A stretch of 64,000 bases of DNA from Alitta virens (lineage: Eukaryota > Annelida > Polychaeta > Phyllodocida > Nereididae): assembly GCA_932294295.1 (NCBI GenBank), contig OW028582.1:35381204-35445203 (forward strand), read 5' to 3'. Below the pieces are notes generated by a model. It had not been told where the DNA came from and searched no databases. It was given only the letters and a program-made list of their open reading frames with translations. Positions 1 to 64,000 of the stretch are shown here, piece after piece; within the stretch, counting starts at the first letter, position 1, and every line of letters begins with the position of its first letter. A program made the position numbers and the translations under genes.

Positions 1-1499
1 CATTTTCTTGAAATGCCATATTTGCCATCCAATTTAATTTGCTTGCATCTAAAGGCTTCAGTATGTAAATTGATATATATCAACAAAACAACATATATTG
101 CATGACAAAGTATCACTGTTCAAACTGTTATGCATCCTTCATGGAAAAATTGATATATGATATTATTGCTCAACATTTTCCTTCGAACAATTTTTCGAAA
201 GTGAAAATACCATTTGACAGATTCTGCAATTGCATGTCAAAATAGTCAGTAACAGATTTCTTTAAAAGCATAATCAGGGTTGATATTTACTGTATGCTGT
301 CTACATATGCATGCCAAATGCATGCATGCCTGAGATTTATGTAATATTTTCTGTGCTATTTAAGCTGTAATTTGGCCACTTTGCTGCCGTTGATTGATTT
401 TGCTGAAATATTTAAAGTAAATCATGAGTAGGGTGCTCTGGAAAACTCAAAGATATGAGGAAAAAATCTTCCCATATTTTGGCCTGTTTTATTTATCATT
501 TGAAAGAATTTTATGCCAATTTTTTTACTCAGTATCAATCTGTAAATATTCTAAGCATTGCATCAGAACTCGGATATAGTATGTATACATACGCTCATTG
601 CTCTGTGATATTCATTGGCTTGCTGTGATGTTTGACGTATACGGTCACATGCACCCTATTCGTGAGCTTTAGAAATAATTGCATAATATTATGATAATAT
701 ATCGCCATATTTAATTGATCCTTTTTGGGACTTGTATTTAGTGTCGGAACAAATTTGGGAAAACGAGACTATGACAGGTAAAGAGCAATGCTTATGCTCA
801 GTGTATTCCCCTGTCGTTCGAAATGAATGGTGAAATGGTCGTTTGAAAGAATTGTGCATATTCTTGTTCCCAATTATCTTGCCTTATTGCTATTTTCAAA
901 TTATTTTATACATGACTAGATCTGTGTATACTATGTATTCTATGGTAACGTCTGTGGTCGTCAAGACATATCAAGACCTTGGTGAATTGTTTGTTATATT
1001 TTAACGTTATCGGAGCTCTGTGGAATGACATGAATATAATATATATGAATGTGCATAAACTTAATGCAGAAAGTATGTATGATAATTTTCTTGTCTGTAT
1101 GCGGCTTTATCCAGTCTTAAATTTACTGACAACTGATAGAAGGAGATGTTTTGGTTCCTGGATGCCTGACTTTTTTCATGACAAACCAGGTTTACAGTGT
1201 TCACAATTCTGCAATATTGATATTACTTATTCTCTCACATCATATATATTTGTGGTGAATACTTATAATCTTAAGGGCTGGTGTCTGTGATAATCAAATT
1301 ATGTTAACTTCATTTCACCCTGTGACTTCCGAGCCATCTGAGGTCTATTTTAAAGCGCTCTTTCATGCGTTTGATATTTAGTAAAAGGTGTGAAAAAAAT
1401 TATATTTCAATTCTGCAAGTCTCAAGTTTATATAATGATTTCTATGATACCTCATATATTTGTTACTATTACTTATTGCTTACACAAATGGATAACCAG

Positions 1500-1589
1500 T
1501 GCTGGAATGCGCCATTCTGAGTCGGAGAATCTGTTAACAAACATCAGTACCGTCGAGTCCGAATACAGTGCAAGCAGCAAACGCGCCAG
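1500..1589 (+). other. Candidate alternative 5' exon, Ser/Glu-rich
   Basis: The stretch is bounded by an acceptor-like CAG and a donor-like GTAACT and is open in one frame. It encodes a polar peptide containing RHSESENLL and VESEYSASSKRA. It ends in phase 2, which matches the phase required by the NDRG exon at 6013, so it could be an alternative upstream exon of that gene. It does not resemble the conserved NDRG N-terminal region, and nothing else supports it. Confidence 0.2.
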
Positions 1590-4045
1590 GTAACTCATTG
1601 ATGTTGTCTCTCTGTCGTGGATCTGTAGTACAGTAAACTGCCTCATATCACTTGATTGTTGGCTTTTTAGACGTTTTGAAAACTAGATATAACCACAGAT
1701 TATGAACTTATTGTCAGAAAGATTGACTGTGTTCCCCGGATGTTGTGGAGTATCGTTTTGTAAGCCATACATCATGTTTTATTTATAAACGCTTTGACAA
1801 TATTTCCATGTTTGACCCTTCATAAACCAGATCTTTATTTTTTCCTCAGTTTTCTATATTTTGTAGCCAGGTTGTTGTGATATATATATTTAATGTTGAC
1901 ACATAACCTTTGTATGTTGGGCGATTTAACCCTCAGTGACAAATCATCACTGATGGGTTGAAAATGACGAGACTTTTTGGTGATATTCGACTTAAAAGTG
2001 GACCCTTTTACTTATAATCTGCAAACACATTTTGATCGGATAAATCCCAACTTCCAAATCTCTACAACAGTGATCTAATAAAGCTGGTGATTTATGTGAT
2101 CTTATACACATGCCCACTCTTGGATCATACCCTTGATCACAGAATTCATTTAAACCATGAATACTGGGCCACCAAGCTGAACATTCTGATATAGTAGGGA
2201 CATTTGATCATAATTGTTACTTTTCCTTAGTATCAATATTCTTATAATGGGTTGGAATGTGGAGGATTTCCAGGAATCATTTGTTTTATACAACTGCAAT
2301 AGCTTGATTTTCTCCATGCAATTTTGGTTTTGGAGACTCGATGGTACAACTGAGGGTAGCTGCCTGGCAGCCTATGTTTTTTGTAGTGTCCAATCAACCT
2401 GTTATGTATTTTTCTAGTTGTGAAAGGTAAAATAACCGTATTTAGATTTTGTATTTTTATATATATCCTGGTGTCAATTCGAACCAAACCCATCTTTGTG
2501 TTTGGCAAAACATTGAAAGAAAAATGGCCAAAAGCAAATTTTGGTCATGAAGGGAAAGTTTTGAAGATTTGTGAAAATATTTCTGTCACCCATATGCAAC
2601 TTTCATCAATGTTGGAGTAATTTGTATAAATTTAGAATAATATAATATAATAATGATAGTACAATATCTATTACCAATGTTTTATTAATATGTAAACGAC
2701 AATATAATAGCAGTTTTGTGTGTCAAGGTTTGACAGTCTAAATGATAAAATGTTTGAAAATTAATGTCATAATTTAATGTTTTGATTAAACTTAAATGTA
2801 ATTCTAGAACAACGGATGAAAAATATTTACTCATTAACAAACAGAACAGATTCTGAATTTACTATACAGTACATCATAGTCAATACACCACATGAGATTA
2901 ATATTGTAATTGGGCTTATAGCAATATTAGCATTATTTAGTGTTGTTAGTATCGGTAGATTTCATTGGGTTGTTTTTGTTGCTATACAGGTAGTTTAAAT
3001 GGTTTTGTTCTGTGCAGTTCACAATTGTATTATTTTTAAAGCACAATTATTAGAAATGAAATTATAAACCGGTAGATTTGTAGGTTTAGTAGAAATACAG
3101 TTGAATATTTTGTTGCATGTGGATATTAGGCAGGACAGTCTTAAGTATAAGTATGAATTTAGTTTGCTTCTTAATTCAGTGCCAAACTGTGCTGTGAGGG
3201 ACACTGTCAGTAACACCACTTTAAACTGTGATTAGAACAACAATCTCATGTCCATCAAAATTATGAAAGCTTCATTGAGCATATGGCGAAAGATGGTGAT
3301 ATTCTTCCTGTTCCTAAAGTTCAGTTCACAGGAAGAGGTATTTTTGTGAGTAACATCCGCAATCTATTTCTGCCACTCAGTGACTCAGTTGCTCAGTTTA
3401 AAGGGCTAGCGAGTAAACGCTAAATTATCGCTAGGGGATGCAATGTTTGCCAGGGAACATGGTCCTCACATGGGAGCACTTTCCTGAGAAGGGGATGTGA
3501 CCATTGTGTGGAAATACATAGTTTTTATGAAGGAAATATTTCTTTTCACGAGGGGACTCAAATTTTTGCATAAGTATGTGTTGTCCCTTCTCAAAAATAC
3601 TTTTCATTACTACTGGCGCTCAATAAATGCGTCTTGTAATGAACTAGTTTCTTGTTTGATGTCATTAACTACCGTGTGACATCACAAGACAAATTTTATG
3701 TCAGAGTTTCCCAGCCCAGTTACTGACATTGCCACCTCATGGTACTTTAGTTTCCTTTAGATTTGTTTTAATAACTAATTATTAATACTTTATAGCTGAA
3801 ATTATGGACACAAATAGAAATACACACATCTTAAACTAGCTACTACGACCAGTACAAGCATTAATACAAATCGAGAACAATCAAATAAGTCCAATGAATA
3901 TTGGTGAAATTGTTATTTTCCAGACCTCGATTTTTGCTCGTCTCCCTTAGCGACGAGTCACATGACCATTATGCAACACAGAGGTGGGTCGTGGTTCGCC
4001 CGCTGGCATGTGTGGGCTATTCGCGTAGATTGTGGCGTCTCGCTG

Positions 4046-4059
4046 GTTGCCATAGCAAC
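4046..4059. promoter_or_regulatory. Perfect palindromic X-box (RFX-type site)
   Basis: The 14-mer GTTGCCATAGCAAC matches the symmetric RFX X-box consensus (two GTTGC/GCAAC half sites with a short spacer). RFX factors are known regulators of ciliary genes. No ciliary gene start is visible nearby, so its function is unknown. It could be chance or part of a decayed repeat. Confidence 0.35.
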
Positions 4060-6012
4060 TTAATTGTGTCCATGGAAACCAGAGCAATCACTCATTTTTT
4101 CGGCTTTATCATTTCTCGCTTTCAAACAAATAAGATGTCACAGAATTTTTCAGCATTTTATAGTTTTTAAATCACATTTGCAGCTGCTTTGTCATAATTT
4201 TACAACATTTTTTTTCCTTTTACTTCATGAACACCATTTCTAAGCTCGCAATGGGGTTATTTTTAGGTCTGATTTGTAGCGTTTTATGTTAAAGAAATCC
4301 ACTTGCTTTTAAAAAAAATAAATCCAGGTTTTTGAAAAACCAAACAAATAAGTAGAGACTGTCCAAGTTTTAAGTGACAGTTCTAGCTCCGCTGTAATTT
4401 TTATTTTATTTTTTTTGGAAATATTTTTGTTCTGATTCCAAGCAGCTTTGTGTTATTAGAAAATTACCAATTTGTGTAGAATTAAAGACTTTATTGTTTC
4501 TTATGCAATGTTAATTTTGGGCATTTTATGTCAATTTACTGAGTCGGTCAAATTTCGGTATTATTAAATAAATTGTATTGTAAATTGCTGTTTTATATTT
4601 AGGTAAAAGAAATGAAAGAAAGAAAATTCAGCTTTATATGTTTAGCCCTTGCTTTCTACTCAGATGTCAAATCAAATTTGTGTTAAGAGTCAAAACCTTC
4701 AACCTAAGCTTTCAACCATCATGGATTTACACTTTTTATTTGCATCCTTGCATGGCGTTTATTGTTGAGATAAATTATGAATTTGAAATATCATTTATGC
4801 CCTTAGGCTGTTAAAAATTTTTTATATTGATATTATACAGTATATTTATCATCTACCACTGAATATATTATCGCTGAATATTTATAAATTTATATTAATT
4901 AATGCTTATATATATAATACCAAACATGACTTCTCCTCACACACACGATCACCAAACGAAAAACTTTGCATTTCTCTTAACATGCTTTACTACTTGATGT
5001 AGTATTTTGTGAAATGGTAATCCTTGGTTTAAATCTTGTCAATAGTATTTTGGTTTCGCTATCCTGACATGATGACGTACTTGTAGAATTTGTGATTATT
5101 TCTCTGGTGCATCTTTCCTATGTTATGTCATCAAATTATTTCGTTTTAATTATTATTCTAACGGACTGCATGCCTCGTGAAGCAATTTATTCCTTGTAGG
5201 TTTGCCTCATTGTTATTTTGAGACTTGTACCTTCATTTCAGAGATTTATATATTGACTGTCTTCCTTATGATATTTTACTACTGTGTCTTTCTTATATTT
5301 TTAATTCACAGAAACATGCAAAAACATCGACAACTCTTCAGGTTTATTTTCCAAAACTCCATGAAATAACTGTTCTGTTCGCTGAATCACTGCCCACTGA
5401 TTTGATATCTTTAATTGGTTGCTCAACTGTGTTAAAACTACTGTTCAGGCAACCGTGTAATTCAGACCCACCATTGTAATACATTAAATATTCCTTGAAA
5501 TTATGAACCCCATTCCATCAAAAATTCTGGTTGGTCTTATAATATATGTGAGGTTCTTTACTTTTTAACAATGGGGAACTAGACTAACAGAGGGCGTTGC
5601 AACGCAAGCAGATAAAGAAAAATGGGATGATGTCATCATCCATTGTGACATATCAAAGAATGTTCGTCTGCTTTGCTGTGAGTGACCTCTGGTGGTGTTC
5701 TAATTCTCTATTGTTAGTTCAAAGTGACCTAATTTAAGTAGTACTCTTCCAATGTTCCGGAATTTTTATTTGAACCCCACTTGCCCATAAATGTAGCGCA
5801 GTGGTTCAGCGTTCATTACACCAAACTTTTTACAGTTTGATTTTCAGATCTTGAGTTTGGCTGACTTTGTTTGCTTGACGCTGACACAATATCTCCGAGC
5901 ACGACATTACAATTTAACAAAATGGTTGGGTTTCATTGTTGGGTTTTATCTGTTCGATGTTTGTGTTTGGTTCAAGATGTTCAATATTCTGTTTTTTCTT
6001 GTTGTTGAATAG

Positions 6013-9000
6013 CATCGGTCACACCGGGGATGCGACTTCTGTTCAAGGGTAAGTCGCTAGGGGTTGGACAAAGCCGATTGTGGCCGGCCTTTAATTGTCA
6101 ATCTATACATCTATCATTAAAAAATCTTTATATTGCTGCATTTAGATATAAGGTTATAAATGTTATACATTTTAATAAGACATCACTAACCCGAAACACA
6201 AGATAAATATTGTGTGATTATTTGGTTATGTCATATTTTGGATGATAGACAATGTTGTTATTCCATTATATTTATTTTAATAGTAATGCTACTAGTTTGC
6301 CTATTGGTGGTCATTAACCCTTAGTAAAATATACCTCGGAAGGTATCCACTCATTATCTTATTACGTATTCAATAGGAGGCTGTTGAGTCAACAAGGGGA
6401 ACTGAAAACTGGTCCTGACAAAAATATTTTTATAACGTAATCATGCAATCAGGTCATTGAGGGCATTGTTGATGTCCCAAAAGTTCTGAGGACTGGTATG
6501 CAGCTCCCCCTGGTGATTTTAGAGGTCATCAACAATGGTTATAATAATTGCTTGGAATTAATTGTTAAATTTTTCATTCTAGATATGTCTACCCCACCAT
6601 GGACCAATTATCTGACATGCTTTTGCCCGTCATGCAGTTCTATGGGTAAGTAATTTTCACGATAAATTTATCGATCATTATCCTACCCATTGGTCTTTTT
6701 CATGCTGAATTATATTGCATATTTTATGGTTAAACTCATATTTTATGGTTTTTCAAAGTATGATAATTTTATTTCCAGATTGAATCAGTTCATTGGATTT
6801 GGTGTCGGGGCTGGAGCCAATGTTTTGGCTAGATTTGCTGTAAGTAACCACTAATTTGGAAAATTGTGAAGTTTGCTTGTTTGAAATAGTTTATTTGCAA
6901 CTACAGTCAACCCTCATTTATCCGGACCTCACTTATCCGGTTCCCTCGCTATCCGCACACAGTTGGCTGGGAACAAATCTACTTAGTGCATTTATATATA
7001 TTCAGTTATCCCCTTGTTTATCCGCAGTTAACTTGGGGACGAAGGTGTGCATATAAATGAGGGTTGACTGTAAATGAAAGAGCTGAACAAAAGCAAAAAA
7101 GTAAAATTATGCTGCACCACTGTTACGCACAGTGCATATAAATATGAAGTCACATAGGTTATATACAAACATACTTATATCTTTACATTCTCGGGTGCTC
7201 ACAATCCTGTCATTGGTGCGATGTCTCTTAATGAGCACAATAATTGTTATCCCTTGACCTGTTTAGCTGACCAAGGTCATCACTACATTGTATACTTCGT
7301 TACCACCAATAAGTCAATAACTTCGATATAGTAATTGATTTTTTATGCAATTGCCTGCTTGTCAATGTATTTTATAGGTTCATATTTTAAAACACTTTTC
7401 AGATCAAGTACCCGGACAAGGTCGAGGCCCTCACCCTTCTAAATTGCTCTGCAACAAAAGCAGGCTGGATGGAGTGGGGTTACCAGAAGGTCAACTCGTG
7501 GTATTTACGCAGCGGCCAGGTTACCACAGGGGTTGAGGAGTACCTTTTGTGGCACTGGTTTGGTGATAACACGATGCACAAAAACCACGATCTAGTGCTC
7601 TCATATAGCACTTACATCAAGGTTATCAACCCCACGAATCTGGCTCACTTCATCGAGTCCTACATCAAGTAAGTTCAACAAAATTAAACATTTGTAAGAC
7701 GACTGATAATATTATAAGAAATAGGAAGACTGTAGTGCTTTGCGTGTTAGTGTCTCAATGCTACTGGGTCTGAAGCTTCGTCAGCTTATATGACCAGCTG
7801 CCAGAGGCAGATGTAATGATGAGATGTCTTAAAGAGTCCACATCATGTTACACTTTACCCCATGGGTTGGGTCTTATACCCCACAATCAGTTGTATACCA
7901 CATAGAAAAGCCATGTGGTATAGCCTATGTGGTATACATGTGTATACTACATGGCTTACCTTACAAGGATGGGAAATGTATACCACATACTTCTATGTAT
8001 GGCAGGCCAATGACAAAAAATCAGTTTTTGCAGCTAAGCGCTTCGCCGTTTAAACTAACGCCGCCGCTTTAAAACAATATTCGGAGTCACAATTTTACTA
8101 CTACTTAAAAGATAAAATTGTCAGCTCTCTAAAAAGGTTAGAATTTTTGAAATCGGACAAGAATTAACGCTTCTAGGACCAAAAAACGTAACAGAAAGTC
8201 AATGGTCTGTTCAGTCCACAGATGCAAGCCATTGTGTGGCTGTGTTGCTATGGGCAACGTCACAGGAGCGTCATCGCTTCGGTAATACAATCGAATAATA
8301 CGGAACAATAAAACATTTTCTGTCCAAATCTAGTATGAAAAACAATTCTGACAAGAAATATTTAACAACTGGTTTGTAAATATCATTCGTAAATTTTTTT
8401 ATTAACCTCAAAATGTCCCAGAAAGTTTTGAGGTGATGACGTTGTTGACAGTTATGCAATGCTCTGATTGGTCAATGGCAAAAATTAATATTCATGAATT
8501 TTTTCTATACTACATGAATGCATAGCCAGGCAGCTCAACTAAAAGTGAAAATTGTGGGGTATAAATAAGACCCAAGTGGATATGTGGTATATTTTTATAT
8601 TCCCTCACTTGTGGACAGATTGTTTTCAGAATTCACTCGTGGCTAACGCCACTCGTGAATCCTGGCCAATCTGTCCACTCGTGGGGAATATAAAAATATA
8701 CCACATAACCATTGGGTCTTATTATATTACTTTCCTCAGCATAGACACCAAGTACAAGGCATGTGAATAAGTAATATGCACTACTATGATAATAATGATT
8801 GATAAGATAATGCCATGATGCATGTAATGGCAAGAATTCCTACATACCCCACAATCAGTTGTATACCACATAGAAAAGCCATGTGGTATAGCCTATGTGG
8901 TATACATGTGTATACTACATGGCTTACCTTACAAGGATGGGAAATGTATACCACATACTTCTATGTATGGCAGGCCAATGACAAAAAATCACTTTTTGCA

Positions 9001-10530
9001 GCTAAGCGCTTCGCCGTTTAAACTAGCGCCGCCGCTTTAAAACAATATTCGGAGTCACAATTTTACCACCATTCAAAAGATAAAATTGTCAGCTCCCTAA
9101 AAAAAGTTTAGATTTTTGAAATCGGACAAGAATTAACGATTCCAGGAGCAAAAAACATAACAGAAAGTCAATGATCTGTTCAGTCCACAGATACAAGCTA
9201 TTGTGTGGCTGTGTTGCTATGGGCAACGCCACAGGAGCGTCATCGCTTCAGTAATAAATCTATTAATACTGAACAATAAAACATTTTCTATCCAAATCTA
9301 GTATAAAAAACAATTCTGACAAGAAATATTTAACAACTGGTTTGTAAATATCATTTCGTAATTTTTTTTATTAATGTGAAAATGTCCCAGAAAGTTTTGA
9401 GGTGATGACGTTGTTGACAGTTATGCAATGCTCTGATTGGTCAATGGCAAAAATTAATATTCATCAATTTTTTCTATACTACATGAATGCATAGCCAGGC
9501 AGCTCAACTAAAAGTGAAAATTGTGGGGTATAAATAAGACCCAAGTGGATATGTGGTATATTTTTATATTCCCTCACTTGTGGACAGATTGGCTTCAGAA
9601 TTCACTCGTGGCTAACGCCACTCGTGAATCCTGGCCAATCTGTCCACTCGTGGGGAATATAAAAAAATACCACATAACCATTGGGTCTTATTATAAGACT
9701 ATTGATTTTCTCCAAATTGGTTATGTTCATGAATTATCATTTGCAAGAAGGTTTCTCTTTACTAACTTAATCATTTAAAAGAGATTTGATTTTCTTTCTC
9801 TTTCAGGAGAACAGACCTTGGAGTATCACGGGAAACTGACCCTATCAAGAAGCTATCCACGAAGACTATTAAGTAAGCTAATGCAATGTATTAATCTCGT
9901 AGAACTCCTCAGTAGTGCTCGTTTCATTGCCTCATGATTGCGTTTCATTGTGTTGCATCAGTGCTTCTTGCGCAATGCTAAGTCAACTTATAGGACTTTT
10001 TTGCCGAGGATAATCAGAGAAGGACAAATTTGTACAACTTGCTGGACGACACACATCCAAATTAATGGTTACTTTCGTCAGAGATTAATAATATTATGGT
10101 CATTTCTTATCACAGGTGTCCTACCATGCTTGTTGCTGGGGACCACTCTCCTCACTTAAATGACACAATCACCATGAATTCCCGACTGGATCCTGCATCA
10201 TGCCAATGGATGAAGGTAAATATAATGGTTTCTGTTTGATGGGTACTGCGCTGAAATATTAGTATATCATATGGCAACATTTGAATTATATACTCATTAA
10301 GGGTGTCCATCACAACAGAGTTAACAAACCAAAACCTAAATGTTAATACAGGTGTGATGGAAAGAAATATTCAGTGCGTGATTTTGCAGTTTAGTTTTTT
10401 CAGTATTGATTTTAGAGAGAAAACATGAGCTCAATGTTTTTAGTAAAATGGTAAAATCATTCATTCAGTTTGTGGATAATCAGTACGTAGTCTGTCAGGT
10501 AGTATCAAAGAATGAATGATTGGGTAATTA

Positions 10531-10575
<45 letters not shown>

Positions 10576-13021
10576 GCCATACTCTTTCAATGAGTCATTA
10601 TAATGAGTCATATAAAATAATTTAATTCTGCATGACAACAAATATTTATGAACCTGAGTATCATGTCTATAGATTATTTTGATCTTAAAGCTTAAAACTA
10701 CACTACAGCTTGGTCTAATTACTTAACATTGTCCATGTAACTTCATTTACGCTTTGTCCTTGTTTTAGTTTGAATGTGGAGGAATGATCACGGAAGAGGC
10801 TCCGATGAAACTTTGCGAGGCTTTCTGTCTTTTCCTGCAGGGTATTGGATATGGTAAGTCAGATTTTAGACCATTTTGATATTGAGAAATTATTGTGCTT
10901 ATTCAGTAAATAGTATATGCCTGCCTTAAATAAATGCTTGGGGTATTATAATGGTGATAGCTGATCCAAAAATATATCTTGTGTTATCTTGAATCTTAAA
11001 TATAAATTGTTTTTTTAATGAATAATGATGGGATAGAGAAAGTACAGAATGACATTGCCTGTTTTGGTAGTAAGATAAATCATACAATAGAGATCTGTAT
11101 TTTAAAATTTAGATCTCATAAGATCTCATGAAAGTGTTATAAAAATTACAAAGAATTCATCATATCTAAGCTAATTAACGACAGGATTATATTCCTAATC
11201 GGCAAACACTTTCATTTCAAAATAAGCTATTTAATAGGCTTAATTGTTAATTGAAATTTACCTTTTTACTGTAAATATACCCTTGACTGGAACTTTAATT
11301 AATATTTTATTACATGTGACTTACAGTATCAAGTCGACCAGCAGGTGAATGAAGTCAAAAATAAAATTCTCCACCTCAAATTAATTAGCAATTTGTAATA
11401 ATATGAACTGGCCATGTTACTAACTTGTAAAATGCCTCTCAATGAGCTTACTTTAATTGACATGGTCCATGTAGAACTCACCTAGAAACATTACAAATCC
11501 TTAACTGTACGCAGTGTAACACCTTCAATTTTCCCTAAGGTACGAGTAACCGACTAAAACCTTTTTACACGCACTTTAAAAGCTTTTAATTTGATTTTTA
11601 AATGTTTGTCACCCACAGTAGATAGACCCAAACACACATTCACATCAATTCCCAATGCATGTTGTAATTCAAATATTACATTTTACAATTCACTTCTTTA
11701 AAATTAATACTAATTGCTGTTGACAGCAATTAGAGCAGTCCAATTCCACAAACAAAATTTAAAACGCTTGGAAAGAAATGAAATTTTCACAAACTAAAAG
11801 TGTAATTTCCAGTCTTTGTGAATCTTCTGCTAATATTATGTGCTCTGCATATTCGTTATGTCAGCCTCTGGCAGATTGTAAATTATTAGGCATCATGAGT
11901 TTTATTCAAAGGCGGCAGCGCTAGCTGCCAACTTTTTATGCATCTGTCTTCGGAAGCCACAAAAATGACTCTACAGACTTAGCTTTAGTGAACATTCGCT
12001 TTGATAATGTCAGCTGTCAAATGGTACCGGCGTCGAACATGTATACAACAGTCCTCCATCCGCCTTTGTTGCACATCTTATGTGTTTTAGTTAACTATTG
12101 CAAAAGTAGACATATAAATGGATGATCATTTAAATAAGAACTCCATTCTTGAAACTCCCAGATAACAAATATATGTCACACACATCATAAAAATGAATGA
12201 TCTTTGAAATAAAAACCCATCTTTGCCTTAAATACAGACTCACAGAAAACAAATATTTATCATACCTGCATCATGATAACGAGCATGTGGCATGAGGAAC
12301 AACACTATCTTTGAGTCATGCTTTTTAGCTGGCTTGGTTATTGTCACAAAGACTGTAAATTACTGAATTGCGCTTGCATTAACATATATGATATTTATGC
12401 TGTGCTTTTGAGACTAAAATGGGCTCAACTGCACTGAGTATTTCTTGAATTTAATTTGTCTCCTTCCTACAAACGCTTGACTAACCAGAACCTAATGTAA
12501 TGATAATGTGATGAAGCACAAAACTGAAGAGCTGAGTTTATACAAACAGAAAATAAACAATATTATTTTGAGATATCAGTCAGGACAGAGAACGAATTTA
12601 CATAAAAGAATGCAACTTAAATAATTTAAGATTTATATTAAACGGAGACTATCACTGTCTTACTTCTATGATATCTATAATCAGAGAAAACACTTGAACT
12701 AAAATATCTTGAAGAAAAAAAGTTAATTAAACTCTTTACAGAAGTGATGGTTGTAAAAATGATTAAAATTGTTGATACGTTAGTTAGTAGATATCGTAAA
12801 ATCTCTCTTAGAAGAGCAGGTTCAATTTTGAAGAAGTAAGCTTTATGGAATTTGATAGTGTCTGTTAAATTTAATTTGCAATGTATGTATGAACTTCTTA
12901 TTTCTTTGCAGTATCAACTGTGAGTACTTTCAAGATGCATGCCGTCGGCGCTAGCTCAAGTGGTGCCACCGTCGCAACTCAACAGAAACAACAGACCCAA
13001 CCAAGACTAAGCGTGTGTTAA
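6013..13021 (+). CDS. NDRG-family protein (MESK2/NDRG3-like), 3' eight coding exons
   Basis: NDRG proteins have an alpha/beta-hydrolase fold but lack the usual catalytic residues and act in stress and differentiation signalling. Exons: 6013-6048, 6583-6645, 6779-6839, 7403-7668, 9807-9872, 10116-10215, 10769-10853, 12912-13021. All junctions are GT-AG and all phases agree, giving about 261 residues to the TAA. Diagnostic stretches are YPTMDQLSDMLLPVMQFYG, IGFGVGAGANVLARFA, GWMEWGYQ, MLVAGDHSPH and FCLFLQGIGY; the protein ends in Cys, as vertebrate NDRGs do. Wording such as GVGAGAN and EWGYQ is closer to the insect MESK2 type than to vertebrate NDRG2. The 36-bp first exon aligns weakly with the segment after HV-APG. 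The 5' half of the gene is outside the window or unseen, so this is a partial model. Confidence 0.9.
6904..7070. mobile_element. Tigger/pogo-like MITE, 167 bp, TA target site
   Basis: Terminal inverted repeats beginning CAGTCAACCCTCATTTATCC and ending with its reverse complement are flanked by TA on both sides (6902-6903 and 7071-7072). CAGT termini, TA duplication and the ATCCGG wording are typical of the pogo/Tigger branch of Tc1/mariner. There is no transposase, so it is non-autonomous. It lies in an NDRG intron. Confidence 0.8.
7868..8726. repeat. Inverted-repeat element, copy 1 of a tandem pair
   Basis: About 850 bp that recur nearly unchanged at 8844-9695. It opens with TTGGGTCTTATACCCCACAA, whose inverse returns at about 8553-8576. 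After that comes a long imperfect hairpin (about 8577-8710) with arms around GTGGACAGATTG and CAATCTGTCCAC. An X-box-like GTTGCTATGGGCAAC is embedded at about 8243. Short open frames inside it are not genes. The structure suggests a non-autonomous foldback DNA element within an NDRG intron. Confidence 0.7.
8844..9695. repeat. Inverted-repeat element, copy 2 of a tandem pair
   Basis: This is a second copy of the 7868-8726 unit in the same orientation, after a spacer of about 117 bp unrelated to the repeat. It shows scattered single-base differences and small indels and lacks the outermost TTGGGTCTT of copy 1 at its left edge. It keeps the GTTGCTATGGGCAAC motif and the terminal hairpin. It arose either by local duplication or by two insertions of the same family. 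Confidence 0.7.
10530..10576. repeat. (ATCA)n microsatellite
   Basis: About eleven perfect tandem copies of a four-base unit lie in the NDRG intron between the exons ending at 10215 and starting at 10769. Confidence 0.95.
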
Positions 13022-15560
13022 AATTGCTTTGAAGGATCTCTTAAGAGTCTACAAAGTCATCAAGGAACTGTCTAAAGCTTTGTGAAAGTCTGCGTAATAT
13101 TTTGGATTAACTGCGAAGGTGCTTGTAATTTTCTGTTGTTGCGCCGCTGCTGCTGGGTTAGTGTCATCAAAATTGAGCTCGCCTAAATCAAAAGTTATTC
13201 CTTTGATGTTTTATGAGTTGTGTTACGAGTCTTGCTTTGGTCATTCTCTATATATGTGGGCATTTTTACAGTATTATCAAATCGTTAAATATGGTAATTC
13301 AGTAGCAAAGCAATAAGGTAAATGAAATCCTGAAAATCTAACATAGACTAATTATTGTAGTATTTTATTCCCTATCCGGGTCCAACAGGGTTTGAATTGT
13401 TAAATATTGTGGTATTTCCAACTGATGCTTTCGACTAGTCTTACAAATATTAGTAAATACTAGTAATGATAGGATTATGGATAACGAACAATAATTACGT
13501 TCTAATACGATCAACAAAAGTAATGTTTGATAAGAGGCATTCTAGGGTATTCGAAATTTATAAGCCTTGGTTTGTATACCTTTCATTCATAAAATATAGA
13601 GAATCTTCTAATATAATTTAATGCAATGTAGATGCTTTTATGCATTCCGACCGTGGACGCAGTTTCTTAAAACTTGTTCTCATGGTTGAAAGTGTCCTTG
13701 GGCAGTATCAAGAATGGTTTCAGATTAAATTAATATTAAATTAATATCCATGTGACATACGCTTTATTACGTAATTAATGTGAATCTGCTATTGTTAACT
13801 TATAATGCTTGCTCCTGCATTACAATATATCATAAACATATGTGGGACACATTAATGTCATATCAAGGATATCATAACTTATGTAGTTTAGTACGTAAAG
13901 TTAATATGGGGCCCAATACACTTGGTGTGAGGTCCATCACAGAAGCACTCCAATATATAGAAACACGACTAAACACATACTTTATTTGTTGTACAGTTGT
14001 ATATATCCAATGCACTTCAAGAATATATTGCCAGGTTTGATGCACTGTAATCATTCCTAGTGTAATTTGATAATTAAGTGAAGTTGTCGATACTCAAAGT
14101 GATCTGTAAGTATGTAAACAATTGCTGACACAATGAGGCTATGTAAAATATATACATGTACATTTACAATGATTGTTGCTTTAAGCTTTTTAAGCTTTTT
14201 GCTGTTTGGTAATGTATGTTTTGTCCTGTACTATTCTGATGCTAGGTTATTAAGTATTGAATGGATATAATATCAACTTATTTCTCGGAATCTAACATGT
14301 TACCAAGTGCATTATGCTGTACGTAGGGATCTTTGCTGTGATGTGTCAATTAACGACTTAACATGGTCCCAGTTTAAATCAAGTCCCGAAGACATATGTG
14401 GTCTAATTTTTGCACTATAAATAAGTGTTTGATGAGTATTTAGAATGTATACATAGACATTTAAAATTGTGTGATATTGCATGAATAGCAAATGAAACTT
14501 TTATGTTGTTCGCTGAGCATATTGCATTATGAACTGTGTTAGATAGCAAGATAACAAAATGAAGTTTTTGGATTTCTTTCTCAAGTTAGGCCCTTGCTGT
14601 ATACATGTAGTTCATGCTGAGATGTCTTACAACTACAGTTAAAGGTTTTTCATTAGTAGCACATTATTTGAAACCTGTTACGAATGTCTAGGTCACAAAT
14701 AAAGACATTAACTGTGTGACTCATAAAAATCTTATCGACTTGCCAAGCCTTCTTGTTATAACTTGACTCAGAGCACAACTTTATTGCGTTGAACTTTCCT
14801 AATTTAATTACCACAACCTCCCATGCCTTACTTTTTAAATGACGCCACATTTGTTTTGTTTCTTCTTTCATTAATGAGTAAGGAGTACATAATACTTGAA
14901 TATTTTGTAAGATGTCTGACAGGTCTGCAATTTACCCTTTTAATAGCACATGCAATGCGCTGTTTAGCAGATAATTAAGAGATAATTGTCTTAAATTTCT
15001 TGGTAATTTTCTGCGATGCATATTTTATAGCTCCTCTGTAAGGTCATGAAAATAAGTTACAATTTTTGGAGTGCTGATATGTGTTCATACAATCAATTAT
15101 TTTTCCTATTCCATTAATTATTGTGTTCATTTATTTATTTATTACTCCAAATCTATTGCAATCTTTTGATCTACTTGAATCTGGATGGTTTGAAACCTTG
15201 GTGCCTATAAGTGCTTTAATTATGTTTTATGTACACTGAACTTCATGACGTTTTCCAATATGGATATTCGCGTTGTAATTTGACTTTTGTAATGTGCAAT
15301 TCAAAGCGGTTGTTTACAGTTCTAGGTTTGTACAGTTGCAGTTAATGCGGTAAATATGATCGTTAATTATCCGGTTACTGCGTTCATTTTAAGCTTGTAT
15401 ATTTGCAATGGAAGGTGAAGTTTTGCACCGCCGATAATTTGTGTATATAAGGATGATTTTTGTCAGTTTTTTGTACATTATGTGATTTGTTATTATTCCC
15501 ACGAATGTTAAGCCAAAAGTTGGAGGAAAAAAATTAATAAAGGTTAACAATGCATTTTTA
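13022..15560 (+). other. NDRG 3' UTR with poly(A) signal
   Basis: This stretch follows the NDRG stop codon with no further spliced coding. The first good AATAAA hexamer is at 15536-15541, followed by a T/G-rich downstream element. A long 3' UTR of about 2.5 kb is therefore likely. The short open frames inside (for example 13119-13316) have no recognisable features and are not called as genes. Confidence 0.55.
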
Positions 15561-15599
15561 TTTGTCCTTTTGTTTTTTTCTTTTTTTGTGGGAGCCTCA

Positions 15600-15985
15600 T
15601 TAATGCTAATGATCAGTCTGCTTAAATAACCAGTGGTTGAAGGCAGACATAATGATGAGATAAAGCTTAAGAGTCCACATATTTACCCCAAAATGTGGGA
15701 TGTTTGGGTGCCTCACTATGGACAGCAATTACTAGGCACTCAGTTTTACATGTCATTGAAATGACTTACAGCTGGGATGATTTCTTGAGCATTTATTGCC
15801 GGGAATAAAACCTAATTGCAATTAGGAAATCATGGACATCCTGAATTTTCTAGGTGTCATGTGGACTACTGAAACTTATAATTTTGCTCCCATGAGCGAG
15901 TGGTTTATTTATAGACTGCACTTAAATTGAACCTTGATGTCATTAACTGCCATCATGTGGACCTCAGACCTCTTCATCACTAATT
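15600..15985. repeat. Decayed foldback repeat in the convergent spacer
   Basis: The left part has GATGAGAT...TTAAGAGTCCACAT, and an approximate inverse (ATGTGGACCTCAGACCTCTTCATC) appears near 15955-15980. The left part also matches 7804-7865 in the NDRG intron, so this is a dispersed family. It sits between the ends of the NDRG and IMPA transcripts. Confidence 0.4.
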
Positions 15986-16057
15986 AATTAGTCTTTACAA
16001 GCATTAAATTTAAATATATCTAATAAATACAATCATGCCTGTTTGTGTGTCAATAAC

Positions 16058-16063
16058 TTTATT
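16058..16063 (-). terminator. Poly(A) signal of the IMPA gene
   Basis: AATAAA on the minus strand lies about 415 bp beyond the IMPA stop codon. It is the first hexamer downstream in a suitable position and faces the NDRG poly(A) signal about 0.5 kb away. Confidence 0.6.
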
Positions 16064-16478
16064 TCCCCATTACCTATTTTCTACAAGTGCCCAAAAATAT
16101 CATTATACAAGTTTATGCAAAGTTTAACCAAAAAAGGCTTCTCTTAATTTAGCTACACATCAAATACGGAATAATCACAGAATACGAACACATTAAATTA
16201 ACACATACATCAATCAATAATTTAAATGCTGATTCATACATGTATATTCATTGCAGAATATATTATAAGACATATTGTGTATTAATAAACTAATATAAAT
16301 TTGTTATGGCAAATTAAGGATGTAAATGAACAGACTAAAAATGTATGCATTAAATATTTCCAATAAACCTAACACTACAAAGTATTCCTACATTTTGATA
16401 ATGTATTCATGACAAAAATGCATATCACGACCTGAATTAACCATTGCAATACAAATATTACTAAAACCAATTACATAA

Positions 16479-19400
16479 TCAGTCTCTCTCATATTCAATA
16501 GGTTCGACCAATTCCACTAATTGATCTGCTAATTCCTTCGTACTGGCGCAAAGAACTCGTCGCGACATCAAATCCAAGGGTCCACCTAAATTGGGAGTGA
16601 AAACATTAAGTTATATTGATACTAATATATGGTTAGCGTATATCCAAAGACAGATAGATAAATAGTCAATTATGCATATACAAGTACTTCACACCTATTG
16701 GTACTATGTCTATATATATATATATACACTGTGCTAGATTTACAGTTAACTTAATTAGCTTTACTGATAAGAAAATAAAAGACGTATGATTATCGTTCCA
16801 CAGGATCTAATCTAAAAGTCAATGAGGGCTGTTCCATTTAAAAAAGATGGGGGGGGGGGAGTGGACCTAAAGATTTTTCAGACATCGGGAGGGTCTGGGA
16901 AAAAGTGATATCGGGGGAGGGGAGGGCGTGGTTGACCAGTATTTTCTTAATATCTTAATGTAGAAAAGGTGGGGGTGGGGGGTCTGTTAAAAACCAGATA
17001 TGGGGGGTGGGGAGGGGGCTTAAAAATGTTCAGGTCCATCCCTCCCCCCCCCTTTTTTAAATTGAACAGCCCTGAATCTACTGTTAAGAGGCATTATAAA
17101 TAATACACAGGAATTACAATTTTACGAACTATTACAGTAAGCAGCCACTTTCTTTTCAACATGATTTGCAAACATCAGATATATTATACACATAATTTCA
17201 TAAAAGAAGCTTATAGTTAACCTTTTAGATCTAAGACGACACCCCCCGCCATTCTAACAATGAGATCACCCGCCGCATAGTCCCAGCAATGAACACCGCT
17301 CTCGTAAAAGGCATCAGCATGACCAGCGGCCACAGAGCACAGAGCAAGGGCTGCTGACCCTACGCAACGAATCCTAAAACATAAATTTAATTTATTATTT
17401 TAAACAGTTGCAACAAGTTTATAACTCTTGCTTGAACTGAGAAATAACAGCTAGAATTAGATGTTGAGAAAAATAAATAGTGACAATTGGCTGCTGGCAC
17501 TGATAGATGCTGCAAAAAAAAAAAAAAATTCTGCATTTAAGCAAAGCTAATAAAAAAAAGAGCTTGAGAACTTAGTTAATTTCTTACATATGTTACAGAC
17601 AGGCATATTTACAACATGGCCATGCCCTAGAATCACCACTGTTAAGAATGTTAACTTTAAATGTCAGCCTACAGATTAGTGATAATTAATTCATGCAGAA
17701 AGTGGCTGCTCACCTGCAATTGAAATCAAGTAAGTTAATAGCTGTCTATGGCTTAAAAAGCATTACACAGATAAACTAAAGCAAACTAGCGGGGAGATAG
17801 TCAAGTTTCAGGATCCTGCTGAGGAGCACAGATTCAGGGGTCAGAAGTGGAACTTTACTTACTTAACACAGCGGTATAGCAACCCAACTTCAGAAAATGC
17901 AAATACTTCCAGAACTCTATCCAACAACAGGAATGGCTAATTGGTTAGCTGTTCTACACGTAAAGCCAAACCATTATAACTGCATTAATTGGGGTTATTG
18001 TTTGCAGGCAGAAGTTTGGCGTTACTTCGTATACCAATAACAACTAAAAAAGGGTTACAAAATTGATAACTGAATAAAAAAGTTTGTGTTATTACACTTG
18101 GACCTGTCTATAAAGGTCACTCTTGGTACACTCAGACCCCCTTAAAATGAACCAGTCGAGACTGTACTAAAGTCTTGGTTATAACCGAGTTTCCTTCAGG
18201 GGCAGATTTAGGAGGTGGCATTGGGGGAGTGTGCCTCCCTCCCCTTTTGTTGTTGTTAGAAATAGCAGTATTTCCCTTAAGGCCTATCGAATATATGTGC
18301 CATGAAGGCTCTCTACTACTTCTCTCCTGACTGTGCAACCCCCCCCCCCCCCCCTTTCACAATGCCTGGATCTGCTCCTGTCAACACACGCAAGTCTGCT
18401 GATATAACTATGCTCATCATAAATGGGCCCTATGTACTTGGTCAGTGATCATAATAGTGTTTAACCCCCTGCCCCCCCCCCCCCCCCCACACACACACCC
18501 TGATTAGAAATCCTGCAATTGATTTTCAGGTTGCCCCCAGTTTTAAACCCCAGAAAGCATTCCCTGAGTGCAACTTTATAGAAGGCCCTGAAATTTTGTA
18601 GCCATATTTGGGGACATATAGCCTTATTAGGGATATGTAAGGAGGTGGTCTTAAAGTGATCTCTCTCGAGGCTCAAGTGTGCTAACATCACCATTTCAAC
18701 TTAGGGAATAAACAAGACTGTCAATGAGCAAACTAAGGTTAATTAACTACACTACAGATAAAAGTAAGCTAATTCCAACCAGTAGGATCTAGTACAACGC
18801 CCCCAGCCTCAGTAATAAGAAGTGCCGCGGCAGCATAATCCCAACAGTGTATTCCCTGGTGGATTTTTCCATCCAAGTGACCAGCGGCTACAAACGCAAG
18901 TTCCAGGGCAGCAGAACCTAGCTCCCTTGACCTATATAATATATAAAACCAATGGCATAAATCTGTAGATCTCCAGAAGGAAAAGAAAAAAAAAGCAGAC
19001 GTAAGAAATGAAACTGGTTATTATATACAGTATTTTCCCTGAGACATCTATATGAAAATAACATGTGCATTTTTGTACAAACTAGAGATGCCTATTTACA
19101 AATTGAAAAATATTGTGATTGTGTAGCTGTTATTTCTCCTGTCCAAGCTCTGCAATGTACTGAAAATAAGGTAACCATGGCGCCATGACATCATCTTATG
19201 GGTTGCCATAGTGACACCATGGCAATCAACTGCGGCATGAAATAATATTCAACCAAGCTCATAGATGATAATTATAATAGTCCACCTAATGTGATTCATT
19301 GAACTTAATGCAAAGTTGAAAATAATAGAGCATTTTATAATTTGCAGGTCTTTCAAAAAAATACAAAAGATCATACAATAGAAATTTTTCAGGCAGATCA

Positions 19401-22400
19401 GCATTATTGTCTCAGCACATTTGCAGCTTAAGATTTCACTTCTACAGAAAGCCAAAGTCCAGGCCAGGAGAATAACCCAGGACTCTATTTCAAGCTTACA
19501 GATATCATCACAATTATTTCTACTGTTGCAATCGATCTGCCTTTATGCTGATGTATGAATTGATCCTTAAAAGGAGTCTATACAACCAATACAACCAAGT
19601 AAAAAGTTCGAGTTTAGTGCAGTATAGCGGACCCAAATTATTGACCATATTTGGCTTCCATGAAACATGAAAATAATCACTATTTTTGACTGAAGTTTAT
19701 TCTGGCACACAATAAGAATACATTTGTGTAGAGTAGCGGGGTCTGGGGGCAGCAGCCCCCAAGAAAAAGCAAAATAAATTATCATTAACTTGCGTTCTTG
19801 CTTCACCGCCGCCGTTAGTTAGTGACGTCACCCATTGAATTCAAGCATTTTACGTCATAGGCCTGGCAACGAGGCTTGCTAACTATGGTCAATAATTTGG
19901 ATCCATTATACTGCACTTTTTCCAGAAGTTTCAGCATGAGTAACAGCCCACTGACTTACCCATGGCATTTTTCAATAACTCTTTTCTTGGTGGCAATTTT
20001 TGCCTCCATCTTCTGTGGATCTCGATCAGAACCAAATTCTGCACAAACTAACGCTTGACCAATATCTGCAGAAAAAAGAGAAGAAAAAAAATAGCTTTGA
20101 ATTCTTGGACTTAGCAATAAATTGACCACGATAATGGATTTAGAATTATCAAGTGATGCTTTACCTTTTGTTGTTGTGACACTCAGCTTTTTGCCATTAC
20201 AAAATGCTCCTTGGCCTGCTCTAGCAGTGTACATTTGTTCCAGAATTGGGTTGTACACAACTCCAATTTCTGTCTGCAAAAAATAGACAGATACAAATCT
20301 TACTATAGTAACACCACACATACAACCTCGAAATGTCCGTTTTGCTTCTCGTTTCCCCAAACTTATTGATCTAATGTGGCTTACCTTTTTGTTCACGGTT
20401 AATGCTAAGGAGATGCAGGAATATGGAAATCTGGAGAGGCAAAAAAAAACATAATCCTTTTACATGTATTAGACATTAATAAAATTTATTTCATAGATAA
20501 ATTTCGATATATATTTATTTCATCACAATTGGAAACTTAGTCTCCTACACAGACCCTCTACTTTCTTTGCAACATTACGCCACTAGGGGCGCTTAGCGAA
20601 GGGCGATAGCCCTGAGGGTCTACCAGATTTCTGACGGAGCAACGTTCCGGGTGGGGGTGTAAGGAATTTAACCCTTTATATCAGTTACTACTTTATTCGC
20701 TCCTACATGGAATTCAACGGGTGCCGTAATTGACTTAGTTTTGGCGCTGTTAGAGCAATGTTGCTAAATCACAGTCTGGGAAACTTATCATTAACAAAAT
20801 TGGTTTGAAACTGAAACATTTAGTAATAAATGATACACTTCCAGTGTTAAATGGGATAACTAATATTATTATGAATATACCTGTGAACAAAATTGGTTGT
20901 CCCATCGATAGGGTCGATCATCCAAGTGGGATTATCTGTCCACACACATTTTTCTCCACCTGCAACTGACTCTTCTCCGATAAAACTACCCGAATGAAAG
21001 ATACAAAGTTAGATGCAATGCATATTCACACACAAGCATTATAATAGTATTTGAAATTTAATGCTAATCATTCTAGTACTGGGCTTCATAAATATATCAT
21101 TTTTATTTTACTCCTCCAAATTACCAAATTTAATTGCTAGTTGATTAATTATCAGTTGCAATTTACCTGTGAGTGGGAAACTGAGATTTCAATGTTGATA
21201 TGATTAGCTTCTCCACAGCCTGGTCAGTCTCAGTTACGAGATCAGCTGCAGAGCTTTTTGTCTCTATTCTTTTCTCCGCATCATATGCCTCTCTGATTAG
21301 CTAAAAATAAATAAAAAATACCATAGAATTTAGTTGATTTAAATTTAATTTGTAATGCATATCAAAATCACCAGGTAGAATTCCAGAATGGACAATACAT
21401 CTGAAAACAATTAAGGGTCCAGACAACTATTTCATTGCCACGCCACGCCCTCTGCTTGTATCATTGATAACTAAAAGCTTTGTGACGCCAGCCGAATGAC
21501 TCGCCGTTTATTAACATCTACTATCGCTGTTAATAGTTCCTCGTGTGTGCATACATAAATAATTTGCTGATGGGCAGTAATAATGACGCTGAGATATGTG
21601 TGATCAGCCTGTTTCTGTTTTATAAATAACTAAATTTCTGCATTTTTCTGAATACATGGTTTTGAAGGCTGCAGTTTCAGAAAAAACTGCGTTGAGAAAC
21701 ATAACTTCTGATAATTGCTAATAATTGCTAATAAAAGAACCTTTTTCTATGCAACTTTATAGTACAACATTTCGTTTTATGTCCTGTTTTCAAAGTTATA
21801 TTGATTTGAAATTTCAGGTCATAGTGAAAATAAGCTAACGGCCCTTTCAAAAAATAAAAAGAGCAGTTTTTGTCACATTCATAATTCAAAACAGTGTCTA
21901 TTTAGCAAAATGTGGCTTTTATTATTTTTTTAAATGCATATATTAAAAATACAGTAGGACAACTGCAACCCAGCCTTGCCCTTAAAATGTATGACATGCA
22001 AATAAGTCCAATAATGGAATATACTTCTGAAGTTTGGTTTCAGAATAAAAATAAAAATAACCTAGAAAAGATACACTTATCATATATGAAAAACATCTTA
22101 AGAACCAAAACGTCAACTTCAACTATAGCCCTATATAGTGAACTTGGAAGATTTCCTATAGCCTTAAGATTGAAATGTAGATTAGTGAACTATTGGAAAA
22201 GACTAATAGGGTTTAACTCAAGACATCCAGTAAAACAAGCCTACATACATTACATACATTACTTAATTTAAATAACATGGGACAGACTAACTGGTGTACC
22301 ACTCTCAGGAATATCTTATCGGAAACAAATCATCTACATCTGTGGGATGAACAGAGCATCACAGATAAACAATACCAACTAATTAAAGAAAGCCTCTATA

Positions 22401-24854
22401 CAGAATTCATTAAAATTACCTTACAATAGATACTAACCCGAAGCTAAGAACATACAAACTCTTCAAAAATCATTTTCAGTTTGAAACTTTTCTCTCCATC
22501 CCAACAAACATAAATCATGCACTAGCACTAACATAATTTAGAATAAGTTCACATAACCTTGCGATAGAAACAGGCCGCTATACTAAACCAAAAACACCTA
22601 TAGTGGAAAGACTATGTATACACTGCAACACAAGAGAAATTGAAACAGAACAGCATTTTCTTCTAACATGTCCCCTGTATAATAATGAAAGATATCTATT
22701 AATGCAGTCTGTATCTCCACACATTATAGAACTAGATAACCTGAACCATGAGGATAAATTTATAAAAATCATGTCTAGTAGAGAAAAATGTGTTACTGAT
22801 GCACTAGGCAAATTTATTTCACTGCGTTTTAACAAGAGAAACCTGATCAAACTGTAAAGTAATCAAAAATTAGAGTAATAAAATATTATGAAAGTAACGC
22901 ATGACCAGACTCATACACAAGCTAAACCTAAAATTATTGTCACACTATATGACAAAACACAACTCAATAATTTGAATCAACCACAAAACATTCAAGTTAG
23001 TACATTAGACAAAATTTGAGCATTGTGTCAGAGTATTATGTGTCATGGTAAGCTCACAGGTTCAACTCAAACCTACCTGTTGCATACCTGGACAATTAAA
23101 GGGAGGGCCAGCGCAATGCTGCCTGACAATGGACTATTCTTCTTATTAGAAAACATTAATGTAAATGTTTTTGCAACTGTCACTATTCTTTTGTTTATTC
23201 TATGTTTTATGTTCTTTTGTTTATTCTATGTACTATGTGCTAGACATTTTATCTTAAGTTACCTATTATATGGAAACTATGTCAATGCGGACATTTATCA
23301 TTCGGTGCTAACCTATGTGATTTGATAAACTGACATTTTGAAATCTTGGACAATGAGGCCTATAACCCTCCTGTAATTTAGCAAAATGTTAAAAATTTTG
23401 GATGGTGCAGTAAACCTGGTGCTAGGCAATATATAACAGCTACTATGAGATTGTGATTTATTTCATATATTATTATTTTATTTGAATTTTTCAGTATTAT
23501 GATATTCAGTATTATGAGATGTGTTCACTGTGATGTTGTAGTTAAATAGTTTACTATGGTCCCAAAATTCCCCTATTTCTGAAATAGAGAAAGTGCAATT
23601 AGGTTACCTGAAGAATGTATTAAATGTAAGAAAACAAACCCCCTCCTTAGCTGTGTATGCAGAAACAGGACGGTTTCCACTGCTCATCAGACAAAAACTT
23701 GCTACAGTAAACTACTGGGCAAGACTTCAGACAATGCCTAATGGTGACATATTAAATAAGTGCTTAAAAATACAAGAAAAACTACACACATATGGTCAGA
23801 GCAACTGGTACACTAAAGTTAAGCATATCATCTCTGAAGCAAAAATAATTAATTGGCAAGCCCTAGAACCCAGTGTACTGACAAATAAGATGAAACTGGT
23901 ACTTCATGACAATGAAAAGAATAGAATTCTTAATGAAATAAATGACACAAACACCCAACCTAAACTTAGGACCTATAAAACATTCAAAACCAGCTACTGC
24001 ATTGAGCCATACCTACTTTTAAACCTGCCTAAAAAAATATACAGTAATATAGCAAGATTCAGAGTTAGCTCCCACAATCTTAAAATTGAAACTGGTAGAC
24101 ATGAATCCCCAAAAATCCCATTGCATGAGAGAATATGTGAAAATTGTGATAGTGGTGACATAGAAGATGAAGCTAACTGTTTACTGACATGTAACAAAAA
24201 TGAAATACCAAGGCCAGAATTACTTAATATAGCAACTGAGATTATACCAAATTTTCATTACCTAGACAAATCACAACAATTTCAAGCCCTATTGTCATGT
24301 AAGAATCCAGAAGTACTAAAGGCATTAGGAAATTTTCTAAATAAAGTTATGAAATAACATTAATGCAGTATTGGTGCCCCCTTTCCGCTGGACAAAGGAA
24401 CCTTTCAAATCCAACACCCCTTTTCGCAATTTCAGAGGTCAGCACAATGTTGCTCTGAAGATCCCACCCATTGACCCAGCCCATGGACACCCCCTTTCAC
24501 CATTTCAGAGGTCAGCGTAATGTTGCTCTGAAGCCCCCGCCCCCACCCCCTGACCCAACCCATGGACACCCTCTACCATTTGAAATTGACTTTTTATTCT
24601 AGTTTGTTTTTGTGACCACTTGCAGTATTGACCTACAGTATTAACTCTGTCTTATATTCATGTATATATATATATGTAAGAAAAACTGGAACTGACTTGC
24701 GTCTATTAAGTTAATCTTTGGAAAAACTAGTAGATTATAAATTGTATACACTAGAGTAGTTGTAGACACTAGACTTGGTTTTGTAATGTTGTATGTTTGT
24801 TTTGTAATATTAATGACACATGTATCCATTCCTGATATCCAGTTTGTCAAATAA

Positions 24855-24888
<34 letters not shown>

Positions 24889-25388
24889 TAGAAAATTAGA
24901 TATATAATATTAAGTTAGTATTTTCAATATATATGTAATTTTTATGTCTGTATTAACAATGTATTGTGCATTCTATGTACCTTGTTTATGACGAATGGGT
25001 CAAAACTGACTCCGTATGGTCAAATAAAATTTATCTATCTATCTATACCCCCCCCCCCCCCCCCTGAATCGACGCCCCTGCTTCGTACATTGTAAATGTA
25101 AATAAACAGGATACCACATGTACAGTAAGGGAGGGTATTATCGACAGGGCGTATTTTCGACACTCACATTAAAATGTTAGAAATAATTATTGTTAACATT
25201 AATTTAAGTGTCGAAAATACCCGCCCTGTCGATAATACCCTCCGTTACAGTACAGTAACTCTCTCATTTAGTCTCAAAGAGTCAAACCATGAACATTGCT
25301 CAAACCAAATTTAAACAGTGAAATCACCTACCACAGCTGCTTTCTTGGCCACATCAAGTGCAGCTTGAAAACAGGCGTCCAAATCCAT
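16479..25388 (-). CDS. IMPA1: Inositol monophosphatase, 8 coding exons plus one alternative exon
   Basis: It hydrolyses inositol monophosphates to free inositol in the cytosol (Mg-dependent, lithium-sensitive family). Exons in coding order: 25332-25388, 21167-21300, 20881-20985, 20385-20430, 20165-20273, 19960-20065, then 18780-18931 or 17222-17373, then 16479-16585. Using one of the two alternatives gives 816 bp and 271 residues with every phase matching; human IMPA1 has 277. Metal ligands are visible: GEES (Glu69), DPIDGTTNF (Asp88, Asp91) and HCWDYA (Asp217). Other family stretches are [24 protein letters not shown] and [10 protein letters not shown]. The start is fixed by [11 protein letters not shown] at the divergent promoter. 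Intron 1 (about 4 kb) holds LINE fragments. IMPA1 and IMPA2 cannot be separated, so the symbol is approximate. Confidence 0.93.
16826..17072. mobile_element. GGGCTGTTCCATTTAAAA MITE, copy 1
   Basis: Inverted termini GGGCTGTTCCATTTAAAA and its near-reverse complement (one mismatch) are flanked by TGA on both sides (16823-16825, 17073-17075). The interior is rich in G runs. The 3-bp TNA duplication and the GGGCTGTT terminus resemble PIF/Harbinger (Tourist-like) MITEs. It lies in the last IMPA intron. Confidence 0.75.
17222..17373 (-). CDS. IMPA alternative exon B (distal)
   Basis: This is the second version of the seventh IMPA exon: 152 bp, same phases as exon A at 18780-18931, acceptor TTTTAG and donor GTTAAC. 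It encodes [13 protein letters not shown], the substrate-side Glu in FYESG, HCWDYAA and [10 protein letters not shown]. It keeps the Glu equivalent to human Glu213, which contacts inositol, but has RMAGG where other members have EAGG. Because 152 is not a multiple of 3, using both versions together would shift the frame, which suggests mutually exclusive use. Confidence 0.85.
18780..18931 (-). CDS. IMPA alternative exon A (proximal)
   Basis: First version of the seventh IMPA exon: 152 bp, acceptor ATATAG, donor GTTGGA. It encodes [32 protein letters not shown] and [12 protein letters not shown]. The metal ligand Asp of WDYA is present, but the position equivalent to inositol-contacting Glu213 of human IMPA1 is His. 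The TEAGG motif is intact. It lies 1406 bp upstream (in transcript sense) of exon B. Confidence 0.85.
19616..19917. mobile_element. AGTGCAGTATAGCGGACCC MITE, copy 1
   Basis: Termini AGTGCAGTATAGCGGACCC and an imperfect inverse ending ATACTGCACT are flanked by TTT on both sides. The interior holds GGGGGCAGCAGCCCCC and TGACGTCA-like text. Related copies lie at 47179-47375 and 57861-58188. It is in an IMPA intron close to exon 6. Confidence 0.7.
21912..22857 (+). mobile_element. LINE ORF2 3' fragment, degenerate
   Basis: Frames at 21912-22271 and 22603-22857 encode pieces of the C-terminal part of a non-LTR retrotransposon polyprotein: [40 protein letters not shown], then a Cys-His finger [19 protein letters not shown]. 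Stops and frameshifts between them show it is dead. It lies on the opposite strand within IMPA intron 1. Confidence 0.8.
23593..25050 (+). mobile_element. Second LINE fragment with tetranucleotide tail
   Basis: A 254-codon open frame (23593-24357) matches the same protein region as the neighbouring fragment: [27 protein letters not shown] style text, then [19 protein letters not shown]. It is followed by a 3' region ending GTCAAATAAAATTTATC and a short (ATCT)n tail near 25030-25047, as in many LINE 3' ends. The reverse transcriptase core is missing, so it is 5'-truncated. It is in IMPA intron 1. Confidence 0.8.
25123..25250. mobile_element. CAGTAAGGGAGGG foldback MITE, copy 1
   Basis: A 128-bp near-palindrome with arms reading GGGTATTATCGACAGGGCG, then TATTTTCGACACT, closing with the inverse. 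It is flanked by TA on both sides. CAGT-like ends and TA duplication suggest a Tc1/mariner-type non-autonomous element. Copy 2 is at 36244-36360. Confidence 0.8.
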
Positions 25389-25656
25389 TTATGCAATTCA
25401 GTCAAAACACATTAACAGGGTGAGAAACGCCTTGACTGTTTTGAGCTGTCAAAATGAATGAGACACTCATTGGACCGCGATTAACCGGCCTTGACCTAGT
25501 TTCCTTGACTCAATTCCTCGCGCATGCGCAACTTACAACACTCCACTTCCGATGACAACAGAGATGATCATGAACCATGTGCAGGTTGATGTGGCTTCAT
25601 TTTGTCTTCAGAGATGAAATTAAGACGATTTCTTGCTGTGATTTAAAGGCCAAAAC
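25389..25656. promoter_or_regulatory. Bidirectional promoter between IMPA and the coiled-coil gene
   Basis: Only 268 bp separate the two divergent start codons (IMPA at 25388 on minus, coiled-coil gene at 25657 on plus). The stretch is richer in CG than its surroundings and contains CGCGCATGCGCA at 25519-25530, a perfect NRF1-type palindrome. It also contains CACTTCCGAT just downstream, an ETS-type CTTCCG core. Both motifs are common in divergent housekeeping promoters. No TATA box is evident. Confidence 0.7.
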
Positions 25657-28252
25657 ATGCATATGCCAAACGTCCATGCTTGTGCTCAGGTATCCTTGTT
25701 AAAATGCTTCTAAAATTACTGTTATACTTTATTTAGTTTTCGATGAAATGGAGTGTTTAAGATTTTGTCTTCAAAAAAAGTTTCCAGTTTGTGCTTGTCA
25801 TTCTTCAATTTTTCGTTAGCAAATGCTATTGACAGTTATTGTAGGTCTGTGACTTTCATATGATCAATTATCAACTAAATTATTTTGTTGCATGCCTCCA
25901 ACATTTCATGAAATATAGTAATAGTATTATAGATAGATATATTGTAATTTGTTCTACTAAAACTAAAAGAACAGAAACTCATCGTTCACATTTATACTAT
26001 TTTATAGTACTTTATACTATACAAGCATATAGTAGGTTTGTTATACAAATTTTTTGGAATATTTAAAATTCATGTTGGATAAGCTCACAAAATAACAATT
26101 ACATCCATACATTTTCTAAGATAGAATAGATTGCCTACCACTACCAGTACTATCCTGAAATTTTATTGAACTGATCTATGCATGTGATAGGCAGATCAAG
26201 CGTGTACCTAGTGATAGACAGATTAAGTGTGTACCTTGTTCAGATTTGTTAATTGCCCCATCATATGAAACTAGCTTATCGTTATTTTTCAGCTCACTTC
26301 AGAGAATGAGCAGCTGAAGAAAAAGCTCAAGAAAATAAAACAACAAAATGTGAATTTGCAAAGAGAACTGAATGACTTGAAGGACAGGCTACGGATGGAA
26401 GCTATGATGAAGGACTTTGTAACAACAAGAAAGTAGGTCCTTCTAGATTACTTAAGTACTGAGTTTAGCTGTCTACTGTTCATTGTATGTTTTAAGTGTG
26501 TATATTATATATTACAATCTTTCAAATGTACACCATTGAGTATGAATAAACATAATAATAATAATATATTGCTGCATGGTCTGTCAAATCTAAACGATCT
26601 TATACCCTTACAATATACTGTCAGGCTAATTTAGTTAAAATGCCATCAATAAAACAAATAAGTTCGATTATTATATTGGTTTTGCAGCATGGAAACACAA
26701 ACAGACCCTCCAAAAATAATGAACACATTAGTTAGACCAGAAAAGAAGAAAGAGGACCCTTCTGACCAGAAAGTGAGCCAGTGAGTATTTCATAATTGAT
26801 TTTATTAGTTTGTATCTTCTACTGCAGTTATTGCCGTACACTTGCAAATTGCAACATTTTCTTTGCTGTTGTAGATTACTATCTATGCACAATGGACTGA
26901 TGAAGAGATATGAGAAGGAATTGAAAATAAATATGCAGCACATTGACACCATCACCAATTTGAATGTAAGTTGACATTTTTTAGTACATACACTATACAG
27001 CTATTAAAAATATATGAAATAACATAGATGAGCCACTGTGAAAGCCAATAACATGGATTTTATGGTATCTTTCTCTTTATCACCACAGTTGAAGCTGAAT
27101 GAAGTAGAGCAAAAGCTTCGAGAATCACAAATGAAGACTAGACAGCTGGAAATGGTGAAAGAATCTGTCCAGAGGCCGCCAGAACTACCATCTGCTGGAG
27201 AGGGTAATTACATAGTTGTCTATTTATATTCATATTTAAAAAAACATTTAAGCAGAGTGACCTGCTCACTTAAGGAGTGGTTTTTCTTCCAGTCCTATAT
27301 AAAAGAACCAGAACTTTTTCTGAAGGTCACCTCACTGTACAGACAGTTTTGATCTGGAAGCAAGAAATTTCTTACACAACTGGATTTTGCTATAAAATAA
27401 AAATTAGGAAAAACTATTGAGTATTGTTCAATTAAATCGATTACAGTCACACCTGCCTTAAATTAAATGACCATCTGTATATATTTTATATATGTCATAT
27501 GCCTATAGCATAAATAAATATATTGATAATGATAATAATAATAGAATGGTCACCTGCTGTAAACAGCCACTTCCAACTTTCCCAGACTGAATTTTCATTT
27601 TTTTTTACTCCTAGTTATTTATTTTCTACAAATCGTAGTTTTTTTTAATACCCTTGTATGGTGTACTGTTCTTCCAGATGATCGTCAACTCAAGGAGGTT
27701 AAAAAGGAGAGAGATCGCTATCGCGATGAGAGAGACAGACTCAGGTTGGAAATTCGTGGTCTGGATCATGTAAGTAAAAATTACTCAATGTTACAAATGC
27801 TCAGAATCTCATTAAAATTTTTGTAAACATCTTTAGCATTGTTTCAATGTGAGTTATGCTAAGTCTGTCCAGTAGATTTAATGTTATGGACCTTTTTGTG
27901 ATATGGAAAAAGTAAGGAATTCTTGTACACAATATTTTCTCAATGAAAATTTGGACTTCAATCAGCAGCTTTTTAAAAGGCTGGGATTGTAGATAAACTA
28001 TGTAGTAAATAAGAAGGGTTATTTTAATCTGATGTAAAACATAAGCAAACAATACAAAGCTCATGTAACGTAAATTAATATGTTGTTCTTTGTCGTCTGC
28101 AGACATTTTTTGAAGAAATTGAAGACATGAAGTTTGCTCTGAACCAATCAACTCGCTTAAATCAGGAATATGAAGAAACTCTACGCAAGCTTTGTCACCA
28201 GTTCAACGTTTCATATCCTCATCCTGAGAAAAGAATCTCAATGAAACAATGA
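25657..28252 (+). CDS. Small coiled-coil protein, CEP290 C-terminus-like (tentative)
   Basis: Exons: 25657-25689, 26293-26432, 26688-26780, 26875-26965, 27089-27203, 27678-27769, 28103-28252. All are GT-AG with matching phases, giving 237 residues. The start is the first ATG after an in-frame TGA 18 bp upstream. The protein is almost entirely heptad-like helix (LTSENEQLKKKLKKIKQQN, then LKEVKKERDRYRDERDRLR). A METQTDPP stretch at about residues 59-66 fits the TQT anchor of dynein light chain LC8 ligands. The final exon begins TFFEEIEDMKF, which resembles, from memory, the extreme C-terminal region of CEP290 (a similar FFEEIEDLKY). That suggests a centrosome or cilium role, but the assignment is inference; the gene model itself is solid. 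Confidence 0.8.
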
Positions 28253-28373
28253 ATGTGGCTCTTAACTGTTACTTAGTATTATTGGTCATAATATTGTCAA
28301 ATACTATGCTGCCAGTAGGGCTTCCAGGTTCAAGCAGGTAGTAGATTTAAACATTAGTTTATTTGTTATCTTA

Positions 28374-28532
28374 GGGTTGTTCCATTTAAAAAAGATTTTT
28401 CAGATATTGGGCGGGTCAGGGGAAAACTGATATGGGGGTGACCAGTATTTTTTTAATGTCTTAATGTAGAAAAAAAAGAGGGGGGGGGGGGATGAGTAAA
28501 AAACCAGATACCTTTTTTAAATGGAACAGCCC
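28374..28532. mobile_element. GGGCTGTTCCATTTAAAA MITE, copy 2
   Basis: Termini GGGTTGTTCCATTTAAAAAA and its near inverse, flanked by TTA on both sides (28371-28373 and 28533-28535). It has the same G-run interior as the other copies and probably lies in the 3' UTR of the coiled-coil gene. Confidence 0.75.
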
Positions 28533-29961
28533 TTAGGCATTGAGACTCAGCTGATATTTTGTGTGATGATTTTTAGTGGCTTTTTAATTTTTTCTCTTTA
28601 ACTTGCAAAACAACAGACCATACATTATTGCCTAATTTTAAATGGAGATCCTAAATTAATTTAAATTATGACATGTTATGGGGTAGTAGCATGTGTGTGA
28701 ACAAATTTAAGGATAGCTTTTTGAAATTCTTGTGTATTTGCATATTTATGATCCAAAACAATTGGTCTGTAATATAGCGGAATATAGTTGGAGGGAAGAA
28801 TACCCGATAGATTTTATGTTTGTGTTTTGCAGAAATTAAATCCTCTGTGAGGATCTTACAATTTGACTGCCATTTCTCCGGTTTACAAGGATCCATGTGT
28901 CATGTTAAACATTGAAATTATTTTCATTATTGACAAATTTCCGAGCTTTTCTTGTCCCTGTGACAATTAACTGTAGTACCTGAGGTATCTTATACAACTG
29001 GCAGTTAATTAGTGCAGAAAAAATTTATAACTTGATCTGAAGTTGAACACTTGCTTTACTGTTATAGTATTTGCTTTCTATGTGAAGAAGTTTTGAAAAT
29101 CTTGCTGAATGTTGATTGTTATGAAGCAAGTTTTACAATATTTTTCTACTGTTGGTAACTTACTTGACCTCAGGGGCGCCAGAATTAAGGATGGTTGAGG
29201 GCTTGACTCTTGATCTAGCTTTGGGGTGGGGAGAGGCGAAGGGCAACTGGAGGCAAAAATACTTACCTTGTGTTATTCTGGGGGATTTGGAATGTAGTGG
29301 TCATTTACTGCAGGTGACATTTCTATACAGATGACCTTTTGACCTTACTTACAGAATGACTCAAATCTCTTTTTCATCTAGGCCTTTAATTGTAAAAAAT
29401 CAGCCTGTACTTGACCAAGTAGATACCATGAATCAGATGATTTGAGCTGCGCCCCTTGCCCTTAGCAATCAGCACCCTCCGGCGCCCCTGCGTGACAGAC
29501 ATTGTACTTTGATGGTTGAATTACCCTGTATGTATTGTATACGCAATGCACCTATTATGAGATTCCTAAAATCTGCCATTATAAAACTGTATCATTGTTA
29601 TATCAATCGTATATGGATGACTCTGAAAATAGTTGAATTACACTTGAGCAAGTATACCAAACGTTCTTGCCCTGGTATGACAAACTTATCAGGTTAGTGC
29701 CAGCATTATTTCTGTTACTCCTGAATAGGTAACATTTTTTCTAGTGCATCTTATTATCTCTTTTTAAAAAAAAGGGAAGGTTTAGGTTGTCTAATATGGT
29801 TGTGTTGTTGAAGCCATGAATTTAATGCTGCTAAATAATTAGCTGAAGATTAACTGTTGATTATTGTTGGTATTGAAATTTTGTAAACATAGTGACATAT
29901 AAAGTTTATATTATGCTGTATTAGGAAAAGTAATTTATAGAATTGTCTCGATTACTTCATG

Positions 29962-30145
29962 GCCAAATGTGCCACATACGTTTTCCATGTGTTGGATAAA
30001 CGCAATCGTTTTCGCCTAATTATAATCAATTGTATGTTTACAATATGAATAAGAGCCAACAGCGGCTTGTGGTTTGTCAGAATTTCTCGGGCTAGCGAAA
30101 ACCATGCGTTTATCCAAAAACGTACGTGGCACATTTGGCCATATA
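29962..30145. repeat. Foldback repeat around GGCCAAATGTGCCAC
   Basis: The left arm (ATGGCCAAATGTGCCACATACG, then TTGGATAAACGCA) returns inverted at the right end (TGCGTTTATCCAAAAACGTACG, then GTGGCACATTTGGCCAT). The unit is about 180 bp, has no coding capacity and looks like a non-autonomous DNA element. Confidence 0.6.
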
Positions 30146-30329
30146 GCTGGGTCTATAATACAGGGGCTGGTCTCGGGTTGACTTGGGCTAGCGTAACTTT
30201 CAAAATATAAATCTTAGCTAATTTCAAATCTAAAATTAATGCCGGTCTGCAGACGCTGGAGAAGGTCTCCTCTCTAAAATAATTTTTTAAGGTGCCCCGG
30301 CATCTAACCAAGAAAATATGGTATTATTT

Positions 30330-30598
30330 AGTGTAACTTTAACTTAAACTTGGATAATTGTAGCTTACCACAGAAAGCTTTCAACCACTGCTGTGGCCTT
30401 GTTCAGTTTGTTCACTCTGACACCTTGCTGTTGTTGGTGTCAGGAATGTATTTCACTGGTGTTCGTGTAGTTGGCCCTCCTTGTTCCGTCGTGACGAAGT
30501 AGGTTCGACCAAACTGCAGCAAGATAGTGGCGTCCATTGTCTTTGTTTAGCTTTCTGTGGTAAGCTGCAATTATCCAAGTTAAAGTTTAAGTTATACT
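30330..30598. repeat. Foldback repeat with arms of about 50 bp
   Basis: The left arm contains TTGGATAATTGTAGCTTACC then ACAGAAAGC, and its inverse GCTTTCTGTGGTAAGC then TGCAATTATCCAAG lies at 30550-30590. The arms of about 50 bp differ at very few positions, so this is a fairly young insertion. Confidence 0.65.
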
Positions 30599-31514
30599 AC
30601 ATATTATATCATACACTAAATAGATGAGTCTTAATTTTACAAAATGGTATGTGTTTTTAGTATTTCCAAGCCAAGCAGTAGTGATCGATCGAATGACTTC
30701 TCGTAGATGGCTCCTTATCACTCTAGTTAAAGATCTTTTTTACTCTGCCTTTATCTGTTATAGGTTTACCTCACTGTACTGAAAGTTACATCATTAAATT
30801 GTAATACTTTTAATGCTAATTCAGCATTCCCATTTCAGTGAATAGGGAAACAAAAAATTGTATCAGGGAATTATAGCTTTAATTTTCCTGCTGTTCATTT
30901 GACTGCCAAATTGTTGATCATTATCAATTCGTACAATTGTAACTTGCAGTTACTTTATTACAGGGTTATTTTTCATTTGTGTGCCATTGGTATAACAGGA
31001 TTGTACTAATTAAGACAGCCAAGTAGACTTGCACCTCTGGTGTAAAATGAGCACAAAGTCTGATGGATCTGGGCATTAATTGCTTTTATCATATAGTTAA
31101 AGCATATACATGCATTCCAGTAATTTGCTAGTTGACTTAGCATGATGAAGATTAGACTTTGCTATGTATTACAGCAGGCCTATAAATTATTTTTTTTCTG
31201 AAGGAAAAATCTCTTGAACTATCTAAATGCTCTGTTCATTTTATTCAGATTGTATTGAACATTTGTTATGCAATGTATATTGACCATTGCTAAAGCTGCT
31301 GTATTGCAGATGTTACTTATGCAAGATAGACTAGTTTTGACTCCAGTTTTGACTTATTAAACTTGTTGCTAAATTTATACCTGTTGTTGTTCTTCCATTT
31401 ACATTGAATTTCTCGGTTGGAAGGATTAATGTGCCCTTTAATAAATGACAGTCAGAGAAAGCCATGCATTTTAGTGCACATTTTATAGGCTAGATGCCAG
31501 TTACTTGCAACATA

Positions 31515-31517
<3 letters not shown>

Positions 31518-31570
<53 letters not shown>
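31518..31570. repeat. (TA)n microsatellite
   Basis: A run of about 25 perfect TA units in the spacer. It produces a spurious open frame rich in Tyr and Ile on the minus strand. Confidence 0.95.
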
Positions 31571-31574
<4 letters not shown>

Positions 31575-32149
31575 AAATGTGTGAAATGTAGATGTAATTT
31601 CAGTCTGTCTCACTGCTAAAGCAGTTTCAACCCACTTGACAATTGCACCCATGGCGGCCTGTTCAAGTATAAGCCTTGCTCAACTCCCTGTGAAATATAC
31701 ACCCAGGCAGCAGTAGTCTTTGATTTTGCATGTGCTTTCCTGGGTTATCCAGGTGCTTCAACCATGGGGCCTTTTGCAGTCAGCCATAGGAGCTGCACTG
31801 TAGTCAGCACACACAGGCTGAAGCGCTCTACACAAGCCATCACTGCCACGTATCCATTTGCACCTGGGTGAAGTGAAGCAGTGGTTCAAGGAGGATTGTC
31901 TCAGTTCCCTCATGCTGTGGCTGGGTTTGAACCCACGACCATGGATGCATATGCCCCCAACACCTTATCCACTAGGCCACAGCACTCGCAATGAAAGAAA
32001 TCTGGGCACCATTCATTATCTGGCATATTATTGCCTCTGTATATTGTAAGTGTAAGACTTTGTATAGAGCACAGCCATGGATGATACTTGGATAGAGTCG
32101 CACTTTCAAACACAATTACAAACGTACATAGAATATTTAAAATGAAATA

Positions 32150-32155
32150 TTTATT
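32150..32155 (-). terminator. Poly(A) signal of the C18orf21 gene
   Basis: AATAAA on the minus strand, about 35 bp beyond the TAG stop, which would give a very short 3' UTR. Confidence 0.6.
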
Positions 32156-32188
32156 ACAAATTTGTGACAAAACAGTTCGGAGACTAAG

Positions 32189-34760
32189 CTATACTGAAGA
32201 TAAAAAGTCTCCCAAAGCATTCGATTGATTTTTCTTTGCTTCTTGTTGTTTTTTAAGTATGTTTTGTAAGATATTTCTTGATCCTCCTTTCATTTTGCGC
32301 TTTTTTGTATTTCCACAAGACGGCAGGACTGTCTGTGTTGCTTTCGCAGGGGTAGGAGTCTTTTTACCAGTGTTTAATGGCCTGAAAAACAATATCAGAG
32401 GATTAGTGCATGTGTCAAAACAAGTGCATATCTTTTAAGAGGCTCTGTACTGTGTAAATTACTAAAAGGTTCGTAAAACAAATGATCATGTTACTTATGT
32501 ATCATTTGCGATATCTTGATTGTATATGTTCCACCAGTGAGTTATCCTATTTTACTATATATCTCATTGTGTGCCACAATCACTCCATGATCATGATGAT
32601 TGCTTAGCAAACATATCTGTGCACTGTGTGACCTGAAATTCTTCCATAAACGATTCAACAATGCCTTGCCACAGTATTTTCTTGATTTGCTACTGCTATT
32701 TAGAGATGATCCTCATTACTATGAAACTTGAATAGCTGGTCAACTACGACTTCCCTTAATTAAACATGAATTTGCAAAACAGAGTATTAAGTATAGATTT
32801 ATCAAAACCCTTAATAATATGTCCGTGACTTACAGAGAAAAATTAGAAGCACATAGTTTAGATGGATTTAAGAAATATGTGAAAAATAGCACTGTAGCAT
32901 CTTATTCCGCAGACTGCAGCATTGAAAATTGCTATATTTGTATAAATGTTCATCCTACTGCTTCTTCATAATATTCTTCATAATATTTTTCAACAATATA
33001 TTCTTTAACTTGAGATGAGTAACGTAGATAAAACTACTATTGATGAGAGTAATTTCCATATTGTGTTTGATTTAATGTTCACTATGTAATATTAATGGAT
33101 CTCTCAAGGTGGCCTCATGCTAGTGATAAAATATATTTATCTTTGTGAGGTCTCCTTGCAAAACAAATGTTAATAAATGAAAATATGAAAATAAATTGTA
33201 AATATTTTTTGGCAAAATAAAAAGAATCTGAATCTTAATCTATCAGACAGCTACTCTCGATCAAGAGCTTGGGTTTGGTTTGGTTCTTGCATGGCCCATG
33301 GCATTTTTCATTTAACTGTCTTGTAATCGTTTTCAATTTTTAGACAGAGAAAGGATTCCAGTTGTAGCCAAAAAGAGTGAACCCTCACCACCCTTGTCTC
33401 ATCATTGCCATCAACCAACCCTTTTAAGTATTGTGAACTGGCCCAAAAGTGATCAGCAAGATGCCAAGAACTTACTTTGGTGAGTCTTTTCTTTCAGCAC
33501 CAGCTAATTTTGTGGTCTGAGGAATTCTTGCAGGAATAAGAAGACCGTGATCTTGGTTTTTCTTCGGTTTTCTTCTTTTCCTTTTCTTCTTAGAAGGCTC
33601 TTCTGAATTAAAGTGAAAAAATGAAATAAACGTAAATAATGTTCATTATTACTTCACTGTGATCAGAAAGTGTAATGAACTATGAACTTACCATTATTTT
33701 CAACCACGGTCTTCGGCACATTACGCCATTCCTTATTGCCGACGGCCAAAGTATTACTTTTATTGCAAGTCAAGCACTTAACCGTCTGAAGAAAAAAAGA
33801 AGAAGACAGAAATGGCAAAAATCTAAAAATTATGAAATGATTTATACAACACCAAAGAAAGCGAAATGAGTGAAAACAATATATGAATTTATATCAAAGT
33901 ATTTCTAATGCTAAAATTTTAGCCTTGGTCTTTAACTTAGGAAGAAACTTTATATGCAATCCACCAACCAGTCCAAGTAAATTGGTAATAACTTTTTAAA
34001 AAGAATTAAAGTCAACACAATACTTTGGCTGAAAGTTTAAAACATAACCACAATGACAGCTTACCTTCTTAATGCTAGATTTCCTTGCCCTCTTAAGTAA
34101 CAGAAGCTGAAGTTCCCCCAGTGACTGACCATTGTTAGCCTGTTCTTTAAGTTTTCTCATTTTAACATGTTGTTTCCCTTTTGATTTAATCCGTATCTTG
34201 GTGTTTTCTTGTGTCAAAACATTTCCACAATATGCACAGGCTGTAACATCAGGCTTGTTCTTCTCTTCTGTCAACAGGTGCCATGCAAATTGAAAGAAAG
34301 AGAAAAGTATTAGGTGTATACATGACGTTGGTTATGTTAAATTGTGATGTGGCATATAATTGAGCCTAATTAGGCTATCGCTTACCAATTGCTCCAGATC
34401 GTGCCAGCTCATAGGCATGCATCCTGTAACAAAATTTAACTGTTTTCTTTAGAACTTAATATTAAACACAAGCCATATTGAAAAGTTAATTACCATATTT
34501 TGAGACTATAAGTAGGCCCATTATCCAAGCAATTACAGTGGTAATTTTATTGAAATTTTGCATCGGATATTTAGGCCTATTTGCAATAACAAAAGAAAAA
34601 AAGGAAACTGATTTACATACATGAATATTCTAGAGACTGTGGGTGAAATAGCTGAGTAAAATTTGGCAGTCAAGCTGTGCTTCAAGTAATGCTCGTTTAA
34701 TTCATTTTTCGTCGTTTCCTTTATGTCCGTGTCCGTCGTTTCCTGTGGGTCCGTGGCCAT
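32189..34760 (-). CDS. C18orf21: C18orf21 (UPF0711) homologue, putative RNase MRP subunit
   Basis: Exons in coding order: 34621-34760, 34386-34423, 34065-34267, 33692-33785, 33476-33602, 32189-32381. Phases agree throughout, giving 264 residues from MATDPQETTD to FLSSV-stop (human C18orf21 is about 220). The hallmark is a split zinc ribbon: CAYC (Cys70, Cys73) and CLTC (Cys131, Cys134), matching CPYC and CKTC in the human protein. The HYL...SPTVSRIF helix before it and the FLSS tail at the C-terminus also fit. A basic KKKRKRRKPKK stretch (exon 5) and KKRKMK (exon 6) look like nuclear or nucleolar signals. The human protein has recently been tied to RNase MRP, so a role in rRNA processing is likely by homology. 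The family call is from memory of motifs, not a search. Confidence 0.8.
32730..32971 (+). mobile_element. CR1/L2-like LINE ORF2 C-terminal remnant
   Basis: A plus-strand frame reads QLRLPLIKHEFAKQSIKYRF, then LEAHSLDGFKKYVK and a stop at 32969-32971. This follows the usual C-terminal pattern of CR1/L2-type polyproteins (R-x-P-xx-x-x-F-x-KxSxxYR ... SLxxFKxxxK). It lies antisense within the last intron of the C18orf21 gene. The AT-rich 3' end to about 33235 probably belongs to it. Confidence 0.6.
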
Positions 34761-36243
34761 TGTTGTATGTTATCTCGTTGTATTCTGTAATGTCTAAATG
34801 AAAGCAAAGGATGAAATAAAAGATGCACGTAATGCAGCACAAGTCTCTGCAGTTATATGCTGGTCCTACATAATTATAGTAATTGGCTATTGAGTTATCC
34901 TTGCAACCTATGCAATGTTTTAATGCAACTAGGATGTGATTATGAACACAGTGCAAGTGACAACAGTATACACAGTAACTATTTATCATAACAATCATGC
35001 ATCATCATCAAAGCTGATTTTTATGAGCTTCATATGAACATTCCAACACAGTACCTCTCCTGGGTGCATATGAATTGAATTGCCATAAGAGCTTTCCTTT
35101 CTCTGTCACTAGTGTCAGTGTTATTACAGCTGTACGGGTACTCCAGCTGTACAGAGCTCTGTTTTATGAAATAAGACATTAAGATGTTATCTAATTTATC
35201 ACAGACAACATATTCATAGTGACTTAATTCTGACAGTTGCAAGTTGCAGACACCACTGGAGCCTATCCTCTTGTAGTATAAGTATACTCGAAAGATGGTA
35301 TATTGAGATTTCTAATTTCTAGCATACTAATGTTGTCAAGGCCGCTTTTTGTTAATGCTGATCAGTGATCAAGGTGTTAACTAACTTATCACAGACGGGA
35401 ATGGGCGATCAACAACATGTGGCCTGTCAGTGTCCGTCAGTTGCAGCCACCAAAACAATTGTGTCGCGGGAAAAGTTTTGCGGTTATAAAGTTCTAACTT
35501 TGAAAAAAGGGTTTCATGTTTACAGACTATATTTAATATGTTTGCAATATTCAATTAATTATATGTGATATCTGTTTTTTGCAAAGATTACATAAATTTT
35601 TTTTTCTTATTTGGACAACTTCGCCACCTACCGAGCGAAAATCAAATCAGCTTCCATTTCCTTCGAGACGGCCGTGCCTCCTGATTCTTTTTATGCGTTA
35701 AACAAAACAAAACAGGTAAACTAAGCAACTTTAAGTGTGTGCAAAGGTTACTGAGTGGTTGTACAATAGTGTTGAGGCTGTATAAGCCATTGTCATGACA
35801 CGAAATAGATGCGGAAGACTTTTCAAAAGTTGGGTGTGGAAATCGGAGAAACTTGAAACTACTGAAGCGTGACGATGAAGAGCTGTGAGGTGTGAAGCTC
35901 CAGCTCCAGCTGAGTTACAGACTTACAGGTTACTCTGAGTTGCTGTGATTGTTTATCACACCTGAGGCTATGGTACTGTCTACTGTCTTTAGCATTCAAT
36001 GAAACCATGGAAAATAACTTAGAGTGTGACCAGAAGTGGCAGAACAAAAGGGTGAATCAAATTAAGCCCCCTGTTAATTGCTGCTAACCTTATTATAATA
36101 TGTCAAAATCTCTTAAGTGCAATCAAAGTACAGCAGGCAAGGGATTATAGATTCAATTGGGTTATTAGGGCCTATGTGTACACGCAAAATTCACGTCAGA
36201 CACGCTGTCTGCTTGAAGACGCGAGTTCAGGAAGACTGGACTA

Positions 36244-36360
36244 CCGTAAGGGAGGATATTATCAACAGGGCGGGTATTTTCGACACTTAAAATTAAATTG
36301 TTAACATTTTAATGCGAGTGTCGAAAATACCCACCCTGTAGATAATACCTTATATTACGG
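36244..36360. mobile_element. CAGTAAGGGAGGG foldback MITE, copy 2
   Basis: A 117-bp near-palindrome starting CCGTAAGGGAGGATATTATC and ending TTATATTACGG, flanked by TA on both sides. It has the same arms (GACAGGGCGGGTATTTTCG) as the copy at 25123-25250. Confidence 0.8.
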
Positions 36361-36570
36361 TAAAAACTTTCGCAGTAGTTGTTTCCCATGCAAGTACAAC
36401 TGAAGGACGTTGAAATCCCGTTTTTAAATAAAAGTGCATGGGCACACTTATTTGTAATTTTTTGAAGAGAAATTTTTAACAACAGTCATAATAACGAACC
36501 TGACACCGTTTTAATCTTTTAATCCACCATTGCTGACGTTGCCATTTTTGTCGATAATAATGCATTCTGG

Positions 36571-37120
36571 GAGCTTGGATGAACTAGAGAAGGATTGGAC
36601 ACTTCGATACTTCAAACAAAGGTCCACACTGCGTTTCGCTACCGCCCTAATGACCAATTAATGATGCTGTAATACGACCCAAATTTCACAACTCCCCCTC
36701 TCTGATTCCATGGGGGAAACAATGGAAAGGGGTCTTGCTCCAAGTGTTGGGCCGTTGGAGGTCTTCGTGTTTTTCACGTTACATTCGAACGCCACAGTCA
36801 TCCATTTCCGCTGCTCAACTTTCAATGAATTCACGGTAAATTCTAGTTGGGGGCTCTCGCTCACTTTTCGCAAGTTTGGGTTTTTATCCGGGGGGACTTT
36901 GGAATTTAGGGAGTTAATTGCTGCTGATGCAGGGCGTCACTTATGAGGGGTGTGCTCACTGAAGCGCAGTGTTAACATCAAAGAATCAAGGTATCTAAGG
37001 AAGCAGCAGGGGTCCTTGGGCCAGCTCTGGATGAATTTGACTCTTCTTAATTCACCTCATAATGAATATTTTTTTTTATTACTTTCGAAGTGTCCAATCC
37101 TTCTCTAGTTCATCCAAGCT
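36571..37120. mobile_element. DNA element with 36-bp near-perfect inverted termini
   Basis: The arm GAGCTTGGATGAACTAGAGA (continuing AGGATTGGACACTTCGA) at 36571-36608 returns inverted at 37083-37120 without visible mismatch over about 36 bp. The roughly 475-bp interior has a 78-codon frame but no transposase motif. It is probably a non-autonomous transposon. Confidence 0.65.
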
Positions 37121-37920
37121 GGGAGGATCTAAAAATTAAAACGCACTAGCAATGACGTCGTAAATAAAAATATGTCACTCCAAGTGTTATGAAGTCATTG
37201 GTATCTATTCTCCCATAATTCTCAGTGCAAAATGGCGATAAGTTTCATTGACCAAAATCAGAGCTGTCGTAGTTTTCAGAGATTAAATAACAATTGTCAG
37301 ATCACTGCCCTCATTTCTCTCCAAAAATGAGGCAATGAAATCCTAAAGAGTGGACAGGGAAGGTCAGTGTGGCGCTGCGTTGTGACGTTATTATTATAGT
37401 TTGACTGCAAATTTTTTAGTGGCCAATCGGTCCATCCTCCACTGAGGATAGACACTCAGTCTAGGTAGCAGGTCTATTTGTCACTGCGGGATTGGTCCCC
37501 AATAAAAACTGGACTGTTGGTCACTAGAAAATGGTCTGTTCGTCACCCAAAATTGGTTGATTCGTCACTGCTAGTGTCGATTTATATAAATTAGTATAAT
37601 TACCTATTATCACTATCTACTTATACTTCCTGGAGAATACTTAGCTAACATGTTATTGGTTATAAATGTATTAAGCACGTCATGGCTACTGCATGTATTA
37701 CAATCATGCATCACAGAAAACACTTATTGGTAATCTATTCACCCAGAATAACAGAAAGGGCCTCTGCTTGCTAATTGCAATTGTAATTTGGTAAGTTGGA
37801 ATTACAGAAACGGCATATAATTTATAGTAAGTCATAAAAAACATAATAATATCTGTTTGTGTGCTAAGATCTTCAGTTTTGTCAGTTAATTCACACCGTT
37901 AATTTTGTGAATTTTTCCAG

Positions 37921-40900
37921 ATGTCTGCAGAAGTGAAAATAAAACATGTCAAGGATGTCAAGGGACCCAGGCCAAAGAGAAGCAATTCTACACCATCGCC
38001 AAAAAGTTAGTTCTAATTTCCATGATGACATCAGTCTCTCTTTCTAGCAGATTTATTGTCTATATTTATCTCCCTACTTCCATTTCTTTGAATGTGAAAC
38101 TTTAACAGCCATCTGAAATGACAGAATTCTTTTATCAAGTTTATAATTTACAAAGTGACTCTTGAGTATGATTGAAACTTGAGAGGAAGTATGTTATACA
38201 CCTGTGTATTACCCAGAGTCAGAATCAAATCTACATAGGTGCAAATAAATTTTTGCAGGATTGCAATTTGACACATGTTTTGTAGCAGAGTCAAATTAGA
38301 AATTAAAACCATCTGGTAAATAAAGGTCTAGAAAAATTTAAAACAAAATTACTTGTCCAAAAAATAAAATAAAATTTGCAAGGTGTACCACAGGGATCAA
38401 TGCTGGGTCTTGTTATTTCATTATTTATATTAGTTGTATCAAATTTTAAATTTAAGCAGGACTTGATAGAATTAGCTTTCTTTAACGCAGAGCACTAAGG
38501 GCTGTTCCAATTAAAAGTGCTGGTGGGGGTGGACAGGAAGATTTTTGAAAAAAAGGTGGGGGTCTGTAAAAGCAGCGGGGGGGGGGGGGGGGGTGTCTGA
38601 AAATTTGTCTTTTCTCTCCCACCACCACACTTTTAAATGGAACAGCCCTTATGCTGAATAACTGATGATGTATTATCTTCATAAAATTACTGAGATTTTG
38701 AGAAATTTTCTTATTTCTGTTTATTTGAATTCAGGCGATCCCATCTACATGGAGGCCTTAAATTTGTACCAAAAGGCAATTGCATCAAATTGTAAGATTC
38801 AGGACCTGAAAGCTTTCTTGGGATTATTGTTGCTGAGAGGAGCCTATTTGGAAAATAACCACAATGGTGAGAGTATTGATTTTTACGAATAAGTGTTTTT
38901 GATAAAGAAATGCTAAAATGCTGGTCCAGGTTAGATGGTAAAGGACTGTGTAATTGTGAAGTATATTATGTGTTTGCTTCGGAAATGTTTATGAGCTGTA
39001 TTTCAACTGCAAGTTCATTGTAAATGTGTGACATGAACATGAACCATGTGGCACTGATATTATATAGGTCAAGTTAGGTAGCAATCAGCGGCTCAGCATG
39101 TCGTGCAAGGTCTGTTAGGTCCTTGGCTACAACTAACATTATTCTATAGAACTCAGTGCTACACTGCAAACTGGCTTTGGGGGAACAGTCTATATGGACA
39201 CATTCTAATTTCTATCGTAAGATCTGATCTCATTCAAAACATTTTTAGTGTGGTTCTTAATGTCAAGGTTCTTAATTAATAAACCAATATCGAAACAAAT
39301 ATAGAGATGTTTAAAATTGGCGAATCATGTGTGTTTTACACGCTTAATTCTGTAATGGCCTCAGCTTAAATAATAACAGTCTGAGATTTTATGTAAATTT
39401 TCAATCTTTTTTTAACCTGCCCCTGCTTTATCCTTAAAGCTACAACATTTTAAGAACACAATGTCTCTGGCATAAAATTGCCAATAACAAGGTCTCCTGA
39501 CTTCACAGATATTCCTTCCAGTCAAATACATTTATTGGTTAGACATGGGACTTTTCATTGGTCATGCTTGTGGACCTTGCAGGCAGCCAGAGGCAGGACT
39601 GTAACAGGAGACACTATTTCTAAAGTCTCCATTGTAACAGCAACCCCACTAGGGCACATGACCTCCTTGCTCCCCCCCCCCCCCCCCGACAATGACCTTC
39701 AACCCCATGTTACTTATCACTTATAGACTGATAGATAGCTGAGAGGGTGACTGTTTCACTGATCAATAACATATTTCCAGTGGATGTCAGAGACTCGCAA
39801 AATTACCAAAAAAACAAATTTAAAATCAGGGATGGAGACTATGATAACCTTATCACATTGACCTAATTTGAGTGACCTTGACCTATTTATATTGAAGTTG
39901 AAATTTTAGAAACTTCAAATTCATACATTTCAATTAATAATGAAGCTATTGTCAAATGCTATCAGATTTAAGGTTATATAATGCACACCTTTTCCAGACA
40001 TCTAACCCAAAATTTTGAAAGTAGGTCAAATGCAAGGTCCACCAATTGCAACTTTACCTATAAGAGTCTAGTCACGGTTCGGAAATAACTAAAAGTCATA
40101 GAACTATAGTTGTGGCCTCAAAAGTTGCGTAATACTCATACACAGTACGGAAATGAATTAGTGGCAATTGTCAAAACAATTTTTGAAATATGGTATTTTA
40201 AGTTTTTAAAATTCACCAAAAATGGGCAACATGTTTATTTCACCATGAAATATTGGGTTTTAGCCTATTACATGCTGTAGTACAGTACCCCAAACATGTA
40301 CCTGAAACCCTCATCAACTGTCAGACTGACCTTAGGGGTTTTTTTTAAAGGTCATTTGGGTAGTCAAATGTCAAAAAAAGGCCACATCAAAAATCACAAT
40401 ATCAAGCAATACAATTGTTCACCTTTTTTTTTTTTTGTTGAATGAAATTTATGTGTGTTGTTAAGGAACCTAGTTACTTTTGACACACCCAGGAAATGTC
40501 AAACTAACAAAAACAATTAGATTGGCTTCGACTCAGTTACTCAGTTCACATTGTATGATATTGACTCATATGGATTGTGAAAACAGTTTACCTTGTTCAG
40601 AATCACTTTTCATGGCTTCAATTAATGAATAAATCGTGTGTCCATTTCTAGAGTGAACACATCCCTCGTGGTTGACGATGGTTGTAACCATTGCAACGGA
40701 ATTTCCCCTTTTTGAGTTGAAGGATTGACCTCATTGGCCAGGGGTAGTAGTAAAGCCATGTCACGGCAGGGTCAACTAATTTAAATATAACGTTTGGGTC
40801 TCTGCTGATTGGCCAGTTTGTGTGTGAATCTCGACTTCTTTGCTGTTTTGACGCCACTGCATAAATTTGTCAAATTTTGTGTGAAAAATTCGTAAAATTT

Positions 40901-43900
40901 ATATGGAAAACTGATTCATCAGCAAAAAAAAATAAAGAAAATGTCCATTCACTCTCGCCAAATGCCAGGCATTGGTGACCCCCTATAACTCACATAAGAG
41001 CTTTCAGAATCTGCTGTCAATTGTGACCTTTGGCCCATTGCCAAGGTCAAATTTAAGGTCAAATATTTTTCAAAAATTGTCGTGAATTTTGAATTCTGAA
41101 TTTCTTTTAAGATAGTAGAAGTGTTAGATTTGACTCATCTTTGGATACAATGTTACTAACATGCTGAGCAAAATGAGGTCTCAAGGCCAAGCAGTCAAGG
41201 TCACAGAGCATAATTTGTTCCACTACTTTGGCCTTTTTATCTTTTTGAAAAGTACTTTAAATACAAATTTTTCGAACTCCAATCCTAATCAACCTTTTTT
41301 TTTTAATAGAGAAAACATTTTTGGAAAGCACATTCCAAACCCTTTCATTATGGTTGAGGCATCAATTTGATCATGAATTATATGTGTATATAATGATATA
41401 AGTTTTCTCATCATAGTTGGCATCTGGACTTACATGTAATTTTCCTTTCTAAATTAATTAAAAACAGCAAGCTTGCCAAGCTAGCATTGCTGTTAAAGAT
41501 GAGACCCTATGTAATTATTTACATATTTTGTTATATCAGTGCAGATGATACAGTGTACTGACATGTATTACATGGTACCAAAGGTTTAACATTGTTTAAT
41601 GTCCTTGATCCTTCAACCTACGCACATGCACTAAGCTCATGCTGTAATGTCCTGTTAAACAGTTAAGTTGCAGATCTCCTCGAAAACCGCAATAGAAAAA
41701 TAAGTGTAAATTATATACATGTATATATGCTAATTTTTGTTGCAATACATATATATCCGAAATAAGGGCAACAGAGTCAAGCTATGGGACGTTGTGGTTA
41801 AAAACAAGTATTGCAACAAAAATTAGCATCAAATTACTGTTATCAAAAATTAGCATCAAATTACTGTTATCATTGTGGAGATTTCAGCGTAAATAATGTT
41901 TTATCTGAACTGATGATCTATGCACATTTATTGATTTGAGAACCATACATGTCGATTCTTGATCAGCCTGTTCTTTCGATTCTGATGGTGTGTAATACTG
42001 TGCGGCTCTTGACTTCTGGTTGAAACTAAAATTCATGCAATGATTTATTCCTTGATGAGTTTCATTCTTTGTTGTCTTGGCATGAAATGATAAAAGTTCG
42101 AATAGATTGCATGTTCGTCTTAGAGTCACTTTTTGAAATATTTATGCTTTCATGTATTTCCAGAATGGCTCGATAAGATATTTGTCCAAATCCGAGACCT
42201 TGTTCGAGATAAAGACGTAGGACCTCTTCACTTGACGTTATTGATGCAGGCTGTCGAGATGAGAGCCAAACACTGGGCCATGGACCTTTCCATTGAGTCG
42301 TACTACAAAGCTAAAGTGCCCGTAGCTATTCAGATGCAGGTGGGTCCAGATCATCTCTCTTGATCAGTCATGTTAATTGAGCCTGTTTCGAGCGAGCAAG
42401 ATACAGAGTAGCTTGTGGGTACCATACAGGCTTGGAACTTGAATTTTCTTGATTATTCCTCAATTTTGAAGGCTCGAGCATCGATGATTAACTTTGGGGC
42501 CGCTAAATAGGCCTAATATTGATACTCAATGCTTGGAACAGCATAAGTCATGTAGATGCTGTTATAAAGCTTAATATAGTGTTATTTTGTGTTAATGGTC
42601 TGTCGGACATTTTAAACAGGATGGTGGTTGTTTGGGGCAGGTAGGCTACTTGGTTCTATAGGGCTCCAAACATGGATAAGAGCTGGAGTGTGGAGAGTTT
42701 GGAGTCCCATCTTGTTTGAAAAATTGTTTCCTTGTGTTTGATTCATAAAATACAGGACGGTGAATGTGATGAATCTTTGACAATTGAAATTGACTTACAA
42801 GAGGTGGACGTGAATGAAATAAAACCACAGGGTGCTGAAGAAATTGAGCAGAAATTGAAAACCATTAAGAAGAAACTGCCAAACACACCACTGAAAAAAC
42901 TGAATAGAAAATCGGAAAAATCAGGAACAGGGGATGAGACATTGGTTGTCATGGAAACACCTACAAAAGCAGTTGCTGAGGAAAAGGGGGAGGAAGGTTC
43001 AGAAGAAATTTCTCAGAAATTGAAAATTGTTAAGAAAAAACTGTTGGACACTCCAGTAAGAAAATTGTGTGGTCGATCAGAAATGTCGAGGGCAGAAAAT
43101 GAGGCATCTGTTGCCACGGAAATGCCTATAAAAGTGGGTGCTAAGGAATCAGGAAAGGGAGGTTCAGAGGAAATTTGGCAGAAATCTAAATTTGTTAGGA
43201 AAAAGCTGCTGAACACTCCAATAAAGAAATTACATGGACAATCACAAACATCAGAAAATGAGGCATCTGTTACCATAGGAGCACCTACTAAATCAGTCAC
43301 TAAGGAAATGAGGAAGGAAAGTTCGGAAGAAATTTTGCAAAAATTGCGTGGTCGATCAGAAACATCAAGGGCAGAAAATAAGCCATATGTTTCTGTGGAA
43401 ACGCCTACAAAAGCAGTTGCTAAGGAACCATTAGAGGAAGGTTTGGAAGGAATTTCGCAGAAATTGAAAATCGTTAAGAAAAATTGGCTTGGCACCCCAA
43501 TAAGGAAATTGGGTGTTCGATCAGAAACATCAGGGCCAGATAATGAAGTATCTGTTGCCATAGAAATGTCTACAAAAGTGGTTGGTAAGGAATCAGGAAA
43601 GGGAGGTCAAGATGGAACACCTGATTCACCAAGAGAGTGGTTTGGAAAAGAGTCAAAAGATGCCGAACAAAAGTTGGAAGGAAAGGAGTCGGTAACCAGG
43701 AGGCCAAAGAAAAGGAAGTCAGAAAAAAATAAGCCAAAAGAAAAGGAGTCGGGAGGATATGAGTCAGATAAGAATGAGGCAGAGGCAAAGAAGCTTGGAG
43801 GAAATGAGTCAACAATGATGGAGTCAGAAGAAAATAAACAAAAAGTTGAGTCAGAAGGTAACTGGTCAGAAGAAAGGATGATGGGAAGAATTGAGTCAAA

Positions 43901-46900
43901 AAAGAAAGCATCAAACGAGGGGTCAAAAAGAAATGAGTCAAAAGGAAATAAGTCAAAAGGAAACGAGTCAAAAGGAAATGAGTCAAAAGAAGAAAAGTTA
44001 CAAAGGGAGGAGCTACTAGGAAATGGGTCAAAAGGGTACAAGTCACTGGTAAAGGAGTCCGCCAAAGCATTTGAAATGGAGTCAAATTTACAGGTCTCCA
44101 ACAAACAGAAGTCTGGAAGAAAGGAGTGGAAAGAAAAGGAGCATGAAGAAAATGTTCAAGAAGAGAAGAAAACCAGTGCAAGAAATAAGAAAAGAAAAGA
44201 GTTGGAAGATTTAGACTTTAGAAAGGAAAGCCGTAACACCCAGATTTCACTTAGTGATACTAACGCACTGTTCCGTTATCTCATCACCAGTAAAACTGAT
44301 CACCACGAACACGACAATAGATTCGGCGAGAAAGGTGATGGGGATGCTGCCTCTTCTCATGATTCGTTATCGATATTATCGGATAAGTCCTTTGATGGAC
44401 GGTCAGTTCTGGCCGATCTTGATGTTAAGAGCCGCATGAGGATGGATAGGATGAAGAAGAAAGATGGCCGATCTGCGGAAAATGTCATCAACGAAGAGTG
44501 AGTATTCACTGTTATTGCAGTTCTAATCCAGTGTTTCTGGTCATTATTGGCAAATTGTTGATATAAATTAAAAACACATATGGACTTCATATTTTTTCCA
44601 GATTAGAAAGTACCTACATCACATTTAGCAAGGCAAATGCTGAAGGTATGTGCATTGATACTAATTAATAAAGCTAAATAACTTGAGCTTTAGCTTCTTT
44701 AAATGAAAGAAAAAATTGATATTGTGTCAATAAGCATGAGCAAAAAATTTATTAATTATTCAAAATATCCAGTTGTGAAGTTTAAACCAGATACTTTGAA
44801 TTCATGATCATATTTTGACCTGCTAATGGATAATTTTAAAGTAATACAAATGAATTTTATGTAAAACTTTTTTTTAAAGAGAATCACTTTGATATTCATT
44901 CTTGCAAGTCGTTTACTTATTTGTTTGTTAGAAAAATTCATTAGGTAATAATTTTTTACCAACTGTTGTTGATATTCATGATTTTGAACTGCTTATTGTT
45001 TTTTTTGCAGTTCTTATGGTAAAGAAGGTCACAGGATTCATCAGCCTAATGACTAACACCATTATACAAATGATTCAAGATGAAGGTACATTAAAGTCTC
45101 CCTTAAGACCAATTTGTATGTCTTAGTTTTAAGGTGGTAATGTTAGGTAATTTATTGTGGCAATGGAATATATCATATCAATATATCATCAAAAACGGCC
45201 CATCAAATTGAAACTAGACAAAGCTGTCATAGCTGGCTACTTAAAACCGGATCTAAAAGTACATATTTATGATATATTAGATTAGTTTCGTACACTTTTC
45301 TGGTGATAAATGTAAGCCGATTATTATCTATAGAAGAGGACAGCTGGCTTTAGTATGTTTAGACCACAGCCAGGTACAGGTCACTACAGACAGGTAGAGT
45401 CGACTGTATTTTATGAAACTAACTGTATTTGATATTTAGTTTCTCTGACCAACCATTGCGATGGATAAGGTGCCACCAGAGACTAAAAGTCCCCATGTTA
45501 TTTAATCAGAAATTTTATTTTATATGTGAATTTTTGACACACCAAACCACTAAAACTTGTCCTTGGAGGATCAGAGGAGCTAAAGATCAAATAATTGTGG
45601 CCTTAGATTTGGTCATTGAGCAGAGGGAGAATTACTGCATAACTCTGAAAACAATGCAGAATATTGCAGAATATAAGTGCGAAAATTATAAAGTTACCAT
45701 GCATATACACTATGCTTTGCCGTTGAGAAAGAGAACAATTTCAATGGTACCTTAGAGGTGCCTAACAGTGTGGATGTATGCTTGGATGTATGCTCCCCAG
45801 GGAGCTGAGAAAGGCTCAAGTTTGATCAGGCCTGCCAAGGGTGTAATTGTGAAGTCGGCAGAGTACGTCCATTCCGTAATTGAAGACACATTTAGATACA
45901 TTTACCTTGCTTGCACGGGCCTATTTGTGTCAATAGTCAAATTTTAGTCTGTAAATGTCCAAATGCACTTGCAGTTAAAACATTACATTTTACTTGTCAT
46001 TTTCTTGCTTGAAGACAAACATTCAGGAGTTGTAAAGTTTAAAGTAATTGGAAAGCCAACTGACAGAGAAAAAGCTTTGGAATACATGAAGGAACGAGCT
46101 GGTCAAGCAATTGGTGTCCCGAAGGTATATTGCATGTCAGTTGCTGTATTCATAGCATTTAAGTGACCTTATTGGGTTAGTAATGTTAAGGAAATTAACC
46201 TCAGTTTCTTAATAAACTTTTAACACAATTGTTCTGTTGTTTGACTTTTTTTTTCACCTAATTATAGACATTAGAATCAATGCTTTTAACATTTTTGCTT
46301 TTATTACTACAGGACTTGCTTTCTGGCCCCTTCAAGCAAGTTTGAGGCCTATCTTGACACAGTACTCACATGAATACTGGGTCAAGATATACCAGCTCCC
46401 GCAGGTAGGGGCCAGTGTTCTGAAATAATTATTCTTTAGTGACATAAGTTGTATTTTTGTTTTAGAAATAAAGTGATGCTGGTTGTTGCCAAGACGTTGA
46501 GTTTATTTATTCCACTTTACTGTAGTTATTATGTGTTCTTTATTGGGGGTTTTAAGATCTCAGTATTTGAAACTGTTGTCTTTTGATATGATACTGGAAA
46601 TACTATCACAACTACTCTATTTTCAGATACTGTTGTCTAATTAAACAAAATGCTAATTGTCTCAAGATGGTTTTAAGGTGGATGTATAGTGTCAACCAGG
46701 GAAGTTTGCAGCCAAATGTGAAGTTTCAGCCTTTTATAATGAAGACCTGGGATCCAAAACATTTTTAATGAAAAGGGTGATTGGTATGATAATTATGTAC
46801 CCACCTCTGTCTGTCAGAATGTTTTTGATCTCCATGGGAGTGGACGACTGCAACTTTGACGGCAGACACTGTACTACAAACTAATATACAATTAATAAAA

Positions 46901-49900
46901 TGAATTTATCATTTCAGAAAGTGTACGAAGATATAAAACTGCATGCGTCAGTGGTGCAGACTCTGCGGAGTGTGTTCTGTGAGGCAAAAATTAGGTATGA
47001 AAATAGTCAGTGAGATTATTATTGTGGTGTATACAATTAATCCCACAATCAAAGCCCCCTTTAGTAATTACAAACATAGTGCTGCTATGCAGCAAACCTC
47101 AGCGAATGTGCATCTAAATGAGGGACTCTCAGGTCAACGGGGAGCTATTTGCCGGTTCTTATTACCTTAGTTGGGTTGAGTGCGGTATGGCCGGACCCAA
47201 ATCTATGCCCATGTTTGGCGTTCATGAAATATTAAAAGATGTCACTGTTTTGTAGCAAATTTTGTGACGTCGTTTGTTGGTGACGTCATACATTGAATTA
47301 AAAATATTTTTGTCGTAGGCATAGCAACGAGACTTGCTAAATATGGTCATAAATTTGGGTCCTCTATAATGCACTTTTCCCTCCTTGGTTGATGACGTCA
47401 TCCCCCTTGATTGATGACGTCATCATAAAATCAGGTCTTTGAGCGCATTGATGATGTCACAATGGTTGTGAGGACCGGCATGCAGCTTCCGTGTTGACTG
47501 GAAGGTCTCACATTCTAGAAGCTTTTGCATGGAAGTTCACTAATGAACCAGATAAATGCCTTGTCATGTAGTACGTTCTGACTATGTGGAAACAAGGCTT
47601 TATTTTAAAGGTTTAATAGTTTCATAATAGACCTGCATCAATGGAGTGCTTCATAAGATTGATTATCAAAATTTAAATTTAGTCAAAGTTTCAAATGATC
47701 TTTTGAGAGGGAAATGAACCGATACAGAAAGTAACTAACAGCCCGTGCAAATCAGCTAAGGAATTTAATTGTTAAATTGTGTTAACTATTATGCATTTGA
47801 GTGTTTTGATACCGTTAAGGATCATTCAGGTTAAGAAGTCTTAAATGGGCTGGCCAGCTGTCCAAAGTCACGAGAACTGACCAGAGAACTGACCAGCTCT
47901 ATTTCTTTATTGTTTAGTTTAATAAGCCTTGTCTCACTTACTTTTAGGCACAACCGCGATTCCCTGAACTTCGAATGTGATATCCACCTTCCCACCAAAC
48001 ATTTAGTCAGTAAGTCCCCTGAAATATTTGCTATATTTCAATTCCATTTAAGTGCTTTTTGTCGATGGGGTCATACACGGGAAAGAACTAGCAAAGAAAT
48101 GAACAAGTTGTTGAAATATTTTTTACTTGCAACGCGTTAGATTTTTTGTTTTGTTTTTGGAGGAGTCAGACTATAGCAGTTGATATGATGAAAGAATTTA
48201 GCAAACTATATAGAATAGAAAAAGAAAAGAAAATAATAAAAAATGAATAGAATTATTTGAAAGAGATTTAAATACACATTGTTGCATTATTTATTAATTG
48301 TTTCTGCGTTAGTGTTGAGTTACCCTCAGTTTATATGCATTTTCTTTAAACACCAGTTTCAAAAATTTTAATTTGCTTAAGGAAGACATGCATTTTGTAA
48401 AATGTACCAGAATTCACAATCGACTTGTCAATGTATTGTTGGTCACCTGCTCAATATTGTGTATTTACTTGTGACAATTTTGGAAATTGATATAAAAATA
48501 TCTCTGAATCTGATTTGTTCATCTCAGGCATTGATAACAAAACATGGCACAAATTGGAACGAAAGACTGATTGCCGAGTAAAAGTCAACAAAGGTATTTA
48601 TGAATTGTCATGTATTATATTTATATGTAAATGATGTCATAAATATCATAAAATCGATAATTATATTACATGTCTTTGATTCTGGATATTCTGTTGTTTT
48701 TGAAAGTGATTTAATGATTTAACCAATTAACGGAAAACCATGCATTCGTATTCATTCCGTTTTTTTTTTATTGATAGAACATTTTTGGTATTATGTGCAA
48801 ATAAAAAAAACAATTCTGATTCTTCTTAATACTGATTACCTACCATCCAGAGCCTTGCTAGTTTACTAAGGAACAATATTTCTCTATAAAATAAACTACA
48901 CCTGGTATTTAATTTTTCATGCCGTCAAAAATCCAATATGTAAACAAACCAAGTGATGACTTCACAATACTCACAATGGGTGATTATGCCATTTCCATTG
49001 TTTCCATGTTTTGTGGTCTTGATTTCTTTCAATGTATCATTTATATTTTTGTCATTAATGCCTGATAGATTAATTAGCGTACACATGTATGTTTGTTGAC
49101 CTCTGTTAACTTTCATTTCAGATTCTACCAACTTGCAACATGTTTCAATTCAAGGGCCACTAAAATCCAATATACGGTAAGGATAGAAAATTAAACTTGT
49201 ATTCTTTATAAATACACTTACACCTCATTTAAATGGCCACCATGCTTGCATGTCAAAGGTCAAAACTCTTTATTACTAAGGAGTTCATTATTACTCCGAT
49301 ATGTATAACTAGGCAATATATTGATTATTAATGTGAGGCAAGTGGACTTCAGTGATTTCACTGGTCAATTGGTCAAGCAGGCTAAGTGGTTTCACTGGTC
49401 AACACAGATTGGCGCTGACCAAGAGCATCAATTACTGCACCCGTTAAATTCAGCTTAGTGGCGAATGAAGTAGTTCTATATTGTCAATATATGACATTGT
49501 GTTGTTTTATTAAATGCAGAGACTCGTTGCATTGCATTCTTAGGATTAAGCGTTAAAACTTAATGACTAGCACCTTGCTCTAAACACCCACTAGTGAAGG
49601 AAAGCGTGATTTAAGTTGGTGTCGTCTCACTGGTCGGATGGTACATGTACTACAGCAGGTTTCACTTAAGCATCGCTATTTTGTCTTTAAAAGTGAGATC
49701 TCATGACAGATCAGAAGTTTGATAAGGGAGGCTGTGGGTTGTAAAATGACTGACAACAAAAAAGCAATATGTGTATTAAAGACAGGGTCAGGGTAATGAA
49801 GTACAGTAAAAGTAGTGGAAGATATAAAAGTAGCATTAGGGCATGAGGTGAACAATTTGTGGAAGAGGAGTAGAAAACTCGGCCATTGAGTTAATGACTT

Positions 49901-52900
49901 TCCTGTCTGTCCCTTCTTTATCAAACTTTTGATCTGTCTCCAAATGTCTTTCTAACAGTTGACATTGCGATGCTTGGGTGAAAACTGCTGTAAGTTCAGG
50001 ATCTATCACAGTAATTGACTATCAGATTCAGATTATTTATTTTTTACCTACGAACTAAGTATTATTTTACATAATATTATAAAGGTATATAATTAACAAA
50101 TAACATAACATGTGTCAATAATTTTAGAATTAAAATAGTAGTAGAAGGGGGTTGACAAATGTTTTCATAAGATGGATGTAATTTATTGGTTTCTGTTGCT
50201 TCAGACACTGCCTAGAAGTGCTAGAAAATCTGGTGCTGCCCGACTCCGATGAGGTTTGTTTTTATTTTGTGTTTCTCTAATTGATGAGTTGTTCACTTTG
50301 AAAATTTTCATGTGGCGAATTAAATTGTACTTTCTAACTTGCAGTTATTACATGAAACTCTTCAGCAGCTAGAGGTGCAGTAAAACATTACCCCTCATTG
50401 TGCTGTGTACCTTGTTTCGCTGAAATCTCCCTATTTTTATGTGCTAAATTATGAATTGCATTTTATCAAGCGTACATGAGAAATCTACATCAGATTAGCG
50501 TTGGGACTAAAATATAATTTTCCACCTAATTCTTCAATGATTCAACAAAAATGTTTATGCATGCAAACATACTTTCCTGCAAATTATTAATTAGTCAAAA
50601 TTGTGATATTGTAAAGTCTGTTGTGTCCACCGATTTGTTTTTACTGAGCCCTTGATTAATTTGTGTTCACATGGCTTGTTTGACTGACTGTAGATTTAAG
50701 TGTGTTGTGGTGACCAAGTAGTTAAAGATTTTATTTCATTTGTCCAGCATGAGTTAGTTCCCACTCCTCATTGAATTCCTGACAGATTTTGTGCTATTTG
50801 TGTTTGAGTAAATAAAGTAAATATATATATTTGTGCTACCAGTGTCACTACTAATAACAAAACAGTATATAGTACTTGATACAACTGTTTTCCCCCCAGA
50901 TTTGGTTGGAACTTGGTTGGAACTTCCTTTTATTTTGAAAAAATTCATATTTTACCAAATATATATTTTTACATGAAAGTACATCATAATTGGACAACGC
51001 TGGGCTTGACAAGAAAAAAAACATATGAAGTCCGAGGGAATAACATATTCAGAGTGAATAACATACTTCCAAGTTATTTGCTAATTCTTTGTTTTATTCT
51101 CAGAATGATGACGAACCAGTGAGTACTCCAGTTAAACCATCCTTACAGAAAACAAAGTCATGGCCGGGCCATTCAGAATTTAGTGCTTTATCAAACTCAA
51201 TTCGCAAGACAAGCTTCAGAGAGGAACATGAAGCTTTTAATTATGATCCTGATGGGTTGATTATGCGAAGTGGTGGTGGCGCTATGACTCTACAAAGCAA
51301 GTTGAACAACAGCTATAGTTCTCTGAAAGCAAAAGGATCCAAAGGATCGTCTCCTGAGGAGCCTAAAAACCGTCTGTACCAATTTCAAAATGGCAAGGTA
51401 AGTCTGAGAATCTTTTGATATTGTCTGAGGGCTGGTCCATGAGTGTGTGGTGGGAGCAGACAGGATGATTTCGGAAAAAGTAGGGGAGGGGATTGCCAAA
51501 AGAGTGGTTGACTAGTATTTTCTTAGTATCATATTTTAGAGGAAAAAAAAGAGTGGGGGGTGGGTCTTTAATAAACAGAAGCCAGAGGAGGGAGGGGACC
51601 TGAAAATCTTCACACTTTTAAATTGAATAACCCTGAACTGCATTGATGCTTTACTTATCCACGAATATATTTCCAAATTCGGGAAGTACATTTTCCCAAT
51701 ATTTTTGAATTTGTATTTATATTTCACAATCTACAATGTATATAGTAAGTGACAGAAGAAAAGACGAAAAAAAAAAAAAAAGGAAAAAAAAAAAAAAAGG
51801 GGAAAAAAGAATAGGAGCATAGAATTAAATAAGAATAAGAGTAATAAGTAAATAAGGAGTAAAGTTAATAAGCAAAGAAAAGATAATACAGGAGGATGAA
51901 ATAAGATTCTTTAAAATGGATGATGTAATATGTATATGGGGATATAAAAAATTTTTATTCTGGTTAATTCGGTTAAATAATGGCTTTTACAGGCAACTGG
52001 AAGAGACACAGGAAGCACTTCAGCTCATGGAGACACTTCAGAAGAGGTGAATGATATATATTTTGTGGGTAGATTGTTTTGTAGATTTCATTATCGTCTC
52101 GGTAATATATTGTTACTTACCTTACCAGAACTGTGTGCTGTGTGAGGGCTGTTCCATTTAAAAAAGAGGAGGGGGGAGGGGGTGGAGCTGAAAATTTTAA
52201 GAGCCCTTTCCACCCCCGATATCTGCATTTTGACGGACCCCCGCTTCCACCACCCCAATATCAGTTTTGCCAGAACACCGCCCCACCCCCCTTTTTCCGA
52301 TATCTGAAACATCTTCACTTCTCCACCCCCTTCTTTTTTAAATGGAACAACCCTGAGGAATAACTTAAGATCGCCCTCAGTTCCAGGCTATTTGACCTAT
52401 TTGATCTACATTTAATTTCCTGAGCTCATATCTTGATAATTATCAATCGCCTGCATATTTGCAGAACTGGGAGGATGGCGTAGAGTATCCAACCTTCATT
52501 CTTGGCAAAAAACAATTTCAGGTCACATCGACAGCAGTAAACCACGCACACCCAAGAATTTTGCTAAAAACGCCCAGTAAAAGAAGTCTGCCACCGAGTA
52601 ATGGTATGTTATTTTTTCATCTCATCCTTATTTCTGCCTCTGGAAGATAGTCAGACTCAGAGATACATTTATTCTGCATCAGTACATTTTAAACATTCAT
52701 ACTAGAAAAAGAGTAAAAAATCTTACGCAGCAAGGGAGACCTTCCAAAGGCCTGCAAGGGCGCTGCAGGTAGGCCACCCTGATTTATAACATAATTGATA
52801 TATAACAGATTTAATAATATAATATGTATTATAAATAATTGATTATTGTGAATAATTAATATTGTGAAAAATAAAGTTGTCTATATTGTCATGTAATCTA

Positions 52901-55900
52901 CGTATCAGATCAATGATGCTGGAACGGAATAGATACTAAATGACATAACAATCCTATCTTTGTGTACAGTAACACATCTTTAGCGGCAACTAAAAACTCA
53001 TCTATTGAGAACTTCTGAATAAGTGCACGGTGTTTATAATCTAAAATTTTATTACATGAGTCATGATGCCTCGTCTCTGGGAAATTTTAGCAATGTTTGA
53101 TATAGAAGTAGTCAGTTTAAGAAATTGACTTCTTTTTTTTTCTTCAGTTTCCAGTATTGATGTACATCTTCCTAACGAAACATCTCTGCGAAGAAAAATA
53201 AAGCCGTCCAGAATGTCTGCTAAAGTGCCAGAGCAATGGACACTGAGTGAAAGAATGGTGTCTAACAAGTGCAATGAGGACAACAAAAACTCATGTCCTC
53301 CAACTTCTTGGGCTCAAACAGCTGCCGCCCCAGCACCTGCACCTGTGAAGGATATTCCACAATCACCAAAAAGTCGAACGGTCCAATTGACTCCACAGAA
53401 GGTGATTAGCCTATTCTGAAATTACTTACTCTCTATAATCAGGACTTACGATGTCCTGTGTTGGTTTTATATAATCAGTCCCCCTCACAACAGATATTTA
53501 TAGGTTATCACAATGGCAAGAGGCTATCTCCCTGGGATCATCACCCGAGACTATGTGTTATCTCGAGACCCTTAGGGTCAAGGGATGATACAGGTCAAAG
53601 GTGATGATACCTGGGAGATACAGCCTCTTGCCATTGTGATAACCTATTTATCCCATGACTTTTTTTTTATGACTACTTATAAACTGAAAATTACTTGAGG
53701 TGCACCCGTCATAACAGTAGCTCCTCCACTTCAACCAGCAACTGCTGTGACTTGATAACATTTTTCTTGTGCTTGATACTTGTCTCGATGCTGGCACAAC
53801 ACTTCAAAAATTCACCCCTGTAATTTCATAAAATTTGAATGACCAGAACTGCAGTTATGGCAGTCTTCAGCAACTAATAATAAGCTCATAACTCAGCTTA
53901 ACAACTGCTTCTGGATATCTATTTAGCTAAGCTAACTTATGACGTCATTGGTGACATCACAAAAACGTCACTATTCCCGTAGACTTAAAGCCACTGTCGG
54001 AGCCAAAATGACACTTTTATGCACTTTCAAGCCTTGTGGATGATACCCTATGGGTGCATATTTGGGAATATTTTGGAAATATGGTGACTTATGACTGATT
54101 GCAGGTGCAGGCAAAAACACGTAGCTATACCTACTGTATCTAAATTGCAATTCATAGGTAGTTTTGACATCTCCTGCACAACATTTCCAAGGTATTTCAA
54201 GATATAAAAATGTTCTGTATTTTTAGATCAATGAAATAAAAAAAAATTGTGTCAGTTTTAGGAGCCCATGAACTTGGCTGAATTAATTCATGTAGAAAAT
54301 GCCATTTGAACTGATGACATTCATGACACACCAAAAATCCCAAATTTGTCATTGTTTTGAACAAAAAATTGATAGTAACAGCATTCCATTGGCCAGTTCA
54401 GTTTTAAAGGTGTGTCCCTGAAATTGCTTCTGATTGGTGGAAATCAATATCATCCCTGTTTATTGGTTGCTCATTGGTTAAAAATTAAAAAAAGCTGTAT
54501 CATCCCTGCAGTTCTTGTCTCTGATTGGCTGAATCTCGTATCGTCCCTCGAAAAGCCGTATCATCCCTCCAAGCCTTTGATATCATTCCTCTCAGAACAA
54601 TATTGCCCTGAGGAAAACGGCAGTATCAGGGGAAAAAACATGCTAAGTCATGGGATAAATACATGTATTTACTTTTATTTACAAATCCATATCAAAAGAA
54701 AAGTAAAGATATAAAGAAAATGTAGTATTGTGAAAACAGTATAATATGAAGGAATCATGGTGAATATGTATTCTGAATCTTTTTTTTAAATGCATCTGAT
54801 GCTTCTGCTTAAGATACTTTTACTCCACTGCAGGGAAATCAGCATCTTGATTGTAAAATCATTATTATGTAAATCAAATTAATTTGATAAATTTTATCAG
54901 CGTGTCTGTTGCTTTAAAGTGTATGGATGCAAACGCTCAATTGTGATTTCAATATTACCATTTGGCTGACAATATATATTAAAGTGTATATATACCACTC
55001 GAGCAAAATCATTTGTTCCGCTTGCAGAGTTACGACTTTGATGCTGTGTGGGGTAAAGGTGATGACGATACTTTCTTGTCAGAAATTGAGAGTAGGATGG
55101 GCAATCTTCATCTCACAAAACAGGAAGAAGACAACTCAAGCAAAGAACAGACATCTCCGTTTGGAAAATACGGAATAATGGCGACAATGTAGGAGATATT
55201 TTTCAAAAGTGTTCAGGTTTTTAAAAACCTACCCTGACCAAGATAAAATCATACTTTTAATGAAGTCCTGTGAAATTGATTGTATTTTATGTGGATGCCC
55301 TCAAAGAAAATAAATTCAAATTCAAGTTGTGTTATACCACTAGATTCACTAGCATATATATCGAAGTAGGATGTCTCAGTTCTATAAAATATTAAAGGTA
55401 ACCGTAACCATGTATTCACTGCATTGTGTGTAAATCAATACATGTCTTTCTTGTTTTTCCTTCTTTTTTTAGTGAAAAACACCACTCCAGGAATGATGAT
55501 GATGGTCAGCACCTCTTTATTTCATTACGGAAACTAACACGATTGAATCTAAAGGCTGTTCCATTTAAAAGTGTGGGGTGGGGGCGGACAGGAGGAAGCT
55601 TCTTGAAAAAGCTGGGGGAGGGGGAGGGGGGTTCTCCAAAAGAGAAAAAGAGGGGGAGGGGGTGAATGACCAGTATTTTCTTTATATCTGAATTTGACAA
55701 AAGAGGTCATGAGAGGGAGGAGGTCCTTCAAAAAACAAAAAGCGGGGGTGGGCTACCCCCACCGCTCACTTTGAATTGAACAGCCCTGATGTAAAATGTC
55801 TTTGCACTTGATTCTTTGGTAGTGGCGTCACCATAGCCCCTAAAAAAAAAACTCCACGATAGGCGTCATACTCATTTGAGCAATGCATACAATTTATGTA

Positions 55901-58900
55901 TATTTGATAATTTCATCCAAGTCTTGTTTGTTAATTTGACCTTTTCAGCTGATACCAAAAACCTTGAGAAAGTAGCCAGACGGTCTGTTCTCAAGAGTTG
56001 GCCGGGTGAATCTCGCCGAGTGATATCACCGTCACGACTCAATAGCTGGCCAGCGACACCTAGAAAACCTTCAATCGAAGATAAGACGGCCTGGTGGAGG
56101 TGCCCTGCTCCTCATTATGACGACTCCTCCAGCACAACTAGCGTTGGCAGCGTCAATACTAACCAAGGTAGAGTGCCCAGAATGCTGCATGATTCAAGAG
56201 TTTCACAAGATGTTTTCTATGCTTGCGTAGTGCTTGCTTGTCTTCATTACTTGGTGATGTCCAATCCTCTAGCAAACTCTAATGTAACTTAAAGTCTGGC
56301 TATATAACCTAAAGAAAGCAGTCAGTTGCTGATCAAATATTGGAGTCTTGTGACTACAATTTCCACAGAAAATGAGTCAGCTGGGAGTGAATATATATAA
56401 TATTATATGTCTTTCTGACATGTAACAAAACCTCACAAAGAACAGACACTTTTATAGTCCAGTACTCTGTTACATCGGAGTTAAATCACAGTAGAGTTTG
56501 TAGCTTCTTCTTTAATATGTCGTTCGTTGTATGCTTTGCAAAGAGGGTTGTGGCTATTAGCTGGTCTAGTTTGCTTGCTGTGTAGTTGCTTATTTAGCCC
56601 GCAATGTCTTGTAGTTTGTTTGGTTATGATTATACGTCAAAAGCACCATTACTAGAGAGAGTTTGAACAACCTGTGGGGCGACCTAATTGGTATATCCCC
56701 TCAAGAGTCTGTACTGAGGAAAGTCAAAGATCCCACCCTAGTGGTAAATGTATAACATGGTTTGCTTGTAGTTACACAGTGTGATTAACTATACCTTTGC
56801 CCATCGGTGGGTTGCTGTTTTGCTAGCCACAGCACTGGTACTGAGTACAAACTGTCAAATATGTCGTCACATCAGAGAGGACTCCAGCAGAGCTTGCCAG
56901 TAAACCTTTGACCTTGAGGAGTGTATATATGATTGAAACATTAGACCACCCTCTCAGTTTCTTGATTTTGAAATTAATTTCCAGGCAGCTCACCGGAAAG
57001 ACCTGTCCGTGTCCTTCGACAGCCCATTCACTGGGCCATGAGCCTCGACAAAATCCGAAAAGCCGAGAGCATGATCCCAAATATGGGAGCACTGGGGGCG
57101 AAAAAACGACGCACATTGTTCAGATATACTACCACTGACAGAATGAAGTCTCATGGCATCTATCGTGGGTGTCCCTCATTTGTTTTGCTGTTAAATAATA
57201 GCTATTTCTAAGCGTTGTTTACTAATTACTAATGCGCTAAACTGTTGCCTTTTGGGATGCTTCACTAATAGTACAATCTCTCGGTGACTAAAAATATGTC
57301 ATAAGCATATTAAGCCTACTTTTTCCAGGATTTCCTGCGATTACAATTGAAAGTATACGAGTGTCTTCTCTGATAAGGTGCTCTGTGATGGAGCTCTAGG
57401 TCAAAACTTGAAATGTACTAATATCTGGTGTTAACAGTGCCTGTCAACAAAATGATGGCCATATAATAGCCGAGTTTCAGGCTTTAGTAGTGAGTATTAG
57501 TGACCTACAAGGGCAGATCCAAAACATTCTGAATGAAAAGGATGATAGACGTGTCAAGATATACCTCCTCTTGATCTCTATCAGAATGTTTTGGAATCGG
57601 CCCCTGGATATCACTATTAAAGCCTGTAACTCCACTGGTGGCCGCTTCTTTTTCTGCCACGCGCTATTGCATTATCGCTTCTTGTTTGCATGCCGGTTTG
57701 ATTTAATCTTTGGATTGTGCATTTTTCTTGCCTTACCTTTCTTTTCTCTGTCAATACGATTGCAGTATAACTTGTATTTTTATAAAATTTTACACACTGA
57801 AACCCCTCAATTAAGACTACCTCATATTACTATTACAGTGAGAAAAAATTAATGGGAAAAAGTGCAGTATAGCGGACCCAGATTTATGACCATATTTAAC
57901 AAGCCTCATTGCAAGGCATATGACGTAAAAATGCCTAAAATCCATCTATGACGTCACAAACTAATGTAGTTATGATGGCGATTTTCATCTTCATGGTAAA
58001 AAACATTATGGTAAAGACAGAGTTTATTTTTGCTTTTTCTTGGGGGCTGCTGCCCCCAAACCCCCGTTATTCTACACCAAATTTAGTTTTGATTGTGCAA
58101 GAACTGCAAACTTTTGAAATATTTGATTACATTCAATTTTTAATGCACGCCAAATATGGGCATAAATTTGGGTCCGCTATACTGCACTAAACCCAATTAA
58201 TGCAATTAAAGCAACGTCGATATCAAGGCCATTTCATTGATTCTTTGGGGATGGTCGTAATTGTGGTGTTCCCTCTGTGTATGCTAAGGATGTGTCTTGG
58301 CTCTTGATTGTCATTAAGTTAGCATATTAGCATGACAGTGTGTAGCATATGAGCATGATAGTCCCTAGCATTTTAGCATGATGGTGCCTGGAATATTAAC
58401 ATTATAGCACCTGGCATGAAGATGTAAATAACTTCTGTTATTGAAAGTGATTTAATTTGGCCAACAAGAGTAATTAGGGAATCGGTGAAGTGTGGTCACC
58501 AGTCCAGTTCTGTGATTCATAGGTTGTGTGTAGTGATTGAGTACTCAGTCAAACTACTAACTGTTGTGATGCATTGCATGGAGCGTCCACTGCCACCCTT
58601 GTGCAAACCGACTGGGCATAAACACTTGCGAACTTGATAATTCCACACTGATTGCCAAACGAACCAATTGACAATTGTCCACTACTCACTCTCATTAAGG
58701 AGTAAGTCCAGTGTTAATTGTTTTGTCATGGCTTTAATCGATTCTTGGTGTCATTAATTTCAGAACATGCAACAGAATCTCAAGTGCGATATGAAGAAGA
58801 TGCTTTGCTTGATTTGGCATCTTCTCCGGCTGCAAAACTGAATCCATCTAGTGTCTTTGATGGCTGGCCGACACTCGTCAAGATTTTTCCAAATATTTGC

Positions 58901-59176
58901 CTTGAGGAGGTAAGCTTTAACACCTAGGATATTATGATAGAGATTTAGATCTGACATAAAAACACAGGCACTTGCGGACACAAATTCAATAATTTACGGC
59001 AGTCATCATTTTGCTAAGGCTGCTATTGGTCTTGTGCCTGTGACAAAATGTATTTGAAAGATACAAATGGGATATGGGTTGTATGCAACTAGAAATTGCG
59101 TCTTTTCTTGTTGCAGCCATGGGGATTTAATCCGGCAAATCACGGCGTGCCAAACGAAAAGGATTATCCATGGTGA
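37921..59176 (+). CDS. Large unrecognised protein with K/E-rich repeats and KH-like segments
   Basis: Exons: 37921-38005, 38735-38866, 42164-42339, 42756-44497, 44602-44645, 45011-45085, 46015-46124, 46918-46994, 47948-48009, 48528-48593, 49122-49176, 50205-50253, 51104-51397, 51993-52046, 52465-52603, 53148-53401, 55028-55188, 55473-55504, 55949-56167, 56985-57164, 58764-58909, 59117-59176. All 22 phases match: 1403 residues. The ATG directly follows a splice acceptor, so the first exon is non-coding. Regions: an alpha-helical N-terminus (to about 131, MIF4G-like in feel); a charged repeat exon (132-711); a KH-like stretch (about 712-891) with VVKFKVIGKPTDREKALEYM and a second unit around FECDIHLPTKHL, WHKLERKTDCRVKV and HVSIQGPLKSNIR; then a Ser/Pro-rich tail with repeated KSWPG and NSWPATPRK motifs, ending NEKDYPW. 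The canonical GXXG loop is not evident. RNA binding is inference; I do not recognise the family. Confidence 0.75.
38499..38648. mobile_element. GGGCTGTTCCATTTAAAA MITE, copy 3
   Basis: Termini GGGCTGTTCCAATTAAAA and TTTTAAATGGAACAGCCC with a long G run inside. The flanks are TAA and TTA, an imperfect 3-bp duplication. It lies just upstream of the second coding exon of the KH-like gene. Confidence 0.65.
38867..42163. other. Intron 2 of the KH-like gene, rich in AAGGTCA motifs
   Basis: A 3.3-kb intron without coding. From about 39830 to 41370 it repeats AAGGTCA/TGACCTT hexamer-like text many times in both orientations (for example GAGTGACCTTGACC, CCAAGGTCAAATTTAAGGTC, CAGTCAAGGTCACAG). This looks like a diverged dispersed repeat more than a designed nuclear-receptor array. 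Near 39669 is a C run. Confidence 0.5.
41728..41872. repeat. Hairpin plus short direct repeat
   Basis: GCTAATTTTTGTTGCAATAC at 41729 is inverted at about 41807-41828. The right arm then continues into a duplicated unit (AAAATTAGCATCAAATTACTG) present twice in a row. Confidence 0.6.
42756..44497 (+). CDS. Giant 1742-bp repeat exon of the KH-like gene
   Basis: This exon encodes residues of about 132-711. The first half carries about five degenerate copies of a unit of roughly 55 residues: EEISQKLKIVKKKLLDTP, then a short RKL-x-GRSE-x-S piece, an ENEASV-type stretch, and MPTKAVAKE. The second half is made of short E-S-K-x-N units such as SKGNESKGNESK. It is expected to be disordered and highly charged. 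The end (residues of about 665-711, DTNALFRYLITS onward) is less repetitive and may be folded. The antisense frames over it (43570-44181 and others) are by-products of the repeats. Confidence 0.85.
47179..47375. mobile_element. AGTGCAGTATAGCGGACCC MITE, copy 2
   Basis: A shorter, more diverged copy: AGTGCGGTATGGCCGGACCC at the left, GGGTCCTCTATAATGCACT at the right, with flanks TTG and TTT. It keeps the internal GCAACGAGACTTGCT text seen in copy 1. It is in an intron of the KH-like gene. Confidence 0.65.
51429..51633. mobile_element. GGGCTGTTCCATTTAAAA MITE, copy 4
   Basis: Starts GGGCTGGTCCATGAG and ends TTTAAATTGAATAACCC, with TGA on both sides (51426-51428 and 51634-51636). Its termini have diverged more than those of the other copies. 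Confidence 0.65.
52146..52353. mobile_element. GGGCTGTTCCATTTAAAA MITE, copy 5
   Basis: Starts GGGCTGTTCCATTTAAAAAA and ends TTTTTTAAATGGAACAACCC, with TGA flanking both ends (52143-52145 and 52354-52356). It is in an intron of the KH-like gene only about 500 bp from copy 4. Confidence 0.8.
53500..53647. repeat. Hairpin repeat, 46-bp arms
   Basis: ATAGGTTATCACAATGGCAA (then GAGGCTATCTCC) returns inverted as TTGCCATTGTGATAACCTAT at the right end. A wider inverse pair, TTATCCCATGAC (53648) and GTCATGGGATAA (54647), suggests that a larger 1-kb foldback element extends to about 54660. Confidence 0.7.
55028..55314 (+). CDS. Alternative 3' end (short isoform) of the KH-like gene
   Basis: If the donor at 55189 is not used, the exon starting at 55028 reads through ...KYGIMATM to a TAG at 55190-55192, giving a protein of 1192 residues. 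An AATAAA lies at 55309-55314 within the intron. If the donor is used, the same exon joins 55473 in phase and the protein continues to 59176. The GT of the donor overlaps the ATG-TAG of the short form. Confidence 0.65.
55553..55786. mobile_element. GGGCTGTTCCATTTAAAA MITE, copy 6
   Basis: Starts AGGCTGTTCCATTTAAAA (first G altered) and ends TTGAATTGAACAGCCC, followed by TGA. The left flank no longer matches, so the target duplication is lost. It is in an intron of the KH-like gene. Confidence 0.65.
57861..58188. mobile_element. AGTGCAGTATAGCGGACCC MITE, copy 3
   Basis: The most complete copy: AGTGCAGTATAGCGGACCCA at the left, TGGGTCCGCTATACTGCACT-type inverse at the right, with AAA on both sides. 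The interior matches copy 1 in the opposite orientation, including TTTTTCTTGGGGGCTGCTGC. It is in an intron of the KH-like gene. Confidence 0.8.
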
Positions 59177-61394
59177 CCGTGGCACAGCTGTCCCACAGAT
59201 TAAGTCTTCATCGTTCCTCTCTCTGAATTTGGCAGACTTCGAGTCAAATCAGGATTTAAACTGGTATCCCGTGAAAATCTGATAATTGAATAGTACTTAA
59301 AAGTTATGCATTGTTTTAGGTTGTAGACTTTTTTTTTTTGATTGAGTTTGCAAGCGTAATGCAAGGTGATTTATTGCGTACTGTAGCTGCTGCCTGTCAA
59401 AAATAATTTCTCATTTCTATTCCATCCGTCCGTTGGTTGCCTAGCTACTGTGTAAATTTCTCTAAAAAGCTGGTGAACTGAAAGTGTTCCTGAAAAGATC
59501 TGGCAACCTTTGAGTAGATGATATTTAATTTCAGCGTTATAGCTAATCTTGCGCGTGTTGATCATGTTTTGTATGTATGGTAGTGTACTAGTCCTTAATG
59601 AGAATGAAAGCTGTTTTTGTATAATTGATTGTTTTTGTGGCGTATTTGACCACCTTTCTGATACAACTGAATCACTTGACATTTTAAATGCGTGATATTA
59701 TTGCCATGAATGCCAAATTGTTTTGCATGTTTCGTTCACTTCATGTTATGTGATGTTTCTTTATCTTGTGTAGCACTGTGTTAGAAAAGTTGATGGATTA
59801 GTTGTCTGTTGTTACGATAGTTTTGTTTCTGTTAGATTAATGTGTTACTTGTTTTGTCATGATCTTAAACTAAGTTGTATTATCATGGTGCTGGCAAAGC
59901 CATTTCATGGTCACTAGAACAAATGTTACCCGTTATTTCAGTAGACTTAGTGATACAGGCAGTATTACGAAACAGCTATATTGGGCTGGATTATATGTTG
60001 ATATGTTCTAGTTTTGTATAATCTTTTTAGAAATTTCTAAGAAGCCGTAGTCATTATTGTATTGTCACTAGAATAGATGTAGCTATTACTATTAGTATTA
60101 AAGACTTAATGATCTTGTCAGTATTCTGTGTCAGTTATAAGGTGCTAGACAGTGTTTTTTGTAGTTTCTCGTCTTTTTGACAAGGCTTAAATTTTGTAGA
60201 AATGAAGTTGTTTTCAATACCTTCAATACCTTAGTCACAAAACCTAACTCTACCAGTCACTGAGTATTAAAAACTTTGAATTCAGTATTGTATGGTAATT
60301 ACATGGTGCTGTTATTATGAAATGTTAGTTTTGAATTACTAGTAAAGATGCAGGTTCTGTTTACTGACTTGATACTTTTGATGTGATGCAATTTTGTCAA
60401 ATAACACTTTGAAAATTTCTGTGTGGAAAGAATTGTCATTTAAATGTTTATATTCTCAAAAAAGCTTGAAGTAAGATCATCAATGCTATATATAGAAGCC
60501 TTTTTAATGTTATACTAACTGATGATCATACAGTAAGAAGTCCTGCTAATCCTGCTATAATTAGGAATAAATCAATTGATTAATAATATTGATATTTGTT
60601 TTTCTGACTTGATGGTGATTTTGTATTCTTTGTATTCTTTGATCTGTATATTATCCTGCTCTTGATTCTCGGACTGGGCTTATTTTGTATACCCCTGCAC
60701 AGGTAGTTTACTGACCAACGTCTAAGAGGACATGGGTTAGATACTCTGCTGATTCAACCTAATCTCTGCCGGGTGTAATTTGCATGATAATTCAAATTCG
60801 TTTGTTGTCAATGCTGAGGCAAGTAATGGAATGCGCAATATGGAACCTTCACAAGCAACAAAAACTGCATGAGAGGGCTGCACTATAAATCGTACAATAA
60901 TGTTTTAGTAGAGTGATGTCTCACTTCTTCAGCTACATATGGATGAGACTTTTGACCTTCTCCATCCATAATTATTGTACAGTCTATGACAGCAATGATA
61001 ACTTCTCATTGAAATAACACATAGAAAAATATTGCAAAAGACCAGTGCATCCACTTGCGTATATATGCAACAATTAAAGGTTGTCTAAATACTTTACTGA
61101 ATAACAAAACGACTTATTTAGTAGATGGATATATTATATTTGTCTATCAGTTGTACAGTATTACATGCTAACGGCAGTGGTGAAATTATATATCCAGGCA
61201 ATATTTGCTGCCCGAGTTAAAGAGGAAAAGAATTGGAATATAACTTCATACATATATTTCAACTGATAAAAATTAAACATTAAATCTTGGCACAATCAAT
61301 ATTAAAACCCGTATGATGTCAAGTGCTAAAACAGATCACAAACAGAAAAAAGTGAATTAACATTTCCTGATATTCTGTGGACATGATCCGCAGC
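59177..61394. other. 3' UTR of the KH-like gene and convergent spacer to APRT
   Basis: No coding is seen. An AATAAA at 60566-60571 could end the long KH-like transcript. The remainder up to the APRT stop codon would hold the APRT 3' UTR on the minus strand; I could not pick its poly(A) signal with confidence. Confidence 0.45.
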
Positions 61395-62368
61395 TTACTC
61401 TCCTTCAAACTGAACTAGGGAATGCAGATTCCCTGGCACCTTCTCTCGACCTTTAAAATCAGGAAGTTCAATGATAACCAGACATTCCACAACTTGAGCT
61501 TTCATTGCCTGCATCAGATCATATGCTGCCTTCATGGTTCCTATAAACAAAATTGAATTGAGTGCATTATGAGTTAATTTCAAGTAAAACACTAATGTTA
61601 TATATTGGAGTAATAGTTTAGAAGTAAATTTAGATTTAACAAACCTCCCGTTGCCAATAAATCATCCACAATGACAACCTTCTGGCCTGGCTGGATTGAG
61701 TCTTTTTGTACTTCTATACAGTCCTGAAAAGAAAATATTTAAGTTCTTAATGGAACATCTATTATAGGTGCTAATTTCAGTTAAAACTCCACCCCGTATT
61801 CAGTGTAGCTTATTCAATACTATATAAAGTGTATATTATTTCATATGTAGCCTTTGGTATAGCATTTAATTGAGACTGGTCTTTCCTAATTTAACCCATC
61901 CTTTTATCCAGAAAATATATATATGCACATAAATCTTGCCTTGCCGTATTCAAGAGAGTATTCAGCTGATACTGTAGCACCAGGCAGTTTCCCCTTTTTC
62001 CGCACAGGAACAAATGATACATTTAAATTTTGAGCTATTAAAGGTGCTAGAATAAATCCTCTGGCTTCAAGTCCAACGATTACAGATACATCTGGGCAAA
62101 CGCTTTTCACCCGATTGCTCATTACTTCGATGCATTCCCTGAAGACTTGTGGGTTTCTCAACAGTGGGAAAATATCTCTGGAAAAAAAAAGTGTAAATCT
62201 GAGACAATACTGTCTGGGTGTTTACAATTATGACTTAATTTGGGTGGGGTATTTTACTACCCAAGCATAATTTCATCCTCACCTGAATATTATCCCCTTT
62301 ATTGGGAAGTCTGGATGAGCTCCAATGTTATCTTTGATTCTCTTGAGTACATCTTCAGGTGCTGCCAT
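61395..62368 (-). CDS. APRT: Adenine phosphoribosyltransferase, complete, 4 exons
   Basis: It converts adenine and PRPP to AMP in cytosolic purine salvage. Exons in coding order: 62283-62368, 61940-62177, 61645-61723, 61395-61540, giving 182 residues (human 180). Diagnostic features: start [70 protein letters not shown], and the PRPP loop [13 protein letters not shown] at residues 124-136. Exon 2 must end at AAG-GCAAGA, a GC donor, because only this joins EYGK to [14 protein letters not shown] at the family's usual spacing; the other introns are GT-AG. It is divergent from the PDP gene, with starts 905 bp apart. Small size, full motif set and normal length make this a functional gene. Confidence 0.95.
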
Positions 62369-63272
62369 GTTCGGTTAATTCAAAACCTGCAGAAATATAC
62401 ATGTGTAAAAAAACCAAAATCTCAGCTGTCACTGATCGAGTGTCAGCAATAAAGCTAATATGTGTAATGTTCTGCACCGTTGCAATATCACATTTAGATC
62501 AAACGTGACAGCATGCTTTTACCTGTCAAGCTCTGTCAACTTGATAAATGTCTCTGGCCTAGATTAGAAGTTAACCTAAATTTCTGACTTGTGGCGCCCT
62601 CTTTATTTAATATTGAAGAGTGACAATGACATCTTGGATATCTAACGACTCGTTCCCGTTTCACAGGCCGGGTCTGTCAATAGTGACGTCACAATATGTG
62701 TATGTATATATCAACCAATCAGATCAGAATTTGCCCTGATCCGATCAGAGCATCTGCGGCGTAGGTTGACTTATGAAAACAAAAGTAGGTCAAGGTGAAG
62801 GACGCCTGGGTTAGACACTTGCGCTGTGGAAGTCCTTTTCTAAAGGAACTTGGTCTCTGTGGTGCTCTGAAGGATTTCGAGACAGCAGGTATATATTTAT
62901 ACTAAAAATGTGTATTTAATAGTTGTGGATCGTTTTCTTCAGTTTTGAAGGCATGTTTAAGTCATGATTTATCATTTAATGAGCTCTTTCGTTACGTTGT
63001 GAGGTTGTCATGCTTGACTCTCGTGATCTGAGTGGCCTTGCTCTAAAAACCCAAGTCAAGCCATGAGATTGTACATGTGATCAAGCGACCTTGGTACAAC
63101 ATTTTGTATTGTTGATCTGGTTTGCTAAACTCACACCACCAACTCAGTGGCGTGATTAAGCAGTGTTTTAAGTCTGCTCTCTTTGCTGGGTTTCAGATAA
63201 GGAGAGAATTTGGAGTTGTTAACTCAGGATAATTTTACTCACTGTCACTGGTGGGATTCGAGTGGCTTCTGA
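62369..63272. promoter_or_regulatory. Divergent promoter region and PDP 5' UTR
   Basis: This is the 904-bp interval between the APRT and PDP start codons. A likely non-coding exon for PDP ends at GACAGCAG|GTATAT (62888), with an acceptor TTTCAG at about 63196. A GAATCAGATC-like pair of inverted ATCAGATC/GATCAGA motifs occurs near 62718-62748. No TATA box or clear initiator was recognised. Confidence 0.45.
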
Positions 63273-64000
63273 ATGGCAAGACAGTTGGGTAGAATTAGTG
63301 GACGATTTGGTAAAGAAGCTTTCACAGCAGGACTACGATTGGGCAAGCATGGACAGAGACAGTATGCTAAAAACGTGGACTTGTTTCCGCAAAGATTAGT
63401 TCTACCTGATGATCATGGGTATGTGCCGACTCTCTCACCCCCTCAAGTGACTTCATTGCTTTCAGTTAATGAAACATCGCTGGAGAATACGACCAACAAC
63501 ATACTGCATGAAATCAAGGGATATGAAAGCAATCAACTTGGGTCCAACTTTCCGTGTGAAGACAGACGGCGACAAGCACGCCTAGCCCACACGCCAGGGA
63601 CCTTATATGGAGTGTATGATGGCCATGGAGGGCTTGCTTGTGCTCAGGCTGTCAGTGAGCGACTGTTCGAGTACATCGCAGTTTCTCTACTGTCTGCTGA
63701 AAAACAGGAGGAGTACAATCATTCGTTGAAGACCGACAGTGGTATGGAGTTAGTCCATTGGCATTACAACAACAACGACTACAGCAATGAAGAAATGTCC
63801 AGTCTCCACAGAAACAGCTTGCAGAAATTTGTCATTGGAAACTTGTCGACTAGTGGTTTGCAAGAATTTGACAGTGAGGAAGAAATGATAGGCCACGCTC
63901 TTCAATCGGCATTCGTTCAGTTAGACAGTGATATGTCCGCAGAAGCTTTGCCGTCTGCAGGAAGTCTCAACTATGAAGCCTTGGAAGTGGGGTTATCTGG
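63273..64000 (+). CDS. PDP1: Pyruvate dehydrogenase phosphatase catalytic subunit, 5' part
   Basis: This PP2C-family enzyme of the mitochondrial matrix dephosphorylates and activates pyruvate dehydrogenase E1-alpha. The open frame starts at MARQLGRISGRFGKEAF, preceded immediately by an in-frame TGA, and runs uninterrupted to the window end (242 codons). The first 40 residues are rich in Arg, Lys, Gly and hydroxylated residues without acids, like a mitochondrial presequence. The PP2C metal-site motif YGVYDGHGG lies near residues 112-120, followed by the PDP-typical CAQAVSERLFEYIAVSLL. WHYNNNDY and ALQSAFVQLDSDMS match the PDP1 insert region. As in vertebrates, coding appears to be in one large exon. 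PDP1 and PDP2 cannot be separated for certain. Confidence 0.92.
   Translation, partial: MARQLGRISGRFGKEAFTAGLRLGKHGQRQYAKNVDLFPQRLVLPDDHGYVPTLSPPQVTSLLSVNETSLENTTNNILHEIKGYESNQLGSNFPCEDRRRQARLAHTPGTLYGVYDGHGGLACAQAVSERLFEYIAVSLLSAEKQEEYNHSLKTDSGMELVHWHYNNNDYSNEEMSSLHRNSLQKFVIGNLSTSGLQEFDSEEEMIGHALQSAFVQLDSDMSAEALPSAGSLNYEALEVGLS

Follow-up and report, generated by a model that had tools for sequence, protein, structure and literature searches.

Two homologous copies of exon 7 lie in tandem in an IMPA-type inositol monophosphatase gene of Alitta virens, and the best reading of the sequence, to which we give a probability of about two in three, is that they are mutually exclusive exons which switch the sugar-phosphate specificity of the enzyme. 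IMPA recycles inositol and is described as a target of lithium. The exon would have been duplicated in tandem, with one copy chosen for each messenger. We consider it very probable that both copies are functional, exclusive exons, and favour, with less assurance, a changed substrate preference as the purpose of the switch. Exclusive use of the two exons had been proposed in a preliminary description of this DNA, and what is added here is that the alternation recurs in a range of other animals and centres on residue 213.

The IMPA gene and its two copies of exon 7

In the 64-kb window, i.e., the whole stretch of DNA that was analysed, the gene is complete on the minus strand (25388-16479) and encodes 271 aa (Table 1). 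Exon 1 lies upstream of the part covered by the preliminary finding and was placed by a profile-free scan with the N-terminus of the homologue P0010, which scored 82 at this site versus 18 at the runner-up. The PF00459 match of each isoform spans residues 4-265 (E 4.2e-84 and 3.4e-87), mammalian IMPA1 and IMPA2 are the top PDB relatives of both, and among the matches listed (best 120 of 5081) the named species closest in this protein are annelids. The 671-Mb assembly (23 contigs) was searched for the family exon by exon, scoring the best candidates only. Five of the eight matches are the window gene and the other three are BPNT1-like, INPP1-like and BPNT-like, the last of which we take to be BPNT2; no second IMPA gene was found among the best candidates scored in the genome contigs. 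The upstream segment, used as a query on the genome, returned the two window copies alone, each once.

Table 1. Exons of the IMPA gene and arms of the candidate intron helices, in window positions
Feature	Positions	Strand	Remarks
Exon 1	25332..25388	-	coding; ATG at 25388, 19 residues, donor GTAGGT
Exon 2 (A)	21167..21300	-	common to both forms
Exon 3 (B)	20881..20985	-	common to both forms; encodes the metal-site motif IDPIDGTTN
Exon 4 (C)	20385..20430	-	common to both forms
Exon 5 (D)	20165..20273	-	common to both forms
Exon 6 (E)	19960..20065	-	common to both forms; immediately precedes the alternative pair
Alternative exon 7, upstream (proximal) copy	18780..18931	-	His213, Glu230
Alternative exon 7, downstream (distal) copy	17222..17373	-	Glu213, Met230
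Exon 8, last coding	16479..16585	-	common to both forms; carries the stop codon
Helix 1, first arm (candidate)	19124..19138	-	intron before the upstream exon; pairs with 17439-17453
Helix 1, second arm (candidate)	17439..17453	-	just upstream of the distal exon
Helix 2, first arm (candidate)	17697..17713	-	between the alternative exons; pairs with 17137-17153
Helix 2, second arm (candidate)	17137..17153	-	downstream of the distal exon

The window also holds two foldback elements, MITE-like by inspection, which share the inverted-repeat end AGTGCAGTATAGCGGACCCA (19616-19917 and 57861-58188), another family of small foldbacks, with TGTTCCATTTAAAAAAG close to the ends (16825-17073, 28378-28528 and 52150-52349), and dense short direct and inverted repeats at 7874-9647. 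An open stretch at 33996-34331 (minus strand) falls just short of the cut-off for Pfam DUF4674 (27.8 bits against 28.6), and two on the plus strand (21906-22271 and 23542-24357, the latter with no Pfam match) resemble by eye the protein ends of non-LTR retrotransposons. Scanning the window against Rfam and for tRNAs gave no matches.

The two alternative exons lie on the minus strand where the preliminary description had placed them, are each 152 nt long, and have equal phase, AG acceptors and GT donors. Their homology is borne out by identity at 29 of 50 aa and 87 of 152 nt, distributed over codon positions 1, 2 and 3 as 35, 34 and 16 of 50 (positions 1 and 2 versus 3, Fisher p = 2e-5), with a saturated synonymous estimate. 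Either exon alone gives an open full-length protein. It had been argued from the exon length that a transcript must use one or the other, and this holds: inclusion of both brings in a stop codon 138 nt before the last junction, and inclusion of neither shifts the frame. Under the 50-nt rule messenger decay is expected from a stop at that distance, and joint inclusion or joint skipping would thus each break the IMPA messenger. These are the properties by which mutually exclusive clusters are recognised, i.e., adjoining homologous exons of like length and equal phase whose joint inclusion or skipping is non-productive. The donors GTTGGA and GTTAAC are weak, as had been noticed, each matching one of the four consensus bases at +3 to +6 compared with two to four in the six other donors. 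The alternative acceptors contain 10 and 8 pyrimidines in 16 positions, against 11-16 of 16 in the six other acceptors, and by this simple count the donors and acceptors of the pair are the weakest of the gene.

Inactivating changes had been named as the sign that one of the exons is a relic. Sixteen positions are conserved at 90% or more across 168 unique homologous segments (among the matches listed), and the upstream exon keeps all 16 while the distal exon keeps 15, the exception being Met230. It should be noted that the segment finder requires W219, D220, A or G at 223, G or S at 194 and an AGG-like motif, so that the finder itself partly dictates some of the 16 positions, though neither 213 nor 230. 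The set of 168 omits P0150, P0155, P0168 and P0189, which have no placeable segment, and eight bacterial-looking matches. Position 230 is Glu in all 168 segments (among the matches listed), those of both close relatives included, and Met in the distal exon. Of the contrast drawn earlier between TEAGG in the upstream and RMAGG in the distal exon, Met230 is therefore the unusual part, and Arg229 turned out to be ordinary. The preliminary wording that the exons swap half of the active site was an overstatement, since the exon encodes about 50 of 271 residues and Asp220 is the only one inside it of the metal ligands named in the relevant passage of PMC4954947 (Glu70, Asp90, Ile92, Asp93 and Asp220). 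This residue, the Asp of HCWD, is present in both alternative exons, and the other four ligands are encoded by exons common to both forms.

Residue 213 in the two exons and in other animals

When residues are counted back from Asp220 of HCWD in alignments with human IMPA1, the upstream exon has His at position 213 and the distal one Glu, in agreement with the preliminary reading. According to passages of PMC2080633, Glu213 of the human enzyme bonds the C3 and C4 hydroxyls, Glu or Gln at this position is found in enzymes specific for inositol-1-phosphate, and Asp, His, Ser or Thr in enzymes which use inositol-1-phosphate and fructose-1,6-bisphosphate, or the latter alone. By this residue the upstream His213 falls with the dual IMPase/fructose-bisphosphatases and the distal Glu213 does not. 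The same passages give a shortened beta9-alpha6 loop as a second mark of fructose-bisphosphatases. No such shortening is seen here, where the loop, with limits taken from the text of PMC2080633 and not from a structure, lies in common exons and shows a one-residue gap relative to mammalian IMPA, before the HG that ends exon E. Because the loop is nearly full, fructose-bisphosphatase activity is not predicted, and what is predicted instead is a shift among sugar monophosphates. In a simulation of a related phosphatase, as described in part of a preprint (PMC12324327), E213 contacts the C4 hydroxyl and gives galactose-1-phosphate preference over glucose-1-phosphate. The distal Glu213 form would be the ordinary inositol-phosphate phosphatase. 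The upstream His213 form would keep the metal ligand Asp220 and, with Glu213 replaced, lack the hydrogen bonds which that residue makes with the hydroxyls at C3 and C4, and for this reason it should accept different, or a broader range of, sugar monophosphates.

The distribution of the duplicated segment was addressed by two protein searches, one with the upstream-exon protein (5081 proteins, best 120 listed) and one with a profile of seven non-Glu213 forms (5847 proteins, best 120 listed), the matches of the latter not being an unbiased sample owing to the choice of profile. Forty groups of our own definition were examined among 189 proteins, all of them database proteins or predictions and none of them reads. 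The preliminary description had proposed looking for the duplicated exon in related species, and the same segment was found to alternate in at least 16 other species, with at least two residue types at 213 in each. Among the matches listed there were 12 species with separate isoforms and four gene models with two copies, drawn from decapods, a barnacle, a springtail, annelids and amphioxus. The residues at 213 in the isoforms are Ser/Glu/His in Panulirus, Thr/His/Glu in Homarus, His/Glu in Penaeus japonicus, Macrobrachium rosenbergii and Macrobrachium nipponense, Thr/Gln/His in Procambarus, His/Glu/Thr in Cherax, Glu/His/His in Scylla (two of three forms having His), Glu/His in Portunus, His/Glu in Eriocheir (which has a third, longer form out of register), Glu/Thr in the barnacle Amphibalanus and Glu/Gln in the amphioxus Branchiostoma lanceolatum. 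The gene models carry the two copies in a row, Thr then Glu in Paralvinella and Lamellibrachia (the second copy of the latter being cut by the model) and His then Glu in the springtail Allacma and in Petrolisthes cinctipes. A Glu form is present in 15 of the 16 species, Procambarus having none among the matches listed. Panulirus, Cherax, amphioxus, Paralvinella, Lamellibrachia and Allacma were listed by the first search, ahead of any selection on 213, and the remaining species came from the non-Glu213 profile.

The sequence before the segment is identical in most isoform sets, the exceptions being a Scylla model (187/189), the shorter Homarus form (167/168) and the out-of-register Eriocheir form; the sequence after it is identical save for one model each in Procambarus, Cherax and M. 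nipponense, which have a diverging continuation. Alternatives were present in 12 of the 15 groups with more than one protein. The remaining three groups consist of Penaeus indicus, which gave a single form of the segment, seen twice, B. belcheri, where the proteins are paralogues, and B. floridae, where one of two proteins could be placed. B. belcheri P0075 and P0168 and B. lanceolatum P0150 were dropped as alternatives, their flanks being unlike, as in paralogues, and so was Acipenser P0014, which fuses two larger gene stretches. The close relatives P0010 (85% identity) and P0011 (82%) have the distal type alone among the matches listed, and P0018 is of the Thr type; all three are probably transcripts, as they are whole frames in contigs of 1.1-1.6 kb. 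When the upstream segment alone was the query, nine of 915 candidate proteins were retrieved, of which eight look bacterial and one is an insect protein with Glu213; this search thus gave nothing close to the upstream exon, not even from the two close relatives. In the four two-copy models and in the window the non-Glu copy always comes first (5/5), and this order, drawn from at most four separate lineages, is no more than suggestive.

The forms were compared as seven pairs from six clades (the window, Paralvinella, Allacma, amphioxus, barnacle, and Panulirus Glu/His and Glu/Ser). With a reference of 116 single-form segments, which omits 55 proteins by our own list, some of them known from one form only, 25 of the 50 positions have an entropy below 1 bit, and of these 213 alone differs in all seven pairs. 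The same result was obtained with 130 segments, when only the 37 proteins of the 16 alternating species were omitted: 213 (0.83 bits) is the sole one of 23 positions below 1 bit to differ in 7/7, with the barnacle in or out. When none is omitted (163 segments) 213 rises to 1.20 bits and leaves the well-conserved class, in which no position then differs in every pair, and it is the most conserved of the positions that do. The preliminary suggestion of two substrate preferences gains support from this comparison, as 213 alternates in at least 16 species and is the residue singled out in the passages of PMC2080633. Many positions besides 213 also change (a mean of 3.1 of the seven pairs differ over the 50 positions, and six positions differ in 7/7), and Met230 of the distal exon suggests a change away from the sugar contact; both would fit exclusive exons that are real and whose difference serves regulation, stability, the dimer partner or the response to lithium or magnesium, or yields a catalytically weak form. 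We regard such a role as rather unlikely, given that among the well-conserved positions of the two smaller references only 213, which contacts the sugar in the account of PMC2080633, changes in every pair, and that both copies retain the metal ligand Asp220.

Origin and integrity of the upstream copy

A tree was built from 54 hand-picked segments over 49 columns, with residue 213 excluded, in which nine of 50 inner branches are starred. The distal exon falls together with the segments of the two close relatives (98/91), and a starred branch (99/87) unites seven decapod His segments from shrimps, lobster and crabs. The upstream exon is a long branch with no firm place in the tree. Of four group constraints, named after the tree was seen, none was rejected: a recent duplication (p 0.526) scored above the free tree by 0.76 log units, and the others united the upstream exon with the annelid Thr exons (p 0.345), all non-Glu exons (p 0.27) and the annelid pair (p 0.36). 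With fifty columns a single versus a repeated origin of the duplication is not settled.

The faster evolution of the upstream copy (end branch 1.16 versus 0.06), its weak splice sites and the lack of a counterpart in the two close relatives could also be taken to mean that it is a decaying or rarely used duplicate, with the working enzyme made from the distal exon alone. This explanation is weakened by the conserved residues that the exon has retained, and we consider it improbable: frame and splice sites are intact, all 16 conserved positions are kept, divergence is biased to third positions, and the one invariant residue to have been lost (230) sits in the distal copy instead. Since duplicated stretches can be misassembled, an assembly artefact was also considered as the source of the two copies, as was the collapse of a second gene; neither found any support and both can be practically dismissed, the copies being just 57% identical in DNA and each present once in the genome among surrounding exons that are single and in order.

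Intron helices, known exon switches and implications

Two pairs of complementary intron segments were found around the alternative exons. Helix 1 is a 15-nt perfect complement (duplex -22.7 kcal/mol), reached in 2 of 2000 shuffles and in 1 of 1000 in a separate run; helix 2 spans 17 nt at 94% (-33.2 kcal/mol), including a perfect stretch of 14 nt, a length attained in 14 of 2000 shuffles. Each arm sequence occurs in the window at its two places alone. The third pair of introns yielded nothing of note, its match of 10 nt being reached in 1046 of 2000 shuffles. Helix 1 would loop out the upstream exon, and helix 2, which crosses it, would loop out the distal exon, so that competing helices may aid exon choice. 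This is a weak lead only, because such pairs are common in real window sequence, where there are 33 perfect inverted pairs of at least 14 nt within 2 kb and where 91 of 1213 overlapping stretches of like size (the gene's own included) hold at least two long-loop inverted pairs. In the intron between the alternative exons TTGATTTCAATTGCAG runs directly into GTGAGC on the minus strand (about 17707-17720), which places an acceptor immediately before a donor. The site overlaps an arm of helix 2 and is either a recursive-splice-like site or a chance match.

Exon-switched enzymes are already known, and IMPA would be an added case. The closest likeness is to exons 6a and 6e of coq-2, for which the passages seen in PMC7434440 describe equal-length (134 nt) exclusive exons that swap active-site residues of a metabolic enzyme and change its product in helminths, annelids and molluscs. 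Gene and chemistry are different, and in coq-2 both forms and their effect were tested, whereas the IMPA pair is known from sequence. The same source points to mrp-1 as an example of origins that were independent and repeated. Exon 10 of the oyster alternative oxidase is likewise a tandem duplicate, with a conserved downstream copy and an upstream copy changed around functional sites, but it is another gene with a choice of last exon, and its expression was measured under stress (PMC5589949, in part). Vertebrate IMPA1 and IMPA2 share the fold and family, but are two genes and not two exons; the shark and fish proteins named IMPA2 have Gln213 and those named IMPA1 mostly Glu213 (among the matches listed), and Gln joins Glu in the inositol-specific class of PMC2080633, as far as its passages on this residue go. 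The intron helices recall the competing-structure and bidirectional pairing models outlined in PMC6071210, in the part available, where each helix loops out one exon and the two could hardly coexist, but the evidence for those of the window comes from a single genome and from shuffles. No description of exclusive IMPA exons was found in the open-access literature, which alone was covered and by which absence is not proven; PMC5740500 contains neither "IMPA" nor "inositol", and in PMC9741552 "inositol" is absent and the four "impa" strings are ordinary words.

A more general proposal, which we put forward tentatively, is that the exon switch toggles residue 213 between Glu, which is inositol-specific, and other residues. 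A single gene would then give an inositol phosphatase and a second sugar-phosphate phosphatase, by an arrangement either shared from before the split of annelids, arthropods and amphioxus or repeatedly invented with the same result, and vertebrates would have a comparable difference spread over two genes. If many invertebrates make two versions of the enzyme that differ at residue 213, inositol recycling in these animals would be partly set by splicing, and studies of "the" invertebrate IMPA may cover one form only. The alternating species would also offer natural side-by-side trials of the role of residue 213, several times over, and IMPA would stand beside coq-2 as another metabolic enzyme whose active-site chemistry follows exon choice.
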